Origin: Caballeronia sordidicola
Lineage (GTDB): Bacteria; Pseudomonadota; Gammaproteobacteria; Burkholderiales; Burkholderiaceae
Assembly (NCBI RefSeq): GCF_001544455.2
Contig: NZ_FCOC02000017.1
Location: 62,001 to 126,000, forward strand
Length of the DNA: 64,000 nt
Direction: 5' to 3'
The notes under the pieces are model-generated. The model saw only the letters and a program-made list of their open reading frames with translations. It was not told the DNA's origin and searched no databases. Each line of letters starts with the position of its first letter. The first letter of the stretch is position 1. Positions 1 to 64,000 of this stretch are shown here, one piece after another. Both the position numbers and the translations under genes were made by a program.

Positions 1-38
1 TGCAGACGAAGCCGTTCTTCAAGGGATTTGTTTTGCAT
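1..38 (-). CDS. possible 5' end of a leftward gene cut by the window edge
   Basis: On the minus strand an ATG at 38 opens a frame (M Q N K S L E E R L R L) that is still open at base 1. Only 12 codons are visible and no clear ribosome binding site precedes the ATG, so neither product nor reality of the gene can be judged. It would be divergent from the DedA gene that starts at 376. Listed because the edge cuts it. Confidence 0.25.
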   Translation of the reverse strand, partial: MQNKSLEERLRL

Positions 39-375
39 TCAGTTAACCGGTTCGGATTATTCGTGCGTTTATGTTACAGGAGCAGCATTTTGCGTGCGTG
101 ATGTTTCTAGTGAACGACAGTGCTTGCAAGTGAACGGTGCAAAGACATTTTTGCTGGTTCCATAATTGCATGCATCTCTGCAATGTCAGTCTTACCGGTG
201 AAGGCTTAACGCGGACCAACGGCGTTGTCGCCCTTATTCAAACAAACGAACGCGCTAGACCAAGATACTTCACAATCACCGCAGCATTTATGGAAAGCGG
301 TCAAGCGGCCGTCCTCTCCCGCCGACCTTGGATGGTCTTAAAATCCGACAAAAGAGCAGAGCCCCGGAGACGCAG
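39..375. other. non-coding stretch upstream of the DedA/PAP2 gene
   Basis: About 340 bases with lower GC than the following gene. It probably holds the promoter of the DedA pair and, if the leftward frame at the edge is real, a divergent promoter. I see no convincing ORF, hairpin terminator or RNA gene here. A GGAGA at 366-370 is the ribosome binding site of the next gene. Confidence 0.5.
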
Positions 376-2388
376 ATGGAGCATGCTTATTTCAAACTGC
401 TGCACGTCCTGGCAGGGCACCCGGGTTGGGCGCTGGCGGTCGTAGTGCTCGCTTCGTTCCTGGAGTCGATAGCATTCATTGGAACCTTCGTACCAGGCAG
501 CACGGCGATGTTCGTGGCCGGCGCGCTGGTCGGCACTGGCGTGCTCAACCTTGGCTGGGTTTTCGCATGCGCGATTGCCGGCGCGGTTGCGGGCGACGCC
601 GCGAGCTACTGGTTCGGATGCCGCTACAAGGACAGCATCGCGCAGTCGCGGCCGTTTCGAACGCATCCCGGCATGCTGGGTGCGGGTCAACGCTACTTCG
701 AAGCGCATGGCGCGAAGAGCGTGGTCTTTGCAAGGTTTATCGCGCCGCTGCGTGCAGTCGTGCCCGTGGTCGCCGGCATGCTCGGCATGCGCTCGTCGCG
801 CTTCCTTGCAATCAACATTGTGTCCGCGCTGATCTGGGCGCCCTTGCATATTCTTCCGGGCGTGGTATTCGGGGCATCGATAGAACTCGCGGGCGCGGTA
901 TCGTTCAGGCTCGTGGTCTTGCTGGCGATCGCGGTCGCGGTGACGTGGTTCACCTTCAAGCTGACCGCGCTGCTGGTATCCCACGCACGCGCCTGGACGG
1001 ACGCGTCGCGCCGCCGGGTGCTTGCCTGGGCGCGCCGCCATGACCGCGGTTTCGCGGGGCGCGTGGTGCTTGGCGTGCTCGATCCGAAGCATCAGGCCGC
1101 AGCGCTTATTGCCGTCATCTCCGTGTTGCTGCTGGTATCGGCTTCGGTGTTCTTCTCCATCTTGCACGACGTGTCGCACGGCGATCCGCTGGTTCAAATC
1201 GACGTATCGGTTTACCGCTTCCTTCAGGCTTTCCGGTCATCATGGGGCGACGCCGTCCTCGCGGTATTCTCGACGCTCGGCAGCGTCCCGACGCTCGGTG
1301 CACTCGTCATCCTGGTGGTCGTATGGATGGCGATCGAGCGCCGCTGGCGCACCATGGCTTACTGGCTGACCGCCGTCGCATTCTCGCAGTTACTGATCCT
1401 CGCAATCCAGATCACGACGGTGCATCCGCTGCCCGGCGAAGTTGCGTCCGGGCTGCGCGCGTTTCCAAGCAACCACGTTGCGGCGAGCGTGGTCATCTAT
1501 GGATTCCTGGCGTTCCTGATCGCGCGCCGCGTGGGCATGGCATCGAGAATCCTGACCGCAATGGTCACGCTCGCCATCCTGTTTTCGGTTGCATTTGCAG
1601 GCGTGTATTTCGGCCACTTCACGTTCTCCGATGCCGTTGGCGGTGCGGCGTTGGCGGCGGCCTGGGTCTTCCTGATTGCGCTGACCGCGGTGTGGCGATA
1701 CCCCGCGAAGCCGCCCGCCCGCCCGATGATGCCCGCCATTGTTCTGGCGCTGGTTGGCGCGAGCGTCGTGCTGCAATCGGAAGCGAGCATTCGGGCAACG
1801 GCGCAGGAACCTGCACCCGCGCAAATCAAGGTGACGGCGCTGCAATGGACGGATACCGTGTGGCGGACCTTTTCTTGCTACCGATCCAGCATGGACGGCG
1901 ACCGGCGTGAGCCGATCACTATTCAATGGAGCGCAACCGCCGCGCAGATCAGTGCGCAATTGAAGGAGCGGGGCTGGACGAAGGGAACGCGTTTATCGGC
2001 GCGCAGTATCTTGTCGCTTGTTTCACCGAACGCAACGGCGACCGAGTTGCCTGTGTTGCCGCGACTGAACAATGGTGAACCCTCGGCGCTTGTTTTCACG
2101 CGCGAACACTTGAGCGCCGACGAACGCGATGTCCTGCGTTTCTGGCCCACGACGTATGTGGTCGAGCATCGGGGAGGACAGGCGCCCACGCCGATCTGGC
2201 TCGGCGCATTGGTTCACGAGCGGCTGGTGCGTCCGGCGTGGCCGTTCAACGTCTTGCGGCCCGACAAAGGCGTTGCATCGATGATCGCAACACACGGCGA
2301 CGGCTCGCCGTGGCATGAACTGGAGGTCGCGAGAAGCGCCGGTTGCGGTGGCATTCCTGTCACGCTCGTGGCCTCGGACGAACGATAA
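376..2388 (+). CDS. DedA / PAP2 / LssY C-terminal fusion membrane protein
   Basis: A 670-residue inner-membrane protein with three parts. The first is an N-terminal DedA (SNARE-associated) domain at about 1-200, the second a PAP2-like six-helix domain at about 250-430, and the third an LssY-type C-terminal domain at about 470-650. DedA proteins are linked to lipid scrambling and envelope homeostasis; PAP2 domains remove phosphate from lipids. The start was chosen at 376 because GGAGA lies 5 bases upstream; an in-frame ATG at 328 lacks a site. The PAP2 motifs are degenerate. In motif 1 the usual Lys and Arg are Gln345 and Leu352. Motif 2 reads PSNH (364-367). In motif 3 the Arg is Gly409 and the nucleophile His position is Phe415, with a His at 414 and Asp419 kept. 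The phosphatase may therefore be inactive. Next to a second DedA gene 84 bp downstream. Confidence 0.85.
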   Translation: MEHAYFKLLHVLAGHPGWALAVVVLASFLESIAFIGTFVPGSTAMFVAGALVGTGVLNLGWVFACAIAGAVAGDAASYWFGCRYKDSIAQSRPFRTHPGMLGAGQRYFEAHGAKSVVFARFIAPLRAVVPVVAGMLGMRSSRFLAINIVSALIWAPLHILPGVVFGASIELAGAVSFRLVVLLAIAVAVTWFTFKLTALLVSHARAWTDASRRRVLAWARRHDRGFAGRVVLGVLDPKHQAAALIAVISVLLLVSASVFFSILHDVSHGDPLVQIDVSVYRFLQAFRSSWGDAVLAVFSTLGSVPTLGALVILVVVWMAIERRWRTMAYWLTAVAFSQLLILAIQITTVHPLPGEVASGLRAFPSNHVAASVVIYGFLAFLIARRVGMASRILTAMVTLAILFSVAFAGVYFGHFTFSDAVGGAALAAAWVFLIALTAVWRYPAKPPARPMMPAIVLALVGASVVLQSEASIRATAQEPAPAQIKVTALQWTDTVWRTFSCYRSSMDGDRREPITIQWSATAAQISAQLKERGWTKGTRLSARSILSLVSPNATATELPVLPRLNNGEPSALVFTREHLSADERDVLRFWPTTYVVEHRGGQAPTPIWLGALVHERLVRPAWPFNVLRPDKGVASMIATHGDGSPWHELEVARSAGCGGIPVTLVASDER

Positions 2389-2472
2389 CGCCGACTATGG
2401 AACGCATCAGCGCCAACGCATGATGCAACATTGCGGGCATACCGCGTAATGAAGGTTTGGGGAGGCGGCCAC

Positions 2473-3444
2473 TTGATCCAGATTCCACCGTCGGCGATAA
2501 CCAGTTGGGGCAGCGCAGTCGTTTTCGTCAACGTGCTGGTGACGCGGCTTGGCGTGCCATTGCCGATCATCCCCGTGCTTCTGTTTGCGGGCTCGGCGAT
2601 CGCAGCCGGCCTTCTGGTCTTCTCGCACGTCTTGCTCGCCGCGGTGCTGGCGGCATTGATCGGCGACTTCGCGTGGTTTTCCGCAGGACGGATCTATGGC
2701 GCGCGCCTCACGGATTTTTTCTCGCGCCGCTCGCTTTCCGTCGATGCCAGCATCCGGACCACGCGCAATCTGTTCGAGCGCTTCGGTATTGCGATTGTTG
2801 CCGTGGCGAAATTCGTTCCGGGACTCGCGCTCATCACGCCGCCATTGATGGGCACGACGATGATTTCGCCGCTGAAGTTCGTTGCGTGGGACGCGGCCGG
2901 TACGCTTGCGTGGGCCTCGTTCTGGCTGTTGGGCGGGGCGCTGTTTGAGCAGCAGTTGGCGATGCTGTTAATAGTGTTGAGGCCATACGGCGCGTCTATT
3001 CTGGACGTGCTCGCGGCTTCCGCGCTGTTCTACCTGATTTATCGATACGTCTTGCGCTGGCGCGTCAGGCGCTGGCTGCGCCGCAGGGTCATCACGCCGC
3101 GCAAGCTCAGTGAACTGATGCGGTCGAACTCGCCGCCAGTGGTTGTCGATGCACGCAAGTGCGCTGATCGCGACGAACAGGGCGTCCGGATTCCCGGCGC
3201 GCGTTTGCTTGATCCGGACTTCTTGGAAAGTATCGATATCGCGCTTCGTGCCGCCACGATCGTGGTCTATTCCTCTTCGAGCGATGTCGCCGCACGCCGG
3301 GTAAGCCGCCGGCTACGCGCAAAAGGCTTCGTGAATGTGCGGACGTTGTACGGCGGACTGGACGAATGGGTTCGGCTCGGTTACGCGGTCGAACCGCTGC
3401 CGCCTGATTTCGATGCAATGGGCGCATCCATGGCGCGATCCTGA
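2473..3444 (+). CDS. DedA-family membrane protein with C-terminal rhodanese-like domain
   Basis: A 323-residue protein: a DedA domain with several membrane segments (about 15-195), a basic linker, and a rhodanese-like fold at about 210-310. A TTG start at 2473 is preferred because GGGGAGG lies 7 bases before it; the ATG at 2449 and TTG at 2431 have no such site. In rhodaneses the catalytic Cys opens the active-site loop; here the loop reads Y-S-S-S-S-D with Ser267 at the expected Cys position, so sulfur transfer is unlikely and the domain may only bind a partner. It follows the DedA/PAP2 gene on the same strand, likely as one transcript. Confidence 0.82.
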   Translation: MIQIPPSAITSWGSAVVFVNVLVTRLGVPLPIIPVLLFAGSAIAAGLLVFSHVLLAAVLAALIGDFAWFSAGRIYGARLTDFFSRRSLSVDASIRTTRNLFERFGIAIVAVAKFVPGLALITPPLMGTTMISPLKFVAWDAAGTLAWASFWLLGGALFEQQLAMLLIVLRPYGASILDVLAASALFYLIYRYVLRWRVRRWLRRRVITPRKLSELMRSNSPPVVVDARKCADRDEQGVRIPGARLLDPDFLESIDIALRAATIVVYSSSSDVAARRVSRRLRAKGFVNVRTLYGGLDEWVRLGYAVEPLPPDFDAMGASMARS

Positions 3445-3739
3445 TTGCAGCTTCAACGACCACCCGTGTGTATCCATGCGTTTGTGGGGATGCGCTGCGC
3501 GCGGGCGCATGGCTAAATACTCCCAACGATGCACGGGGACAAGCTGACATCGATCAGTTCAGCATCGGATATCGGGGAAAAGCAGCGCGTTCGAGGGGAG
3601 AGGTGGCGTGCCGGCGACTGGACGAGGCGAGACGTCCGGTCGTCGGCGGCGCTGCGTAGTATCGAAACGAGGCGAGACGTCCGGTCGTCGGCGGCGCTGC
3701 GTAGTATCGAAACCTGACTTGAAAACGAAAACGCCGCGT
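3445..3739. other. intergenic region between convergent DedA and iclR-type genes
   Basis: About 295 bases between two convergent genes. It contains a perfect tandem duplication (listed separately) and no recognisable gene. Short frames across it exist only because the 45-bp period is a multiple of three; they have no ribosome binding site and strongly biased composition. Confidence 0.6.
3622..3713. repeat. two perfect tandem copies of a 45-bp unit
   Basis: Bases 3622-3666 are repeated exactly at 3667-3711, and identity runs two bases further (47 matching positions at offset 45). The unit starts ACGAGGCGAGACGTCC and ends GTAGTATCGAA. There is no spacer between the copies, so this is a tandem duplication and not a CRISPR. 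It lies just beyond the 3' end of the iclR-type gene. Confidence 0.95.
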
Positions 3740-4531
3740 TCAACCGCCGCTTGCGCCAGGTTCCCAATACACGTTCAAACCCATCAATTCAGTCAGCGTC
3801 TGCGCCGCCGCTTTCATGCGTTCGCCGACTTCGTTCATTGCGGGCACGGGCGCGTTATCGATGCGTTCTATAAATGGCGTTGTCAGCGTGGCAATTGCAT
3901 GTCCGGTGCGTCCAAATACCGGGTACGCGAGATTCTTCACGCCCCTGACTTGCCGGCTAGGCATTCGCGCATGTCCGCGCTCGCGGATTCGCGCGAGATC
4001 GGCGGCAAGCTGTTTTGCATCGACAGGCAGTTCGCCATCTACCGGGACGTGAAGCTTCAACATGCGCTTGCGTTCGAGTTCTTCTTGGAACGCCATCAAG
4101 ACCTGACCCGAAGCGGTATCGGTCATGCCGATCAGCGTGCCCACCTTCAACGAAAACCCCCACCGTTCGGGGCTTTCCACGCCCGCAACAATCAGCACGC
4201 GGCCGTCCTGATACACGCACAAATGGAACGATTGCCGCACGTCGTTGGCGAGTTGCGTCATCAGCGGCAAGGCGGTGGTCACGAGCGACCGAACCGGTTG
4301 ATGCCTGTGCGCAAGCTGAAATAGCAATAGCGACAACACGTATCGATCACCCATGGCGAGCAGGTATCCGCGCGTCTCGAGCGTGACGACCATGCGGAAA
4401 ATTTCCGCGGTGGTGCGCCCGAGCGTCTTGCCAAGGTCGGCCAGCGACAAGCCCTCCGGATGGCTCGCCAGCAATTCGATAATGTCCAGCCCCTTCTCGA
4501 GCGCCGGCGCCGAATATCGCGTGGTGTCCAA
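3740..4531 (-). CDS. IclR-family transcriptional regulator
   Basis: A 263-residue regulator with an N-terminal winged helix (about 8-70, with the usual L-A-D-L-G-K-T-L-G-R helix) and a C-terminal IclR effector-binding domain (about 85-250). IclR proteins bind small metabolites and usually control adjacent catabolic operons. The start is a TTG at 4531 preceded by GGAGGG; no in-frame ATG is available close by. It is divergent from a sugar-type ABC importer with an enolase and a mutarotase, which it most likely controls, probably from the palindrome at 4651-4662. The inducer is unknown. Confidence 0.88.
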   Translation of the reverse strand: MDTTRYSAPALEKGLDIIELLASHPEGLSLADLGKTLGRTTAEIFRMVVTLETRGYLLAMGDRYVLSLLLFQLAHRHQPVRSLVTTALPLMTQLANDVRQSFHLCVYQDGRVLIVAGVESPERWGFSLKVGTLIGMTDTASGQVLMAFQEELERKRMLKLHVPVDGELPVDAKQLAADLARIRERGHARMPSRQVRGVKNLAYPVFGRTGHAIATLTTPFIERIDNAPVPAMNEVGERMKAAAQTLTELMGLNVYWEPGASGG

Positions 4532-4650
4532 AGTCCCTCCGTCATTTACAGAATGTTCGCCTGCTTGTGTGGCGTGATTGTAGACCCGCCAACGCGCCTC
4601 CTTCGATAGAAAAAGCGCGCCTTCGTCCTTCGGGAAAACACCGACATAAA

Positions 4651-4662
4651 TTCATATATGAA
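4651..4662. promoter_or_regulatory. perfect 12-bp palindrome, candidate IclR operator
   Basis: TTCATATATGAA at 4651-4662 equals its own reverse complement and lies in the 192-bp divergent region between the IclR gene and the ABC importer. IclR-family operators are short AT-rich palindromes, so position and form fit. Assignment to this regulator is inference. Confidence 0.45.
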
Positions 4663-4723
4663 AGAGCGTTTTATCTCTAAAATGATTTGCATCGGTGAAG
4701 AGTGCGACAAACAAGGGGCGCTG

Positions 4724-5788
<1,065 letters not shown>

Positions 5789-5846
5789 AAGAACACACGA
5801 AAGCTCTGGCGCGAGACGTCACGGCATATAACAAAGGAGATGCACC

Positions 5847-7178
5847 ATGCGTAAAGACTCGATGAAAACCGCGGTGAAGATCGCCGTATCCGTGCTGGCT
5901 CTAGCAAGCCTGGCCGCAACAACCGCTGCACGCGCCGAGAACGAATACAAAGGCTATACGCTGCGCGTGAAGCTGATTGGCGGCGTGCAATACGAAGCGC
6001 TTTACACGCGTATTCCGCTCTGGGAAAAGGAAACTGGCGCGAAGGTCGAGATCATCTCGCGCAAGAGTCACTTCGAGCTTGATCGCGAGTTGAAGCAGGA
6101 CATTGCGTCTCAGCATATCGACTATTGCGTGTCCTCGAATCACACGAACTTTTCCGCGCAATACCCGATCTTCCGTGATCTCAAAGGCTTGTTCCCCGCG
6201 AACTATCTCGCGGCGTTCGCGCCGGCGCTATTGAAGCAGTCCGAGGTGAAGGGGCAACTCGTGCAGATTCCGAGGTCGACGGACATTGAAGCGCTCTACT
6301 ACAACAAGACTGCCTACACCGATCCCGCGAATCGCGGTGCCTACAAGCAGAAGTTTGGTCAGGATCTCGCGCCGCCAAAGAACTTTGCCGAGTTCACGCA
6401 GCAAGCCACGTTCTTTACCAAGGCGCCGAATTTCTATGGAACGCAATTCCCCGGCAAGGACGAGGCGCTGACAGGCACGTTCTATTCGCTGCTGGTCGCA
6501 AACGGCGGCCAGTTACTCGATGGCAAGATGAAGCCGGTCTTCAATTCACCGGCCGGCGTAAAGACGCTTGACTGGTTCGTGAATCTCTATAAAGCCGGCG
6601 TGGTGCCCAAGGGCGTTCCAAGCTATGTCTGGGACGATCTGGGCAATAACTTTGCATCGGGCAAGGTCGCGCTTGATCTCGACTGGCCGGGATTTGCGTC
6701 GTTCTATAACGACCCCAAGACGTCGAAGCTCGCCGGCAATGTAGGCGTGGTCCGCGCGCCGCTGGGCGCCGCGAACAAGCGGCCGGGCTGGTCCGGTTCG
6801 CATAGCTTCTCCATTACCAAAGTCTGCGCGCGGCCGGAAGTGGCGGCGAGCTTTATCCAGTTTCTGACAAGCAAGGATTCGCAACTGGTTGAAGCGCGGC
6901 TCGGCTCCATTCCTTCGCGCGTGGATGCGCAGCAAGCCATCGTCCAGGAGTTCAAGACGAAGGACGATCACTTCATGGCGGATGCAATTGCCACGTTTAG
7001 CCAAGCCGCAAAGGAAGACTCGTTCACACCGCCGCGCATTGCGCAATGGAACGAAATTTCCAATGCGTTATGGCCGGAGTTGCAGAAGGCGATCATTGGC
7101 GATGAAACCTCGCAGCAAGCGCTCGACAAAGCCGCGAAGAAAGTTGCGGACATCATGCAGGACGCGGCGGACCAGTAA
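5847..7178 (+). CDS. ABC transporter extracellular solute-binding protein (family 1)
   Basis: A 443-residue periplasmic binding protein with a cleavable signal peptide of about 30 residues ending A-R-A-E. The remainder has the two-lobed MalE/UgpB-type (SBP family 1) organisation; the W-S-G-S-H-S-F-S-I segment near residue 310 and a helical C-terminus are typical. The start at 5847 follows AAGGAG 8 bases upstream. It sits between the ATPase and the permeases and should define the substrate of this importer, which I infer to be an acid sugar or sugar derivative from the downstream enolase and mutarotase. Confidence 0.88.
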   Translation: MRKDSMKTAVKIAVSVLALASLAATTAARAENEYKGYTLRVKLIGGVQYEALYTRIPLWEKETGAKVEIISRKSHFELDRELKQDIASQHIDYCVSSNHTNFSAQYPIFRDLKGLFPANYLAAFAPALLKQSEVKGQLVQIPRSTDIEALYYNKTAYTDPANRGAYKQKFGQDLAPPKNFAEFTQQATFFTKAPNFYGTQFPGKDEALTGTFYSLLVANGGQLLDGKMKPVFNSPAGVKTLDWFVNLYKAGVVPKGVPSYVWDDLGNNFASGKVALDLDWPGFASFYNDPKTSKLAGNVGVVRAPLGAANKRPGWSGSHSFSITKVCARPEVAASFIQFLTSKDSQLVEARLGSIPSRVDAQQAIVQEFKTKDDHFMADAIATFSQAAKEDSFTPPRIAQWNEISNALWPELQKAIIGDETSQQALDKAAKKVADIMQDAADQ

Positions 7179-7212
7179 CGCTTGATCCAACCGAAACGAC
7201 TCCAGGCTTCCG

Positions 7213-8154
7213 ATGCAATCCAACACGCCTTATTCGATCGGCGGCGAGCCCGCTCTGGCAACACCGCGCTGGCGTATTCCGCTGCCGGTCAAACTGCTTT
7301 TGCCCGCGTTTTTCGCAGTCGGGTTAGTGGTTGTGCTGCCGCTGTTGTTCTCGTTTTATACGAGCTTCACGGCTTACCGTCTCACTGATCCGGACACGCT
7401 TTCGCACTGGATCGGCTGGCGCAATTACGGGCGTGCGTTTGCGAACGCGGACTTCTGGGCCGCGTTCGGACGCACGATCCTGTTCCTGACCGTCGCGCTG
7501 AATCTGGAACTCCTGCTTGGCCTTGGCGTTGCGCTGCTGCTCAATCAGGTGACCAGGGGACAGCGCGCACTGCGCACGGTGATGATGTTTCCCATGATGT
7601 TTTCGCCGGTCCTCGTCGGCTTCCAGTTCAAGTTCATGCTCAACGACAGCACAGGCATTGTGAACAACCTGATGCAGACGTTGTTCGGCGCCAAGTCGGC
7701 GTTTCCGTTTCTTGTCGATGCAAACTCGGCACTTGCGTCGTTGATCGCGGCGGAGGTCTGGAACTCCACGCCAATCTTCGCGGTGATCCTGCTCGCGGGT
7801 TTGATGGCGTTGCCAAAGGACCCCATAGAAGCGTCGAAGGTCGATGGCTGCACGTCGTGGCAAACCTTCAGGTACGTGACGCTGCCGTACCTGATGCCAT
7901 TCGTTTATATATCGATGACGATTCGCTCACTCGATGTCGGCCGCGCCTACGACATCGTGCGCATCATGACGAACGGCGGTCCGGGCGGACGCACGGAGTT
8001 GCTCTGGACGATGGTCGGCCGCATTGCCTACGACGATTCGCGCATGGGTTATGCAAACGCGATTGCGTACGTTTCGGTGCTCGTGTCGATTCTCTTCACG
8101 CTGTATTTTTTCCGCAAGCTAAGCGGTGCGCGCAAACACATGGGGCCAGCCTGA
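7213..8154 (+). CDS. ABC transporter permease (MalF/UgpA type)
   Basis: A 313-residue inner-membrane permease with about six membrane segments. The cytoplasmic EAA loop is visible (E-A-S-K-V-D-G-C near residue 210), through which the permease docks to the ATPase. Bases 7179-7212 separate it from the binding-protein gene. The next permease begins 4 bases after its stop, so the two halves are probably translated together. Confidence 0.88.
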   Translation: MQSNTPYSIGGEPALATPRWRIPLPVKLLLPAFFAVGLVVVLPLLFSFYTSFTAYRLTDPDTLSHWIGWRNYGRAFANADFWAAFGRTILFLTVALNLELLLGLGVALLLNQVTRGQRALRTVMMFPMMFSPVLVGFQFKFMLNDSTGIVNNLMQTLFGAKSAFPFLVDANSALASLIAAEVWNSTPIFAVILLAGLMALPKDPIEASKVDGCTSWQTFRYVTLPYLMPFVYISMTIRSLDVGRAYDIVRIMTNGGPGGRTELLWTMVGRIAYDDSRMGYANAIAYVSVLVSILFTLYFFRKLSGARKHMGPA

Positions 8155-8158
8155 CATC

Positions 8159-9019
8159 ATGAGCGATATGGCAATCAAAGGCGCATTCATGCGCAAGTCG
8201 GCAATGTGGTTCGGCGTGTTTATCGTCATGGCGATCATCTGTTTGCCCGGGCTTTGGGTCGTGCTCAACGCGTTCAGGTCCAACGTGGCGATCCTCTCGA
8301 ATCAATCGCCGCTGGTTGGATCGAGTTACACACTGGATAACTTCAAAAGCATGTTCGGCTATGGGCAGATGGCGTCGCTGCCCATCAGCCAGTATTTCAT
8401 TAATTCCGTGATCATCTCCTGCGTGAGCACGGTTGCCGCGCTTGCCGTGGGCATACTTGGCGGCTACGCATTCGCGCGCTTCGACTTCAAGCACAAGAAG
8501 CTCATGTTCGTCACGCTGATGCTCACGCGCGCCATTCCGGGCATTGCGTTGTCGTTGCCTATCTTCATGCTTTGGGCGTGGACGGGGCTGCTCGATACAC
8601 GCATTGGCGTAATTCTGGTCTATCTCGCGATGAACGTGCCGTTCACCGTATGGCTCATCGATGGCTTCTTTCGCGAGGTTCCGATCGAGTTGTCGCAAGC
8701 CGCGCAAATCGATGGATGCAATCGCTGGCAAGCATTCTGGCGCATCGAGTTGCCGCTTGCAAAAAGCGGCATTGCGTCGGCGGGCATATTCGCTTTTCTC
8801 ACGAGCTGGAACGAGTTCGCGCTCGCCACGCAGTTGTGCCGAAGCCCCGACACCAAGACATTGCCCGTTGGGCTCATGGACTTTACCGCGCAGTTCTCCG
8901 TCGACTGGGCCGGCATGTGTGCAATGGCCGTGATCATCATCATTCCGGCAATCGTGCTGACGTTCATTGTGCAGAAACACTTGATCGCGGGCCTGACGCT
9001 CGGCGGCGTCAAGGGTTGA
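8159..9019 (+). CDS. ABC transporter permease (MalG/UgpE type)
   Basis: A 286-residue second permease half with about six membrane segments and an EAA loop (E-L-S-Q-A-A-Q-I-D-G-C) near residue 185. The start at 8159 lies 4 bases after the stop of the first permease; an in-frame ATG at 8126 would overlap that gene and is less likely. Together with its partner it forms the membrane channel of the importer. Confidence 0.87.
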   Translation: MSDMAIKGAFMRKSAMWFGVFIVMAIICLPGLWVVLNAFRSNVAILSNQSPLVGSSYTLDNFKSMFGYGQMASLPISQYFINSVIISCVSTVAALAVGILGGYAFARFDFKHKKLMFVTLMLTRAIPGIALSLPIFMLWAWTGLLDTRIGVILVYLAMNVPFTVWLIDGFFREVPIELSQAAQIDGCNRWQAFWRIELPLAKSGIASAGIFAFLTSWNEFALATQLCRSPDTKTLPVGLMDFTAQFSVDWAGMCAMAVIIIIPAIVLTFIVQKHLIAGLTLGGVKG

Positions 9020-9043
9020 ATCAAGCTGAGAGGAAATAGAAGA

Positions 9044-10162
9044 ATGACAACTATCGATACCATCGACATTCGTCAGGTCGACCTGCAACCCAAGGTAAAA
9101 CGCACGGACGCAATCCAGTCGTTCGTGGTCCAGGAAACGGTGCTCGTCACGATCCATTGCAGCGACGGCAGCACAGGCACGGGTTATACGTACACCATTG
9201 GCACGGGTGGGTCGTCAATCGTTGCGCTATTGCACGATCATCTCGCACCACGTCTGATTGGCCGAAATCCAGCGGAGTACGAAGCAATCTGGCGTGACCT
9301 GTTTTTTCACACGCACGCCACGGCGGTCGGCGCGATCACGAGCCTGGCGCTCGCGGCTATCGATACCGCCTTGTGGGACCGCAATACGCGGGTGGCAAAC
9401 ATCCCCTTGTGGATTGCGGCGGGCGGCGCAAAGCCGCGCACGCGCACGTATTCCACCGAGGGCGGGTGGCTGCATTTGCCGGATAAGGAACTCGTCGATC
9501 AAACCGTGCAGGCGCGCGACGCTGGCTTTCATGGCGCGAAGATCAAGGTTGGCCGCGCGCATCTGGCGGAAGACATGCGGCGGCTCACAGCGGTTCGCGA
9601 AGCCATGGGCGATGACTTCGAGATCATGGTCGATGCAAACCAGGGCTTCACGTTGTCGGAAGCCATCCGGCGTGCAAACGCATTCGAACCGCTGCGTCTC
9701 GCATGGCTCGAAGAGCCTATGCCCGCTGAAAACATCGCCGCGCATCGGCGTTTAAATGCGGCAAGCTCAACGCCCGTTGCCGTCGGCGAATCGATGTATC
9801 ACCCGGCGCAGTTCGCTGATTACCTGAAAGGGGATGCATGCTCGATCGTGCAGGCGGACGTGGCGCGCATTGGCGGGATCACGCCGTGGCTCAAGGTTGC
9901 GCATCTCGCGGAAACCATGAACGTGTCGATCTGCCCGCACTTCCTGATGGAGTTGCATGTGAGTCTGTGCGCCGCCGTGCCTAACGCAACGTGGCTTGAA
10001 TACATTCCGCAACTCGACGCGTTGACGGGCAAGCAGGTCCAGATCGAGCAAGGCTATGCGGTCGCGCCAATGGAACCGGGTATTGGGATCGACTGGGATT
10101 GGGACGCGATTCATGGAACGCAGCGCACGTATGTTCGCGTGGATGGCCGCGCGGCGGCATGA
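9044..10162 (+). CDS. enolase-superfamily acid-sugar dehydratase (mandelate racemase subgroup)
   Basis: A 372-residue enzyme of the mandelate racemase/muconate lactonizing family. Visible catalytic residues are a K-x-K motif (Lys166, Lys168), metal ligands Asp197, Glu223 and Glu249, and an Asp272-His299 dyad spaced by 27 residues as in mandelate racemase. This places it in the MR subgroup, whose members mostly dehydrate acid sugars by removing the proton alpha to a carboxylate. The exact substrate cannot be read from sequence; a galactarate/talarate-like or aldonate substrate is possible. A GAGGAAA site precedes the ATG. Cotranscribed with the ABC importer and a mutarotase. Confidence 0.85.
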   Translation: MTTIDTIDIRQVDLQPKVKRTDAIQSFVVQETVLVTIHCSDGSTGTGYTYTIGTGGSSIVALLHDHLAPRLIGRNPAEYEAIWRDLFFHTHATAVGAITSLALAAIDTALWDRNTRVANIPLWIAAGGAKPRTRTYSTEGGWLHLPDKELVDQTVQARDAGFHGAKIKVGRAHLAEDMRRLTAVREAMGDDFEIMVDANQGFTLSEAIRRANAFEPLRLAWLEEPMPAENIAAHRRLNAASSTPVAVGESMYHPAQFADYLKGDACSIVQADVARIGGITPWLKVAHLAETMNVSICPHFLMELHVSLCAAVPNATWLEYIPQLDALTGKQVQIEQGYAVAPMEPGIGIDWDWDAIHGTQRTYVRVDGRAAA

Positions 10163-10165
10163 ATC

Positions 10166-10528
10166 ATGATTGCAATCGTTAGCCGCCATTGCCTGGCGCT
10201 CGACTTGCGCGACGACCCCGCGGTGATCGCGCAATACGATGAATATCACGAAGCTGTCTGGCCCGAGGTGCTGGAGGCGTTGAAGGCGTCGGGCATTATC
10301 GATATGACGATCTGGCGGCGCGAAACGCGGCTTGTCATGCTGATCGAAACCGGACCCGATTTTAGCCCGGATAAACTCGTCGCCGGCCCCGATGCGCATC
10401 CGCGCGTCACGGAATGGAATGCGTTGATGGCGAGTTTTCAGCAGCCGTTGCCGAATGCAACGAGCGCCGAATGGCAACCTATGAGACTTGCGTTCAACAT
10501 GCAGGCGCAATTGAAGAGGGGCGCTTGA
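10166..10528 (+). CDS. L-rhamnose mutarotase (RhaM/YiiL) family protein
   Basis: A 120-residue protein of the RhaM family, which interconverts sugar anomers. The diagnostic N-terminal motif Y-x3-H-x3-W-P-E is present (Tyr24, His28, Trp32); Tyr and His spaced by four match the active site of E. coli RhaM. It starts 3 bases after the enolase stop and is the last gene of the operon. Substrate is probably a 6-deoxy sugar or related hexose; fucose-type mutarotases look similar, so the name gives the family and not the substrate. Confidence 0.82.
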   Translation: MIAIVSRHCLALDLRDDPAVIAQYDEYHEAVWPEVLEALKASGIIDMTIWRRETRLVMLIETGPDFSPDKLVAGPDAHPRVTEWNALMASFQQPLPNATSAEWQPMRLAFNMQAQLKRGA

Positions 10529-10530
10529 AT

Positions 10531-10629
10531 TCAGGCAATGTGCAGAATCGCGGAGAAAATCGCCACCGCAAAGGCAACGCCGCCAATGAGACATGCTGCA
10601 ACCACACACAATTGCCAAAGCGTCTTCAT
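10531..10629 (-). CDS. putative 32-residue single-span membrane protein
   Basis: A short minus-strand frame encodes M-K-T-L-W-Q-L-C followed by one hydrophobic stretch of about 20 residues and ends H-I-A. The composition is that of a genuine small membrane protein: positively charged N-terminus, then Val/Ala/Ile/Gly-rich helix. No Shine-Dalgarno sequence is evident, and a leftward terminator lies just upstream, which argues against it or implies its own promoter or readthrough. Function unknown. Confidence 0.4.
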   Translation of the reverse strand: MKTLWQLCVVAACLIGGVAFAVAIFSAILHIA

Positions 10630-10633
10630 TTGC

Positions 10634-10665
10634 AGGGCCAAAAAAGAAGGCCGCTGGGCGGCCTT
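10634..10665 (-). terminator. leftward rho-independent terminator
   Basis: Read on the minus strand, AAGGCCG and CGGCCTT form a 7-bp stem with a 5-nt loop followed by CTTTTTT. No T-run is present in the plus direction. It probably ends transcription from the DUF4148-type gene at 10901-11176. Confidence 0.65.
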
Positions 10666-10773
10666 AGAGGGGTACTACAGGGGGATCAAGACTTTAGGAT
10701 AGCGCTCGATCCTTAAGGCAACATTAAGCTGCGGCAATCGCGCGAGCCTATGTCTTACCGAAGCTTTTCGCTC

Positions 10774-10846
10774 CACGCAAAAACCAATGCCGGATGAACG
10801 TGTAGTTCATCCGGCATTGGCATTCCCGCTTCCTACGTTTTGCGTG
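10774..10846. repeat. nested inverted repeat (cruciform-like)
   Basis: An inner perfect 15-bp inverted repeat (10784-10798 and 10806-10820, 7-nt loop; arm CCAATGCCGGATGAA) is enclosed by an outer 9-bp repeat (CACGCAAAA at 10774-10782 and TTTTGCGTG at 10838-10846). No T-run follows on either strand, so it is not a plain terminator. It could be a REP-like or MITE-type element or a structured RNA end for the leftward gene. Confidence 0.85.
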
Positions 10847-10900
10847 AGTCGCGGATGTGGGTCAGTCTGACGATCGCGGCTTTGAGCAAATTCATCAAAC

Positions 10901-11176
10901 TTAGTTATGCGAGTACAGCGATTGCGTGGTGTTCGCGCGGACGCGGCTGCCCGATTGCGATTGCGTGTCTTGCACGCCGCCGTAGGACTTTGCTTCGGCG
11001 TTGGCTTGTGCGTTTTCAGCGGCGACGGTTTGTGCGCTTTGGCCGCGTTGCGAAGCGGGCGCGCCGACCGTCGGGTTATACGACGGCGCCGGGCCGTAAC
11101 CGCTGCTGGCGAATGCGGGCGCAGCCAAGGCTGCGGAAGTGGCGATCAACAACGTGGCAATAAGATTCTTTTTCAT
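10901..11176 (-). CDS. small secreted DUF4148-type protein
   Basis: A 91-residue exported protein with a signal peptide (cut near A-F-A-S, residue 24) and a polar Ala/Gln/Ser-rich mature part containing the S-Q-R-G-Q-S and S-Y-G-G motifs that I associate with the DUF4148 family of Burkholderiaceae. The role is unknown; many paralogs occur per genome in this group. It is monocistronic, with a leftward terminator at 10634-10665. A single ATG start at 11176 fits the signal peptide. Confidence 0.75.
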   Translation of the reverse strand: MKKNLIATLLIATSAALAAPAFASSGYGPAPSYNPTVGAPASQRGQSAQTVAAENAQANAEAKSYGGVQDTQSQSGSRVRANTTQSLYSHN

Positions 11177-11343
11177 GATGCGCTCCGATATTCAGTGATA
11201 AGGGGCGCAGTGGCTGATTTGTTCTGCTCACTGCGTCGATGAAATGCAGTGTATACCCTTACTATCGGTTTATTGTGGTTGATAGTCGCAAATCTGTTTT
11301 CGGGATATGCGAATAATGAGATGCCCGGACCAACTGGGAAAAA

Positions 11344-12207
11344 TCAGCCGTGAAGCGTCTCGATAATCGCCGCGGTAATGCTGCTTCGCCCATAGGAAGC
11401 CCGCTCGATCATTCCGACCGTCCGCAAAATGGGCGGCTGCGCAATCGAAATCAGCCGCAGCGAAGGATCAGCCTGCCATCCCGCCCGATGCAGTTCCGGC
11501 AATACCGTCACGCCTACGTTTTTCCTGACGAGCGCGACTATCGTTTCAATTGAATTCAGCTCCAGATATTCCTTCACCTCCAGCCCGAGTGCCGTCAGCG
11601 CATGGTCCACGACCACGCCAGTGCGCACCCGCCGGTCAAACCTCAAGAATCCATTCGATGCCAGAATGCGACGCGGATCGGTATCGGTGATATCGCGGCT
11701 CACGACCAGCATCAGCGGTTCCGTATAGAGCGGCGTCCATTTCAGCGTGTCGGGCAGCGTCTGATCGGGCCGCGCGACGACCGCGGCGATATCCACTTCG
11801 CCCTGCTCCACCATCACGGCGAGTTCGTCCGAGCGCGCTGACAACAAGCGCACGTCGAGCCCCGGATGCGCAGTTTTCAACTTCGCCACGCCGAGCGACA
11901 ACGCGCCAATCACCGATACCACCGCGCCGATCACGACCGGTCCCTGCATGGAATCGGCGGGCGTGGCCTCGAGTTCATCGAGCAGATCGAGGATCTGTTC
12001 CACCTTCGAACGAATCTCGTGCCCTTGGCGGCTCAGCACAATCTGCCTCGCGCTGCGATCGAAAAGCTGCCGGCCGAGCGCTTGTTCCAGGCCGCGCATC
12101 TGCAAGCTGACGGCGGCTTGCGTGAGCGCAACCTTGTCGGCGGCAGCGGCGAAGGAACCCGTCCTTACGACCGCGCGAAAAGTCTTCAGCATCCGGATGG
12201 TCGGCAT
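11344..12207 (-). CDS. LysR-family transcriptional regulator
   Basis: A 287-residue LTTR: N-terminal winged helix (about 1-60; the A-A-A-D-K-V-A-L-T-Q-A-A-V-S helix is typical) and a two-lobed effector domain (about 88-285). It is divergent from the peptide ABC importer and the gamma-glutamyltransferase-family gene, with a 153-bp region between them that carries an inverted repeat suited to an LTTR. It most likely activates that operon in response to a peptide, amino acid or sulfur signal and represses itself. The effector is unknown. Confidence 0.88.
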   Translation of the reverse strand: MPTIRMLKTFRAVVRTGSFAAAADKVALTQAAVSLQMRGLEQALGRQLFDRSARQIVLSRQGHEIRSKVEQILDLLDELEATPADSMQGPVVIGAVVSVIGALSLGVAKLKTAHPGLDVRLLSARSDELAVMVEQGEVDIAAVVARPDQTLPDTLKWTPLYTEPLMLVVSRDITDTDPRRILASNGFLRFDRRVRTGVVVDHALTALGLEVKEYLELNSIETIVALVRKNVGVTVLPELHRAGWQADPSLRLISIAQPPILRTVGMIERASYGRSSITAAIIETLHG

Positions 12208-12219
12208 CGGCGTTATTCA

Positions 12220-12259
12220 AGGAAACATTAAGTGTCGAAAAGAAAGTTTAATATTTCCT
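12220..12259. promoter_or_regulatory. inverted repeat in the LysR/peptide-importer divergent promoter
   Basis: AGGAAACATTAA (12220-12231) is matched in 11 of 12 positions by the reverse complement of 12248-12259 (TTAATATTTCCT), with 16 bases between. It lies immediately upstream of the LysR start and in front of the divergent operon, the usual place of an LTTR recognition site. The link to this regulator is inferred from position. Confidence 0.5.
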
Positions 12260-12360
12260 GATGCTTTGCGCCGGACATAATGAACATGAATGTTGGGCGA
12301 CTACGCTTAAGCTATGGCGCAGTTCGCCGCTTGTCTTGCCACGCCGCGGAGTGTTGAAAT

Positions 12361-13397
<1,037 letters not shown>

Positions 13398-13401
<4 letters not shown>

Positions 13402-14507
13402 ACCCGCCCATCATCGAAGCGCAGGAACTGACCAAGCACTTTGGCGGCACGCGCAGCCTGTTCACGCGTGCGCCGACCGTCTATGCCGTCAACGGCGTGT
13501 CGTTCTCCGTGCAGCAGGGCGAGACGTTTGCCATTGTCGGGGAATCGGGCTGCGGGAAGTCGACGCTTGGACGCCTGTTGCTGCGCCTGATAGACAGCAC
13601 CGAAGGACGCGTGATCTATCAGGGCAAGGACATCACGCATCTGGGCACCGAACCCATGCGGCGTTTGCGCCGCGAGATGCAGATCATTTTCCAGGACCCG
13701 TTTGCGTCGCTGAATCCGGGGATGACGGTGGGACAGATTATCGGCGAGCCGATTGCATTGCATGGTCTCGCGACAGGCGCGGCGCTTCAGGCGCGCGTCG
13801 CCGATTTGCTGCGCACGGTGGGATTGCAACCGGGCTATGCCGAACGATATCCGCATGAATTTTCGGGCGGCCAGCGGCAGCGGATCGGCATTGCGCGCGC
13901 GCTGGCAGGCGAGCCGAAACTGATTGTCGGCGACGAACCCGTGTCCGCGCTCGACGTGTCCGTGCAGGCGCAAGTAATTAACCTGCTTGAATCGCTGAAG
14001 CAGGAACTTGGTCTCACGCTGATCATGATCGCGCACGATCTCGCGGTGATCCGCCATATGAGCGATCGCGTCGCGGTGATGTATCTGGGCGAAATCGTGG
14101 AGATGGCGGACGTCGACGATCTCTTCGATCAACCTTTGCACCCTTACACGCGAGCGCTGCTTCAGGCAATTCCGGCAAGCAGTCCGCGTCAGCGCCGCAG
14201 CAAGGCGGCGCTTGCGGGCGACTTGCCGAGCCCGACTTCGCCGCCTTCGGGATGCCGCTTTCATCCACGATGCCCGCACGCAAAAGCGCGGTGCGCCGAC
14301 GAACAGCCGGTCAACGAAACCTTGCCGAACGGGCATCGCGTGGCTTGCCATTTCTGGCGCGAAATCCAGAACGCGGGCGGCGGTGCGCCGCTTGTTTCCA
14401 TTGTGAGTCCGAAGCTGACCGAGCGGCTCGCGGTGTATCGGCAGCGTCAGGGCGTCATTGATGGCGCGCTTAAAGAACCGCTCAAAGAACATTCGAATAC
14501 ACGATAA
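13398..14507 (+). CDS. peptide ABC transporter ATP-binding protein (DppF/OppF type)
   Basis: A 369-residue second ATPase: Walker A GESGCGKS, signature FSGGQRQR, Walker B LIVGDEP, and the C-terminal motif C-R-F-H-P-R-C-P. The last roughly 35 residues after the standard domain are family-variable. Peptide importers of the Dpp/Opp/Gsi type use two different ATPases; this is the partner of the gene that overlaps it by 4 bp. The binding-protein gene follows after 15 bases. Confidence 0.88.
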
Positions 14508-14522
14508 AACGGGGAAATTCAG

Positions 14523-16025
14523 ATGCGAAAGATTCTCTTGGCCGCGGCGCTCGCCGCCAGCACCAGCGCCGTCATGGCACAGTCGAACTCGACCATCCGT
14601 ATCGGCTTGCAGGACGATATCGGCACGCTCGACCCCGCGCGAAGCAGCCAGGTGGTCGACCGGATTGTGTTCAGTTCGCTGTGCAATTCGCTGGTGGACA
14701 TTGGGCCGGACCTGAAGATCGTGCCCATGCTCGCGACCTCCTGGAGCATGAGCGCCGACAACAAGACGCTCACGTTCAAGCTGCGTCAGGGCGTGAAATT
14801 TCACGACGACGAACCGTTCGACGCCGCCGCCGTCAAAGCCAACCTCGACCGTTCGCGTTCCATGCCCGCGAGCAATCGCAAGAGCGAGCTGGCGTCGATC
14901 GATCATGTGGACGTGGTCGATCCAGGCACCGTCGCGATTGTTTTGAAAGCGCCCGACGCCGCGTTGCTCGCCACGCTTACGGATCGCGCCGGCATGATGC
15001 TCGCGCCCAAGACGCTGACCGATGACGCGGGCGTTACCACGCATCCGGTGTGCTCGGGCCCATACAAGTTCGTGCAGCGCGTGCAGAATGATCGCGTTGT
15101 GCTGGAGAAATTCGCGGGCTATTGGGACGCCGGCAAATACCCGATCCAGAAGGTCGTCTTCCAGCCGATTCCGGACAGCACCGTGCGTCTCGCGAACCTG
15201 CGCTCGGGGTCGCTCGACATGCTGGAACGTCTTGCGCCTTCCGACGTGGCATCGGTGAAAAGCGACAAGAACCTCAACTTCATATCGACGAGCGGTTTAG
15301 GTTTCTACGATCTCACGTTTAACGTATCGAACGGAGCGCGCGCGCCGAAAGCGTTCAAGGACAAGCGCGTGCGCGAGGCGTTCGAGTTGTCGATCGACCG
15401 CGACGCGATCAATCAGGTGATTGGCGGCGGCATCTTCGCGCCGATCAACCAGGCGATTCCGAAGAACAGCCCGTACTTCGATGCATCGCTGCAAACCACC
15501 AAACGCGATATCCCGAAGGCAAAAGCATTGCTGAAAGCCGCGGGTTTCGAGAAGCTCGACATTGAACTGACGTTCGGCAATAACACGGTGTCGAACCAGA
15601 TGGCGCAGATGCTGCAAGCCATGCTTTCGGAGGCCGGCATCAACCTGAAGCTGCGCCCGACCGATTACGCGGCCGCGCTCAACGCGTCGACCAAAGGCGA
15701 CTTCGAATTGTTGTATCTCGGCTGGTCGGGCCGCACGGACCCGGATGGCAATCTGCATCAGTTCGTGACGTGCAAGGGCAACCTGAACTACGGGCGTTAT
15801 TGCAATCCCGATGTCGACAAACTGCTGGACGACGCCCGCGTGAAGTCCACGGTCGCCGATCGCAAGACGGCCTACGACGCCGCGCAAAAGATCCTCGCCG
15901 ACGAAGACCCGATCATCTATCTCTACGCGCAGCCGTGGCCGTACGCAATGTCGAAGAAAGTGCAGGGTTTCACGCCTTATCCTGACGGCTTGATTCGTCT
16001 GCGCGGCGTGAGCATCAAGGGATAA
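14523..16025 (+). CDS. peptide ABC transporter substrate-binding protein (SBP family 5)
   Basis: A 500-residue periplasmic binding protein with a signal peptide of about 20 residues (cut near V-M-A-Q) and the family 5 features L-D-P-A-R near residue 38, V-K-F-H-D near 96 and a C-terminal region typical of dipeptide/glutathione-binding proteins. GGGGA precedes the ATG. The operon context with a gamma-glutamyltransferase-family gene suggests glutathione or other gamma-glutamyl peptides as ligand, but dipeptides or nickel complexes cannot be excluded from sequence. Confidence 0.87.
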   Translation: MRKILLAAALAASTSAVMAQSNSTIRIGLQDDIGTLDPARSSQVVDRIVFSSLCNSLVDIGPDLKIVPMLATSWSMSADNKTLTFKLRQGVKFHDDEPFDAAAVKANLDRSRSMPASNRKSELASIDHVDVVDPGTVAIVLKAPDAALLATLTDRAGMMLAPKTLTDDAGVTTHPVCSGPYKFVQRVQNDRVVLEKFAGYWDAGKYPIQKVVFQPIPDSTVRLANLRSGSLDMLERLAPSDVASVKSDKNLNFISTSGLGFYDLTFNVSNGARAPKAFKDKRVREAFELSIDRDAINQVIGGGIFAPINQAIPKNSPYFDASLQTTKRDIPKAKALLKAAGFEKLDIELTFGNNTVSNQMAQMLQAMLSEAGINLKLRPTDYAAALNASTKGDFELLYLGWSGRTDPDGNLHQFVTCKGNLNYGRYCNPDVDKLLDDARVKSTVADRKTAYDAAQKILADEDPIIYLYAQPWPYAMSKKVQGFTPYPDGLIRLRGVSIKG

Positions 16026-16032
16026 CGCGCTC

Positions 16033-16977
16033 ATGTTGCGAATCATCGCCAACCGCGCGCTCGTTGCAATCCCGACGCTGATCCTGGTGTCGATGATGAT
16101 CTTCGGCCTGCAAAAAATGCTGCCCGGCGATCCGGTTCTGGCGATGGCCGGCGAAGACCAGAATCCGCAAGTCATCGCAACGTTGCGGCTGAAATATCAC
16201 CTCGATGAACCCGTGCCCGTGCAATACGTTTTATGGGTACGGGATATTTTCCATGGCGACCTGGGCGCGTCGCTGCGAACCGATGTGCCGGTGACGAAGC
16301 TCATTGCGCAGAAGCTGCCGGTGACGCTGCAACTCGCCGTGATGGCGATGATCATTGCCATTGGCATTGGCATTCCGCTCGGGGTTTTATCGGCGGCGAA
16401 CAAGGGACGCGCGCTCGACTACGGCGCGAATATTCTCGCGCTCACCGGCATGTCGATACCCAATTTCTGGCTCGGGATCATCTTGATCTTTGTTGTTTCG
16501 GTGAAGTGGCAGTTGTTGCCGTCATCGGGCTATGTTTCTCCGGCGGAAGATTTCTGGCTGAGCATCAAGACCATGCTGATGCCCGCGTTCGTGCTTGGCG
16601 CGGCGCTCGGCGCGCAATTGATGCGCCATACGCGCAGCGCAATGCTGAGCGTTCTGCGCAGCGACTACATCCGGACCGCGCGCGCGAAGGGCTTGTTGAA
16701 GGGCACGGTTGTTGTGAAGCACGGCTTTCGCAATGCGCTGATTCCCATTGTCACGGTCCTGGCCTTGCTGTTCGGCGAGTTGCTCGCGGGCGCGGTGCTG
16801 ACCGAGCAGGTGTTCACTATTCCAGGCTTCGGCAAACTGGTTGTCGATGCGGTTTTCAATCGTGATTACGCTGTCGTTCAAGGCGTGGTGCTGGTGACGG
16901 CGGTCGGGTTTATCGTGGTGAATCTGTTCGCGGACGTGCTGTACATCCTCCTCAATCCGCGCTTGAGGAGAAGCTAA
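16033..16977 (+). CDS. peptide ABC transporter permease (DppB/GsiC type)
   Basis: A 314-residue permease with about six membrane segments, the N-terminal P-G-D-P motif and the EAA-type loop (Y-I-R-T-A-R-A-K-G near residue 214). An AAGGGAT site overlaps the end of the preceding gene. Its TAA stop shares one base with the ATG of the next permease (TAATG). Confidence 0.88.
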   Translation: MLRIIANRALVAIPTLILVSMMIFGLQKMLPGDPVLAMAGEDQNPQVIATLRLKYHLDEPVPVQYVLWVRDIFHGDLGASLRTDVPVTKLIAQKLPVTLQLAVMAMIIAIGIGIPLGVLSAANKGRALDYGANILALTGMSIPNFWLGIILIFVVSVKWQLLPSSGYVSPAEDFWLSIKTMLMPAFVLGAALGAQLMRHTRSAMLSVLRSDYIRTARAKGLLKGTVVVKHGFRNALIPIVTVLALLFGELLAGAVLTEQVFTIPGFGKLVVDAVFNRDYAVVQGVVLVTAVGFIVVNLFADVLYILLNPRLRRS

Positions 16978-17840
16978 TGGCGACCATTGTGGAAGCCGTG
17001 TTGCCGCGTAAGCGCAACCGCGCGCTGGGCCGCTTCATGCGCAATCGCGCGGCGGTTGCGGGCGCGGTGATCGTGCTGCTGGTGATCCTCGTTGCGGTAT
17101 TCGCGCCTTGGCTTTCGCCCTACGATCCCGTTCAGGCGAGCTTCATGACCGTGCGGCAGGCGCCCTCGGCGAGTCACTGGTTCGGAACCGATGAACTCGG
17201 CCGCGACGTCCTCACGCGTCTGCTTTGGGGGGCGCGGGCTTCCCTGCTGGCGGGCGTTGTGTCGGTGGGAATCGCGGTCGTGATCGGCGTGCCGCTGGGT
17301 TTGCTTGCAGGCTATTTCGGCCGGTTCGTCGATGGCGTCATCTCCCGTTTCACCGACGCCTTGCTTTCCATTCCGTTCCTGATCCTCGCGATCGCGCTCG
17401 CTGCGTTCCTCGGCCCGAGCCTCACCAACGCAATGATCGCTATTGGCGTCTCGGCCATGCCGCGCTTCGTGCGCCTCACGCGCGGCCAGGCAATCAGCGT
17501 CAAGGCGGAGGATTACGTGGAAGGCGCACGCGCGATCGGGCTCGGCCATTTTCGCATCATCGTCCGGTACATCTTGCCCAACGTGCTGCCGCCGATCATC
17601 GTGCAGGCGAGTCTGACCATTGCCATGGCTATCATCGCGGAAGCCAGCCTGTCGTTCCTCGGACTGGGGCAATTGCCGCCCGCGCCGTCTTGGGGATCGA
17701 TGTTGAACACCGCCAAGGACTTCGTGAGCCAGGCGCCCTGGATGTCGATATTCCCCGGTATCGCGATCTTCCTTGCGGTCCTCGGCTTCAATCTTCTAGG
17801 CGATGGACTGCGCGACGCGCTCGATCCGCGTGAGCTTTGA
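16977..17840 (+). CDS. peptide ABC transporter permease (DppC/GsiD type)
   Basis: A 287-residue permease with an N-terminal anchoring segment and about five further membrane segments. The family motif G-T-D-E-L-G-R-D-V near residue 69 and the EAA loop (Y-V-E-G-A-R-A-I-G) near 180 are visible. It overlaps the DppB-type gene by one base and is followed after 48 bases by the gamma-glutamyltransferase-family gene. Confidence 0.88.
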   Translation: MATIVEAVLPRKRNRALGRFMRNRAAVAGAVIVLLVILVAVFAPWLSPYDPVQASFMTVRQAPSASHWFGTDELGRDVLTRLLWGARASLLAGVVSVGIAVVIGVPLGLLAGYFGRFVDGVISRFTDALLSIPFLILAIALAAFLGPSLTNAMIAIGVSAMPRFVRLTRGQAISVKAEDYVEGARAIGLGHFRIIVRYILPNVLPPIIVQASLTIAMAIIAEASLSFLGLGQLPPAPSWGSMLNTAKDFVSQAPWMSIFPGIAIFLAVLGFNLLGDGLRDALDPREL

Positions 17841-17888
17841 ACAACGCCTGACTGCAACACTTTCACTACTCAAAGGGACGAATTTCCC

Positions 17889-19526
17889 ATGACCCGCTTC
17901 AACTGGCAGAACCCTTATCCCACGCCGCGCTTGCCGGTGTTCGCGCGCAATATTGTGTCGACTTCGCATCCGCTTGCCGCGCAAGCTGGCCTGCGCATGT
18001 TGTGGAAGGGCGGTAATGCGGTCGATGCCGCCATTGCCGCCGCCGCTGCCATCACGCTGGTCGAGCCGGTATCGTGCGGTCTTGGCGGGGACGCGTTTGC
18101 GCTCGTTTGGGACGGCAAGAAACTGCACGGACTGAACGCGTCGGGTGTATCGCCGGCGGCGTGGAATGTCGATTACTTCAAGAACAAGTATGGCGAGCAG
18201 AACGGCATTGCGAACAATCCGAAGCGCGGTTGGGATGCAGCAACGGTGCCGGGCGTGATCGCGGGATGGGAAGCGCTGCACGCAAAATTCGGCACGCTGC
18301 CGTTCGCCGATTTGATGGAACCGGCCATAGAAATTGCCGAGCGCGGGCACGCGGTCGCGAGCATTGTTGCGTATAAATGGGCGGCGGCAATTCCCGAACT
18401 GAAGGATTACCCCGGTTTCGCCGAGACCTTCATGCCGCGCGGCCGTGCGCCGGAAATCAGCGAACTGATGCGTTATCCGGGACACGCGAAGACGCTGCGC
18501 ACCATCGCGGAGAAAGGTCCGCGCGCGTTCTACGAAGGCGAGATCGCCGAGAAGATCGCGGCGTTCGCGAAGCAGCACGGCGGCGCGATGACAGCCAGCG
18601 ATCTGCGCAACTACAAGGCGGATTGGGTCGAGCCGATATCGAAGGATTATCGCGGCTACACCGTGCATGAGATTCCGCCGAACGGGCAGGGCATTGCCGC
18701 GTTGATCGCGCTTGGCATTCTCGACAAGTTCGACGTGAAGGCGCTGACCGTGGACAAGATCGAGTCGCAGCATTTGCAGATCGAAGCCATGAAGCTCGCT
18801 TTCGCCGATGTCTACCAGTACGTCGCCGATCCGCGTTCAATGGATGTCACGCCCGAGCAGATGCTCGACGACGCGTATCTCAGCGAGCGCGCAAAACTCA
18901 TCGATCCGAACAAGGCCAAGCACTTCGACTTCGGCATGCCGCCGGCGGGCGGGACCATCTATATGTCGGTGGCGGACGAGCGCGGCATGATGGTGAGTTT
19001 CATCCAGTCGAACTACATGGGCTTCGGTTCGGGCGTGGTCGTGCCGGACACGGGCATTGCGATGCAAAATCGCGGCTTCGGTTTCTCGATGGACCCGAAG
19101 TCCGCGAACGTGGTCGAAGGCGGCAAGCGTCCGTTCCATACCATCATTCCGGCGTTCCTCACGCAAAAGGTGAATGGCGCGCAAGAGGCCGTGATGAGTT
19201 TCGGCGTGATGGGCGGCGACATGCAGCCGCAAGGGCATCTGCAATCCATCGTGCGCATGCTCGATTACGGCCAGCAACCGCAAGCCGCCTGCGATGCACC
19301 GCGCTGGAAGGTCAATCGCGATTTCACGGTGGACGTTGAAGCGACGCTGGATACGGCAACGGTGAAGGCGCTGCAGGAATACGGCCACACGATCAAATCC
19401 GTCGATGATCCTTATATGGACTTTGGTTCCGGGCAGTACATCTGGAAGCTGGACCGTAACGATCCCGAGCGCGGCTACGTTGCTGCGAGCGATAGCCGGA
19501 GAGATGGATTGGCGGCTGGCTTCTGA
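17889..19526 (+). CDS. gamma-glutamyltransferase family protein
   Basis: A 545-residue N-terminal-nucleophile hydrolase of the gamma-glutamyltransferase family. The N-terminal part contains G-G-N-A-V-D-A-A-I-A near residue 40. Maturation would cut before Thr356 (G-G-T-I-Y-M-S-V-A-D), the catalytic Thr of the small subunit. Known members hydrolyse glutathione or other gamma-glutamyl amides. No signal peptide is evident, so the protein may act in the cytoplasm after peptide import. AAGGGA lies about 11 bases before the ATG. Last gene of the LysR-controlled operon, which supports a role in using imported gamma-glutamyl peptides. Confidence 0.87.
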   Translation: MTRFNWQNPYPTPRLPVFARNIVSTSHPLAAQAGLRMLWKGGNAVDAAIAAAAAITLVEPVSCGLGGDAFALVWDGKKLHGLNASGVSPAAWNVDYFKNKYGEQNGIANNPKRGWDAATVPGVIAGWEALHAKFGTLPFADLMEPAIEIAERGHAVASIVAYKWAAAIPELKDYPGFAETFMPRGRAPEISELMRYPGHAKTLRTIAEKGPRAFYEGEIAEKIAAFAKQHGGAMTASDLRNYKADWVEPISKDYRGYTVHEIPPNGQGIAALIALGILDKFDVKALTVDKIESQHLQIEAMKLAFADVYQYVADPRSMDVTPEQMLDDAYLSERAKLIDPNKAKHFDFGMPPAGGTIYMSVADERGMMVSFIQSNYMGFGSGVVVPDTGIAMQNRGFGFSMDPKSANVVEGGKRPFHTIIPAFLTQKVNGAQEAVMSFGVMGGDMQPQGHLQSIVRMLDYGQQPQAACDAPRWKVNRDFTVDVEATLDTATVKALQEYGHTIKSVDDPYMDFGSGQYIWKLDRNDPERGYVAASDSRRDGLAAGF

Positions 19527-19658
19527 TTCGGACTTTTCAAGATACGCCCGGTTACTTTTATCGCATTCCCGTAGCACCTGTATCTGAATGCCGCTCCTAC
19601 ACTTGGTTGCGTAAACAAGCAAAAGCCAAGAGCACAAACAAGTGCGCGGAGAGACTAG

Positions 19659-19925
19659 ATGAACAAGAAGATACTGGGTGCGGTACTGGGGCTGGGCGTC
19701 CTGATGGCATCGGCGGCAGCTTCCGCGCATGTCAACGTGGACGTGGGGATTGGCGTACCAGGATATTACGCGCAGCAGGCGCCCGTTTATGCACCGCCGC
19801 CGCCCGTGGTGGTTGGTTACGGTGGCTATCGTGACGATGGCTGGCGTGAACGCGAATGGCGCCGCCGTGAATGGCGGCATCATGAGTGGCGTGAGCATCG
19901 CTGGCATGATCGCCACGGATACTGA
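19659..19925 (+). CDS. small secreted His/Arg/Trp-rich protein
   Basis: An 88-residue protein: signal peptide (cut after A-S-A, about residue 23), then a Gly/Tyr/Pro-rich stretch, then a C-terminal tail of repeated W-R-x-R-E-W and H-H-E-W type units. This layout is common among uncharacterised periplasmic proteins of Burkholderiaceae; the tail could bind metal or polyanion, but no function is known. A GGAGAG site precedes the ATG and a strong terminator follows directly. Confidence 0.7.
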   Translation: MNKKILGAVLGLGVLMASAAASAHVNVDVGIGVPGYYAQQAPVYAPPPPVVVGYGGYRDDGWREREWRRREWRHHEWREHRWHDRHGY

Positions 19926-19932
19926 TTTGCCG

Positions 19933-19966
19933 AAGGCCGCTCGCAGAACCGAGCGGCCTTTTTTGT
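19933..19966 (+). terminator. rho-independent terminator
   Basis: AAGGCCGCTCG (19933-19943) pairs with CGAGCGGCCTT (19950-19960), an 11-bp stem with a 6-nt loop, followed by TTTT. It ends the small secreted-protein gene. Confidence 0.88.
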
Positions 19967-19973
19967 TGCTACG

Positions 19974-21197
19974 TCATAAAGCTGGCGTCAGCGCATACCG
20001 CCGGCAATGTTCCAGATAACCCGCCTCATGACTGCTCACCAGCGCCACGATGCTTTTCCAGAGCCACGAAGGCGCATCGAGCGATTTGCTGCGCGCCCGC
20101 CGCAATTCCGATAACCACGCGCGTCGTCCCGCCTTGTCCATTTGCCGCGCGTGCGCCTTGCCAACTACCATTGCGAGGAAACGCGCGGCTTTCATCGCTT
20201 CTTCTTGCGTCAGTTGCTCGACCGTCAGTTTCATGTCCTGCGGCAGGAGTTCGCGAATCACCACGGAGCGATCGTTCAGCCGCGCCGAGCGCATGCGTTC
20301 GCCGAGCGCCGGTGTCAAATGCCGCGCGCCTTCCACAATGCGCTCGCCGTTATCGCGCGGCATGTCCTGGCCGGGATAACGCGGTGCGGCAGCCTTCAGC
20401 CCTTCCTTGATATCGATAAGACACAGGTCGTCGCCTTCCACCGCGCCACCATCCACGTCGAGAAGCACCGCATAACGCAGACGCCCCAGCGAACTGCAGC
20501 CTTTGACCCAATACGCGGCGTCGATGACCGAGACATTTTCCTCGTCGGCGTTCTTGCGTAACGCGACGGCAATGTCGGCAATCTCGCGACGCTCGAACAA
20601 GGCTTCTATCTCGCTGCGTTCTTCTTTATCGAGCGGCCAGAAACGCTTGCCGAGCGGAATGCTTGGCTCGACGTCCTCTATGCGCTCTATAGCTAGTTGC
20701 TGCCAGGTGCGCCGCACGGCTTCCTTCATCATCACGCGCACCGCTTCAGGCTTCGCGTTCTTGATCGGGCGATCCTTGGCGGTGGCGTCGAACGCATGTT
20801 CATAGCCTTCCGATAACGCTTCGATCATGCGCGCAGTCGTGACGCCCGGCAGGTCGGACCCGCGCGCCGCCGTTGCCAGCGATAAACCCAGCCGCACGAT
20901 GTCATGCGCCGGATTGCCGATCACCGTCTGGTCGAGGTCGCGAATCTGGATCTCGACGTCTCCATCCGTGTTGGCGACCGGGCCGAGATTGCCGGTGTGG
21001 CAATCGCCGCAAATCCAGATGGCCGGGCCTTCGGGCAAGGTGTGACCTTCTATGCCGTCGAGCCATTCATAGAATTTGCTCGTGTTGCCGCGCACGTAGG
21101 CGTGCGCGGATTCGGCCATTTTCATGTTGCGGCGTGCAGTGAGCCGCGCCTGACGATCATTGGGGCCCGGAAGGGCGGAAGATTTTTTCTTGGGCAT
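19974..21197 (-). CDS. DUF2252-family protein
   Basis: A 407-residue cytoplasmic protein of the DUF2252 family, whose members resemble kinase-like/aminoglycoside-phosphotransferase folds. Visible features are the G-D-C-H-T-G-N-L-G motif near residue 84 and the I-R-D-L-D-Q-T segment near 104, which match the catalytic-loop and metal-binding elements of such folds. The biochemical role is unknown. The start at 21197 (M-P-K-K-K-S) follows AGGA; an ATG at 21236 lacks a site. Convergent with the small secreted-protein gene. Confidence 0.8.
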   Translation of the reverse strand: MPKKKSSALPGPNDRQARLTARRNMKMAESAHAYVRGNTSKFYEWLDGIEGHTLPEGPAIWICGDCHTGNLGPVANTDGDVEIQIRDLDQTVIGNPAHDIVRLGLSLATAARGSDLPGVTTARMIEALSEGYEHAFDATAKDRPIKNAKPEAVRVMMKEAVRRTWQQLAIERIEDVEPSIPLGKRFWPLDKEERSEIEALFERREIADIAVALRKNADEENVSVIDAAYWVKGCSSLGRLRYAVLLDVDGGAVEGDDLCLIDIKEGLKAAAPRYPGQDMPRDNGERIVEGARHLTPALGERMRSARLNDRSVVIRELLPQDMKLTVEQLTQEEAMKAARFLAMVVGKAHARQMDKAGRRAWLSELRRARSKSLDAPSWLWKSIVALVSSHEAGYLEHCRRYALTPAL

Positions 21198-21272
21198 GGG
21201 ATCGTCCTGTTGGTGCTCCCATTGAGCAAGACGCATGCCGTTGATTTGTAATGATTTTGTAGGGTCGTGCGA

Positions 21273-21773
21273 TCATCCGAGGTCTTCAAGATCGGTGTTC
21301 GCTTCGCGCTCCGCAGCCGGTTTCGCGATCCATTGCCTGTGCAGCGCCTTCTCGACTTTCCGGCCGATTATCAATAGCGCGATCAACATCAATGTCGCAA
21401 TGACAGCGACGCTCCACACGCCCAGTCCGCAAACAATGCCCACTGCCGCCGTGACCCAGATCGACGCCGCCGTGGTCAGTCCGCGAATCCGGTGCTGTCC
21501 TGGCGTCTGCACGATCACGCCCGCACCGAGAAAGCCGATGCCCGTCACAATGCCCTGAATGGCGCGGGAAACATCCGTGCTCAGCGTCGTGCTTTGAGTG
21601 GTAAAGCCCATCGCGGCCATGGTCGTCAGGCACGCGCCAAGAGATACGAGCCCGAGCGTCTTCATGCCGGTGGGCTTGCCGTGCAGATCGCGATCCACGC
21701 CGATAACGCAGCCAATCGCGAGTGCCCAGAACATGCGGATGACGACATCGGTGAGAACGGGAAGAGGGAGCAT
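21273..21773 (-). CDS. MgtC/SapB-family membrane protein
   Basis: A 166-residue inner-membrane protein with four predicted membrane segments and the family signatures I-G-x-D-R-x-x-H-G-K-x-T-G (about residues 23-36) and G-I-G-F-L-G-A-G-V-I-V (about 78-88). MgtC-like proteins act in magnesium limitation and, in some pathogens, on ATP synthase; small homologs such as this lack the C-terminal ACT-like domain. Downstream of it, on the same strand, lies the DUF2252 gene. Confidence 0.85.
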   Translation of the reverse strand: MLPLPVLTDVVIRMFWALAIGCVIGVDRDLHGKPTGMKTLGLVSLGACLTTMAAMGFTTQSTTLSTDVSRAIQGIVTGIGFLGAGVIVQTPGQHRIRGLTTAASIWVTAAVGIVCGLGVWSVAVIATLMLIALLIIGRKVEKALHRQWIAKPAAEREANTDLEDLG

Positions 21774-21880
21774 CAGGGCCTTCGTGTAAATGGTTACGCC
21801 CCTATTTTGACGCGTTTTACGAAGCGGCCGTAATTTTGATCCGGTACGGTAACGGGCCGTGCCTTTTCAAGGAAACACAT

Positions 21881-22273
21881 ATGACTTTACCCACCTTCAC
21901 GATGGTCGCCGCCGCTCCCACGCCCGTCGCGCCTTTTTCCCACGCGGCCGAAGCCGATGGCTGGGTGTTCCTCACCGGCCAGATGCCCACGGACCCCGAC
22001 GACGATTCAAAGCCCTTGCCCGAAGGCGTTCAGGCGCAGACGCGCCGGGTGATGGATAACCTGATCCTCGTGCTGGAGGGCGTGGGATTGTCGCTGGATA
22101 ACGTAGTCAGCGTGCGGATTTTCCTGACCGAATTCAAACGTGATTACGCAGCCATGAACGATGTCTACAAAAGCTACTTCGAACCCAAGCCGTTGCCGGC
22201 GCGCACGTGCATCGGCGTGACGGGGCTGGCGCGCGATGCGCTCGTGGAGATTGATTTCGTCGCGAAGCGGTGA
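21881..22273 (+). CDS. RidA-family (YjgF/YER057c/UK114) protein
   Basis: A 130-residue protein of the Rid family; archetypal RidA deaminates reactive enamine/imine intermediates. The C-terminal R-T-C-I-G-V motif contains the Arg that binds the carboxylate in active members (about residue 107), and the F-L-T-G-Q-M-P segment is typical. The start at 21881 follows AAGGA; the upstream in-frame ATG at 21836 has no site. The next gene, on the opposite strand, ends 3 bases beyond its stop. Confidence 0.85.
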   Translation: MTLPTFTMVAAAPTPVAPFSHAAEADGWVFLTGQMPTDPDDDSKPLPEGVQAQTRRVMDNLILVLEGVGLSLDNVVSVRIFLTEFKRDYAAMNDVYKSYFEPKPLPARTCIGVTGLARDALVEIDFVAKR

Positions 22274-22276
22274 GTG

Positions 22277-22879
22277 TTATCTGCGCGGGCTTGCCGTTGC
22301 ATCCACGTAGCGAAAGGTGAGATTGATGCGCTCGCCGCGCGCCTCAGGTTCTTTCGGCACACGATGCGCCCACTCCAGTTGCGTGCGTCCGCGCATGATG
22401 AGCAAACTGCCGTGGTTCAGTTTCAGCGCATGCACCTGGCGTGTCTTTGTATGGCGGAACTCGAAGGTTCGCGTGGTGCCAAGACTCACCGATGCAATGA
22501 CCGGTTCCGGCCCGAGTTCGCGTTCTTTATCGGCGTGCCAGCCCATGCTGTCCATGCCGGTCCTGTAGCGGTTGATCAACACGCTGTTGAACGCGGTTTT
22601 CGCGGCGGTTTCGGCTTTCGTTTTCAGCAGTAAAACCGCCGGCGACCACGGTTTGGGAACGTTGCGAATGCCCGAATACACATAGACCGCGCCCGGATCG
22701 CCCTGCCACGCGGTGAGCCGCGGAAACGGCACTTTCCCGGCGGGCGTATTCATGATGTCCTGCTGCCACACGACTTCATCGATCAACGCCGCCATGGTGT
22801 CCGAGGCCGTCGCCGCGTCCAGCCAGTCAGGAAGCCAGCCGATGTCCGGCTTGGGGATATCGTCGAAAAGGTCGAACAT
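22277..22879 (-). CDS. alpha-ketoglutarate-dependent dioxygenase, AlkB family
   Basis: A 200-residue Fe(II)/2-oxoglutarate dioxygenase. The iron ligands H-x-D are His115 and Asp117, the distal His is His172, and R-I-N-L-T-F-R (184-190) holds the 2-oxoglutarate-binding Arg and the Arg typical of AlkB. The N-R-Y segment near 103 is also conserved. AlkB homologs demethylate alkylated bases in DNA or RNA. There is no adjacent ada gene, so it may be constitutive. Confidence 0.9.
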   Translation of the reverse strand: MFDLFDDIPKPDIGWLPDWLDAATASDTMAALIDEVVWQQDIMNTPAGKVPFPRLTAWQGDPGAVYVYSGIRNVPKPWSPAVLLLKTKAETAAKTAFNSVLINRYRTGMDSMGWHADKERELGPEPVIASVSLGTTRTFEFRHTKTRQVHALKLNHGSLLIMRGRTQLEWAHRVPKEPEARGERINLTFRYVDATASPRR

Positions 22880-22962
22880 GGCGAAGCGTCGGGTTTGGGT
22901 TGGTCATCGTAAGTTAGCAGATTGTTTATCCCAGAGTTTGCGCACTGATTTGCCGTATCCGT

Positions 22963-23919
22963 TCAATGTGCCACTTTCGTCACCGTCACGCGTTTTCTCA
23001 GCACCCGCGCCTGCAGCACGATCACCAGCAGCAGGAACACGCCGCGAATCACCGACTGCCAGTACGCCGACAAGCTGATAAAGCCCAGTCCATTCTCGAA
23101 GTTCAGCAGGTTGAACACGAGCCCGAGCAATGCAACGCCTGCAATGGTCATGGCTATCGATCCTTGTCCGCCGGTCAGCAATGTCCCGCCCAGCACAACC
23201 GCCGATATGGCGAACAACTCCCAGCCGATGCCTTCGTTCGGCTGTCCGGCGCCGAACTGCGCGGCGAGGATTGCGCCAGCCAAACCAGCAAGCAGACCGC
23301 TCAGCCCGTAGACCAGGACCAGCGTGCGGTCGACATTCAAGCCCATCAGCCGCGATGCTTCTTCACTGCCGCCAATCGCCAGCGCGTGGCGGCCAAACCG
23401 CGTGCTTCTGAGCGCGAGCCAGCCTAGAACCGCAGCCACGGCCGCGACGATTCCCGGTATTGGCAAGCCGAGCAAATCGCCCTGGCCAAAGTTGCCAAAG
23501 CTGGAATCGGGCGCGATGGAAACCGCGTCGTTATGGCCGAGCAACAGCGCCATGCCGTGCGCGCCAAGGCTAGTCGCGAGCGTCACGATAAACGGCAGGA
23601 TTCGCATATGCGTGATCACGAGCCCGTTCAACACGCCGACCGCCAATCCTGCACCCGCGCCCGCCAACACACCCGCCACGCCTCCATGCGGGCTCGCCAG
23701 CGCCGCCACCACGCTCGCCAGCGCGGCCACCGCGCCCACCGACAGATCAATGCCGCCCGTGATGATCACAAACGCCATGCCCACGGAGATCAACGCGAAC
23801 ATCGAGTTGTATCGCCAGAAGGAGGTGATGTTGTAGGCCGACGCAAAATGGTCGTATCGGATCACGCCGAATACGAGCAGCGCCACGAGCGCCAACAGGA
23901 TGGGAAGGTTCTTTTTCAT
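22963..23919 (-). CDS. sugar ABC transporter permease (YjfF-like)
   Basis: A 318-residue permease of the BPD_transp_2 (ribose/galactofuranose) type with about eight to ten hydrophobic segments. The family motif I-T-G-G-I-D-L-S-V-G-A is present near residue 58. GGGAGA precedes the ATG. It is the last gene of the leftward operon; gene order binding protein, ATPase, permease, permease matches E. coli ytfQ-ytfR-ytfT-yjfF for galactofuranose uptake. Confidence 0.85.
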   Translation of the reverse strand: MKKNLPILLALVALLVFGVIRYDHFASAYNITSFWRYNSMFALISVGMAFVIITGGIDLSVGAVAALASVVAALASPHGGVAGVLAGAGAGLAVGVLNGLVITHMRILPFIVTLATSLGAHGMALLLGHNDAVSIAPDSSFGNFGQGDLLGLPIPGIVAAVAAVLGWLALRSTRFGRHALAIGGSEEASRLMGLNVDRTLVLVYGLSGLLAGLAGAILAAQFGAGQPNEGIGWELFAISAVVLGGTLLTGGQGSIAMTIAGVALLGLVFNLLNFENGLGFISLSAYWQSVIRGVFLLLVIVLQARVLRKRVTVTKVAH

Positions 23920-23931
23920 GTCGATGTCTCC

Positions 23932-24921
23932 CTAGCGCTGGCGCCGCTGCACATAAACGGCGGCAATGATGATGCCCGCCTTCACAACGAGCGCGGCTGC
24001 GTCGGGAATGCCGTGGGCGAGCAGGGTGTACCTGAGCAACTGGATGATCAGCGCGCCAATCAGCGTCCCGACTATGTAAGCCTTGCCGCCCGTCAGCGCC
24101 GTGCCGCCGACGGCGACGGCGGCGATCGCATCGAGTTCGGAACCGAGGCCGATCACATTCGCATCCGACGATGAATTCACGGAGATCGAAATCAAGCCGG
24201 CCAGTCCCGCCAGCGCGGCGCACAACGTGTAGGCGATCATCTTCACGCGCGTGGTCGGAATGCCGCTCAAATACGCGGCCTGTTCGTTGCCGCCAGTCAC
24301 GAGCAGATACTGCCCGAACAAGGTCTTGCGCACGATCCACGCGAATATCACGACGAGCGCGAGCATCAGGAACACTTGCGCCGGCACGCCCGCGACGCGG
24401 CCCAATGCAATCCACTGGAACGCGGGATTGTTGAAGGCTTGCAGGCTGCCATCCGTGAAAACCTGCGCAATGCCGCGCCCCGCAATAAACAGCACCAGCG
24501 TGGCGACAATCGGCTGCACGGAAAGCCGTGTCACCAGGAAGCCGTTGAACACGCCGCAAAGCGCCGCGGCGAGAACCGGCAACACAAACGCCAGTGCAAT
24601 CCCGAACGGCCCGGCGACGTTCATGAAGATCATCGGCGCGAGCGAACCGGCTATTGCCATTGAAGCACCGACGGATAAATCGATACCGCCCGTCGCCACG
24701 ACCAGCGTCATCCCAATGCCGACGATCACGATCGTCACCACTTGCGTGAGGTTGACGTTGAACGTCTGCAGCGACCAGAAGTGCTGCGTGAAAAGCAGGT
24801 TGAAGACGACCATGGCGAGCAACACCGCAATCTCGCGCTGGATCGTGATGCGGTATTTCTTCTTCTGCACGGCTTGCCCGACAGGCGCCACGGCGGCGGC
24901 CGGCTGAGTTTTCTGATTCAT
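23932..24921 (-). CDS. sugar ABC transporter permease (YtfT-like)
   Basis: A 329-residue BPD_transp_2 permease with the A-T-G-G-I-D-L-S-V-G-A motif near residue 77 and about eight to ten membrane segments. Its ATG overlaps the TGA of the ATPase gene by four bases (ATGA), so the genes are coupled. It pairs with the YjfF-like permease that begins 12 bases downstream of its stop. Confidence 0.85.
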   Translation of the reverse strand: MNQKTQPAAAVAPVGQAVQKKKYRITIQREIAVLLAMVVFNLLFTQHFWSLQTFNVNLTQVVTIVIVGIGMTLVVATGGIDLSVGASMAIAGSLAPMIFMNVAGPFGIALAFVLPVLAAALCGVFNGFLVTRLSVQPIVATLVLFIAGRGIAQVFTDGSLQAFNNPAFQWIALGRVAGVPAQVFLMLALVVIFAWIVRKTLFGQYLLVTGGNEQAAYLSGIPTTRVKMIAYTLCAALAGLAGLISISVNSSSDANVIGLGSELDAIAAVAVGGTALTGGKAYIVGTLIGALIIQLLRYTLLAHGIPDAAALVVKAGIIIAAVYVQRRQR

Positions 24922-26489
24922 GGTTGACCTTCTTTGGCATCGACGGCTTCCGCCAGCACCGATTCTTCGCCCGATCCATATGCGATCGCGTCCATGATCG
25001 ACGCCTCGCTCATGCGCGCGCCGTCGAGTTCGGCAACGGTCTTGCCATCACGGATCACGACCGCGCGATCGGCGACCGCCGTCAGTTCTTCCAGTTCCGA
25101 TGCCGACAACAACACCGCCAGCCCCGAGTCGCGCAACTCGCGGATGATCTTCGCAACGTCGGCTTTCGCGCCGACGTCAATGCCGCGCGTGGGTTCGTCG
25201 AGCAGCAGCAAGGATGGGTTTGTCGCCAGCCACCGCGCGAGCAGAACCTTCTGCTGATTGCCGCCCGACAACTCGCGAATCGGCTGATCCGGCGAACGCA
25301 GCTTGATCCCGAGCGATTCAATAAACCTGTCCACAATCGCGCGTTGCTTCGCGACATCGACAACGCCGTGCCGCGTGAGCGTGCGCAGACAAACGAGCGT
25401 GAGGTTGTCGCGCACGGACAGTTCCGGCACGATTCCGTCGCCCTTGCGATCCTCCGTCAGATACGCAATACCGCGCGCAATCGCGTCTTGCGGCGACTTG
25501 AAGTTGGCCGGCTTTCCATCGATGGAAAGCGCCCCGCGCTCGGCCGCGTCCGCGCCGAACATCAGCCGCATGGTTTCCGTGCGCCCCGAGCCCAGCAAGC
25601 CGGCGAGACCCACGGCTTCGCCTGCGTGGACATCGAGCGAGACGTCCGTCACTTTCGCGCCCGCGCCGATATTCTTCGCGCTGATCGCGGTCGCTCCGCG
25701 CTTCGCCAGATTCGCTTCCTTCACCGCGCTGTCTTCCTGCACGACGGCTGCAAGCGTGCGCCCGAGCATGGTGGTCACCAGTTGAAGCTTGTCGAGCGCG
25801 GCCATCGGGCTTTCGGCGACCGTTTGCCCGTCGCGCATGACGGTCACGCGGTCGCACAACGCATACAACTCGTCCAGCCGATGCGACACGAAGATCACCG
25901 CGCGGCCATCGTCGCGCAGACGCCGCACGACGCTGAAAAGCAATTCGACTTCGCGTTCATCGAGTGAAGAGGTGGATTCGTCCATGATGACCATCTTCGC
26001 TTCCGACGATACCGCCCGCGCAAGCGCCACCATTTGCTGTATTGCAGTGGAAAACTCGCGTACGGGTTTGCTGACGTCGATCTGCAAGCCGAACGAATCG
26101 AGCAGTTCCTGCGCACGCCGGTGAATCGTCTGCCAGTCGATCAAACCAAACCGCCGCGGCTCGCGGCCAAGAAAAATGTTCTCGGCAATCGAGCGGAACG
26201 GAACGAGATTGATCTCCTGATAAATCGTGCTGATCCCGGCTTCTCGCGCCTCTTTCGGCGAGCGGAAATCGGCTTCGCGGCCATCGAAACGAATCGTGCC
26301 CGCCGTGCGCCGGTATGCGCCGGTCAGGATCTTGATGAGCGTGGATTTTCCCGCGCCGTTCTGCCCGATCAGCGCGTGCACTTCTCCCGCCGAAACCGAA
26401 AGCCGCGCGTGCCGCAGCGCGGCCACACCGCCAAAGCTGATGTCGATGTCCTGCATGTCGAGCAGCGGCGGTTGAGTGGGCGTGTTCAT
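24918..26489 (-). CDS. sugar ABC transporter ATP-binding protein (YtfR/RbsA type)
   Basis: A 523-residue tandem ATPase. The first nucleotide-binding domain (about 10-240) has Walker A GQNGAGKST. The second (about 265-500) has the degenerate Walker A region typical of RbsA-type second halves, with G-L-L-G-S-G-R-T-E, a signature L-S-G-G-N-Q-Q-K and Walker B L-L-L-L-D-E-P-T-R-G-I-D. The start at 26489 follows AAGGAGA; the frame is open further upstream but has no site. An imperfect hairpin in the gap to the binding-protein gene may lower its expression relative to the binding protein. Confidence 0.88.
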   Translation of the reverse strand: MNTPTQPPLLDMQDIDISFGGVAALRHARLSVSAGEVHALIGQNGAGKSTLIKILTGAYRRTAGTIRFDGREADFRSPKEAREAGISTIYQEINLVPFRSIAENIFLGREPRRFGLIDWQTIHRRAQELLDSFGLQIDVSKPVREFSTAIQQMVALARAVSSEAKMVIMDESTSSLDEREVELLFSVVRRLRDDGRAVIFVSHRLDELYALCDRVTVMRDGQTVAESPMAALDKLQLVTTMLGRTLAAVVQEDSAVKEANLAKRGATAISAKNIGAGAKVTDVSLDVHAGEAVGLAGLLGSGRTETMRLMFGADAAERGALSIDGKPANFKSPQDAIARGIAYLTEDRKGDGIVPELSVRDNLTLVCLRTLTRHGVVDVAKQRAIVDRFIESLGIKLRSPDQPIRELSGGNQQKVLLARWLATNPSLLLLDEPTRGIDVGAKADVAKIIRELRDSGLAVLLSASELEELTAVADRAVVIRDGKTVAELDGARMSEASIMDAIAYGSGEESVLAEAVDAKEGQP

Positions 26490-26529
26490 CGAATCCGTCT
26501 CCTTCGTGATGGTCCGCCGGATACAAAAG

Positions 26530-26564
26530 AAGCGACGGCCGGCGAAAGACCGGGCGCGCCGCTT
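26530..26564 (-). promoter_or_regulatory. imperfect hairpin between binding-protein and ATPase genes
   Basis: Read leftward, an imperfect stem of about 13 bp (arms 26550-26564 and 26530-26542) is followed by CTTTT. It lies in the 116-bp gap between the stop of the YtfQ-like gene and the start of the YtfR-like gene. Such partial terminators or mRNA-stabilising hairpins commonly keep binding-protein mRNA in excess. Confidence 0.45.
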
Positions 26565-26605
26565 CAAAACACCTTTGTTACCCAGTGATGCGTCGCTATA
26601 CAGCT

Positions 26606-27619
26606 TTAGTAGCCGTACTGCATGCTTTGCGCCACGTTGCTCTTGTCGTAGAAGCGGTCGGAAACTTTCACCCACGGCGGAATGGTTTCACCCTTCGCGA
26701 ACTTCTGCGCCACGTCGCACGCAAGCGGCCCGAAGAACGGGCTCGACTGCACGCTCGCGCCGAGTTCGCCGGCCGCGATGGCGTCCATGCCGCCCTTCGT
26801 TCCGTCGATGGTCACAATGGTGATGTCCTTGCCCGGCTGCTTGCCCGCCGCCTTGATGGCCGCGATCGCGCCGAGCGCCATTTCGTCGTTGTGCGCGTAG
26901 ACGGCGGTCACGTCGGGATGCGCCTGAAGCAGCGTTTCCATGACTTGCCGGCCTTTGTCGCGAGCAAAATCGCCGCTCTGCGAAGCAATGATCTGCAGAC
27001 CCGGATTCTTCGCGATCACGTCGTCGAAACCTTTCTTGCGGTCGTTGGCCGCCGACGCACCGGTCGAACCTTCCAGTTCGATGATCTTGCCCTTGCCGCC
27101 CGTGGTCTTCACGAGCCAGTTCGCCGCGCGCTGCCCTTGATCGATAAAGTCGGAACCAATGAACGTGATGTAGTCCTGGCCGGCCTTCGCCACCGACTGG
27201 TCGACGTTGCGGTCCACCAGGATCACCGGAATGCCGGCTTTCTTCGCCTGCAGCACGATGGGCGCAAGCGGCTTTTCTTCACGCGGCGGGAACACGATCA
27301 GGTCGACGTGCTGCGCGATCATGCTCTGGATATCGGCGACCTGTTTCGATGCCGAACTGTTCGCGTCGGTCATCACCATCTGCCAGCCGCACTTTGCCGC
27401 CACGTCCTTGAAGCTCTTGGTTTCGGCGAGACGCCACGGGTTGTTGCTTTCGGTCTGCGCAAAACCCACACGCAGCGGTTTCTTGTTCGCGAGCTTCGGC
27501 AAGCCGGATTCATCGGCATGAGCTACGCCGAATGCCGCCGCCATGGAAAGCGCGAGCACAGACGTGGCAAGCACGCGGAACGGGGTCTTGCATGTTTTCA
27601 GGTTTTCAAGCGACAGCAT
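26606..27619 (-). CDS. galactofuranose-type sugar-binding protein (YtfQ-like)
   Basis: A 337-residue periplasmic binding protein (SBP family 2, LacI-like fold) with a signal peptide ending near A-H-A-D (about residue 36). V-G-F-A-Q-T-E-S-N-N-P-W-R near residue 52 and V-Y-A-H-N-D-E-M-A-L-G-A near 247 are characteristic of the YtfQ branch, which binds galactofuranose. The start at 27619 follows GGAGGAAGAC; the longer in-frame reading from 27697 would disrupt the signal peptide. First gene of the operon downstream of the LacI-type gene. Confidence 0.86.
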   Translation of the reverse strand: MLSLENLKTCKTPFRVLATSVLALSMAAAFGVAHADESGLPKLANKKPLRVGFAQTESNNPWRLAETKSFKDVAAKCGWQMVMTDANSSASKQVADIQSMIAQHVDLIVFPPREEKPLAPIVLQAKKAGIPVILVDRNVDQSVAKAGQDYITFIGSDFIDQGQRAANWLVKTTGGKGKIIELEGSTGASAANDRKKGFDDVIAKNPGLQIIASQSGDFARDKGRQVMETLLQAHPDVTAVYAHNDEMALGAIAAIKAAGKQPGKDITIVTIDGTKGGMDAIAAGELGASVQSSPFFGPLACDVAQKFAKGETIPPWVKVSDRFYDKSNVAQSMQYGY

Positions 27620-27740
27620 GTCTTCCTCCGGTATGGATGGTCTTGCTTTTTTAAATGCTTCGGCGTTGCTGCGTCGTGTCCTCTTGCTCCGTCTCAAAAA
27701 GTCGAAGTGCGACGATTATTCCACTGCGTTTTATTATTGG

Positions 27741-28829
27741 TCAATCGCTAATATTATTAATTGCGGGCTGTTTTGCTTCGGTGAATACCCTTACCGACGC
27801 ACGCTCCACCAACGGTCCATCGAGCTTAACGACACGCCGCCGGACTGGTGCGCCGGCGGCGCGGTTGTGCTCTTCCTGCAGCAGCGTTTCGACCGCCCAT
27901 CGGCCGAGTTCGTAGTTGGGCAACACAACCGTGGACAGCGGCGGATGCGTGTGCCGCGCGATTTCCTGATCGTCGTAGCCGAGCACGGAAACGTCTTCCG
28001 GGACGCGCAAACCGAGTTGTTTGAGCGCTTCGATGGCGCCCAGCGCCATCAGGTCGTTCGCACAGAAAATGGCCGTGGGCGGATTCGGTTCGCGCATCAG
28101 TGAAAGCGTCTGCTCGAAGCCCGAGCCGGAACTCCAGTCGCCTTCGCGCACCAGTTCCGGCGCGAACGGCAAGTCCGCCGTGGAAAGCGCCATCCGGTAT
28201 CCCTTCAGCCGGTCGCGCGACGCGTCTTGCCACGGTTCGCCGTTCACATAACCGATTCTCCGGTGTCCCGCGTTGAGCAAGTAATCGGTGGCAACGTGGC
28301 CACCCGCGACTTCCGCCGGAACCACCGACGAAAGCTCTGTGTCGCTTGTGTAGCAGTTCAGGAGCACGGTCGGGACCTTTGACAGCGCCGCCGGCAAGCT
28401 CACTTTTCGCGTGTACACCGTCGCGTAGATCACGCCGAGCACGTTCGGATTCGTGAGCGTGGCGTCGAGAACCTGCTGCTCGATTTCGGCGTTGCCGTGC
28501 GTGGAGTAGACCGCCAGCATCCGGCCGTTTGCGAACGCCGTATCGCGCGCGCCGTCGATGTTCACGACCGGATGCGGGCTCGTCGAGATTTCATCGGCGA
28601 GATACACGATCAGGTTCTTTTCTTCCGCCGTGATCGTTGCGTCAAGCGGTTCGCGCGTCGTCATCCGGTAGCCGAGATCCTGCGCGGCTTTCAGCACCTT
28701 GTTGCGGGTTGCGTCGGAAAACTTCGCGCTGGTCGCGTTGTTCAGCACGAGCGAAACGGTCGATTGCGAGACGCCGGTCAGCTTCGCGATGTCCGTCATC
28801 GTCGGGCGGCGTTGCGTGGATTTTTTCAT
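27741..28829 (-). CDS. LacI-family transcriptional regulator
   Basis: A 362-residue repressor: helix-turn-helix at about residues 11-45 (T-M-T-D-I-A-K-L-T-G-V-S-Q-S-T-V-S), hinge helix, and a periplasmic-binding-protein-like effector domain. The start at 28829 (M-K-K-S-T-Q-R-R-P) gives the usual N-terminus; a reading from 28865 would add 12 residues. No strong ribosome binding site is visible. It lies directly upstream of, and on the same strand as, the galactofuranose-type importer, which it presumably controls together with itself and perhaps the divergent PhyH/epimerase pair. Confidence 0.87.
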   Translation of the reverse strand: MKKSTQRRPTMTDIAKLTGVSQSTVSLVLNNATSAKFSDATRNKVLKAAQDLGYRMTTREPLDATITAEEKNLIVYLADEISTSPHPVVNIDGARDTAFANGRMLAVYSTHGNAEIEQQVLDATLTNPNVLGVIYATVYTRKVSLPAALSKVPTVLLNCYTSDTELSSVVPAEVAGGHVATDYLLNAGHRRIGYVNGEPWQDASRDRLKGYRMALSTADLPFAPELVREGDWSSGSGFEQTLSLMREPNPPTAIFCANDLMALGAIEALKQLGLRVPEDVSVLGYDDQEIARHTHPPLSTVVLPNYELGRWAVETLLQEEHNRAAGAPVRRRVVKLDGPLVERASVRVFTEAKQPAINNISD

Positions 28830-28974
28830 TTTCTGGGCCGCGCAAAAGCGGCGTGATCGATGCAATCAAACATGTCTTCAGATGCCGCAGACGGTAACAC
28901 TAATATTTCCAGCGAGCAACGCTCGAAAACCATTGATGGGAAAGGCTAAGAGCGTATTCAATGTTATCTAAGTG

Positions 28975-28987
28975 TTATTACTAATAA
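28975..28987. promoter_or_regulatory. perfect palindrome, candidate LacI-family operator
   Basis: TTATTACTAATAA is a 6-1-6 perfect palindrome in the 282-bp region between the LacI-type gene and the divergent PhyH gene. LacI-family operators are palindromes of this size, though many have a central CG that is absent here. Assignment is by position. Confidence 0.35.
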
Positions 28988-29111
28988 TATTGACTATCCG
29001 GCGCTGGTCATGCGATTCTCGGGACGTGCGCATGGCTGGGGCCACACGAAAGGCATAAACACATGCGCGCCGGCCGCGCCGTATGACGTGGCGCAATTCC
29101 AGGAGACAAAG

Positions 29112-29912
29112 ATGGCCCGCTATGACGAGCGCGCCCGCAAGGCGCTTGCAGAAGATTTCGAGCGCGACGGTTTCGTGCTGTTGCGGGATCATTTTCCGCG
29201 CGCGACGCTCGGCGCATGGCGCGCGGCGTTCGAGCCGCTGTTCGCGCCGCACGTGATTCAGGCGCGCGAAAAGGGCGGCAGCGGCAATCGCGGGCCGGGC
29301 CGGTATTACGTGACGCTGCCGTTCGAAGGCGAATTCGCCGATCCCGCCATTTTTTGCGATGACGACGTGCTTGGCATTGTCGAGTTGATCGCCGGGCTGG
29401 ACCCGGTCATGTGCCAGCTCGCCACCGATACCCCCGTGCACGGCTCCGATTTTCAGGACTGGCATCGCGACACGCCGCCTCTGTTCGATAACTTCGCGGA
29501 AACGCCGTCGTTTCAGTTGGCCGTGAATTTTCCGCTCGTCGATGTAGATGAACAGAACGGCTCGCTGGAAACCACGCGCGGGACACATCGGATATCGCGG
29601 GAAGACGCACTGGCCGGCTTGGCCGACGGCACGTATCCGGCGGAGCGCGTGCCCATGAAACTGGGCGACGTGATGATCCGTGACGTTCGCGGTCTGCATC
29701 GTGGAACCCCCAATCTCACCGATGCCCCCCGGCCAATGGTCGTTATTGGCTACAGCCGGTCGTGGTATTTCCGGCCGGAGGTTCAGGTTCAGGTGCCGCG
29801 CTCCACCTTCGAGGCGTTGCCGCCGCGCGCCAAACGGCTGCTTCGATACAACCCGCAAGTCGACCGGACGCCGCGCAGCTTCGACGAAAGCTACCAGCGG
29901 TTTGCATATTGA
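29112..29912 (+). CDS. phytanoyl-CoA dioxygenase (PhyH) family protein
   Basis: A 266-residue Fe(II)/2-oxoglutarate-dependent oxygenase. The H-x-D iron motif is His118-Arg119-Asp120, the distal His is His196 in R-G-L-H-R-G-T, and the Arg of the R-P-M-V-V-I-G segment suits 2-oxoglutarate binding. Substrates of bacterial PhyH proteins vary widely and cannot be read here. AGGAG precedes the ATG at 29112; the ORF is open further upstream without a site. Its TGA overlaps the start of an aldose 1-epimerase gene, and it is divergent from the LacI-controlled sugar importer, hinting at a sugar-derived substrate. Confidence 0.83.
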   Translation: MARYDERARKALAEDFERDGFVLLRDHFPRATLGAWRAAFEPLFAPHVIQAREKGGSGNRGPGRYYVTLPFEGEFADPAIFCDDDVLGIVELIAGLDPVMCQLATDTPVHGSDFQDWHRDTPPLFDNFAETPSFQLAVNFPLVDVDEQNGSLETTRGTHRISREDALAGLADGTYPAERVPMKLGDVMIRDVRGLHRGTPNLTDAPRPMVVIGYSRSWYFRPEVQVQVPRSTFEALPPRAKRLLRYNPQVDRTPRSFDESYQRFAY

Positions 29913-30886
29913 ACGCCGCGGATGACGACGCGTTTCGCATCGCGCTGAACGATCCGGCGCTGATCGCACTCCGCGCGGGGAATCGGCGCGCGTTGATCGC
30001 GCCGCATATTGGCGGGGCGATTGCGGCGGTCTACGACCTGACGAACCGGCACGAGCCGCTTCACTGGCTGCGTCCCGCTTCGGCCGAAGCGCTTGCGGCC
30101 CGCAATCCGCTCGGCATGGCGAGCTTTCCGCTGCTTCCGTATTGCAACCGCCTGCGCGACGCGCGCTTCGTGTTCAACGGCGAAGCGGTGGATTTGTCCC
30201 GCGATGGCAACGCGTTCGATCACGCGCTGCACGGCCACGCATGGCGACGCCCGTGGGGGGTGGTCGAGGCGCGCGCGAATGCAGTGGAATTGAGTCTGAG
30301 CCACGAGCCTGGCGATGAACCCGCGCATCACTGGCCGTATCGGTATGAAGCTATGCAGCGCGTTGAACTGACTGACGCCGGCGATTTGCAGGTCACGATA
30401 TCCGTCCGCAATCTGTCTGGCAAACCCATGCCCTTCGGCATGGGCCATCATCCGTACTATCCGCGCACGCCATCGACGCGCATCCACACCCAGGTCCGCG
30501 CGATGTGGCACGCAACGCCGGACCTTCTGCCCACGATCCTGAGCGCGCATGACAGTGTGGCCATGCTGGCGTCGGCGGAAGGAATGTCCGCCGACGCCTT
30601 CGATCTCGATAACAACTTCGCCGGCTGGTCAGGATCGGCGACGATCGAATGGCGGGACGAGAACCGCAGCGTGACCCTTACCGCTGACGCACCTTTCAAC
30701 CACATGGTGCTTTACGCGCCCGCAGCGCATCCCGACTTGCTGTGCGTGGAGCCGGTATCGAACACGGTGAATTTCCTGAATCTCGATGCACCGCAAGATG
30801 ACGTCGGCGGCGGCGTTTTGCTGCCCGGCGAGCGCATACAGGCGCGCTTCAAATGGCAGCCTCGTGGTCCCGCAAACGAGCGCTGA
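29909..30886 (+). CDS. aldose 1-epimerase (GalM-like) family protein
   Basis: A 325-residue protein of the galactose mutarotase fold. Visible family elements are H-A-L-H-G-H-A-W near residue 110, G-M-G-H-H-P-Y-Y-P near 178 (the first catalytic His region) and C-V-E-P-V-S-N-T near 282 (catalytic Glu). The best start is a TTG at 29909 that overlaps the PhyH stop (TTGA), giving translational coupling; a longer reading would run inside the PhyH gene. It probably interconverts anomers of the sugar imported by the divergent transporter or acts with PhyH. Confidence 0.82.
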   Translation: MNAADDDAFRIALNDPALIALRAGNRRALIAPHIGGAIAAVYDLTNRHEPLHWLRPASAEALAARNPLGMASFPLLPYCNRLRDARFVFNGEAVDLSRDGNAFDHALHGHAWRRPWGVVEARANAVELSLSHEPGDEPAHHWPYRYEAMQRVELTDAGDLQVTISVRNLSGKPMPFGMGHHPYYPRTPSTRIHTQVRAMWHATPDLLPTILSAHDSVAMLASAEGMSADAFDLDNNFAGWSGSATIEWRDENRSVTLTADAPFNHMVLYAPAAHPDLLCVEPVSNTVNFLNLDAPQDDVGGGVLLPGERIQARFKWQPRGPANER

Positions 30887-30981
30887 CCGACTTTCCCGGT
30901 ATCATCTCGAAATTATCCGCGCGCTTGATTCAATCAGCGCGCGAGAACATTCAAGAATCTCAGAATTGAGGGAAAGGCATC

Positions 30982-31386
30982 ATGAACACGACCGAAGGGG
31001 CCCCGGGCGGCCCTGGACTTCCCAGGCGGGTATTGCTCGTTGACGATAGCGTCGACGCAGCCGAAGCCATGTCCATGTTGCTAGAAACGCTCGGCCACGA
31101 TGTACGCGTCAAGCACGACGGCCCGAGCGCGCTCGCGATGGTCGATGAATTCGCGCCCGAGGTGGTGATCCTGGATATCGGCTTGCCGGGCATGAATGGT
31201 TTTGACATTGCCCGCGAACTCAGAACGCGCGCTCAGACGAAGTCGGCCTTGCTGATTGCGCTGACGGGTTATGGCGCCGACAGTGACCGCCAGAAAGCGC
31301 ATGACGCAGGGTTCGACCATCATCTGGTGAAACCCGTGTCGTTTACGGCAATAGAAACCGTAATCGCCGATACCTTCGCGCGCTAA
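30982..31386 (+). CDS. single-domain response regulator (CheY-like)
   Basis: A 134-residue receiver domain without output domain. The acidic pair is Asp21/Asp22, the phosphorylation site Asp65 (L-D-I-G-L-P-G-M-N-G), and the conserved Lys Lys117 (L-V-K-P-V). A 16-residue Gly/Pro-rich N-terminus precedes the fold. No histidine kinase is nearby, so it is an orphan. It resembles the receiver at 40581-40946. A GAGGGAAAGG site precedes the ATG. Confidence 0.85.
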   Translation: MNTTEGAPGGPGLPRRVLLVDDSVDAAEAMSMLLETLGHDVRVKHDGPSALAMVDEFAPEVVILDIGLPGMNGFDIARELRTRAQTKSALLIALTGYGADSDRQKAHDAGFDHHLVKPVSFTAIETVIADTFAR

Positions 31387-31413
31387 ATAGAAAGAGAAAG
31401 CGCTGAAACGCCA

Positions 31414-32220
31414 TCATTCCACCCGCAGTTTCGCCATGTACGGCAGATGATCGGACAGCCACGCGGTGTCCTGCGTCGGCGTGATCCATTCCACGGGTTT
31501 CATGCCGCGCACGAACATCTTGTCGAGCGCGAGCGCCGGTGAAAACGCCGGATAAGTCCGCCCGGACTCTCCGAGCATGGTTGCGACTTCGCTCATGCCG
31601 AGTTCGGCGAACAGCGGCACGGAATCGTTGCGCCAGTCGTTGAAATCGCCGGCCAGAACGAGCGGGCCTTCAGGCGCTTCCTTCTGTATCCACAACGCGA
31701 TCCAGTTCATTTGCCGCAAGCGCGCGGCGCGCGTCAGCGCCAGATGCGCGCACAGCAGCGTGACCGAACGGCCGGCGAACGTGGCGCGCGCAACCAGCAA
31801 ACCCCGCCGCTCAAACCGGTGCGCAGAGATATCCCAGCGGCCGCCCAGATCCAGCGGATGCGGCGAAAGAATCGCGTTGCCGTGTCGCCACGACGGCTTG
31901 AACACGTTCTGTCCCAGCGCGATTTGCAGATCCAGCGACGTCGCGATTTCGGTTGCCTGACAATGCCAGATGTCGTCACTGGGGGCATCGAGCGGATTAC
32001 CGAAACTTGCCGCCAGCACGGGTTGCGGCATCCGGCGCGCCATGGCTTCCTGCAGAAAATACGCGTCGGCTTTGGTGGATTGCACCCAGCGCTGCATCGC
32101 GTTCCAGGCTTGGAGACCGAGCGGCGACCGGCCCTTGTGCAAGTTCCAGCTCACGGCCACGAAATCGGGAATTTCGCGAGCGGAGGGAATGCCGGAGTTG
32201 AAATGTTCTGGGTTTCGCAT
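31414..32220 (-). CDS. endonuclease/exonuclease/phosphatase family protein
   Basis: A 268-residue member of the EEP superfamily. The N-W-N-L-H-K-G-R-type start of the fold (S-W-N-L-H-K-G near residue 25), the metal-binding Q-E-A near 58, the G-D-F-N-D-W motif near 194 and the C-terminal S-D-H-L-P near 258 match the catalytic elements. Members hydrolyse phosphodiesters of nucleic acids, inositol phosphates or lipids; the substrate here is not evident. No signal peptide. The gene for a small secreted protein lies just upstream on the same strand. Confidence 0.83.
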   Translation of the reverse strand: MRNPEHFNSGIPSAREIPDFVAVSWNLHKGRSPLGLQAWNAMQRWVQSTKADAYFLQEAMARRMPQPVLAASFGNPLDAPSDDIWHCQATEIATSLDLQIALGQNVFKPSWRHGNAILSPHPLDLGGRWDISAHRFERRGLLVARATFAGRSVTLLCAHLALTRAARLRQMNWIALWIQKEAPEGPLVLAGDFNDWRNDSVPLFAELGMSEVATMLGESGRTYPAFSPALALDKMFVRGMKPVEWITPTQDTAWLSDHLPYMAKLRVE

Positions 32221-32238
32221 GCGTTAGATGGGTTGCCC

Positions 32239-32742
32239 TTACTGCGCAGCCGTTGCGAGCGTCGCGCGGACCTTGTAGATGAGAACCGGGTTTTTATCGA
32301 CGATCTGCCATGTCGACCATTCGCCCGGTTTCAGTACCAGTCCAGGATGTGCGGCATTGACTTGCCGCGGTTGAGGCGGGAGCTTGCACCCGGCGACCGT
32401 GACCGGCGCCGTGCTGTCCTGCAAGGTTTCCTGCGCGTCGATTTGCAGCGTGATGTCGTCGGCGTTGGCGTGCACGGGCGAGAGGGTCAAGGTGCGCTGC
32501 AAGTCTATATCGCCCGCGGGTTTGTCCGCGCAGCCTACATTGTTCTTGACCACGTGATGATGGGTGTCGGTACGGGCCTGCCCGACGGCCGTTGTGCCGG
32601 TGAAGCTGTCAATCTGCTGACCGTCCTGCAAGACCTGCAATTCCCATTTCACCGATTGCGGCGGCGCGCTTTGCGCATAAGCGCTGAACGGAACTGCAAG
32701 CGAAGCGCAAAAAAACAACGCGGCCGTGTGGTGTTTCAACAT
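32239..32742 (-). CDS. secreted hypothetical protein
   Basis: A 167-residue exported protein with a signal peptide (cut near A-Y-A-Q, about residue 24). The mature part looks beta-rich, with a pair of Cys (about residues 69 and 118) that may form a disulfide. I do not recognise the family. The start at 32742 follows AGGAGA at a spacing of 10; the ORF continues upstream without a site. Its stop lies 18 bases before the start of the EEP-family gene, so the two may be cotranscribed. Confidence 0.7.
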   Translation of the reverse strand: MLKHHTAALFFCASLAVPFSAYAQSAPPQSVKWELQVLQDGQQIDSFTGTTAVGQARTDTHHHVVKNNVGCADKPAGDIDLQRTLTLSPVHANADDITLQIDAQETLQDSTAPVTVAGCKLPPQPRQVNAAHPGLVLKPGEWSTWQIVDKNPVLIYKVRATLATAAQ

Positions 32743-33093
32743 ATGAGCTTTTCTCCTGATCCCTTTCTGTGTCCGGGCGTCTCGCCCGTTCGTCGATCCG
32801 GGTAGCTGTTTTCTGACATCCGTACCGCTCGGGGGTTCAGCCTGCAAGCCAGTTGCGGTCACTCGCGAAAATTACAAAATGCAACGACACGCCGCCATGC
32901 TGCGGCCGTTCACTGTGCTCGCAGACGCACGTTTCGAACCCGCTCAGCCCAACGATCATACAAGCGGAACGGCTCGCCTGCTTGATGCCATCGAATTTAT
33001 CCCGATTAGCAGCACACGCGCGCGACTGCTCGCTTGCGTGCGCATTAATGGCCGATAAACTGGATTTGCCGATCATCAAAACGGGGAAAAGCA
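32743..33093. other. divergent intergenic region, nothing recognised
   Basis: About 350 bases between the secreted hypothetical protein and the AAA ATPase. Frames on both strands lack ribosome binding sites and codon bias. It must contain both promoters, but I cannot point to convincing -35/-10 pairs or an operator. GGGGAAAAG just before 33094 is the ribosome binding site of the ATPase. Confidence 0.5.
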
Positions 33094-34071
33094 ATGAGCA
33101 CCGCCGTAGTCAGACAAGAACTCGCCGTGGCGTCGTTCAGCAAGGTCTATGACCTGGACGAAGTCGAAACTGCATTGAACGACTTGAGCGACGGCAGCAG
33201 CGAAGCGCTGCGCGCCACCTACGAAAAGATGCTCAAAGCCGGCAATTTGCGCTTTTGCGTGAAGCCGAACCGGATGCCGTCCATCGACGATCTGGTGGCC
33301 GACCTGCCGAATTTCGCCGAACCGCTCAACGACATCCGCAAGCAGATCGCGCTCTGTCTCGAAACCGAGGATCGGCTGGAATTGATGCCAATGCTGCTGC
33401 TCGGCGATCCGGGCATCGGCAAGACGCATTTCGCGAAGCAGCTTGCACGGCTGCTCGGCACGTCGTGTCATTACCTCGCAATGAGTTCGCTGACCGCTGG
33501 CTGGATCCTGTCGGGAGCGTCGTCGCAATGGCGCAACGCCAAGCCGGGCAAGGTGTTCGACGCGCTCGTGAATGGCAGCTACGCGAATCCGGTCATGACG
33601 GTGGATGAAATCGACAAAGCCACCGGCGACGCTCAATATGATCCGCTCGGCGCGTTGTACGCGCTGCTGGAACACGACACGGCGAAGAGTTTTATCGATG
33701 AATTCGCCGAGGTGCCGATCAATGCGGGCAATGTGGTGTGGATCGCGACCGCGAATCAGGCCCACACGATTCCCGAACCGCTGCTCAACCGCATGAACGT
33801 GTACGAGATCGCGCCGCCGGATCGCGATGGCGCCCGCAGGATTGCCCAGTCGATCTATCACGAGATCCGCAGCGCGCACGCGTGGGGCGCGCGCTTTCCG
33901 GAAACGCTCGGCGACGCACCGCTCGACGTGCTGACGAAAGCTTCGCCGCGGGAAATGCGGCGCGCAATGCTGAACGCTTTTGGCAATGCGCGCATCGATA
34001 ACCGGCACGAAGTGCAGTCGAAGGACATCGAATTGGGAAACGGCAACCGCAGGAAAGCGATCGGCTTTTGA
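33094..34071 (+). CDS. AAA-family ATPase
   Basis: A 325-residue AAA+ ATPase. Walker A is GDPGIGKT (104-111), Walker B ends T-V-D-E-I-D (169-174), and a sensor-like A-T-A-N-Q segment follows near 222. An N-terminal region of about 75 residues precedes the module. The arrangement is Lon-like/MoxR-like but without a protease domain. MoxR ATPases normally sit next to a von Willebrand A-domain partner; none is present here, so its client is unknown. It appears monocistronic. Confidence 0.8.
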   Translation: MSTAVVRQELAVASFSKVYDLDEVETALNDLSDGSSEALRATYEKMLKAGNLRFCVKPNRMPSIDDLVADLPNFAEPLNDIRKQIALCLETEDRLELMPMLLLGDPGIGKTHFAKQLARLLGTSCHYLAMSSLTAGWILSGASSQWRNAKPGKVFDALVNGSYANPVMTVDEIDKATGDAQYDPLGALYALLEHDTAKSFIDEFAEVPINAGNVVWIATANQAHTIPEPLLNRMNVYEIAPPDRDGARRIAQSIYHEIRSAHAWGARFPETLGDAPLDVLTKASPREMRRAMLNAFGNARIDNRHEVQSKDIELGNGNRRKAIGF

Positions 34072-34266
34072 GCGGCGGTTTTATCGAAATCTGCGAAAAG
34101 TAGTCGAAATATGGCCTGAAACTGACTTTTTCCTGGCAAAAACGCCATATTTTCCGATTTGGCCTTGATTATTTCGGAAAGTAATGCGAGTTTCTGCGAG
34201 TTTCGGGTTTGTGATCGTGTTTCATGCAACAAACGCATTGGCAGCAGGCTCACCTAGAATGAAGAG

Positions 34267-35370
34267 ATGGACAGGATCGAATGTGTAGTGATTGGCGCAG
34301 GCGTGATCGGGCTTGCTGTTGCGCGGGCAATGGCGGCGCGCGGACGCGAAGTGATCGTGCTCGAAGCGGGCGAAGCGGTCGGCACTGGCACGAGTTCACG
34401 CAATAGCGAAGTGATCCACGCCGGGCTGTACTACCCGCGCGGATCGCTGAAAGCCGAGTTGTGCGTGCGCGGCCGCGCGATGCTCTACGAGTATTGCGAC
34501 GCGCACGGCGTGCCGTACAACCGCTGCGGCAAACTGGTGGTGGCGACCGCGCGCAACCAGTTGCCGCAACTCGCCGCGATCCAGCACAAAGGCATGGAAA
34601 ACGGCGTTACGGGTCTGATCCGGCTGAGCGGCGCGGAAGCGGCGGCGCTCGAGCCGCGCCTTCAATGCGTGGAGGCGATGTTTTCGCCGCAAACAGGGAT
34701 TATCGATAGTCATCAGTTGATGCTCGCGCTTCAGGGCGATGCCGAACGCGATGGCGCGACCGTCGCGTTCCATACGCCGGTCACGCAGATCGACGCGCGG
34801 GACGGATGTTTTATCGTGGAGACAGGTGGCGAAGCACCTTTGCGCTTCCAGGCCGATTGCGTGATCAACAGCGCCGGGCTGTATGCAAACGAGATTGCGC
34901 GGCGCATTCGCGGACTCGATCCGCGCCATGTGCCGCCGCTCTACTTTGCGAAGGGCAATTACTTCAGCCTGAGTGGGCGCACGCCGTTTGACCGCCTGAT
35001 CTATCCCATGCCCAACGAGGCCGGACTGGGCGTTCATCTCACCATCGATATGGGCGGCCAGGCCAAGTTCGGGCCGGACGTCGAGTGGATCCAGAAGATC
35101 GACTATTCCGTCGATGCCCATCGCGCCAGCGGTTTTTATGCAGCGATCCGCGCGTACTGGCCGGAACTTCCCGACGACGCGCTACAGCCGGCTTATGCGG
35201 GAATCCGGCCAAAGCTGTCGGGACCGGGGCAGCCAGCGGCGGACTTTTTGATTCAGGGACGCGCCGCGCATGGCGTCGCAGGGCTGGTGAATCTGTTTGG
35301 CATCGAATCGCCGGGGCTTACGGCATCGCTCGCGATTGCCGAGAAGGTTGCCAGGATGCTGGGCGGGTAA
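34267..35370 (+). CDS. FAD-dependent oxidoreductase (L-2-hydroxyglutarate dehydrogenase-like)
   Basis: A 367-residue DAO-fold flavoprotein with an N-terminal dinucleotide-binding G-A-G-V-I-G (about residues 11-16), the [14 protein letters not shown] segment near 44 that marks the LhgO-like branch, and a C-terminal [11 protein letters not shown]. LhgO oxidises L-2-hydroxyglutarate to 2-oxoglutarate; glycine or glycerol-3-phosphate oxidases share the fold but not the S-R-N-S-E motif. GAAGAG lies directly before the ATG. Monocistronic by spacing. Confidence 0.82.
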
Positions 35371-35524
35371 GCTGCCTGCATGTATCCCTATTGGGTGAGC
35401 CCTCGGGAATTTCTTATCTCCGCCATTTGAGTCAGTCCGTAATACGCTGCGTTGATATGCTCTTGGACATCGCCGTCGCCAAGAACGGCATTCCCCCAAT
35501 ACATCAAAGACAGAGCACATCTCC

Positions 35525-35836
35525 ATGAACTCCTCACGACGTACTTTCCTGATCTCGAGCATTGGCATGGCATCGGCGCTGGCGGTGTCGCGCACGGCAT
35601 TCGCCGAACCGGTAAAGCTCCCGGAATCCGATCCCATGGCGCAAAGCCTCGGCTACAAACAAGACGCCGCCACCGTCGATAAAGCCAAATTCCCGCGCTA
35701 CGCCGCCGGCCAGGACTGCGGCAACTGCTCGTTCTATCAAGCCAAGGCGACCGAGCCATACGCCGCATGCCCGATGTTCGCGGGCAAGCAAGTGGCATCG
35801 AAAGGCTGGTGCAACGCCTATAACAAGAAAGCGTGA
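35525..35836 (+). CDS. high-potential iron-sulfur protein (HiPIP)
   Basis: A 103-residue periplasmic electron carrier. A twin-arginine signal (S-R-R-T-F-L, residues 4-9) exports the folded protein; cleavage is near A-F-A-E (27-28). Four Cys bind one [4Fe-4S] cluster: Cys65, Cys68, Cys82 and Cys96, with the C-x2-C and the Trp before the last Cys typical of HiPIPs. A terminator follows. Confidence 0.92.
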   Translation: MNSSRRTFLISSIGMASALAVSRTAFAEPVKLPESDPMAQSLGYKQDAATVDKAKFPRYAAGQDCGNCSFYQAKATEPYAACPMFAGKQVASKGWCNAYNKKA

Positions 35837-35863
35837 ACCGGTAGAAAATCAGCAAGCGTAGAG

Positions 35864-35896
35864 CGCGCCCCGCCATGCCGGCCGGGCGCGTTTTTT
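35864..35896 (+). terminator. rho-independent terminator after the HiPIP gene
   Basis: CGCGCCC (35864-35870) pairs with GGGCGCG (35884-35890), followed by TTTTTT. The 13-nt loop can itself fold partly. Confidence 0.78.
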
Positions 35897-36036
35897 ATGG
35901 GCGCTTGAAAACGTTCTCACCGGTCTTTACACTCGCAAGGCATTTGATCCGTGGCGTGGCGAGCCGCATCGTCGATGCTCGCAATTCCCACCAGCGCAAC
36001 CAAGCGATACAACACGCCCTCGCGGGCGGAGGTGAC

Positions 36037-37347
36037 ATGGCATCGGTGAGAACAGAAAGCATCATCCGCAAGACACCGAACACACGCGCAGTCGTCGCCG
36101 CCGTGATCGGCAACGCGCTCGAGTGGTATGACTTTGTGGTCTTCAGCTTCATGACGGTGGTGATCTCCAAGCTGTTTTTCCCGACCGGAAGCGACTATTC
36201 CTCCATTCTCCTGACCACCGCGACTTTCGGCGTGGCGTTCGCGATGCGTCCCATCGGCGGAATCGTGCTCGGGCTGTATGCCGACCGCGCCGGGCGCAAA
36301 GCCGCGCTGAGTCTGGTGATCGCGTTGATGACACTTGGCATTCTGCTGCTCGCCATTGCGCCACCGTACGCCGCGATCGGGCTGGGCGCACCGTTGATCA
36401 TTGTGTTCGCGCGGCTGTTGCAAGGCTTTTCGGCCGGCGGCGAGTTTGGCAGCGCAACGGCCTTGCTGATCGAAGCGGCGCCTTTCTCGCGGCGCGGTTT
36501 CTATGGCAGTTTCCAGATGGCGAGTCAGGCGGCGTCGCTGCTGCTGGGTGCTATCGCCGGGTCGATCGTCACGCGCAGCATGTCGCCCGAGGCGCTGATG
36601 TCGTGGGGTTGGCGCGTGCCGTTTATCTTTGGATTGATTATCGGGCCCGTGGGATTTTATCTGCGCCGGAACATGCTCGAAACGGAAGCGTTCATCCACG
36701 CGAGCAAGATGGCGCGGCGCGCGACGCTCGGCGAAGTGTTCCGCGAACATGGCCGCGAAGTGCTGTGCGGACTGGGCGCCGTGATTGCGCTGACGGTGAC
36801 GGTTTATGTGCTGATAGGTTATTTGCCGACGTTCGCGGTTAAGCAGTTGAAGCTGCCGTATGGGCAGTCGTTTACGGCGTTGATCGTGGGGAATCTGCTG
36901 CTGACCGTGCTCTCGCCGGTGGCGGGCGCATGGTCCGACAAGATTGGCCGCAAGGGACTGTCGATGTGGTCGCTGATCGTCACGCTCGTCATCATCTATC
37001 CGTTGTTTCTGTGGCTTTCCGCCGAGCCCAGCGTCACGCGCCTGATCATTGTGCAGGCCATCCTTTCGATCACGCTCGCGGGGTATTACGGGCCATTCGG
37101 CGCGCTGCTCGCCGAACTGTTTCCGGCGCATATCCGTTCCACGGGGTTATCGATTGCGTACAACATTGCGGTGATGCTGTTCGGCGGCTTTGGGCAGTTC
37201 GTGGTGACGTGGCTGATCAAGGTCACGGGGTCGCCGCTTGCACCCACGTTCTATGTGATGGCGGGCATTGTGCTGTCGCTAGTTGCGATTGCCTTCATTC
37301 CGTCCGCGCGTCACGCCGATGTCGACGAAGCCCGCGCCCTCTCCTGA
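36037..37347 (+). CDS. MFS transporter, metabolite:H+ symporter (MHS) type
   Basis: A 436-residue major-facilitator protein with 12 predicted membrane segments. G-N-A-L-E-W-Y-D-F near residue 24, the loop D-R-A-G-R-K near 84 and the G-F-S-A-G-G-E-F-G segment near 130 are typical of the MHS group that carries citrate, alpha-ketoglutarate, proline/betaine or shikimate. The substrate is not determinable. The start at 36037 follows GGAGGTGAC; earlier in-frame ATGs overlap the HiPIP terminator. A cupin gene follows after 23 bases. Confidence 0.87.
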   Translation: MASVRTESIIRKTPNTRAVVAAVIGNALEWYDFVVFSFMTVVISKLFFPTGSDYSSILLTTATFGVAFAMRPIGGIVLGLYADRAGRKAALSLVIALMTLGILLLAIAPPYAAIGLGAPLIIVFARLLQGFSAGGEFGSATALLIEAAPFSRRGFYGSFQMASQAASLLLGAIAGSIVTRSMSPEALMSWGWRVPFIFGLIIGPVGFYLRRNMLETEAFIHASKMARRATLGEVFREHGREVLCGLGAVIALTVTVYVLIGYLPTFAVKQLKLPYGQSFTALIVGNLLLTVLSPVAGAWSDKIGRKGLSMWSLIVTLVIIYPLFLWLSAEPSVTRLIIVQAILSITLAGYYGPFGALLAELFPAHIRSTGLSIAYNIAVMLFGGFGQFVVTWLIKVTGSPLAPTFYVMAGIVLSLVAIAFIPSARHADVDEARALS

Positions 37348-37370
37348 TTTCCAATTTCAATGGAAAGCTC

Positions 37371-37682
37371 ATGCAAGTCGTAAGAAGCGGAGAATTCACG
37401 GCAGAGCGTGCGTGGGGCGCGCTCGATATCGCGGCCATGAACGGCGTGAGGTGCCGCCTGCACTGGACCGATGCGCCATACAAGTGGCACTTGAACGACG
37501 GCGAGGAAGTGTTCGCGGTCATGCAGGGACAGGTGCGCATGCGCGTGCGGCGCGATGGCGTGGAAGAGGCGTTCCTGCTGAACGCCGGCGATATTTTCCA
37601 CGCGCAATCCGGCGATGAACACATTGCCGAGCCCGTTGGCATCGCGCGGATTCTGGTGATCGAAAAGGAAGGAAGCGTTTGA
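37371..37682 (+). CDS. cupin-domain protein
   Basis: A 103-residue single-domain cupin. The first cupin motif is degenerate (W-H-L-N-D-G-E-E-V-F near residue 39) and the second reads N-A-G-D-I-F-H with a following H-I-A-E. It may bind a metal or a small carboxylate. The ATG at 37371 has GGAAAG upstream. It follows the MFS gene by 23 bases and is probably cotranscribed. Confidence 0.75.
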   Translation: MQVVRSGEFTAERAWGALDIAAMNGVRCRLHWTDAPYKWHLNDGEEVFAVMQGQVRMRVRRDGVEEAFLLNAGDIFHAQSGDEHIAEPVGIARILVIEKEGSV

Positions 37683-37689
37683 TCGCGTG

Positions 37690-37722
37690 AAAAAGCCGTT
37701 CCTGGATACATTGGAACGGCTT
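37690..37722 (-). terminator. leftward rho-independent terminator
   Basis: AAGCCGTTCC (37693-37702) and GGAACGGCTT (37713-37722) form a 10-bp stem; read on the minus strand it is followed by a T-run. It serves the hypothetical gene at 37754-38038 and insulates it from the convergent cupin gene. Confidence 0.75.
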
Positions 37723-37753
37723 CTGGATCAATCCTCAGATCAAACGAACTTTT

Positions 37754-38038
37754 TCAACTTGCGGATTTGCGTTCAAGTCCGGCCTTAACCAGCAGATCCG
37801 CGAGCGCCTCGCTCATGCCGCCTTCGTGCTGCGTTGCACGTTCCTGCAATTGCTTGACGAGATGGCTGTCGAGCTTGCAGGCAAACGGCACGAGCCCTTT
37901 TTCCTGATCCAGGCGGCGTTGTTCGCGCTTGTCGAGTTTCGGCTCGGCCGGATTCGCGCCGAAGCGGCCCGCATTGCCTTGCTTCAATTCGTTGGCGAGC
38001 TTGAGCGCCTTGTTTTTTTCGAGGTCGAATTTTTTCAC
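37754..38038 (-). CDS. small charged hypothetical protein
   Basis: A 94-residue hydrophilic protein (V/M-K-K-F-D-L-E-K-N-K-A-L-K) with a basic N-terminal half and a C-terminal part of two short helices (L-D-S-H-L-V-K-Q-L-Q-E-R and S-E-A-L-A-D-L-L-V). It might be a small DNA- or protein-binding protein of ribbon-helix-helix style, but I do not recognise the family. A GTG at 38038 with AGGA 8 bases upstream is preferred over the ATG at 38065. Confidence 0.6.
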   Translation of the reverse strand: MKKFDLEKNKALKLANELKQGNAGRFGANPAEPKLDKREQRRLDQEKGLVPFACKLDSHLVKQLQERATQHEGGMSEALADLLVKAGLERKSAS

Positions 38039-38116
38039 GCGTTTTTCCTGAAGCAATGGAGACACAAAGGCCGAGGCGCATATTGTACGCAGGTCGCGCG
38101 CTCGCCCCGCTAGCCC

Positions 38117-38896
38117 TTAGCCCGATGCCGGAACCGGCGGCGTCCCGGCCTGATCGTCTAGCAGGTCTTCTATTCGCGCCCGCATGCGCTTCCAGTGCGA
38201 ACCTTCCCAGAAAACACGACGGCAGACATCGCAAGTGACAAAGCGCGTGTGGCGTTCGAGCACGCCGTCAGGCACGCGGTCGCTGACTTCCTCGGCGTTC
38301 GCGCGGCGCAATGGCGCGTTGCACATCAGGCACAGCCGGAAAGGGCGCACATGCTGCGCAAGGCCGAGGCGCGCGGCGACTTCGCGCCATTGCGCGTCGG
38401 GTTGCAGCGCGCGTACATAACAGCCGTGGACCAGCGTGCGGCGCTTAAGCAATTCGCGATCGCGCGTCAGCACCACGCGATGCTCGGCGAGCGCGAGCTG
38501 TTCGATTTCATCGTCGGGGAAATGGTTGTCGTAGCGCGTGTCGAAACCGGCCAGCCGCAGCCGCTGCGCGAGCGCGCCAAGGTGCGCATCGGCGATAAAA
38601 CGCAGCGTCTCGAGGCGCAGCGGGGCGCGCAGCAAATGCGCGGTATCGGGCGAACGCGACACGGCGCCAGCCGGATAGACGTCGATGAAATCGCCTTCCT
38701 GAATCGCCTCGTCGAAGCGCACCGGCGCGCCATTCCGTAGAATCAGTCCGACCTCCGTGTGCGGCACGCCGAGTGCTTCGATCATGTGCTTCGTGGTCGA
38801 GGCCGCCGGACACCCGCACGCAAACGCCCGGTCGCGCTGCGATCGCGCCAGGAACTCATTCAACTCCCGATGAAAACGGAACGTGGCAGTCGTCAT
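38117..38896 (-). CDS. Mut7-C RNase-domain protein with N-terminal ubiquitin-like domain
   Basis: A 259-residue protein. Residues about 1-85 form a ThiS/ubiquitin-like domain (L-R-N-G-A-P-V and D-F-I-D-V-Y-P-A). Residues about 95-250 are a Mut7-C domain: a PIN-like nuclease core with F-I-A-D-A-H-L-G and V-L-T-R-D-R-E-L-L-K, then a zinc ribbon with C-L-M-C and C-D-V-C pairs. Such proteins are predicted RNases linked to RNA or tRNA metabolism; activity is unproven. Single gene, divergent from a dehydrogenase gene. Confidence 0.82.
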   Translation of the reverse strand: MTTATFRFHRELNEFLARSQRDRAFACGCPAASTTKHMIEALGVPHTEVGLILRNGAPVRFDEAIQEGDFIDVYPAGAVSRSPDTAHLLRAPLRLETLRFIADAHLGALAQRLRLAGFDTRYDNHFPDDEIEQLALAEHRVVLTRDRELLKRRTLVHGCYVRALQPDAQWREVAARLGLAQHVRPFRLCLMCNAPLRRANAEEVSDRVPDGVLERHTRFVTCDVCRRVFWEGSHWKRMRARIEDLLDDQAGTPPVPASG

Positions 38897-38970
38897 GGCT
38901 TCGAGTATCGCATCGGTTCGACGCGTTTGCTTCGCAAGCGCGCTTCACACACAACCTATGGGAGCAGGAC

Positions 38971-39849
38971 ATGGATATCGGCTTTATTGGACTTGGCGGC
39001 ATGGGCAGCGCAATGGCGCTGAATGCATTGAAGGCCGGTCACTCGGTGCGCGTCTGGAACCGTTCGCCCGGCGCAGCCAAGGCGCTCGCCGATGAAGGCG
39101 CGACCGTGGTCGACTCGCCGGATGAAGCGTTTGCTGGCGACGCCGTGTTCTCCATGCTCGCCGACGACGCCGCGTTGCGCGCGGTGTTTATCGACAGTGG
39201 CTTGCTCAAGCGCGCGCCCAAAGGCCTCGTGCACGCGAACATGGCGACAATCTCGGTGCCGCTGTGCGAGGAACTCGCGGGCCTGCACGCGCACCACGGC
39301 GTGGCTTATGTCGCGGCGCCGGTTCTCGGACGCACGGACGTGGCGGTGGCCGGCAAGCTGAACATTGTCGCGGCCGGCGCTGACGACGCCATCGATCGCC
39401 TGCAGCCGGTGTTCGATGTCATCGGACAAAAGACCTGGCGCGTCGGCGCCACGCCGCAGCACGCGAACGTGTTCAAGCTCGCGGCGAACTTCATGCTGGC
39501 GTCGGCGATCGAAACGACATCGGAAGCCGCTTCGCTGATGACGGGTTATGGCATCGATCCGCACGCGTTCCTCGACGTGATCAGCAACACGCTGTTCCCC
39601 GGACCGGTCTATCAAGGCTACGGCCGCATGATCGCCGATAACCGCTATGAACCCGCGCTGTTCAAGGCGCGGCTTGGCTTGAAGGATGTCAGTCTGGCGC
39701 TCGCGGCCGGCGACGCCGTCAATGTGGCGCTGCCGGTTGGAAGCCTCGTTCGCGACAACCTGATCGAAGTGCTTGCCCACGGCGACGGCGACAAGGACTT
39801 TGCAGCGCTCGGAAAAGTCGCGGCGCGCCGGGCAGGAAGGAAGGTTTGA
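38971..39849 (+). CDS. NAD(P)-dependent oxidoreductase, 3-hydroxyisobutyrate dehydrogenase family
   Basis: A 292-residue beta-hydroxyacid dehydrogenase. The N-terminal Rossmann motif is G-L-G-G-M-G (about residues 7-12), and the substrate-binding segment (A-A-P-V-L-G-R around 117) and catalytic Lys region (N-V-F-K-L-A-A-N-F near 170) follow. The exact acid substrate (3-hydroxyisobutyrate, tartronate semialdehyde, glyoxylate or succinic semialdehyde) cannot be assigned. The start at 38971 follows GGGAG/AGGAC; the frame is open upstream over the antisense gene. Confidence 0.85.
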   Translation: MDIGFIGLGGMGSAMALNALKAGHSVRVWNRSPGAAKALADEGATVVDSPDEAFAGDAVFSMLADDAALRAVFIDSGLLKRAPKGLVHANMATISVPLCEELAGLHAHHGVAYVAAPVLGRTDVAVAGKLNIVAAGADDAIDRLQPVFDVIGQKTWRVGATPQHANVFKLAANFMLASAIETTSEAASLMTGYGIDPHAFLDVISNTLFPGPVYQGYGRMIADNRYEPALFKARLGLKDVSLALAAGDAVNVALPVGSLVRDNLIEVLAHGDGDKDFAALGKVAARRAGRKV

Positions 39850-40117
39850 TTTTTGCTCACTTGTAAAAGCAAGACGGCGCTGTATCGACAATAAATAACG
39901 ACAACAGGCGGCTACGTTCCGTATACTTGGCGCGCCGTTTGGATCGTGTTTCAACTTGTTTGAAGCGCGTTGCATTCGGCGGCGCACAGACACGCGGACA
40001 CGCCGCAAGCAGGCTTTGACAGGGCATGAGCGGCGGGAAACCGGTGTGCGAACTGGCTCGAATGCCCGTTCTCGCCCGGCTTATAAAAAGATGATGCGGA
40101 GACAGGACAGTGACCAT

Positions 40118-40570
40118 ATGAAAAGCACTCTTCGGGGTCTCATGTTCATGGTGGCATCGGCGGGCATTGGCGTGCTTTGCCTGAACGCGCCAACACTGGC
40201 GCTCGCCGACGATACCCCCGCGCCCTGTAGCGCACTCAAGCGCATTGTCGCGGCCGCGCCGGGCGGTTTTTCTTCAATCCAGCCCGATGACGCGAAGGCC
40301 GTCGCCCAACCATATGGACAGGACGCGCAATGCGCGGCGAAAGCCGGCACGCTGACTTGCACGTGGACCCGTACGGCGGATTCAGGCTCGACGGCCGATG
40401 CGCTGCAAGCCGTCGCCGCGGATATCGCCTCGTGTCTGCCGGACGCCACGCACGACCAGAATTCGGCGGCGCGCCAGCATTTCTATATTGGCGCGCGCGG
40501 TGAGCGCACGCAGGTGACGGCGACGACCGCTGGCGCCGGCAAGTTGATGCTCGCGGTATCGAGCAAGTGA
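40118..40570 (+). CDS. secreted hypothetical protein
   Basis: A 150-residue exported protein: a signal peptide (cut near A-L-A-D, about residue 29) and a mature region with four Cys likely forming two disulfides. I do not recognise the family. The start at 40118 follows AGGAC at a spacing of 10; ATGs at 40091/40094 in the same frame are alternatives. A receiver-domain gene begins 11 bases after its stop, so the two are probably one transcript. Confidence 0.65.
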   Translation: MKSTLRGLMFMVASAGIGVLCLNAPTLALADDTPAPCSALKRIVAAAPGGFSSIQPDDAKAVAQPYGQDAQCAAKAGTLTCTWTRTADSGSTADALQAVAADIASCLPDATHDQNSAARQHFYIGARGERTQVTATTAGAGKLMLAVSSK

Positions 40571-40580
40571 GGGGACTGTC

Positions 40581-40946
40581 ATGAGCAAGCGTGTTCTCAT
40601 AGCCGATGACGACGATGACGCCCTGAGCTGTCTCGCCAATCTGTTGACGGCTCTCGGTCATCAGGTCGCGCAGGCGTGTTCCGGCATGCAGGCGCTCGAC
40701 GTGGCGCGCCAATTCGGACCGGAAGTGGTGATTCTGGATCTCGGCATGACGCCAATGGATGGCCTCGCAGCCGCCCGCGCACTGCGAGCGTTGCCCGGCG
40801 GCCATTCCATGATGCTGGTCGCGCTCACCGGCTGGGGCCAGCCGCAACACCATGAAATGACGCAGGAAGCGGGTTTCGATATCCACCTGGTCAAGCCGGT
40901 TTCCATCGATCAGTTGGGTTTTATCCTGTCCATGACGCAACCTTGA
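40581..40946 (+). CDS. single-domain response regulator (CheY-like)
   Basis: A 121-residue receiver domain with an acidic cluster (Asp9-Asp13), phosphoacceptor Asp53 and Lys105 (L-V-K-P-V). The loop after the phosphorylation site reads D-L-G-M-T-P-M-D-G, so the usual Pro is shifted by one place. No output domain and no kinase nearby. It follows a secreted protein gene by 11 bases and is closed by the terminator at 41064-41093. Confidence 0.85.
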   Translation: MSKRVLIADDDDDALSCLANLLTALGHQVAQACSGMQALDVARQFGPEVVILDLGMTPMDGLAAARALRALPGGHSMMLVALTGWGQPQHHEMTQEAGFDIHLVKPVSIDQLGFILSMTQP

Positions 40947-41063
40947 GCGTTGTGTTGTATCGATGAGACATCAGGTTGCAAGAGAAGGAAGGAGATGTTG
41001 CATTGCACCAATGGTTTTGGTAAAGTGAATCTGTCTCCTCCATGTCTCCACTGATATGGATTC

Positions 41064-41093
41064 AGCCCGCCAATCATGCGCGGGCTTTTTTTT
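41064..41093 (+). terminator. rho-independent terminator
   Basis: AGCCCGC (41064-41070) pairs with GCGGGCT (41080-41086) and eight T follow. It ends the secreted-protein/receiver transcript before argC. Confidence 0.85.
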
Positions 41094-41226
41094 GCCCAGG
41101 TTTTTTAACGCGCCGTGCCGCAATGCCATCGTGCTGACGCGCAAGCGCATTAAAATGACGTTTTTACCGCGCAATGGCGAGTACGAGTTTCAACGCCAGC
41201 CGCGCGACCGAACCAGCGAGATCGAG

Positions 41227-42180
41227 ATGACCACGAAAGTATTTGTCGACGGACAGGAAGGCACCACCGGCCTGAAGATTTTCGAATATCTGTCGGCGCG
41301 TCGTGACGTCGAGATCCTGCGTATCGACGATGCGCGCCGCAAGGACGTGGAAGAACGCCGCCGGCTGATCAACGCGTCGGACGTGACGTTCCTGTGCTTG
41401 CCGGATGTGGCGTCGCGCGAGTCGGTGTCGCTGGTCGATCCGGATAACCGTCGCACGGTCATGATCGACGCCAGCACGGCGTTTCGCACGCACGACGACT
41501 GGGCGTATGGCCTGCCTGAACTGATGCCTGAGCAGCGCGAACGCCTTCGCACGGCCAGGCGCATTGCCGTGCCGGGATGTCACGCGTCGGCCTTCCTGCT
41601 GGCCATGAAACCGCTGGTCGCAAGCGGTACGGTTTCTGCCGATTTCGCCGCGCACGCTTATTCCATCACAGGCTACAGCGGCGGCGGCAAGAAGATGATC
41701 GCGGAATTCGAGGCAGGCGGAAATCCGAAGCTCATGAGCCCGCGGCCTTACGCGCTAGGCCTCGCGCATAAGCATCTGCCGGAAATGGCCGTGCGGTCAG
41801 GCTTGAAGCGTGCGCCGGTTTTCACACCTATCGTGGGTAACTTCCTGAAGGGTCTGGCCGTCACGACCTACTTCTCGCCGGAGCAACTGAACCGCGCCGC
41901 GAAGCCGCAAGACGTGCAGTCGCTTTTCGCCGAGTACTACGCAAACGAACCCTTCGTGCGCGTGCTGCCGTTCAACGCGGACAGCAATCTCGACGACGGT
42001 TTCTTCGACGTCCAGGCCAATAACGACACCAATCGTGTCGACCTGTTTGTCTTTGGCAATGAAGAGCGTTTCGTCACGGTCGCCCGTCTGGACAACCTGG
42101 GCAAGGGCGCGTCGGGCGCGGCGATCCAATGCATGAATCTCGCGATCGGCGCTGACGAAGGCGCGGGCCTTATCGCTTGA
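41227..42180 (+). CDS. argC: N-acetyl-gamma-glutamyl-phosphate reductase (short type)
   Basis: A 317-residue NADPH-dependent reductase of arginine biosynthesis: N-acetylglutamyl phosphate to the semialdehyde. It belongs to the short class. The N-terminal [10 protein letters not shown] binds nucleotide, Cys118 in P-G-C-H-A-S is the catalytic Cys, and G-Y-S-G-G-G-K-K-M follows near 150. The start at 41227 (M-T-T-K-V-F-V-D) is the family start, with GAG just upstream; the long upstream extension has no support. Monocistronic, closed by a strong terminator. Confidence 0.9.
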
Positions 42181-42215
42181 TCGAATAACGCTGAACGCTC
42201 CGCGCGTTCATCGAT

Positions 42216-42257
42216 AAAAAGCCGGTTTCCGCTGCGAGGCGAAACCGGCTTTTTTGC
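42216..42257 (+). terminator. rho-independent terminator after argC
   Basis: A 14-bp stem (42216-42229 with 42241-42254, core AAGCCGGTTTC) with an 11-nt loop and a run of T. The A-run on the left arm would also allow leftward function. Confidence 0.92.
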
Positions 42258-42329
42258 GTCCACGCGTTTCAATTTCAAATCCGTTCCCTTGATTCATCGC
42301 AATCTCCATAGGGAATCTCCTAACTTATA

Positions 42330-42343
42330 AACGAACGTTCGTT
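42330..42343. promoter_or_regulatory. perfect 14-bp palindrome, TetR-type operator candidate
   Basis: AACGAACGTTCGTT is self-complementary and lies about 240 bases upstream of the first DUF2957-type gene. The form (ACGAACGTTCGT core) resembles operators of TetR-family repressors. No TetR gene occurs in this window, so the regulator must be encoded elsewhere. Confidence 0.55.
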
Positions 42344-42580
42344 CGTAGATGATTGGGCGCTTTCGCGTTTAAAGCTCTTCGTTTCGTCGATTGGCTAAAC
42401 AGAAATTCTCTTGATAAGCATGTTCATGAATTTTTGTTTCAATGGGCCGCGCACGCCTTGCTGGTCAAGGCGTCCGGGAAAAGCGGCTGTTTGAATCGCC
42501 TTTTTAGACGATTCAATCAATTGACATACGAAAAGCTCATCGCGAATTTACAGCGCAAAACCAGACAGGGAGACAGCGGT

Positions 42581-44032
42581 ATGCCGTATGCCATTTCGAA
42601 AGGACTCGCGCTCGCACTTGCGGCCGCTCCGTTGTTTATTGCGTGCGGCGGAGGCAAGGCCGACGATCCGGGTCCGATCAACACGCCGCAATGCTCCGGC
42701 GCGAGTTGTGGCACACAGGGCGCGCCAGCCGTTGGCGCAGGCGCCGCGCCACTGTGTCCGGCCAACGCGGACATAGTCGCGAACACGTATCTGGGCGGCG
42801 CGGGCAGCGGCGAGATCGTGAGCCTGAATATCGACGCCGTGAACATGAAGTACACGCTGAAGTGGCTCGAGTCGCCCATACCGCTCGTCACCGGCACCGT
42901 CAATCCGACGCGCAAGGGCACGACCATCGTGGGCGCTGTGGTTCATCCGCCAGCGGGGACGTTGCCGACAGCCGAGCAAACGCGCTGTGCATTCGTGCTG
43001 ACGCCGGGCGGCGGCAAGGCGTCGGACGGTTCGACCTACACGACCGCCGCCGCATTCAACCAGGCGAATCCGCCGACCATCTTCGTGGGTCAAGGCGTGG
43101 CGGGCGGCGGCATTCCTGGCGCGACCGTGCAGTACAGCGGCGCGACGCTCACCGCCGATGGCGTCCATGCCATTCCCGGTTTCCCGCAGTTGTTCCCGGT
43201 GCCGAACCGGCACTTCGACTTCTATCCGTTTATTGGCTTTGCGTCCGTGAGCACGAACGTCGCGGACCTGAAGGGCACGTATAACGCACTGCTTTACCAC
43301 CTGGTTCCGTCGAATAACTACTCGACCACGACCACGCAGGCACAGGAATCCTTCGATACCGCCGGCAATTGCACCGTGCCCGTACCCGCGTCGAATACAT
43401 CATGCCAGACGACCGGCGGCGCATGGACGGCGAACGCAAGCGGCGCGTACTTCACCAGCGCGGTTGCGCCGCAAGTGCAAGGCAAGCGCTCGACGCCCAC
43501 GCTGCCGCTCGTCGGCGCGCTCACGTTCCCGGCGGTGGCGAAGGCGAACATGGTGATCGGGAAGATCAACGGCGCGATTGTTCCGGTTGTGGTGCGCACG
43601 GGCCAGGTCTTCGTGCGGTCGCCGCTAACGCCGTTGAACACGAACGCCGCGCAAGTCGACGACGAATCCGGCATCGCCATGCTCGCACCGACTACCGCCC
43701 TGCAATCGGGCGCATTCGATGGCGGATACGTTGGCGCGGATTCGAACTTCAAGTACACGGCCGCGCTGCTGCAAGGGCCGGTTGGCTCGTTCATCAATCC
43801 ATCGACGCAAAGCACCGAGACCGGCTTCGGCATGAGCTACGCGCAGCAACTGCCCGGTTTGATCGGCGTTCAGGACCAGAACGGCGGCAAGGGCGCGCTG
43901 ATATCGGCTGGGGGCCTTTACGGGATATTCATTGGCGGAAGCACGGTGAACGGCGGCCCGACGTCGACATCCGTGAACGCCGATACGCCCGCGAGCCCGT
44001 ATTTCGGCATCGGCGCGTTGCTGAGCAAATAA
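42581..44032 (+). CDS. DUF2957-type lipoprotein
   Basis: A 483-residue predicted lipoprotein: the signal ends with L-F-I-A-C (Cys near residue 20), followed by G-G-G-K. The mature part is rich in Gly, Ala, Thr and Pro and appears beta-rich. It shares many blocks with the next gene (E-S-P-I-P, T-G-T-V-x-P-T-R, I-F-V-G-x-G-V-A-G-G, Y-P-F-I-G-F, D-D-E-S-G-I), so the two are paralogs of a family I associate with DUF2957 of Burkholderiaceae. Function unknown; the neighbouring OmpW suggests an outer-membrane role. The start at 42581 follows AGGGAGA. Confidence 0.75.
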   Translation: MPYAISKGLALALAAAPLFIACGGGKADDPGPINTPQCSGASCGTQGAPAVGAGAAPLCPANADIVANTYLGGAGSGEIVSLNIDAVNMKYTLKWLESPIPLVTGTVNPTRKGTTIVGAVVHPPAGTLPTAEQTRCAFVLTPGGGKASDGSTYTTAAAFNQANPPTIFVGQGVAGGGIPGATVQYSGATLTADGVHAIPGFPQLFPVPNRHFDFYPFIGFASVSTNVADLKGTYNALLYHLVPSNNYSTTTTQAQESFDTAGNCTVPVPASNTSCQTTGGAWTANASGAYFTSAVAPQVQGKRSTPTLPLVGALTFPAVAKANMVIGKINGAIVPVVVRTGQVFVRSPLTPLNTNAAQVDDESGIAMLAPTTALQSGAFDGGYVGADSNFKYTAALLQGPVGSFINPSTQSTETGFGMSYAQQLPGLIGVQDQNGGKGALISAGGLYGIFIGGSTVNGGPTSTSVNADTPASPYFGIGALLSK

Positions 44033-44043
44033 GTGGAAAACAC

Positions 44044-44067
44044 GGCGGCCGGCGCGCGTCGGCCGCC
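44044..44067 (+). promoter_or_regulatory. GC-rich hairpin between the two lipoprotein genes
   Basis: GGCGGCCG (44044-44051) pairs with CGGCCGCC (44060-44067), 8-nt loop, no T-run. It lies in the 68-bp gap between the paralogs and may act as an mRNA-stabilising or attenuating element. Confidence 0.4.
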
Positions 44068-44100
44068 AACGAACGAACACATGTGGATGGAGACAGCAGC

Positions 44101-45342
44101 ATGAAATGGAAAACTCTTGGCGCGGTTGTATTGGTAGCGGGCGCGGCGCCGTTTCTGATGAGCGCGTGTGGCGGCGGCAGCGACGCGCCCGAGGCTCCGG
44201 TCGTCCGCTTGTGCCCGGCATCGCTTGATTACACGACGAGCTTCACCGGCGGCGGCGGCGACGGCGAACTCGTCAAGCTGCAACTCGATACCACCAAGCT
44301 CACGTGGCAAGTGACCTACGTCGAGTCGCCGATTCCCGCCGCGACCGGCACCGTCTCCCCGACGCGCGCGGGCACCACGCAAAGCGGCACGCTGACGATG
44401 GAAACGGGCTTGCCCACGCAAAAGCTCAACCAGTGTGCGTATCAGCTGAACGGCGCGACACTCGACCCGACGCGTCCCGCGCGCATCTTCGTGGGCGAAG
44501 GCGTGGCGGGCGGCGCGATCCCCGGCAAGCGGCTTCAGTTCAACGGCATCCTGGGGCAGGGCGTCGTGCCGGACCGCACGTTTCCGTATTACCCGTTCAT
44601 TGGCTTCTCGACGCTGGAGACAAATCTCGCCAATGTGGCGGGATCGTATAACCAGCTTGGATACCACGAGGTTCCGTCGCAGAGTTATGCGCGCATTGCC
44701 GTCGATTCGAAGATCACCATCAACGCCGACGGAACCTGGCAAGAGTGCGACAACACGGGCGTGAATGCGGGCAAATGCCAGCAGGCGGGATCGAACTTCA
44801 CGCCATCGCCCGATGGCAGCGGCGCATTCGTCACCAACAACCTCCTTGGACAAGGCAAGCCGACGCTCGCCGCGGGTCCGCTCGGCAAGGGCTACATGAT
44901 CGTCGGCAAGCTGCGCGGCGCGAACGTGCCCATTCTGGTCCGAACAGGCACGGCGAACGCCACGATCACCGGCGGCATTCCCCCTTTCGCCGATGATGAA
45001 TCCGGCATCTCCATGCTCTCGCCGCAAACGAACGTGGCGCTGGGATCGGTGAACGGCGAATACGTTGGCGTGGATAACCAGTTCAACTACCGCACAACGG
45101 CGCTGGCCGGTGCGCAGGCCACGCTCATCGATCCGTTCCAGCCTTCGCAGGTCGCGTTGTCGCGGGCGTTGAATCTCGACTACACGCAGACCGTGCAAGG
45201 GCTCGTGACCTCCGCGGTCGTCAACGCGTCCACGGGCGCGACGCCTACCGGCAAGTTCATTTTCTCTGGCGGCGTGTTCGGCTATCTCGATCAAAGCGAT
45301 CCAACGACGCCGTATTTCACCATCGGCTCATTCGTGGAATGA
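44101..45342 (+). CDS. DUF2957-type lipoprotein, second paralog
   Basis: A 413-residue predicted lipoprotein with lipobox L-M-S-A-C (Cys at about residue 23) followed by G-G-G-S. It aligns along its length with the preceding gene but is shorter by about 70 residues, mostly in the N-terminal and central loops. It ends Y-F-T-I-G-S-F-V-E where the paralog has Y-F-G-I-G-A-L-L. GGAGACAGCAGC precedes the ATG at 44101. It lies between its paralog and the OmpW gene, all on one strand. A frame continues upstream over the paralog but is a shadow. Confidence 0.75.
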   Translation: MKWKTLGAVVLVAGAAPFLMSACGGGSDAPEAPVVRLCPASLDYTTSFTGGGGDGELVKLQLDTTKLTWQVTYVESPIPAATGTVSPTRAGTTQSGTLTMETGLPTQKLNQCAYQLNGATLDPTRPARIFVGEGVAGGAIPGKRLQFNGILGQGVVPDRTFPYYPFIGFSTLETNLANVAGSYNQLGYHEVPSQSYARIAVDSKITINADGTWQECDNTGVNAGKCQQAGSNFTPSPDGSGAFVTNNLLGQGKPTLAAGPLGKGYMIVGKLRGANVPILVRTGTANATITGGIPPFADDESGISMLSPQTNVALGSVNGEYVGVDNQFNYRTTALAGAQATLIDPFQPSQVALSRALNLDYTQTVQGLVTSAVVNASTGATPTGKFIFSGGVFGYLDQSDPTTPYFTIGSFVE

Positions 45343-45349
45343 CCGTCCG

Positions 45350-45371
45350 GCAGCCCATCAAGAAGGGCTGC
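45350..45371 (+). promoter_or_regulatory. hairpin between second lipoprotein and ompW-type gene
   Basis: GCAGCCC (45350-45356) pairs with GGGCTGC (45365-45371), 8-nt loop. The following bases (GCGTTTCACC) are not a proper T-run, so it is a weak or partial terminator at most. Confidence 0.4.
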
Positions 45372-45442
45372 GCGTTTCACCTCGCCCCTTGCCAGTCAAG
45401 AGCGGCGTGAAGCGCGACGGCCTGTAACCGAAGAGAGACGAA

Positions 45443-46291
45443 ATGAGAAAGTTTTTGGCTGCTGGAAAACCGCTGGCGGCAGCGGTGTTTGGGTGCGCTC
45501 TGGCTTGCGCTTCACTGACGGCGCACGCGCAAAGCGCCGGCGACAACGTTGTGGGCCTCGGCTGGTTCCACGTGATGCCACAGGATTCGAGCAGCGAGCT
45601 CACCACGCACGTGGCGCCCGTTCCGATCAACACGCCGCTGCGCCTGCCGTCGCAATTCACGTCGCCGGGTACTAGCCTTTCGACCAAAAGCGCCGATACC
45701 TTCGGCCTCGTCTTTACACACTTTTTCACCGATCACATCGCGACTACGTTTGTTGGCGGCGTGCCGCCCGAGTTCGAACTCGACGGTCACGGCACGATCC
45801 GGCCGCCGGGACCCGCGGGCGCGCTGGGAAATCAGAACCTGGACCAGACCAATCCGATTGTGAAAAGCGTGCGCCAATGGAGCCCGGCGCTGATATTCCA
45901 GTACTACTTCAACGCGCCGACCGCCGCGTTCCGGCCATTTGCCGGTATTGGCGTGTCGTACAACTTCTTCACGAACATCAAGCTCACCAACGGTTTCATC
46001 AACTCGACGCAGAACAATCTCGGCTCGGTGCTGGCCGCCGCCGCTGGCAAGCCGGGGCAGACGACGGTGGACGCGAAGGCGTCGTCGTCGTGGCAACCGG
46101 TGTTCAACATCGGCGCGACCTATAACTTCGATAAACACTGGGGACTGATTGCGTCGCTCACGTATATCCCGTTGAAGACGACCTCGTCGCTGATCATCAA
46201 GGCGGCCGACGGCACCGAGCTTGCCACGACCAAAGGCAAGCTGAACGCCGATCCGCTGATCACGTTCCTGGCGGTGTCGTACCGGTTTTGA
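45443..46291 (+). CDS. OmpW-family outer-membrane protein
   Basis: A 282-residue beta-barrel protein with a signal peptide (cut near A-H-A-Q, about residue 30). It has the OmpW hallmarks: N-terminal A-G-D-N-V-V-G-L-G-W, a central F-R-P-F-A-G-I-G-V-S-Y-N-F-F strand, W-G-L-I-A-S-L-T-Y-I-P and the final aromatic Phe needed for barrel assembly. It is longer than E. coli OmpW (about 210) through an extended N-terminal loop region. OmpW forms an eight-strand channel for small hydrophobic compounds. GAGAGACGAA precedes the ATG. Third gene after the two lipoproteins. Confidence 0.87.
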   Translation: MRKFLAAGKPLAAAVFGCALACASLTAHAQSAGDNVVGLGWFHVMPQDSSSELTTHVAPVPINTPLRLPSQFTSPGTSLSTKSADTFGLVFTHFFTDHIATTFVGGVPPEFELDGHGTIRPPGPAGALGNQNLDQTNPIVKSVRQWSPALIFQYYFNAPTAAFRPFAGIGVSYNFFTNIKLTNGFINSTQNNLGSVLAAAAGKPGQTTVDAKASSSWQPVFNIGATYNFDKHWGLIASLTYIPLKTTSSLIIKAADGTELATTKGKLNADPLITFLAVSYRF

Positions 46292-46384
46292 ATGGATGCG
46301 GCGTCCCGCGAATCGTCCGATGCCATTTAGACGCGATTCGGCGGGACGATTTTCCGTTGCGGCGGCGGCCCGGCAGGTTCGGAC

Positions 46385-46951
46385 CTACTTCCCGGTCCAG
46401 CGGGCCGTGACGGCCGCGATTCGCGCGCCGAACGCTTTCGCCGTTTCAAGGTCGCCGGGCGGCGGCGCTTCGTCGGGAGATGCATCGGCGGGAGATTGAG
46501 TAAGCAAGCCCGAAAACCCGCCGATGTAGTTCAGGTCGCTGCGCGTTGCCGCCTTGGTGTTCGACGGCATCATGCCGGTGCCCGCCCAGATCATGCCGTG
46601 CTGCATGGCGAGCGTCATGAGATACGCGATAGTCGAATGCTTGTCGCCGTTCATGGTCGCCGAGTTGGTGAAGCCGGCCGCGACCTTGTCCTTCCACGAT
46701 TGCGCGAACCACGGCTTGGAACTGGCGTCGGCGAATTTCTTGAAGTCGGCGGAGGGACCGCCCATGTACGTGGGCGCGCCGAAGATGATGCCGTCGGCCG
46801 CGTCGAGTTCGGCCCAGCCCGCGTCGTCCAGATCCGCAGCGGTCAGGAGGCTGGCCTCTGCGCCCGCGTCGGTGACGCCCGTCAGAACCGCTTCGGCGAC
46901 TTTTTTCGTATGACCGTAGCCACTGTGATAAACGATGACGATTTTAGGCAT
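46385..46951 (-). CDS. flavodoxin family protein (WrbA-like)
   Basis: A 188-residue FMN-binding protein. The phosphate-binding loop is Y-H-S-G-Y-G-H-T-K-K (about 8-17) and the second FMN loop is F-G-A-P-T-Y-M-G-G (about 57-65), with N-S-A-T near 96. WrbA proteins are NAD(P)H:quinone reductases; this one is close in length, but some relatives are only generic flavodoxins. GAAGGAACGAC precedes the ATG. Confidence 0.85.
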   Translation of the reverse strand: MPKIVIVYHSGYGHTKKVAEAVLTGVTDAGAEASLLTAADLDDAGWAELDAADGIIFGAPTYMGGPSADFKKFADASSKPWFAQSWKDKVAAGFTNSATMNGDKHSTIAYLMTLAMQHGMIWAGTGMMPSNTKAATRSDLNYIGGFSGLLTQSPADASPDEAPPPGDLETAKAFGARIAAVTARWTGK

Positions 46952-47051
46952 GTCGTTCCTTCTCTGCGACGCAGTGTCGCGGGTTGAGCGGAAAGACCCA
47001 GTCTAGCAAAGCCAAATTTCACACTGAGCGCGCCGTTGCCGGCGTTTTCGA

Positions 47052-47693
47052 TCAACGTCCATACGTGACGACGAGTTGCGCGCTGCTGAGGGTGGTCGCG
47101 CGGATTTCGTGCTCGAACATCAGTGCCGGGTTGCTTTGGCGCAGACGCAAGTCGCTGCTGTTGAGCGCGTAGACCGTGATGATGTACCTGTGGGGCTTGC
47201 CCTGCGGTGGGCATGGGCCCGCATAGCCGTCGATGTCGAAGTCATTGCGCGACTCGACTGCGCCCATCTTGCGCAAGAAGCCCGAGGCGCTCGCGTTGGA
47301 CGGCAGCTTTGCCACGCTCGCCGGGATTCCAGCGACCGCCCAGTGCCACCAGCCGCGGCCGGGCGCGTCCGGATCGAAGATTGTCACCGCGAAACTTTGC
47401 GTGTTGGCGGGCGCGTTGTGCCACGAAAGTTGAGGGGAGCGATTGCCGCCCTTGCAATCGTTTTGATTGAAAACAAGGGAAAGCGGCGCACGCTGATCTG
47501 CAACGACGTCGGTGCTTGTCAACGTAAATGGAACGGATGCAACAACTTCGGCGACTGCGCCCGGCGCATTTGATACCATCGCGGCGCAGAAAAATGGAAC
47601 CAGCAACGAGCGGCGGGAGATTCGGAAGCGAAAAACGCGGCAGCCAACAACACGGTACACAGCACAAACCACAAGCCCGGTCCCCAAGCGCAT
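47052..47693 (-). CDS. YbhB/YbcL-type PEBP-like protein
   Basis: A 213-residue protein of the phosphatidylethanolamine-binding (Raf kinase inhibitor-like) family. The ligand-site motifs D-P-D-A-P-G-R-G-W-W-H-W (about 108-119) and G-P-C-P-P-Q-G-K-P-H-R-Y (about 160-171) are present. An N-terminal hydrophobic region with R-R-S-L-L-V-P-F-F ending near A-V-A-E (about 49) suggests export. AGGAG lies 10 bases before the ATG at 47693; an internal Met at 47579 is less likely. It is divergent from the RcsB-like regulator. Confidence 0.82.
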   Translation of the reverse strand: MRLGTGLVVCAVYRVVGCRVFRFRISRRSLLVPFFCAAMVSNAPGAVAEVVASVPFTLTSTDVVADQRAPLSLVFNQNDCKGGNRSPQLSWHNAPANTQSFAVTIFDPDAPGRGWWHWAVAGIPASVAKLPSNASASGFLRKMGAVESRNDFDIDGYAGPCPPQGKPHRYIITVYALNSSDLRLRQSNPALMFEHEIRATTLSSAQLVVTYGR

Positions 47694-47928
47694 GGTGCGA
47701 GTTCTCCTGTCTCGGGCGCAGCCAGAACTGGCGTTTCACCCACTGTAACGATGTATTTTGTCTCAGAAATAGGCTTAATGCTGGATTCAAGTTTAACATT
47801 GCGCGAAAGGACAAAATTTTTCAAATGTTAGGCACACTACTCTGCAACGGGCATCCAGTAGACTCGGGTTTGACTGGGATTCTGATCTCAAGTCTGAAGG
47901 GATTCTGTAATAAGCGAGAGCACATGCC

Positions 47929-47934
47929 TATAAT
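47929..47934 (+). promoter_or_regulatory. consensus -10 box upstream of the RcsB-like regulator
   Basis: TATAAT at 47929-47934, about 40 bases before the regulator start at 47974. No good -35 is visible at 16-18 bp, so the promoter may need an activator or be an extended form. It sits in a C-C-T-A-T-A-A context like the adhesin promoter region. Confidence 0.4.
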
Positions 47935-47973
47935 GCGCAAGGGGTTTATCCATTTACGAGCGAGGGGTAAATA

Positions 47974-48681
47974 ATGGGTCAACGGATAAAAGTCATTATC
48001 GCCGATGACCATCCTGTTATTCTGTTTGGCGCTGCGCAGGCATTGCTGAAATTTCCCGAAATCGAGGTGATTGGACAGGCACGTCAATCCACGGAACTGA
48101 TTCAGCTTCTGCAAAAGTCGCCATGCGATGTGGTGGTGTCGGATCTCGCCATGCCGGGCGGGCAGTACGGTGACGGCATGCCGCTCCTGGGTTATGTTGG
48201 ACGGCAGTTTCCGAATGTACGCATTGTCGTATTGACCATGCTTGAAAACCCGGCGCTGCTCAAACGCTTGCGCGAAGTGGGCGTGACAGCAGTGATCAAC
48301 AAGTCTGATGACCTGAGTCACATCGGTCTTGCAATCGTGCATGTGATGCGTGGCCAGGAATACATCGGGCCGTCGGTTCGGATCGCACTTGACAGCATGG
48401 GCTTGTCCGCAAGCGGCCAGCAACGCGACGTGGTGTTATCCAAACGCGAACTGGAAGTTGTGCGCTTATTTGTATCCGGCATGACAATTACCGAAATAGC
48501 CGCCCAATTGAAGCGAAGCATAAAAACAATCAGTACGCAGAAAAATACCGCCATGCGAAAACTTGGTATTGAAAGGGACTCTGAATTGTTTCAATATGCT
48601 CAAAGCAATGGATTACTCAATCTATCAGCATACGTAGGCGACGGAAATCTGGATGACGCCTTCCCGGTAGATAGTGAATAA
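47974..48681 (+). CDS. RcsB-like response regulator (NarL/FixJ type)
   Basis: A 235-residue two-domain regulator. The receiver domain (about 5-125) has Asp11/Asp12, phosphoacceptor Asp57 in S-D-L-A-M-P-G-G-Q-Y-G-D-G, and V-I-I-A-D-D-H-P at the start, closely paralleling E. coli RcsB. The C-terminal LuxR-type helix-turn-helix (about 150-215) contains E-I-A-x2-L-x-R-S-I-K-T-I-S-x-Q-K, essentially the RcsB recognition helix. No RcsC/RcsD-type kinase is nearby, so it is an orphan here. GAGGGG precedes the ATG and a terminator follows. Likely targets are the adhesin and NlpC/P60 promoters 4-8 kb downstream, which carry RcsAB-box-like sites. Confidence 0.88.
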   Translation: MGQRIKVIIADDHPVILFGAAQALLKFPEIEVIGQARQSTELIQLLQKSPCDVVVSDLAMPGGQYGDGMPLLGYVGRQFPNVRIVVLTMLENPALLKRLREVGVTAVINKSDDLSHIGLAIVHVMRGQEYIGPSVRIALDSMGLSASGQQRDVVLSKRELEVVRLFVSGMTITEIAAQLKRSIKTISTQKNTAMRKLGIERDSELFQYAQSNGLLNLSAYVGDGNLDDAFPVDSE

Positions 48682-49215
48682 GAATTAAATTTAATTAAAA
48701 AATGAATCCGCTTGTTGACAAAACAGGCGGATTTTTTATTTCGCTGGTAATTAAAAAATCATTGATTATTTCGCCGATGCTGTCGCGCCGCGCTGCGCCG
48801 TAAAGCACTGCGGGTGATCGCAAGAAAAGGCGCTCGGCCAAGCATTCCTATTTTGAAATTAACCGCCATGCTTCGAGACGAGGTCGCGACGGATGGGCGC
48901 AGACCGGTTTCCCGCCGTCAGCGCGCAATCCATGCGATGCGTTTAGCGGCTTATGCGCGTGTTTTGTCGAAAATGGTGCTCCGCGTCAAAATTATCTCGC
49001 GGTGTACACTATTTATCCCCCAGAAATGCTACGGCGCTTTCCATGCGTAAGGTGCTTCACCGGGCGCATCGGAGCTCGCGCCAATTCCAACAAATCCTGT
49101 TGCCAACCACGCGAGATTCAATGAGCCGCTACAAGGCGCTCGAAGCCGGCGCCACGGCTCGCGTATAGAACACATTCATCCTTTTTTCAACTTTCCCAAA
49201 CGTCTCAGGCCAATC
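48682..49215. other. intergenic region upstream of maeB
   Basis: 534 bases with the regulator's terminator at the left. The rest shows no credible gene; a 78-codon frame at 48814 lacks a ribosome binding site and family features. A GTGTACAC palindrome lies at about 49001-49008 and the stretch to 49215 is the maeB leader. I see no recognisable RNA gene. Confidence 0.5.
48705..48738 (+). terminator. rho-independent terminator
   Basis: AATCCGCTTGTT (48705-48716) pairs, with one wobble, with AACAGGCGGATT (48722-48733), followed by a T-rich run. It ends the RcsB-like regulator gene. Confidence 0.88.
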
Positions 49216-51504
49216 ATGGACGAACAACTGAAGCTCAGCGCCCTCGCGTATCACCAGTATCCGAAGCCCGGCAAGATCTCGGTCACGCCGACCAAACCGC
49301 TGTCGAACCAGCTCGATTTGTCGCTGGCTTACTCGCCAGGCGTGGCCGCGGCGTGCATGGCCATTTTCGACGAACCGCTGGACGCCCAGAAGTACACCTC
49401 GCGCGGCAACCTGGTCGGCGTGGTGACCAACGGCACCGCGGTGCTCGGTCTCGGCAACATCGGGCCGCTTGCCGCCAAGCCCGTGATGGAAGGCAAGGGC
49501 TGCCTGTTCAAGAAGTTCGCGGGTATCGACGTGTTCGATATCGAACTGGCTGAAACCGATCCGGACAAACTCGTCGATGCGATCGCGATGCTCGAACCCA
49601 CGCTCGGCGGCATCAACCTGGAAGACATCAAGGCGCCGGAATGCTTCTACATTGAGAAGAAGCTGCGCGAGCGCATGAAGATTCCGGTCTTCCATGACGA
49701 CCAGCACGGCACGGCCATCATTGCATCGGCGGCGATTCTCAACGGCCTCAAGGTGGTCGGCAAGAAGCTCGACGAAGTGAAGCTCGTGTGTTCGGGCGCG
49801 GGTGCGGCGGCGATCGCCTGTCTCGATCTGCTCGTTCACCTCGGACTCAAAAAGTCGAACATCCTCGTTTGCGACTCGAAAGGCGTGATCTACGAAGGAC
49901 GCGGCAACCTTGATCCATCGAAGGAACGCTACGCTGCCAACACGACGAACCGCACGCTTGCGGACGCCATCGACCAAGCCGACGTGTTCCTCGGCTGCTC
50001 GAGCGCAGGCGTCCTGAAGCCGGAAATGGTTAAGGTCATGGGCACCCAGCCGCTGATTCTCGCGCTCGCCAATCCGGAACCGGAAATCCGCCCGGAAGAA
50101 GCGAAGAAGGTGCGCCCGGACGCGATCATCGCGACTGGCCGTTCGGACTATCCGAATCAGGTCAACAACGTGTTGTGCTTTCCGTTCATCTTCCGTGGCG
50201 CGTTGGATGTTGGCGCGACCACCATCACCGAGGAGATGAAGCTCGCGTGCGTGCGCGCGATTGCGGAACTGGCCGAAGAGACAGATCAAGGCGACGAAGT
50301 CGCCAAGGCGTACGAAGGCCATTCGCTCGAATTCGGTCCGGATTATTTGATCCCGAAGCCGTTCGACCCGCGTCTGATCATCAAGATCGCGCCGGCCGTG
50401 GCGCAAGCCGCGATGGACTCGGGCGTGGCCACGCGTCCCATTCAAGATATGGACGCGTATCGGGAAGAACTGGGCACGACGGTTTATAGAACGGGCATGG
50501 TGATGCGGCCGGTGTTCGCCGCCGCAAAAGCTGCGCCGGCGCGCATTGTGTTTGCCGAAGGCGAGGACGAGCGCGTGCTGCGCGCCGCGCAATTCGTGCT
50601 GCTCGAGAAGATTGCGAAGCCGATTATTATCGGGCGGCCTGCAGTAGTGGAAATGCGGCTGCAGAAGATGGGTTCGAAGTTGAAGCCTGGCACGGACTTC
50701 GAGATCGTGAATCCGGAGGACGATCCGCGCTACCAGAAGTGCTGGCAGGAATATCACAACATTGCCGCGCGCGAAGGCGTGACGCCGGACAGTGCAAAGG
50801 CCGCGCTGCGCAAGTTCAATACGTTGATTGGCGCAATCCTGGTGCGTCTCGGCGACGCCGACGGCATGATCTGCGGCATGATCGACACGTATCACGACCA
50901 TCTTAAATTTATCGAGCAAGTGCTGGGCAAGGCAGACGGCGTGCAAAACTTCGCCGCGATGAATTTGCTGATGCTGCAAAAGCGCAACCTCTTTATCAGC
51001 GATACCTACGTCAACGAGATCCCGACTCCCGAGCAACTCGCCGATATGACCATTCTGGCGGCGCGCGAAATCGAGAAGTTCGGGATTGTGCCGAAGGTCG
51101 CGCTGTTGTCGAACTCGAACTTTGGCAGCGTGCCAACGGCTTCATCGAAGCGCATGGCCGAGGCTCGCCGGCTGATTGTCGAGCGTGCGCCGGACCTGGA
51201 AGTGGATGGTGAAATGCACGGCGATGCTGCGTTGTCGGAAGTGGTGCGTAAAGCGGCAATGCCGGCTTCGACGCTGACCGGCGAGGCGAATCTGCTGATC
51301 ATGCCAAACGTGGAAGCCGCGAACATCACGTACAACCTGCTCAAGATGGTGAGCGGCGAAGGCGTGACCGTCGGGCCGTTCCTGCTTGGCGCGGACAAGC
51401 CGGTGCACATTCTCACGCCGGCCGCGACCGTGCGGCGGATCATCAATATGACGGCGGTGGCGTCGGCCAATGCGCGGGTGACGGCGGGTGGCAACGAGGG
51501 GTAA
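49216..51504 (+). CDS. maeB: NADP-dependent malic enzyme with C-terminal phosphotransacetylase-like domain
   Basis: A 762-residue MaeB-type enzyme that decarboxylates malate to pyruvate with NADP. The malic enzyme core covers about 1-425: L-A-Y-S-P-G-V-A near 36, catalytic F-H-D-D-Q-H-G-T near 158, and the nucleotide-binding G-A-G-A-A-A near 195. The C-terminal phosphate acetyltransferase-like domain (about 430-755) is thought to be regulatory (acetyl-CoA) and not catalytic. Length matches the large bacterial type. An AGG lies upstream of the ATG. Confidence 0.93.
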
Positions 51505-51586
51505 GCGTTGTTGGTGACACCTTATGGCCATAAGCGCCCATGTGTACATGTAGGCTATGAGCTCTGAATTTTGAGTGTTCATGAAG

Positions 51587-51630
51587 AAGCGAAAAGGCGA
51601 TCCGGATGTTCGGATCGCCTTTTTCGCTTT
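51587..51630 (+). terminator. rho-independent terminator after maeB
   Basis: An 18-bp stem (51587-51604 with 51611-51629, one bulged base, core AAGGCGATCCG) with a 6-nt loop and T-runs within and after the right arm. Confidence 0.88.
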
Positions 51631-51812
51631 TGTAACGGGACGAGGTAAGCGTTGCACGAAGCGTGACCGATTTATTGTTAAGGAAAACTGAAAACTTTGT
51701 GTCTCTCGCCTCTTCTTTCCTCGTCATTTTTGGCATTGACAACTGGCAAGCGCTTTCAAGTTCGCATATAAGACTTGCAACAACGCATCGTTTCAATATT
51801 CGAAACGTGTAT

Positions 51813-51855
51813 TAAGAGCGCGCCTATAAAAATCATCGACTTGTCCCAATAAACT
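51813..51855 (+). promoter_or_regulatory. candidate adhesin promoter with RcsAB-box-like element
   Basis: TAAGAGCGCGCCTA (51813-51826) matches the enterobacterial RcsAB box TAAGAATATTCCTA at 9 of 14 positions, including the whole outer TAAGA and CCTA. It directly abuts a non-consensus -35 position (TAAAAA, 51827-51832), then 17 bp, then TAAACT (51850-51855) as a possible -10. The same layout recurs at 56142-56184. Box and promoter are read from sequence; the regulator assignment is inference. Confidence 0.5.
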
Positions 51856-52060
51856 GGATTCTGAAGCGAGTGATGAACAGGCCTGCCTGATCCGATTCAT
51901 CGATTCATTACCCGCCCCACCTAAAGCCGATTAAAAATCCCCGAAGCAGGATAACTCGGTGCCGGTGAAACCTCACTGTATTTAACGCTGATTCGGGCGA
52001 TGCCACGAATCGATCGCTCGTGTGCAGGCACAGCATAAACTTTGGAATCCGAAATTTATT

Positions 52061-55000
52061 ATGAACAAGTCATTTAAATCAGTTTTGAACCGCTCTACGG
52101 GTACTTATGTGGCTGCGAGCGAAAACGTCAAGTCTAGTGGGAAACCGGCTAAGAGCAAGCTCGCCATGAAGGTGGCGTCGGCTTCGCTGGCTGTGAGCGC
52201 ATCGATTGCAATGTTGTCGTCGGGGCATGCGGTGGCGGATGAGAGCGTGCCAGCGAGTGAACAACAGGCGACCATGCCAGACGATGCTACTCGCTCGAAT
52301 TTGACATTGGAGGATGCGGCAACCACGCTGCCTGATGACAGTTCCTCGGCCGCGACTGCTGGAACGGGCAGGAGGCTTCTGGGTTCGTCAATGTTGGGTT
52401 CGCAACTGCTTGGCGCGACGCCGACTGGCGGATCTGTCCTTTACGATGATTCAACGAACAATACCATCACGCTGGTGGGCACCGCGGGTACAAGATTGTC
52501 CAATGTCGCCGCTGGCGTTATATCTGCGACGAGCACGGACGCCGTGAACGGGTCGCAGTTGTATCCTTTCTCGCAAAAGCTTCAAGATGTGAGCTTTGCG
52601 GTTCAAGCTGTAGGAAGCAGCACTTCCGCAAGTGGCCTTACGATGGATAGCGCAGCTACTGCAACAGGGGGAAATTCCATTGCTATTGGGGGAGGTTCAC
52701 TTGCCACTCTAGGGGATGCTACTGCAATTGGAGGGGGGGCATATGGCTCCAACCAGGCGACAGCACTAGGCAGTGGTGCAAATGCTGGCGCGCCCGGCGC
52801 TACGTCGATTGGGTACGGAAGTTCCTTCGGAACCGTCGGCACCTATTCCAGTTCATTGGGTTGGATGGCAAGGGCCCAAGCTGCTAATTCGTCTGCGTTG
52901 GGCGCTACATCGACCGCGTCGGCGACCAGATCGGTCGCGCTCGGGTACGGTTCCGTCGCAAATGTCGCGAATACGGTTTCGGTCGGTACAACAAGCGCGA
53001 CGCGCAAGATTGTGAATGTTACCGCGGGCGATATCTCGTCTTCGACCAGCACGGATGTCGTGAATGGCTCGCAGTTGTACGCGACGAATCAAAACGTGGA
53101 TGCAAACACGACTGCCATTGCCGCAAATACGAGCGACCTCGCGACCAACACAAGCAATATCAGCACGCTAAGCACACAAATTGCCGATGCAGTGAAGTAC
53201 GACAGCACAGCGCACGACACGATCACGCTTGGCGGCACGGGCGGTACGAAGATCACGAACGTAGCAGCGGGTGACATCTCGTCGGCAACTAGCACGGACG
53301 CGGTGAACGGTGCGCAGTTGTATGCGACGAATCAAAACGTAGCTGCGAACACGACTGCCATTGCCACCAACGCGAGCGACATTGCACAAAACACGACCGA
53401 TATCAGCACCATCAACACGCAGGTCGGCACGCTGAACACGCAAATTGCCGGCGCAGTGAAATACGATGGCACAGCACACGATACGATCACGCTTGGCGGC
53501 ACGGCCGGCACGAAGATCACGAACGTGGCAGCGGGCGATATCTCGTCGGCGACCAGCACGGACGCGGTGAACGGCTCGCAGTTGTACGCGACGAATCAAA
53601 ACGTAGCTGCAAACGCGACTGCCATCGCTGCCAACACGAGCGACATTGCGACCAACGCAGCGGCTATCGCCACTAACACAACCGATATCGCGCAGAACAC
53701 GAGCGACATCGGCACCATCAATACGCAAGTCGGCACGCTGAACACGCAAGTTGCCAATGCGGTGAAATACGACGACGCAACTCACGACACGATCACGCTT
53801 GCTGGCACGGCCGGCACGAAGATCACGAACGTAGCAGCGGGCGATATTTCATCGGCTACCAGCACGGATGCGGTGAACGGCTCGCAGTTGTACGCGACGA
53901 ATCAGAACGTGGCCGCAAACACGACTGCCATTGCCACCAACACGAGAGACATTGCGACCAACACCACGGCTATTGCCACCAATGCGAGTAATATCGCCAC
54001 CAACACAGCCGATATCGCACAAAACACGAGCGACATCAGCACCATCAATACGCAAGTTGGCACGCTGAGCACGCAAATTGCCGATGCAGTGAAGTACGAC
54101 GGCACAGCGCACGACACAATCACCCTTGCCGGCACGGCCGGCACGAAGATCGCCAACGTAGCAGCGGGTGATATCTCATCGGCAACCAGCACGGATGCAG
54201 TGAACGGGTCGCAGTTGTACGCGACGAATCAGAACGTGGCCGCAAACGCAACTGCCATTGCCGCCAACACGACTGCCATTGCCACGAACACCAGCAATAT
54301 CAGCACGCTGAACACGCAAATGGCCGATGCCGTCAAATACGACGACACCGAACACGGCTCGATGACGCTCGGCGGTTCGGCTGGCACGGTGATCAAGAAC
54401 GTGGCTGCCGCCCAGATGACTGCGGACAGCACCGAAGCCGTGAATGGTTCGCAATTGTTCGCCGTGCAGCAAAGTGTCAGTGATCAAAGCGCCGCTATCG
54501 CGGACTCGGTCCGCTACGATTCGAGCAGCCACGACAAGATCACGCTTGGCGCTTCGGGAACTCCCGTGGTGCTGACGAACGTGAAGGCAGGGGATGTATC
54601 GGCGAGCAGTCTCGACGCCGTGAACGGTTCGCAGTTGTACGCGGTCACACAGGACGTTGCGCAAAACACCACGGACATTGCTGGCCTGACTGCTTCCATG
54701 AACGATCTGAGCGGCGGTACAACCGGCCTGGTACGTCAGGACGCAACTACCCTGGCGTTGAGCGTCGGCGCCACCACGGGCGGCAGCACAGTCAGCTTTG
54801 CGGGTCTTGACGGCGCACGCGTCCTCAGTGGCGTGGCAAACGGCGCGGTCAACAGCGCCAGTTCGGAAGCGATCAACGGCTCGCAATTGTTCCACGCATC
54901 AGCAAGGACCGCGGCAGCCCTCGGCGGAGGCGCCAGTGTGGATGCCAACGGCGGCGTAACGGCCCCTTCGTACACAGTGGGCGGCAAACAGGTCAGCGAC

Positions 55001-56041
55001 GTGGGCTCCGCCGTCAGCAACCTCGATGACCGTGTCACGCAAAACAGCGCGGACATAGCGAGCGTGAAAGGCGGCCTCGCCGATGTATCGAAGACTGCCG
55101 CGAATGCTGTGGCCTACGATTCAGCCGACCACAACAAGGTCACGCTTGGCGGAACGGACGCAAGCGCCGCCGTCCAGATGACCAACGTGGCTGCAGGCGA
55201 CCTTTCGGCGACGAGCACTGACGCCGTCAACGGCAGCCAGCTTGGAGCGACGAATGCACGCGTTGCGGCAACGGAATCGGCGATTGCCAACTTCGAAGCG
55301 GCGGGCGTGACAGGATTGGCGGGAACAGGGGACGGCTCGGCCGCCATGGGTACGAACTCAAACGCTTCAGGCACCAACTCGACAGCAGCCGGTGCGAATT
55401 CCAATGCCTCGGGTGACGATTCCACTGCAACGGGTGCTTACGCCACGGCTTCCGGCAACAATGCCACGGCAGCCGGCGCACATTCGAGGGCCTCGGGCGA
55501 CGGCTCCGCAGCGTTTGGCGGCAATGCAGCAGCCTCTGGAATCAATGCCATCGCGATTGGCGGCAACTCGCAGGCGTCGGGCAATGGCTCCGCGGCGCTT
55601 GGCGGCAACAGCAGTGCGACGGCCGATAACTCGGTGGCGCTGGGAGCGAACTCGGTTGCCGATGAAGCCAATACCGTGTCGGTCGGATCGGCTGGCAACG
55701 AACGCCGCGTGACAAACGTTGCGCCGGGCGTGAACGGTACGGACGCGACTAACGTGAACCAGTTGAATGCGTTGCGTAATGATGTGAATTCGAGCATGAC
55801 GTCGTTGCAACGCGCTGCGTTTGGTGGCGTCGCGGCAGCCATGGCGATGCCGAACCTGATGCCCAGTTCGCCGGGCAAAACGGTAGTCGGCGCAGGTGTA
55901 GCCAACTACAAGGGCTATAACGCGATTGCTGCCGGCGCCACGTATAGAACCGAAAACAACCGCTGGTTGGTGAACGGCGCGGTATCGGTCACGCAGGGCG
56001 GTGACACCGGCGTACGGGCGCAAGTAGGCTACGAATTCTAA
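52061..56041 (+). CDS. trimeric autotransporter adhesin (YadA/Hia-like)
   Basis: A 1326-residue surface adhesin. The N-terminal ESPR peptide (M-N-K-S-F-K-S-V, about 1-28) and hydrophobic signal (about 38-60) start at 52061; a GTG at 52022 would not give an ESPR. An N-terminal YadA-like head (about 190-315) precedes a stalk. The stalk has five modules at residues 323-783, each with a neck-like D-A-V-N-G-S-Q-L motif and 4, 5, 7, 8 and 4 coiled-coil heptads, then degenerate modules to about 1085. A second head of 14-residue repeats (about 1088-1210) and a C-terminal YadA anchor of about 75 residues ending Y-E-F follow. The anchor trimer forms the pore in the outer membrane. No strong Shine-Dalgarno is seen. 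A terminator follows. Confidence 0.93.
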   Translation: MNKSFKSVLNRSTGTYVAASENVKSSGKPAKSKLAMKVASASLAVSASIAMLSSGHAVADESVPASEQQATMPDDATRSNLTLEDAATTLPDDSSSAATAGTGRRLLGSSMLGSQLLGATPTGGSVLYDDSTNNTITLVGTAGTRLSNVAAGVISATSTDAVNGSQLYPFSQKLQDVSFAVQAVGSSTSASGLTMDSAATATGGNSIAIGGGSLATLGDATAIGGGAYGSNQATALGSGANAGAPGATSIGYGSSFGTVGTYSSSLGWMARAQAANSSALGATSTASATRSVALGYGSVANVANTVSVGTTSATRKIVNVTAGDISSSTSTDVVNGSQLYATNQNVDANTTAIAANTSDLATNTSNISTLSTQIADAVKYDSTAHDTITLGGTGGTKITNVAAGDISSATSTDAVNGAQLYATNQNVAANTTAIATNASDIAQNTTDISTINTQVGTLNTQIAGAVKYDGTAHDTITLGGTAGTKITNVAAGDISSATSTDAVNGSQLYATNQNVAANATAIAANTSDIATNAAAIATNTTDIAQNTSDIGTINTQVGTLNTQVANAVKYDDATHDTITLAGTAGTKITNVAAGDISSATSTDAVNGSQLYATNQNVAANTTAIATNTRDIATNTTAIATNASNIATNTADIAQNTSDISTINTQVGTLSTQIADAVKYDGTAHDTITLAGTAGTKIANVAAGDISSATSTDAVNGSQLYATNQNVAANATAIAANTTAIATNTSNISTLNTQMADAVKYDDTEHGSMTLGGSAGTVIKNVAAAQMTADSTEAVNGSQLFAVQQSVSDQSAAIADSVRYDSSSHDKITLGASGTPVVLTNVKAGDVSASSLDAVNGSQLYAVTQDVAQNTTDIAGLTASMNDLSGGTTGLVRQDATTLALSVGATTGGSTVSFAGLDGARVLSGVANGAVNSASSEAINGSQLFHASARTAAALGGGASVDANGGVTAPSYTVGGKQVSDVGSAVSNLDDRVTQNSADIASVKGGLADVSKTAANAVAYDSADHNKVTLGGTDASAAVQMTNVAAGDLSATSTDAVNGSQLGATNARVAATESAIANFEAAGVTGLAGTGDGSAAMGTNSNASGTNSTAAGANSNASGDDSTATGAYATASGNNATAAGAHSRASGDGSAAFGGNAAASGINAIAIGGNSQASGNGSAALGGNSSATADNSVALGANSVADEANTVSVGSAGNERRVTNVAPGVNGTDATNVNQLNALRNDVNSSMTSLQRAAFGGVAAAMAMPNLMPSSPGKTVVGAGVANYKGYNAIAAGATYRTENNRWLVNGAVSVTQGGDTGVRAQVGYEF
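53027..54409 (+). repeat. five in-frame stalk modules of the adhesin, differing by whole heptads
   Basis: Modules start at 53027, 53270, 53534, 53840 and 54167 with lengths 243, 264, 306, 327 and 243 bases. Each codes for a near-constant 24-residue block (G-D-I-S-S-x-T-S-T-D to Q-N-V), then 4, 5, 7, 8 or 4 heptads of the form A-x-N-T-x-x-I, then a near-constant 29-residue block ending T-x-V-A-A. Length differences are all multiples of 21 bases. DNA identity between modules is high, so recombination can shorten or lengthen the stalk. Confidence 0.92.
55322..55690 (+). repeat. second YadA-type head repeats near the membrane anchor
   Basis: A run of about 14-residue units with the S-x-A-x-G-x-x-S/A pattern (for example G-S-A-A-M-G-T-N-S-N-A-S-G) that fold as left-handed beta-roll heads in YadA-like proteins. 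Here it follows the stalk and directly precedes the neck and C-terminal anchor, unlike simple lollipop adhesins. Confidence 0.85.
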
Positions 56042-56065
56042 AGTCCGCTGTTGCATGAAGTGAAC

Positions 56066-56099
56066 GGGGTAATTCCGACTTGGGAATTACCCCTTTTTT
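56066..56099 (+). terminator. rho-independent terminator after the adhesin
   Basis: GGGGTAATTCC (56066-56076) pairs with GGAATTACCCC (56083-56093), 6-nt loop, then TTTTTT. Confidence 0.93.
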
Positions 56100-56141
56100 C
56101 TGACAGCACTTCAAATCTGTATGTCATACGGGACTTTGCTT

Positions 56142-56184
56142 TAAGAGTAGACCTATCAATATTCCCGTTAAGTCCGAATAGAAT
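56142..56184 (+). promoter_or_regulatory. candidate promoter with RcsAB-box-like element, second copy
   Basis: TAAGAGTAGACCTA (56142-56155) matches TAAGAATATTCCTA at 11 of 14 positions. It abuts a poor -35 position (TCAATA, 56156-56161), then 17 bp, then TAGAAT (56179-56184). This is the same geometry as upstream of the adhesin, and resembles RcsB-activated promoters in enterobacteria where the box touches the -35. It would drive the short ESPR-like ORF and the NlpC/P60 gene. Confidence 0.55.
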
Positions 56185-56405
56185 AGGTTTTGAAGCAAGA
56201 TTGTGACAAAGCGAGACGCACATGCGTTGTGCGTCGTCTTGCTGCTCCGCTATCGGTCAGATGTTGGCTATCCATTTCTTGCTGGATTGGCATTCCCATT
56301 CTGTGCGGATATGCGCGATAGCCAAATTAGGTGCGGTTTCCAAAATATGTTGAATCCGCTGAAATTCACAAAGACTGATAAATATATTAGGAATACGTAT
56401 CAATC

Positions 56406-56576
56406 ATGAAAAGGCAATTTAAATCGTTATTAAATCAGACGACGGTCAAATCTGACGCAGTTGGTGAAAAGACAAGTGTCGGTTTCAAGTTGTTTGAGAG
56501 CAAACGCAGCATTCCTCTCGCTGCACCCGTAAAGACTTCGCGCACAACCGCTTTGCGTTTCTGGTCGTTATCATGA
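56406..56576 (+). pseudogene. 56-codon ESPR-like ORF, remnant of an adhesin-type N-terminus
   Basis: The ORF starts M-K-R-Q-F-K-S-L-L-N-Q-T-T, parallel to the adhesin ESPR M-N-K-S-F-K-S-V-L-N-R-S-T, and the DNA around the start is also alike (both contain ATTTAAATC at the same place). It has no hydrophobic signal core of its own and ends with a TGA that overlaps an ATG of the next frame (ATGA at 56573). It looks like the leading part of a duplicated adhesin-type signal, now separated from the NlpC/P60 frame. It could still act as a leader peptide for translational coupling. Confidence 0.6.
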
Positions 56577-56587
56577 GGCAGGCTGAA

Positions 56588-57310
56588 ATGAATAATCACC
56601 GGTCTTGTGTTGCGCAGCGGAGTTTCGCTGAATCACGCACTCGCATGCCGCAACGAAAAGCACTGTCTGCTCAATTAGTGGCAACAGCGCTCAGCGGTTT
56701 GATTCTGGCTACAGGCTCGGGCGCTGCTTCAGCAACGACTGTAGGGTCAGCGAGTTTCCTCACGCCGGAAAAGGCGCTCGACATGGCGCTTAACGGGGTG
56801 GAGGGTAAGCACACAGTCAACGGCATCATTCAGGTTGGCAAGCCAGTTTCACTCAACGGCGACGCGTTGCTTTATGACCCCACTCAAAAACAGAAGTGGT
56901 CTTCGCAGCAGAATATAGTTGAAGGTGCGCCTGGTTCGCGGCTCTCGGACATTCTTCAAAAAGCCGAAACCATGATTGGGGTTCCCTATTCATGGGGCGG
57001 CAATACACCGGAGCAGGGACTCGATTGCAGCGGTTTTGTGCGCTACGTGTATCAAAAGGCCACGGGTATATTGTTGCCGCGCGTTTCGTCGCAGATCAGC
57101 CGTCAAGGTGTAGCGGTCTCGCAGACGGATTTGCATCCGGGCGATCTCGTGTTTTTCAACACGACTCGCGGCACGGCAACACACGTGGGCATTTATGTCG
57201 GCGAAAATCAATTCATTCATGCGCCGAAAAAGGGTGCATTCGTTCGAATTGAATCGATGAAAAGCGCCTATTGGACCCGGCGATATTACGGGGCGCGCCG
57301 AGTTGCTTGA
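56588..57310 (+). CDS. NlpC/P60-family cell-wall hydrolase
   Basis: A 240-residue exported peptidase that should cut peptidoglycan stem peptides. A signal segment (about 28-50, ending A-S-A-T) is followed by a linker and the C-terminal NlpC/P60 domain (about 120-240). Catalytic residues are Cys147 (D-C-S-G-F), His199 (H-V-G-I-Y-V-G) and His211 (F-I-H-A-P). The start at 56588 has GAGGCAGG upstream; ATGs at 56573 (overlapping the ESPR-like ORF) and 56645 are alternatives. The shared leader with the adhesin suggests coordinated expression, perhaps to open the wall for the large adhesin. A bidirectional terminator follows. Confidence 0.85.
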   Translation: MNNHRSCVAQRSFAESRTRMPQRKALSAQLVATALSGLILATGSGAASATTVGSASFLTPEKALDMALNGVEGKHTVNGIIQVGKPVSLNGDALLYDPTQKQKWSSQQNIVEGAPGSRLSDILQKAETMIGVPYSWGGNTPEQGLDCSGFVRYVYQKATGILLPRVSSQISRQGVAVSQTDLHPGDLVFFNTTRGTATHVGIYVGENQFIHAPKKGAFVRIESMKSAYWTRRYYGARRVA

Positions 57311-57346
57311 TAGCTGAACGTAATGGCTGAGCGGATTGTTTCAATG

Positions 57347-57378
57347 AAAACGCCCAGTGAAACTTCACTGGGCGTTTT
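57347..57378. terminator. bidirectional terminator between convergent genes
   Basis: AAAACGCCCAGTGAA (57347-57361) and its exact complement TTCACTGGGCGTTTT (57364-57378) form a long stem with A-run on one side and T-run on the other. It serves the NlpC/P60 gene and the leftward oxidoreductase. Confidence 0.88.
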
Positions 57379-57400
57379 GCCGTGTACCGCAGAAAACCGC

Positions 57401-60400
57401 TTAAGCTACTTGCCGGGTTTCATCGCCGGTCGTCGAACGCCAACGGGACAGCAAAGCGTTCCACTTAACACGTGCTGCGCTCACGTTGTTGTCTTTCACA
57501 TGACCGTAACCGCGCATGGAATCCGGAAGACTTGCGAGTTCAATCGCCAGTGGCAACTTATCGAGTGTCAACCCGCTGATCAGTTCTTTCACCAGTGCTT
57601 CGTAATCCGCGATCAACCCCCGCTCCATTTTCCGTTCCTCGGTCTTGCCGAAAATATCCAGCGATGTACCCCGCAAGAACTTCATCTTCGCCAGAACCTT
57701 CATTGCGGATAAAACCCACGGGCCATATTGCTTCTTGATGAGATGGCCGTGCGCGTCTTTCTTCGAGAACATCGGCGGCGCAAGATGGAAGTTGATCTTC
57801 CAGTCGCCTTCGAAGCTGCTCTTCAACCGTTCCACAAACGCAGGATCGGCATAAAGGCGTGCGACTTCATACTCGTCCTTGTACGCCATCAGCTTGTGCA
57901 GGTTTTTCGCGACGGCTTCAGTCAGCGCATATTGGCCATCGAGCACGCCGAGCGACGCTTCCGCCACGCGAACTTCGGCCACCAGCCGGCCATAACGCGA
58001 GGCGTACGCCTCGTTTTGATAATCGGCGAGATAAGCGATGCGCTTTTCGATCAACGCGTCCAGCGCCTTCGGCGTATGCAGCGCGATGATCTTGCTGCTG
58101 CCTTGCGCACTCGATGAAGCGCCGCGATTCTGTCCCTTCACCAGGCGTTCAAGACCATCAAGGTCATGCGCCGCGTGACGTCCCCATTCGAACGCCGCCA
58201 GATTCTTCTCGACTTGCACCGCGTTGAGTTCAATTGCACGAACCAGCGATTCGTGGCGCAAAGGAACCCATCCGCGCTGCCATGCGAAGCCAAGCACAAA
58301 GGGATTCGTGTAAATGGCATCGCCGAGAAGGGCTACGGCGAAACGGTTTGCATCGACGAGCGCGACGTGTTCGCCCGCAGCCGTGCGGATATCGGCTTCC
58401 GCGCTTGCGCCCGGGAAACGCCAGTTCGGGTTCTTGATGAACTCGGCTGTCGGCGTTTCGGCGCTGTTCACGACCACACGCGTATGACCCGGTTGCATGC
58501 GCGAACCACATTCATCGCTGGCAGTGACGATCGGATCGCAACCGATCACCAAGTCGGCTTCGCCCATTGCGATGCGCGTGGCGTGGATATCGCCAGGCAG
58601 GTTTGCGATCTGCACGTGGCTCATCACGGCGCCGCCTTTTTGCGCGAGGCCGGTGACGTCGAGCACAGTCACGCCTTTTTGCTCCAGATGCGCCGCCATG
58701 CCAAGCAGCGCGCCAATGGTCACAACGCCCGTTCCGCCGACGCCCGTGACCAGCACGCCGTAGGGACGATCGATGTCAGGAAGCGCAGGCGTGGGTACGG
58801 GCGGCATGGCGTCGCCGGAAATGCTCGATACCTTCGGCTTCTTCAGTTGGCCGCCTTCCACCGTGACAAAGCTCGGGCAGAATCCGTTCACGCATGAGTA
58901 GTCCTTGTTGCAGGTCGACTGGTTGATCTGGCGCTTGGTGCCGTATTCGGTATCGAGCGGCTCGACCGACAGGCAGTTCGACTTCACCGAACAATCGCCG
59001 CAGCCTTCGCACACGGCTTCATTGATGACCACGCGCTTCGCCGGATCGGGATAAGCGCCGCGTTTCCTGCGGCGACGCTTTTCCGTCGCGCACGTCTGGT
59101 CGTAGATAAGGATTGTGGTGCCCGCGATTTCCCTCAGTTCGCGTTGAACATCGTCGAGTTTTTCGCGGTGATAAACCGGGATGCCCGGCGCGAGGCCGAC
59201 GTTCGCGTCGTACTTTTCGGGTTCATCGGTGACGATCACGATTTTCTTCGCGCCTTCTGCCGCGAGCTGATGCGTGATTTGCGGCACGGTCAGCACGCCA
59301 TCCACGGGCTGGCCGCCGGTCATTGCGACGGCATCGTTGTAAAGCAGCTTGTACGTGATGTTGGTCTTCGACGCGATCGCCGCGCGGATCGCCAGAAGCC
59401 CGGAGTGGAAGTACGTGCCATCGCCGAGATTGGCGAATACGTGCTGGTCGTTGGTGAACGGCGCTTGCCCAATCCACGCCACGCCCTCTCCGCCCATCTG
59501 GCTGAACGTGCTCGTGCTGCGGTCCATCCAGACGGTCATGTAATGGCAACCGATACCCGCCAGCGCGCGCGATCCTTCAGGCACGTTGGTCGATGTATTG
59601 TGCGGACAGCCCGAGCAGAACCACGGCTTGCGCTCGGCCTCGACGCGCGGCCGCGCCAGCGCGCGCTCCTTCGCTTCGATCACCGCAATCCGCGTCGCGA
59701 TGCGCGCGCGCACTTCGGGCGGCAGGTCGAACTTGTCGAGCCGCGTGGCAATCGCCTTCGCGATAATCGCCGGCGACAACTCGTAATGCGCCGGCAATAG
59801 CCAGTTGCCCATCGGCACGGACCATTCGCCGCCGGCGCCGTCTTTCTCATCGAATTTCCCGAAGACGCGCGGGCGTTGTGCGTCGGGCCAGTTGTAGAGT
59901 TCTTCCTTGATCGCGTATTCGAGGATCTGGCGTTTTTCTTCGACGACCAGAATTTCTTCCAGCCCGTGGGCGAACGCGTGCGCGCCTTGTGCTTCGAGCG
60001 GCCACACGCAGCCCACCTTGTACAAACGCACGCCGATGCGCGCGCAGGTTTCATCGTCGAGACCGAGGTCCGATAAAGCCTGACGGACATCCAGATACGC
60101 CTTGCCCGCTGTCATGATCCCGAAGCGAGCGTTCGGCGATTCGATTTCGATACGGTCCAGTTTGTTCGCGCGCACGTAGGCGAGCGCCGCGTACCACTTG
60201 TAGTCGAGGAGCCGCGCTTCCTGAACCAGTGGCGGATCGGGCCAGCGGATATTGAGGCCGCCATCGGGCATCGCGAAATCGGTCGGCAACACGATCTCCA
60301 CGCGATTCGGATCGATATCCACGGAAGCCGACGATTCCACCACGTCGGTCACGCATTTCATCGCGACCCAGAGGCCGGAGTATCGGCTCATTGCCCAGCC

Positions 60401-60997
60401 GTGCAGCCCGAAGTCCAGGTATTCCTGAACATTCGATGGAAACAGCACCGGCAATCCGCACGCCTTGAAAATGTGTTCGGACTGATGCGCGAGCGTGGAC
60501 GATTTGGCGGCGTGGTCGTCGCCGGCGAGCACAAGAACGCCGCCTTTCGCCGATGAACCCGCCGAGTTTCCGTGCTTGAACACGTCGCCGGTTCTGTCGA
60601 CGCCGGGTCCCTTGCCGTACCACATCGAGAACACGCCATCATATTTGGCGCTGGGATACAGATTCACCTGCTGCGAACCCCAGACGGCGGTCGCCGCGAG
60701 GTCTTCGTTCACGCCCGGCTGGAACACGATCTCGTGCGACGCGAGGTGCTTTTTCGCTTTCCACAAATGCTGGTCGAGTGCGCCGAGCGGGGAACCGCGA
60801 TAGCCGGAAATAAACCCGGCGGTGTTCAGGCCGGCGGCGTGATCGCGCTGTTGTTGCAGCATGGGCAACCGGACGAGCGCCTGGATTCCGCTCATGTAAG
60901 CACGGCCGCGTTCGAGGGTGTATTTGTCGTCGAGGGTGACGGTGGTGAGCGCGGCCTCAAGCTTGGCTTGTTGTTCCGCGTCTAGTGGGGCATTCAT
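57401..60997 (-). CDS. indolepyruvate ferredoxin oxidoreductase family protein (single-chain)
   Basis: A 1198-residue single-polypeptide 2-oxoacid oxidoreductase that decarboxylates aryl pyruvates (from aromatic amino acids) to aryl-acetyl-CoA. The N-terminal two thirds hold the pyrimidine- and TPP-binding domains. A Cys-rich region around residues 660-710 (C-E-G-C-G-D-C then further Cys including C-N-K-D-Y-S-C) binds iron-sulfur clusters. A gamma-type domain with G-V-G-G-T-G-V-V-T-I-G follows near 755. The start at 60997 (M-N-A-P-L-D-A) has GGAGA at a spacing of 8; a TTG at 61015 is an alternative. hppD and a Lrp regulator nearby point to aromatic amino-acid catabolism. Confidence 0.9.
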   Translation of the reverse strand: MNAPLDAEQQAKLEAALTTVTLDDKYTLERGRAYMSGIQALVRLPMLQQQRDHAAGLNTAGFISGYRGSPLGALDQHLWKAKKHLASHEIVFQPGVNEDLAATAVWGSQQVNLYPSAKYDGVFSMWYGKGPGVDRTGDVFKHGNSAGSSAKGGVLVLAGDDHAAKSSTLAHQSEHIFKACGLPVLFPSNVQEYLDFGLHGWAMSRYSGLWVAMKCVTDVVESSASVDIDPNRVEIVLPTDFAMPDGGLNIRWPDPPLVQEARLLDYKWYAALAYVRANKLDRIEIESPNARFGIMTAGKAYLDVRQALSDLGLDDETCARIGVRLYKVGCVWPLEAQGAHAFAHGLEEILVVEEKRQILEYAIKEELYNWPDAQRPRVFGKFDEKDGAGGEWSVPMGNWLLPAHYELSPAIIAKAIATRLDKFDLPPEVRARIATRIAVIEAKERALARPRVEAERKPWFCSGCPHNTSTNVPEGSRALAGIGCHYMTVWMDRSTSTFSQMGGEGVAWIGQAPFTNDQHVFANLGDGTYFHSGLLAIRAAIASKTNITYKLLYNDAVAMTGGQPVDGVLTVPQITHQLAAEGAKKIVIVTDEPEKYDANVGLAPGIPVYHREKLDDVQRELREIAGTTILIYDQTCATEKRRRRKRGAYPDPAKRVVINEAVCEGCGDCSVKSNCLSVEPLDTEYGTKRQINQSTCNKDYSCVNGFCPSFVTVEGGQLKKPKVSSISGDAMPPVPTPALPDIDRPYGVLVTGVGGTGVVTIGALLGMAAHLEQKGVTVLDVTGLAQKGGAVMSHVQIANLPGDIHATRIAMGEADLVIGCDPIVTASDECGSRMQPGHTRVVVNSAETPTAEFIKNPNWRFPGASAEADIRTAAGEHVALVDANRFAVALLGDAIYTNPFVLGFAWQRGWVPLRHESLVRAIELNAVQVEKNLAAFEWGRHAAHDLDGLERLVKGQNRGASSSAQGSSKIIALHTPKALDALIEKRIAYLADYQNEAYASRYGRLVAEVRVAEASLGVLDGQYALTEAVAKNLHKLMAYKDEYEVARLYADPAFVERLKSSFEGDWKINFHLAPPMFSKKDAHGHLIKKQYGPWVLSAMKVLAKMKFLRGTSLDIFGKTEERKMERGLIADYEALVKELISGLTLDKLPLAIELASLPDSMRGYGHVKDNNVSAARVKWNALLSRWRSTTGDETRQVA

Positions 60998-61290
60998 TGC
61001 AGGTCTCTCCGCCAACGTTTGGGATCGCCAAAACTCTTGGGCTTTAGCGTCTTGTGAACGCGGCAGCCGGGATTTTAAGTGTGCCTGTTTTGCATTTTTG
61101 ACAGCACTGGTAATAACCCGCTGAAAAGAAACTTTACGATCGTTCGCGTGTTACGAGGTGTAAAAACGCCCGAGTTTTATTTCATTGGGGAACCGCTCGT
61201 GGCCTGAGTATTCAAATCCCGCGACCGATGCGCGTTCAGGCGGCCAACGGTCGAGAGACACATTGATGCACGCAGTTGAAGGAGGAAGCA

Positions 61291-61476
61291 GTGAAACAAC
61301 GATACATCCAGAATTTCCTGATGGTCTCAGCCGCATTTTTCGCGATCAATGCGCCCGTTCGCGTGGGCGCGCCGGCTGGGTCCGAAGGCTTGAAAACCGG
61401 GGCGGCGCGCGTGGCCCAGGTTCGGGTAGAGCAGGTTTCCGATAATCAGAACGTGGAAAAGAAAGACGAGACCTGA
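61291..61476 (+). CDS. small exported protein, 61 residues
   Basis: A GTG start at 61291 is preceded by GGAGGA at an ideal distance. The protein begins M-K-Q-R-Y-I-Q-N-F-L-M-V-S-A-A-F-F-A with a short signal-like segment (to about residue 25) and then a polar tail ending E-K-K-D-E-T. Family unknown. It is closed by a strong terminator 18 bases after the stop, which supports it as a real gene. Confidence 0.6.
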   Translation: MKQRYIQNFLMVSAAFFAINAPVRVGAPAGSEGLKTGAARVAQVRVEQVSDNQNVEKKDET

Positions 61477-61493
61477 AATCTCCGCGCTGAACC

Positions 61494-61534
61494 AAAAATG
61501 CCGGCGATCACAGTGATCGCCGGCATTTTTTTTT
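61494..61534. terminator. bidirectional rho-independent terminator
   Basis: An 18-bp perfect stem around base 61512 (core AATGCCGGCGATCAC) with A-run left and a T-run of eight or more on the right. It separates the small exported-protein gene from the convergent hppD. Confidence 0.93.
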
Positions 61535-61547
61535 CGATTCGCTTCTT

Positions 61548-62651
61548 TCAGTTGACCGTGGTGTCCTTCACCACGCCGCGTCGAATCTGATCGAGTTCAA
61601 TTGATTCGAACAACGCCTTGAAATTGCCTTCGCCGAATCCCTGATTGCCCTTGCGCTGGATGATCTCGAAAAAGATCGGGCCAATCTGATTCTCCGTGAA
61701 GATCTGCAGCAGGATTTCGTCGCGAACACCGTCGATCAGAATCTTGCGTTTTTTCAGTTCCGCCACCGATTCGCCATGATTCGGCACACGCCGGTCGACA
61801 AGTTCGTAGTATGTATCGATGGTATCCAGAAGCGAGATCCGCGCGCCGCGCAAGGCGTCCACTGTCGCGTAGATATTGTTGGTCCCGAGCGCGATGTGCT
61901 GAATCCCTTCACCGCGATACGCATCGAGATATTCCTGAATCTGTCCAGATGTGTCGGACCCTTCCTCGTTGATTGGAATGCGAATCTTGCCGCACGGCGA
62001 ACTCATCGCCTTCGACTTCACGGCCGTGACCTTGCCTTCTATATCGAAATAACGCGCTTCGCGGAAATTGAAGAGGCGCTCGTAGAATTCGGCCCACTCG
62101 ATCATTCGCCCGCGATGCACGTTGTGCGTCAAATGGTCGATGTACGTCAAACCGTGGCCGGCAGGATTTTGATCGGCGCCGGGAATCGGTTCGAAATCGA
62201 CGTCGTAAATGCTGATGTCGCCGATGCTTCCCGGCTGCGCCCCGTTCTTGCCACGCCAGCGGTCCACGAAGTAGATCAGCGAATCGCCGATTCCCTTGAT
62301 CGCGGGAATGTTGAGTTCCATCGGGCCGGTTTTGTTGTCGAAGCCCCAGGCGCCCAGGTCGAGCGCGCGTTTGTAGGCTTTGGCAGCATCGGCGACGCGA
62401 AACGCAATGGCGCAAATCGATGGTCCATGCAAACGCGCAAAGCGCTGCGCGAAAGAGTCCGGTTCGGCGTTCACCAGGAAGTTGATTTCGCCTTGCCGGT
62501 ACAAAGTCACGTCCTTGTGCCGATGCCGCGCAATGGCGGTGAATCCCATCTGTTCGAACAGTTTGCCGAGCGCGACCGGATCTGGCGCCGTGTATTCGAT
62601 GAATTCGAAGCCATCCGTGCCAACGGGATTTTCCCAAGTTGCTGCCTGCAT
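61548..62651 (-). CDS. hppD: 4-hydroxyphenylpyruvate dioxygenase
   Basis: A 367-residue Fe(II) dioxygenase that converts 4-hydroxyphenylpyruvate to homogentisate in tyrosine breakdown. The C-terminal vicinal-oxygen-chelate half carries the iron ligands: His in Y-I-D-H-L-T-H-N-V (about 176), His in G-I-Q-H-I-A-L (about 255) and Glu in F-F-E-I-I-Q-R-K-G (about 334). The start at 62651 follows GGGAGACAAAGC; the frame is open to 62750 without a site. Divergent from an Lrp/AsnC gene that probably controls it. Confidence 0.93.
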   Translation of the reverse strand: MQAATWENPVGTDGFEFIEYTAPDPVALGKLFEQMGFTAIARHRHKDVTLYRQGEINFLVNAEPDSFAQRFARLHGPSICAIAFRVADAAKAYKRALDLGAWGFDNKTGPMELNIPAIKGIGDSLIYFVDRWRGKNGAQPGSIGDISIYDVDFEPIPGADQNPAGHGLTYIDHLTHNVHRGRMIEWAEFYERLFNFREARYFDIEGKVTAVKSKAMSSPCGKIRIPINEEGSDTSGQIQEYLDAYRGEGIQHIALGTNNIYATVDALRGARISLLDTIDTYYELVDRRVPNHGESVAELKKRKILIDGVRDEILLQIFTENQIGPIFFEIIQRKGNQGFGEGNFKALFESIELDQIRRGVVKDTTVN

Positions 62652-62785
62652 GCTTTGTCTCCCTGAACCGATGATTATTGGGACAAAGTTTAACGAGAGC
62701 CGTCTGGCGGATACTTGCGAATCAAATCGCGCGTGGCTACGATTACGCACGTTTATAGCGTTAAATAATGCCTTAGAGGCAGAAA

Positions 62786-63289
62786 ATGGCTCGAATAGAA
62801 CTCGATGCGATCGATCGGAAGATTCTCGCGATTCTTCAGGTCAACGGCCGGCTCTCGAATCAGGACCTCGCGGATCAGGTGAGTTTGTCGCCGAGTCCAT
62901 GCCTTCGGCGCATTCGGCGGCTGGAGGAGGCGGGCGTGATACGCGGTTATGTCGCGTTGCTGGAGCCGCGGCTGCTTGGGCTCGGGCTGCTTGCTTACGT
63001 CAATGTGCGGCTGGAAAAGCGCGGCGGAACGGTCGCCTCGGCGGGGATGAAACATCCCCCTACGCACGCAGACCGGTTCCGCGAAGCGTTGTTGACGTGG
63101 CCAGAAGTTGTTGCGTGCGACGCCATGACCGGCGATACAGACTATCTATTGCGTGTCCAAGTGGAGGACATGGAGCATTTTTCGCGCTTTGTGCAGGACC
63201 AACTGCTGCACCATCCATCGGTTATCGATGTAAAGAGCAGCTTCTCGCTCGAGCGCATCAAGGAGACGACAGCCTTGCCCATCCGATAA
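62786..63289 (+). CDS. Lrp/AsnC-family transcriptional regulator
   Basis: A 167-residue regulator with an N-terminal helix-turn-helix (D-x2-D-R-K-I-L-x-I-L-Q and S-N-Q-D-L-A-D-Q-V, about 5-55) and a C-terminal RAM ligand-binding domain (about 70-155). It is divergent from hppD with a 134-bp gap, so it likely senses tyrosine or another aromatic amino acid and regulates hppD. GAGGCAG precedes the ATG. Confidence 0.88.
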   Translation: MARIELDAIDRKILAILQVNGRLSNQDLADQVSLSPSPCLRRIRRLEEAGVIRGYVALLEPRLLGLGLLAYVNVRLEKRGGTVASAGMKHPPTHADRFREALLTWPEVVACDAMTGDTDYLLRVQVEDMEHFSRFVQDQLLHHPSVIDVKSSFSLERIKETTALPIR

Positions 63290-63317
63290 ACAGATTAACG
63301 GATGCTCAAGACGCAAA

Positions 63318-63341
63318 AAAGGCGGCTTTCGCCGCCTTTCG
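63318..63341. terminator. hairpin terminator after the Lrp/AsnC gene
   Basis: AAAGGCGGC (63318-63326) pairs with GCCGCCTTT (63331-63339), 4-nt loop, with only a short T-run on the plus side and an A-run on the left that gives a T-run leftward. It lies between two convergent genes and can serve both. Confidence 0.7.
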
Positions 63342-63376
63342 TGCTTTTGCGCATGCTTGCTGATGAGAACCGAAAC

Positions 63377-64000
63377 TTAGGCCGCGTCGGCAGTAGGCAT
63401 GAACGCCTGAAACATTTGCGATGCCCGGCGCGCTTGGCGCTTGATCGCGTAATCGAAGACTGCCGCCTGCTCCTGCATCATCTCCGCGATGATGCTGCTC
63501 TGGTCAGCAGGCGTGAGCGACAAATAAGCATCGGCTTCGCCGTACGCATATTCGATCTTCATGCCCGACTTCTTCGCTATGTGCATCATGGTCGAGTTAC
63601 GTGACAAACAATGCATGTAGAGCATTGAAACGTGCGTGTTGCGGCTGCGAATGGCGGCGCGTTCGAACAAGCGGCTGCCCACACCTCGGCCGCGTGCGCT
63701 TTCCAGCACCGACACGCCGAATTCGGCGGTGCGCTTGTCGCCTTCGGCTGGCAGATAAGCCAGATGACCTACGCCAACGAGGCTCAGCGTTTCGTCGAAC
63801 ACGCCGAATACCGTATCGCGCGAAAAGTCGATGTTCGCCACGTAGTTTTCGATCACGCGGTCCGGCACGATCTGACCAAAGCGCAGCAGACGGTCGTCTT
63901 CGTCAAGTGCCAGGAAGTGGGTGAGCAGGCGCTCGCGATCAGCGGAGGACAGCTCACGAACGAGAACAGGCGTACGACCGGCAACCGTGCGCGAGCGATC
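63377..64000 (-). CDS. GNAT-family N-acetyltransferase, 5' end beyond the window
   Basis: At least 207 codons of a leftward gene are visible; the frame is open to base 64000, so the true start lies outside. An internal GTG at 63868 is not the likely start because the upstream codons (R-E-L-S-S-A-D-R-E-R-L-L and D-D-R-L-L-R-F-G) continue the fold. The acetyl-CoA-binding loop reads A-R-G-R-G-V-G-S-R-L-F and the preceding F-G-V-S-V strand fits GNAT. Substrate unknown. Confidence 0.83.
   Translation of the reverse strand, partial: DRSRTVAGRTPVLVRELSSADRERLLTHFLALDEDDRLLRFGQIVPDRVIENYVANIDFSRDTVFGVFDETLSLVGVGHLAYLPAEGDKRTAEFGVSVLESARGRGVGSRLFERAAIRSRNTHVSMLYMHCLSRNSTMMHIAKKSGMKIEYAYGEADAYLSLTPADQSSIIAEMMQEQAAVFDYAIKRQARRASQMFQAFMPTADAA

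What the first reader, a model, noticed from the sequence alone, without database searches (positions are those of the whole stretch)
51813..56184. RcsAB-box-like promoters in front of the adhesin and the NlpC/P60 locus, with an RcsB-like regulator 4 kb upstream
TAAGAGCGCGCCTA (51813-51826) and TAAGAGTAGACCTA (56142-56155) match the E. coli RcsAB box TAAGAATATTCCTA at 9 and 11 of 14 positions, with all outer TAAGA and CCTA bases kept. Both boxes abut a poor -35 and are followed after 17 bp by TAAACT or TAGAAT. In enterobacteria RcsB-activated promoters often have this geometry. The window encodes a regulator (47974-48681) with an RcsB-type recognition helix. Together they suggest a surface-adhesion regulon run by an RcsB-like protein outside the enterobacteria. 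The sites and geometry are seen; the regulatory link is inference.
Basis: partly seen in the sequence, partly recalled or inferred. Interest (0 to 1): 0.8.

Follow-up and report, generated by a model that had tools for sequence, protein, structure and literature searches.

The report
RcsB-type promoters driving trimeric adhesin genes
In Caballeronia soil bacteria, several surface-adhesin genes and a cell-wall-cutting enzyme share one promoter design, a binding site of the RcsB type at a fixed distance from the start signal, and a conserved RcsB-like switch protein encoded nearby is the most likely, still untested, controller.

Summary
The two boxes are real: TAAGA-N5-CCTA occurs twice in the window, 0.01 expected. 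Alone, the box is not enriched genome-wide (8 matches, 18 in the reversed control). The signal is the full promoter: box, exactly 23 bp, TANANT.

An exact 43-bp version occurs 13 times in 9 of 58 genus genomes: four before trimeric autotransporter (TAA) genes, nine before a 54-57 aa ORF followed by NlpC/P60. Over 137 TAA upstream regions (75 clusters), a relaxed box plus -10 fits 20 cluster representatives at 23 bp and 0-3 at each of 23 other spacings. So this is a conserved promoter class of several TAA families, also seen in sister genera.

The regulator (47974-48681) is RcsB-like: RcsB is its best family, below the cut-off. It keeps RcsB's base-contacting Lys, with Ser to Thr at the second contact. 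A match of at least 75% identity is listed for 54 of 58 genomes, some partial or broken. That it binds these boxes is inference: three other RcsB-like regulators exist, and the phyletic contrast is not significant (p 0.15).

The parts
47974..48681 (+). RcsB-like response regulator, 235 aa (REC + LuxR/GerE HTH); D57, K110, K184 and T188 stand at RcsB D56, K109, K180 and S184 (numbered by hand from the alignments)
   Evidence: NCBIfam RcsB 184.8 bits vs next 95.3; PDB RcsB E 6e-47; Pfam Response_reg and GerE; residue comparison (contact residues K180 and S184 from PMC5829831 passages)
51813..51826 (+). RcsAB-type box of the adhesin promoter, TAAGAGCGCGCCTA
   Evidence: conserved architecture
51850..51855 (+). 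-10-like hexamer TAAACT, 23 bp after the box (predicted start about 51862)
   Evidence: spacing test; start position is inference
52061..56041 (+). trimeric autotransporter adhesin, 1326 aa, with ESPR signal peptide, YadA stalk, head and anchor
   Evidence: Pfam PF13018, PF05662, PF05658, PF03895 all over cut-off
56142..56155 (+). RcsAB-type box of the small-ORF/NlpC promoter, TAAGAGTAGACCTA
   Evidence: conserved architecture
56179..56184 (+). -10-like hexamer TAGAAT, 23 bp after the box
   Evidence: spacing test
56406..56576 (+). 56-aa ORF with ESPR-like start (MKRQFKSLLN), stop overlapping the NlpC start; found in 9 loci of relatives (54-57 aa)
   Evidence: pairwise differences by codon position 479/306/649 in 8 same-length copies; no Pfam match at E 0.01
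56573..57310 (+). NlpC/P60 peptidoglycan endopeptidase, 245 aa
   Evidence: Pfam PF00877 115.6 bits

Best explanation
The two boxes are activator sites of a conserved class of activator-dependent promoter. In this window the output is one trimeric adhesin and, from a second copy of the promoter, a micro-protein plus a peptidoglycan endopeptidase; in the same genome two other adhesin genes carry the design. Shown: boxes, fixed spacing, conservation, target gene classes, an RcsB-like regulator with the base-contacting Lys. Inferred: binding, activation rather than repression, phosphorylation, the identity of the regulator, and its kinase (a BvgS-like hybrid kinase beside three RcsB-like paralogues elsewhere in the genome is a candidate).
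For: The 43-bp promoter pattern gives 18 sites with up to 2 mismatches in 14 of 58 genus genomes, against 1 for the reversed pattern. All 13 exact sites precede a TAA (4) or the small ORF with an NlpC domain downstream (9). Spacing test: 43 of 90 genus TAA upstreams fit at 23 bp, 0-2 at each other spacing from 16 to 31; by cluster 20 of 75 against 0-3; strict form 23 of 83 against 0 in each of the reversed, reverse-complement and complement controls. Positions not used for selection are kept too: T after the box in 41 of 43 and A at -10 position 4 in 35 of 43 (after taking off the 13 sites whose pattern fixed them; the 43 are not independent). The regulator has 55% HTH identity to E. coli RcsB, keeps K180 and has T for S184; the recognition helix is unchanged in the 4 genus members and 1 sister-genus protein compared. 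In one genome of another genus two RcsB-like regulators flank a TAA gene beside a hybrid kinase.
Against: No binding or expression data. Three other RcsB-like regulators are in the genome, one with K and T at the same two positions. In 10 of 20 fetched neighbourhoods of the regulator no TAA anchor match was found, so it probably has other or additional targets. Of the 11 genomes whose regulator is at least 95% identical (own included), two (G028, G031) have no match to the 43-bp pattern, and no box was seen upstream of G031's small ORF, though both have the relaxed form before another TAA. The contrast between genera with and without the orthologue is not significant by cluster (20 of 55 vs 1 of 11, p 0.15). 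Outside the genus the 43-bp pattern with up to 2 mismatches gives 21 sites in 340 genomes against 10 for the reversed pattern, so there it is little above chance. One reduced genome (G009) keeps a box-like site before an interrupted TAA although no regulator match was found. No box seen before the regulator's own gene. Three of the six ESPR genes of the own genome lack the geometry.
Confidence: 0.55

Rival explanations
1. Same promoter class, different regulator: the boxes are bound by another NarL/FixJ-family regulator, such as one of the three RcsB-like regulators beside the BvgS-like hybrid kinase, or a BvgA-like protein; the regulator at 47974 is only a neighbour.
For: Three RcsB-like regulators lie in tandem elsewhere in the genome next to a hybrid kinase with SBP_bac_3 (two stretches), PAS, HisKA, HATPase and REC; one of them has K and T at the contact positions. 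BvgA sites are also inverted heptamer repeats (PMC2225982 passages). In 10 of 20 fetched neighbourhoods the window regulator has no TAA anchor match beside it.
Against: Of the four, the window regulator has the HTH closest to RcsB (55% vs 43-50%) and is the one linked to two target promoters. Genus g11 has RcsB-like proteins of 44-47% identity, and of its listed matches only G197 (63%) comes nearer; its TAA upstreams are at background (2 of 29; 1 of 11 clusters).
Confidence: 0.3
2. No regulation is implied: the promoter simply travelled with duplicated adhesin 5' ends and is alike by descent.
For: The small ORF before NlpC starts like an ESPR, as if a TAA 5' end had been duplicated; large clusters of alike upstream regions exist (sizes 14, 11, 10).
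Against: Box, spacing and -10 are kept across upstream regions with no detectable similarity otherwise (20 of 75 clusters at 23 bp), while the bases between them vary. G4 and A5 of the box are in 56 of 56 sites although one key position was left free in 43 of them.
Confidence: 0.08
3. The conserved blocks are the two elements of an alternative sigma-factor promoter, not an activator site.
For: Two blocks at an invariant distance, poor -35.
Against: The distance from either half of the box to the -10 (23 bp or more) is longer than two-element sigma promoters allow (general knowledge, no call), and the box is an imperfect inverted repeat with the RcsB half-site TAGGA/TAAGA (half-sites in PMC5829831 passages).
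Confidence: 0.07

Closest known systems
Pseudomonas aeruginosa PA14 RcsB/RcsC/PvrSR controlling cupD fimbriae (PMC3842833, passages seen)
   Same: An RcsB homologue outside the enterobacteria activates an adhesin operon through a site like the RcsAB box, whose GAA bases are needed.
   Different: There the target is a chaperone-usher fimbria on a pathogenicity island with the kinases encoded alongside; here the targets are trimeric autotransporters and a peptidoglycan endopeptidase, the regulator has no kinase among the ORFs seen beside it, and the promoter class recurs in several TAA families.
Enterobacterial Rcs phosphorelay, RcsB homodimer or RcsAB sites (PMC5651002 and PMC5829831, passages seen)
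   Same: Half-sites TAGGA/TAAGA, site just upstream of the -35, RcsB K180 kept in the regulator.
   Different: The regulator is below the RcsB equivalog cut-off, S184 is T, and IgaA is absent from the genus.
Bordetella BvgA/BvgS adhesin control (PMC2225982, passages seen)
   Same: A response regulator (of the same broad family, recalled) activates a large surface protein gene through inverted heptamer repeats; a kinase of BvgS-like domain order exists in this genome (the BvgS comparison is recalled).
   Different: The window regulator matches RcsB best, and here there is one site at a fixed distance from the -10 rather than several. BvgA itself was not compared here.

Membership tests
RcsB (NCBIfam NF008098 equivalog) | best-scoring family is RcsB | tested here: met
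   184.8 bits vs 95.3 for the next; 40 families matched, best 25 shown
RcsB (NCBIfam NF008098 equivalog) | score over the curated equivalog cut-off (235 bits) | tested here: not met
   184.8 bits; so 'RcsB-like', not RcsB
RcsB (NCBIfam NF008098 equivalog) | receiver phospho-site D56 and K109 | tested here: met
   alignment; their role is recalled
RcsB (NCBIfam NF008098 equivalog) | base-contacting K180 and S184 | tested here: inconclusive
   K kept, S replaced by T (residues)
enterobacterial Rcs phosphorelay | IgaA present | tested here: not met
   0 of 58 genus genomes; control rings in E. coli
enterobacterial Rcs phosphorelay | RcsC/RcsD/RcsF/RcsA present | not tested
   -
RcsAB/RcsB box promoter | TRRGA-N4-TCYTA-like site immediately upstream of the -35 position | tested here: met
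   right half looser than in E. coli; usual position from PMC5651002 passages
RcsAB/RcsB box promoter | bound by an RcsB-family protein | not testable with these tools
   -
type Vc trimeric autotransporter adhesin | ESPR, YadA stalk, head and anchor domains | tested here: met
   all over Pfam cut-offs
NlpC/P60 endopeptidase | PF00877 domain | tested here: met
   115.6 bits vs 23

The most novel reading that the evidence does not exclude
Probability: 0.35. Interest if true: 0.72.

Novelty: new variant of a known kind. Interest (0 to 1): 0.6.

Why it matters
As far as I know, little is known of how trimeric adhesins are regulated in environmental Burkholderiaceae. A promoter that can be recognised by sequence would let one predict which of a genome's adhesins are switched together, and with which cell-wall enzyme. 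It would also extend RcsB-type control of adhesion from fimbriae to type V secretion and gives a directly testable regulator-site pair.

Tried and rejected
Box alone as the signal: rejected, because it is not enriched genome-wide. Autoregulation box before the regulator: none seen by eye in 30 aligned upstreams, and the strict pattern is absent from those loci; the clade's conserved CCTATAAT there looks like a -10. A 43-bp weight matrix from the 13 exact sites was too narrow: its best score in 30 other TAA upstreams was 8.7, against about 62 for two true sites that lay in the null set; the wider design appeared only after a dyad count. I first read the g11 gene behind TAGGA-N4-TCCTA as a C39 peptidase; Pfam says M23 for the one scanned. 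19-kb stretches were fetched around three such loci; in the ORFs of 150 aa or more printed for two of them I saw, by eye, no RcsB-like gene. Counts in notebook entries 2 and 3 (14 exact, 19 sites) are wrong; the listing gives 13 and 18. The phyletic contrast was tested and does not reach significance.

Selection: of the ESPR matches (a capped listing), 30 upstreams are the tool's own loci and 60 were picked by me from the listing, the first 40 mostly in order of score, the last 20 by hand (three of them remaining own-genome genes). and parts use 83 of the 90 after dropping 7 near-duplicates. The 20 g20/g13 and 20 g11 regions were picked by genus from the listing; the 27 loci are those newly returned, all outside the genus. 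In one search three clusters hold members of more than one genus and were counted under that of their first member.

Full report
OBSERVATION. TAAGA-N5-CCTA occurs twice in the 64-kb window and in none of 100 shuffles twice. Taken alone the box proves little: the whole genome has 8 such matches against 18 for the reversed pattern, and the symmetrical TARGA-N4-TCYTA has 5 places (10 strand matches) against 14.

WHAT LIES BEHIND THE BOXES. The first box precedes a 1326-aa trimeric autotransporter with all four Pfam parts, ATG at 52061. The second precedes a 56-aa ORF (56406-56576), which begins like the adhesin's extended signal peptide and overlaps the start of an NlpC/P60 endopeptidase. The small ORF was found in 9 loci of relatives with 54-57 codons; among 8 same-length copies pairwise differences fall 479/306/649 on codon positions 1/2/3, so it looks translated. 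It has no Pfam match.

THE PROMOTER IS CONSERVED. In relatives the two boxes belong to a 43-bp pattern TRRGA-N5-CCTAT-N16-TCCNAATANANT. Searched in 58 genus genomes with up to 2 mismatches it gives 18 sites in 14 genomes, against 1 for the reversed pattern. The 13 exact sites, in 9 genomes, stand before a TAA (4) or before the small ORF with an NlpC domain downstream (9) (one genome, G033, has two NlpC copies in tandem). Of the 5 inexact sites, one (G053) precedes another TAA type, one (G009) an interrupted TAA, one (G021) has TAA-like sequence about 1 kb downstream, and two (G004, G023) showed no TAA among the ORFs printed. Two genomes with a regulator at least 95% identical, G028 and G031, have no match. 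In the wider family (398 genomes, the genus included) 35 genomes have a match; the 340 outside the genus give 21 sites against 10 for the reversed pattern.

A WIDER CLASS. I collected 90 upstream regions of ESPR-bearing TAA genes of the genus. A count of spaced tetramer pairs put TAGG...CATT on top, in 18 of 83 regions against at most 11 for any pair in one Markov resampling. The same rule appeared in unlike TAA families: a 14-bp box, 23 bp, then TAnnnT. The strict form is in 23 of 83 regions and in 0, 0 and 0 of the reversed, reverse-complement and complement controls. With one key position free, 43 of 90 fit at 23 bp and 0-2 at each other spacing from 16 to 31. Counting one member per similarity cluster over 137 regions from several genera, 20 of 75 fit at 23 bp and 0-3 at each of 23 other spacings from 12 to 35; strict form 9 against 0-1. 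The consensus of 56 sites is about TAGGA-N4-TCYNAT...TANAGT; the T after the box (41 of 43) and A at the fourth -10 position (35 of 43) were not used to select those 43. In the own genome 3 of the 6 ESPR genes fit (window, C13, C37).

OTHER GENERA. Regions from genera g20 and g13, whose listed regulator matches are mostly 65-72% identical, fit in 7 of 25 (5 of 19 cluster representatives, other spacings at most 1); those of g11, where one listed match reaches 63% and the others 44-47%, fit in 2 of 29 (1 of 11); a mixed rest in 1 of 13. The contrast points the expected way but is not significant by cluster (p 0.15).

THE REGULATOR. The ORF at 47974-48681 is nearest RcsB in NCBIfam and in the PDB, though below the equivalog cut-off. 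In RcsB-DNA crystal structures K180 and S184 make the direct base contacts, in half-sites TTAGGAA and TCTAAGA (PMC5829831, passages). The window protein has K and T there; the helix is identical in the 4 genus relatives and the one g20 protein compared; the three paralogues have R/R, K/A and K/T. A match of at least 75% identity is listed for 54 of 58 genus genomes, several partial, split or with stops; G009, G027 and G045 have none at E 1e-40 and G050 only a 40% match. IgaA is absent (0 of 58). The three paralogues lie in a row beside a hybrid kinase of BvgS-like domain order, a candidate partner. In genome G182 (genus g24) a hybrid kinase, an RcsB-like regulator, a TAA, a second RcsB-like regulator and what reads, by eye, like a usher-chaperone cluster follow one another, which independently ties this regulator type to TAAs; its two regulators have Q at the K180 position, and the box seen before that TAA has no -10 at 23 bp.

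MECHANISM. With a -10 at 51850-51855 the start would be near 51862 and the box would cover about -49 to -36, directly upstream of the -35 position; RcsB homodimer sites usually lie upstream of the -35 (PMC5651002, passages). The -35 positions carry no consensus (TAAAAA, TCAATA). An activator that recruits polymerase from there explains the rigid 23 bp best. Activation, phosphorylation and the identity of the regulator are inferences.

COMPARISON. The nearest described case I found is RcsB of P. aeruginosa PA14 acting on cupD through a site like the RcsAB box in which GAA is essential (PMC3842833, passages). The present case differs in target type (type Vc adhesins and a cell-wall enzyme), in the orphan regulator and in the number of adhesin families sharing the promoter. 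Hence: a new variant of a known kind.

Noticed in passing
L134, L135, L147, L149, L151, L152, L153, L158 (about -400 from the TAA start); own genome G000:C37:1658-1671: Eight of 11 TAA genes of the MNK(S/T)YKSVWNE(S/T)TG kind carry, 163-164 bp upstream of the promoter box, a second and more canonical RcsAB-type box (for example TAAGAATAATCCTA); none of the eight has TAnnnT 23 bp behind it.
   Followed up: partly
L096-L101 (genus g11): TRRGA-N4-TCCTA (near-perfect inverted repeat in most), 23 bp, TACACT in front of an ORF of about 450 aa in six genomes; the one scanned (L097) is an M23 peptidase, again a peptidoglycan hydrolase.
   Followed up: partly
L059:3579-10869 (G000:C2): Three RcsB-like response regulators in a row beside a hybrid kinase with SBP_bac_3 and PAS domains, a BvgS-like layout.
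   Followed up: partly
L291 (G182) and L295:8415-9285 (G188): RcsB-like regulators on both sides of a TAA gene next to a hybrid kinase; and an RcsB-like gene with TAAGAAAAGTCTGA-N23-TATGGT about 220 bp upstream.
   Followed up: partly
window 51859-51870 and 56188-56199: After both -10 hexamers comes TTYTGAAGCRAG, with close forms behind several related promoters (L080, L081, L075, L078); a conserved start of the transcript with no explanation.
   Followed up: no
L107-L110 (genus g10): A TGGGATGTTTCCTAT box-like site in four genomes before a predicted lipoprotein-like ORF; in two of them (L107, L108) the printed ORFs show a response regulator start roughly 0.9 kb downstream.
   Followed up: no
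L066 (G009): A reduced genome with no match to the regulator keeps a box-like promoter (2 mismatches) in front of an interrupted TAA.
   Followed up: no
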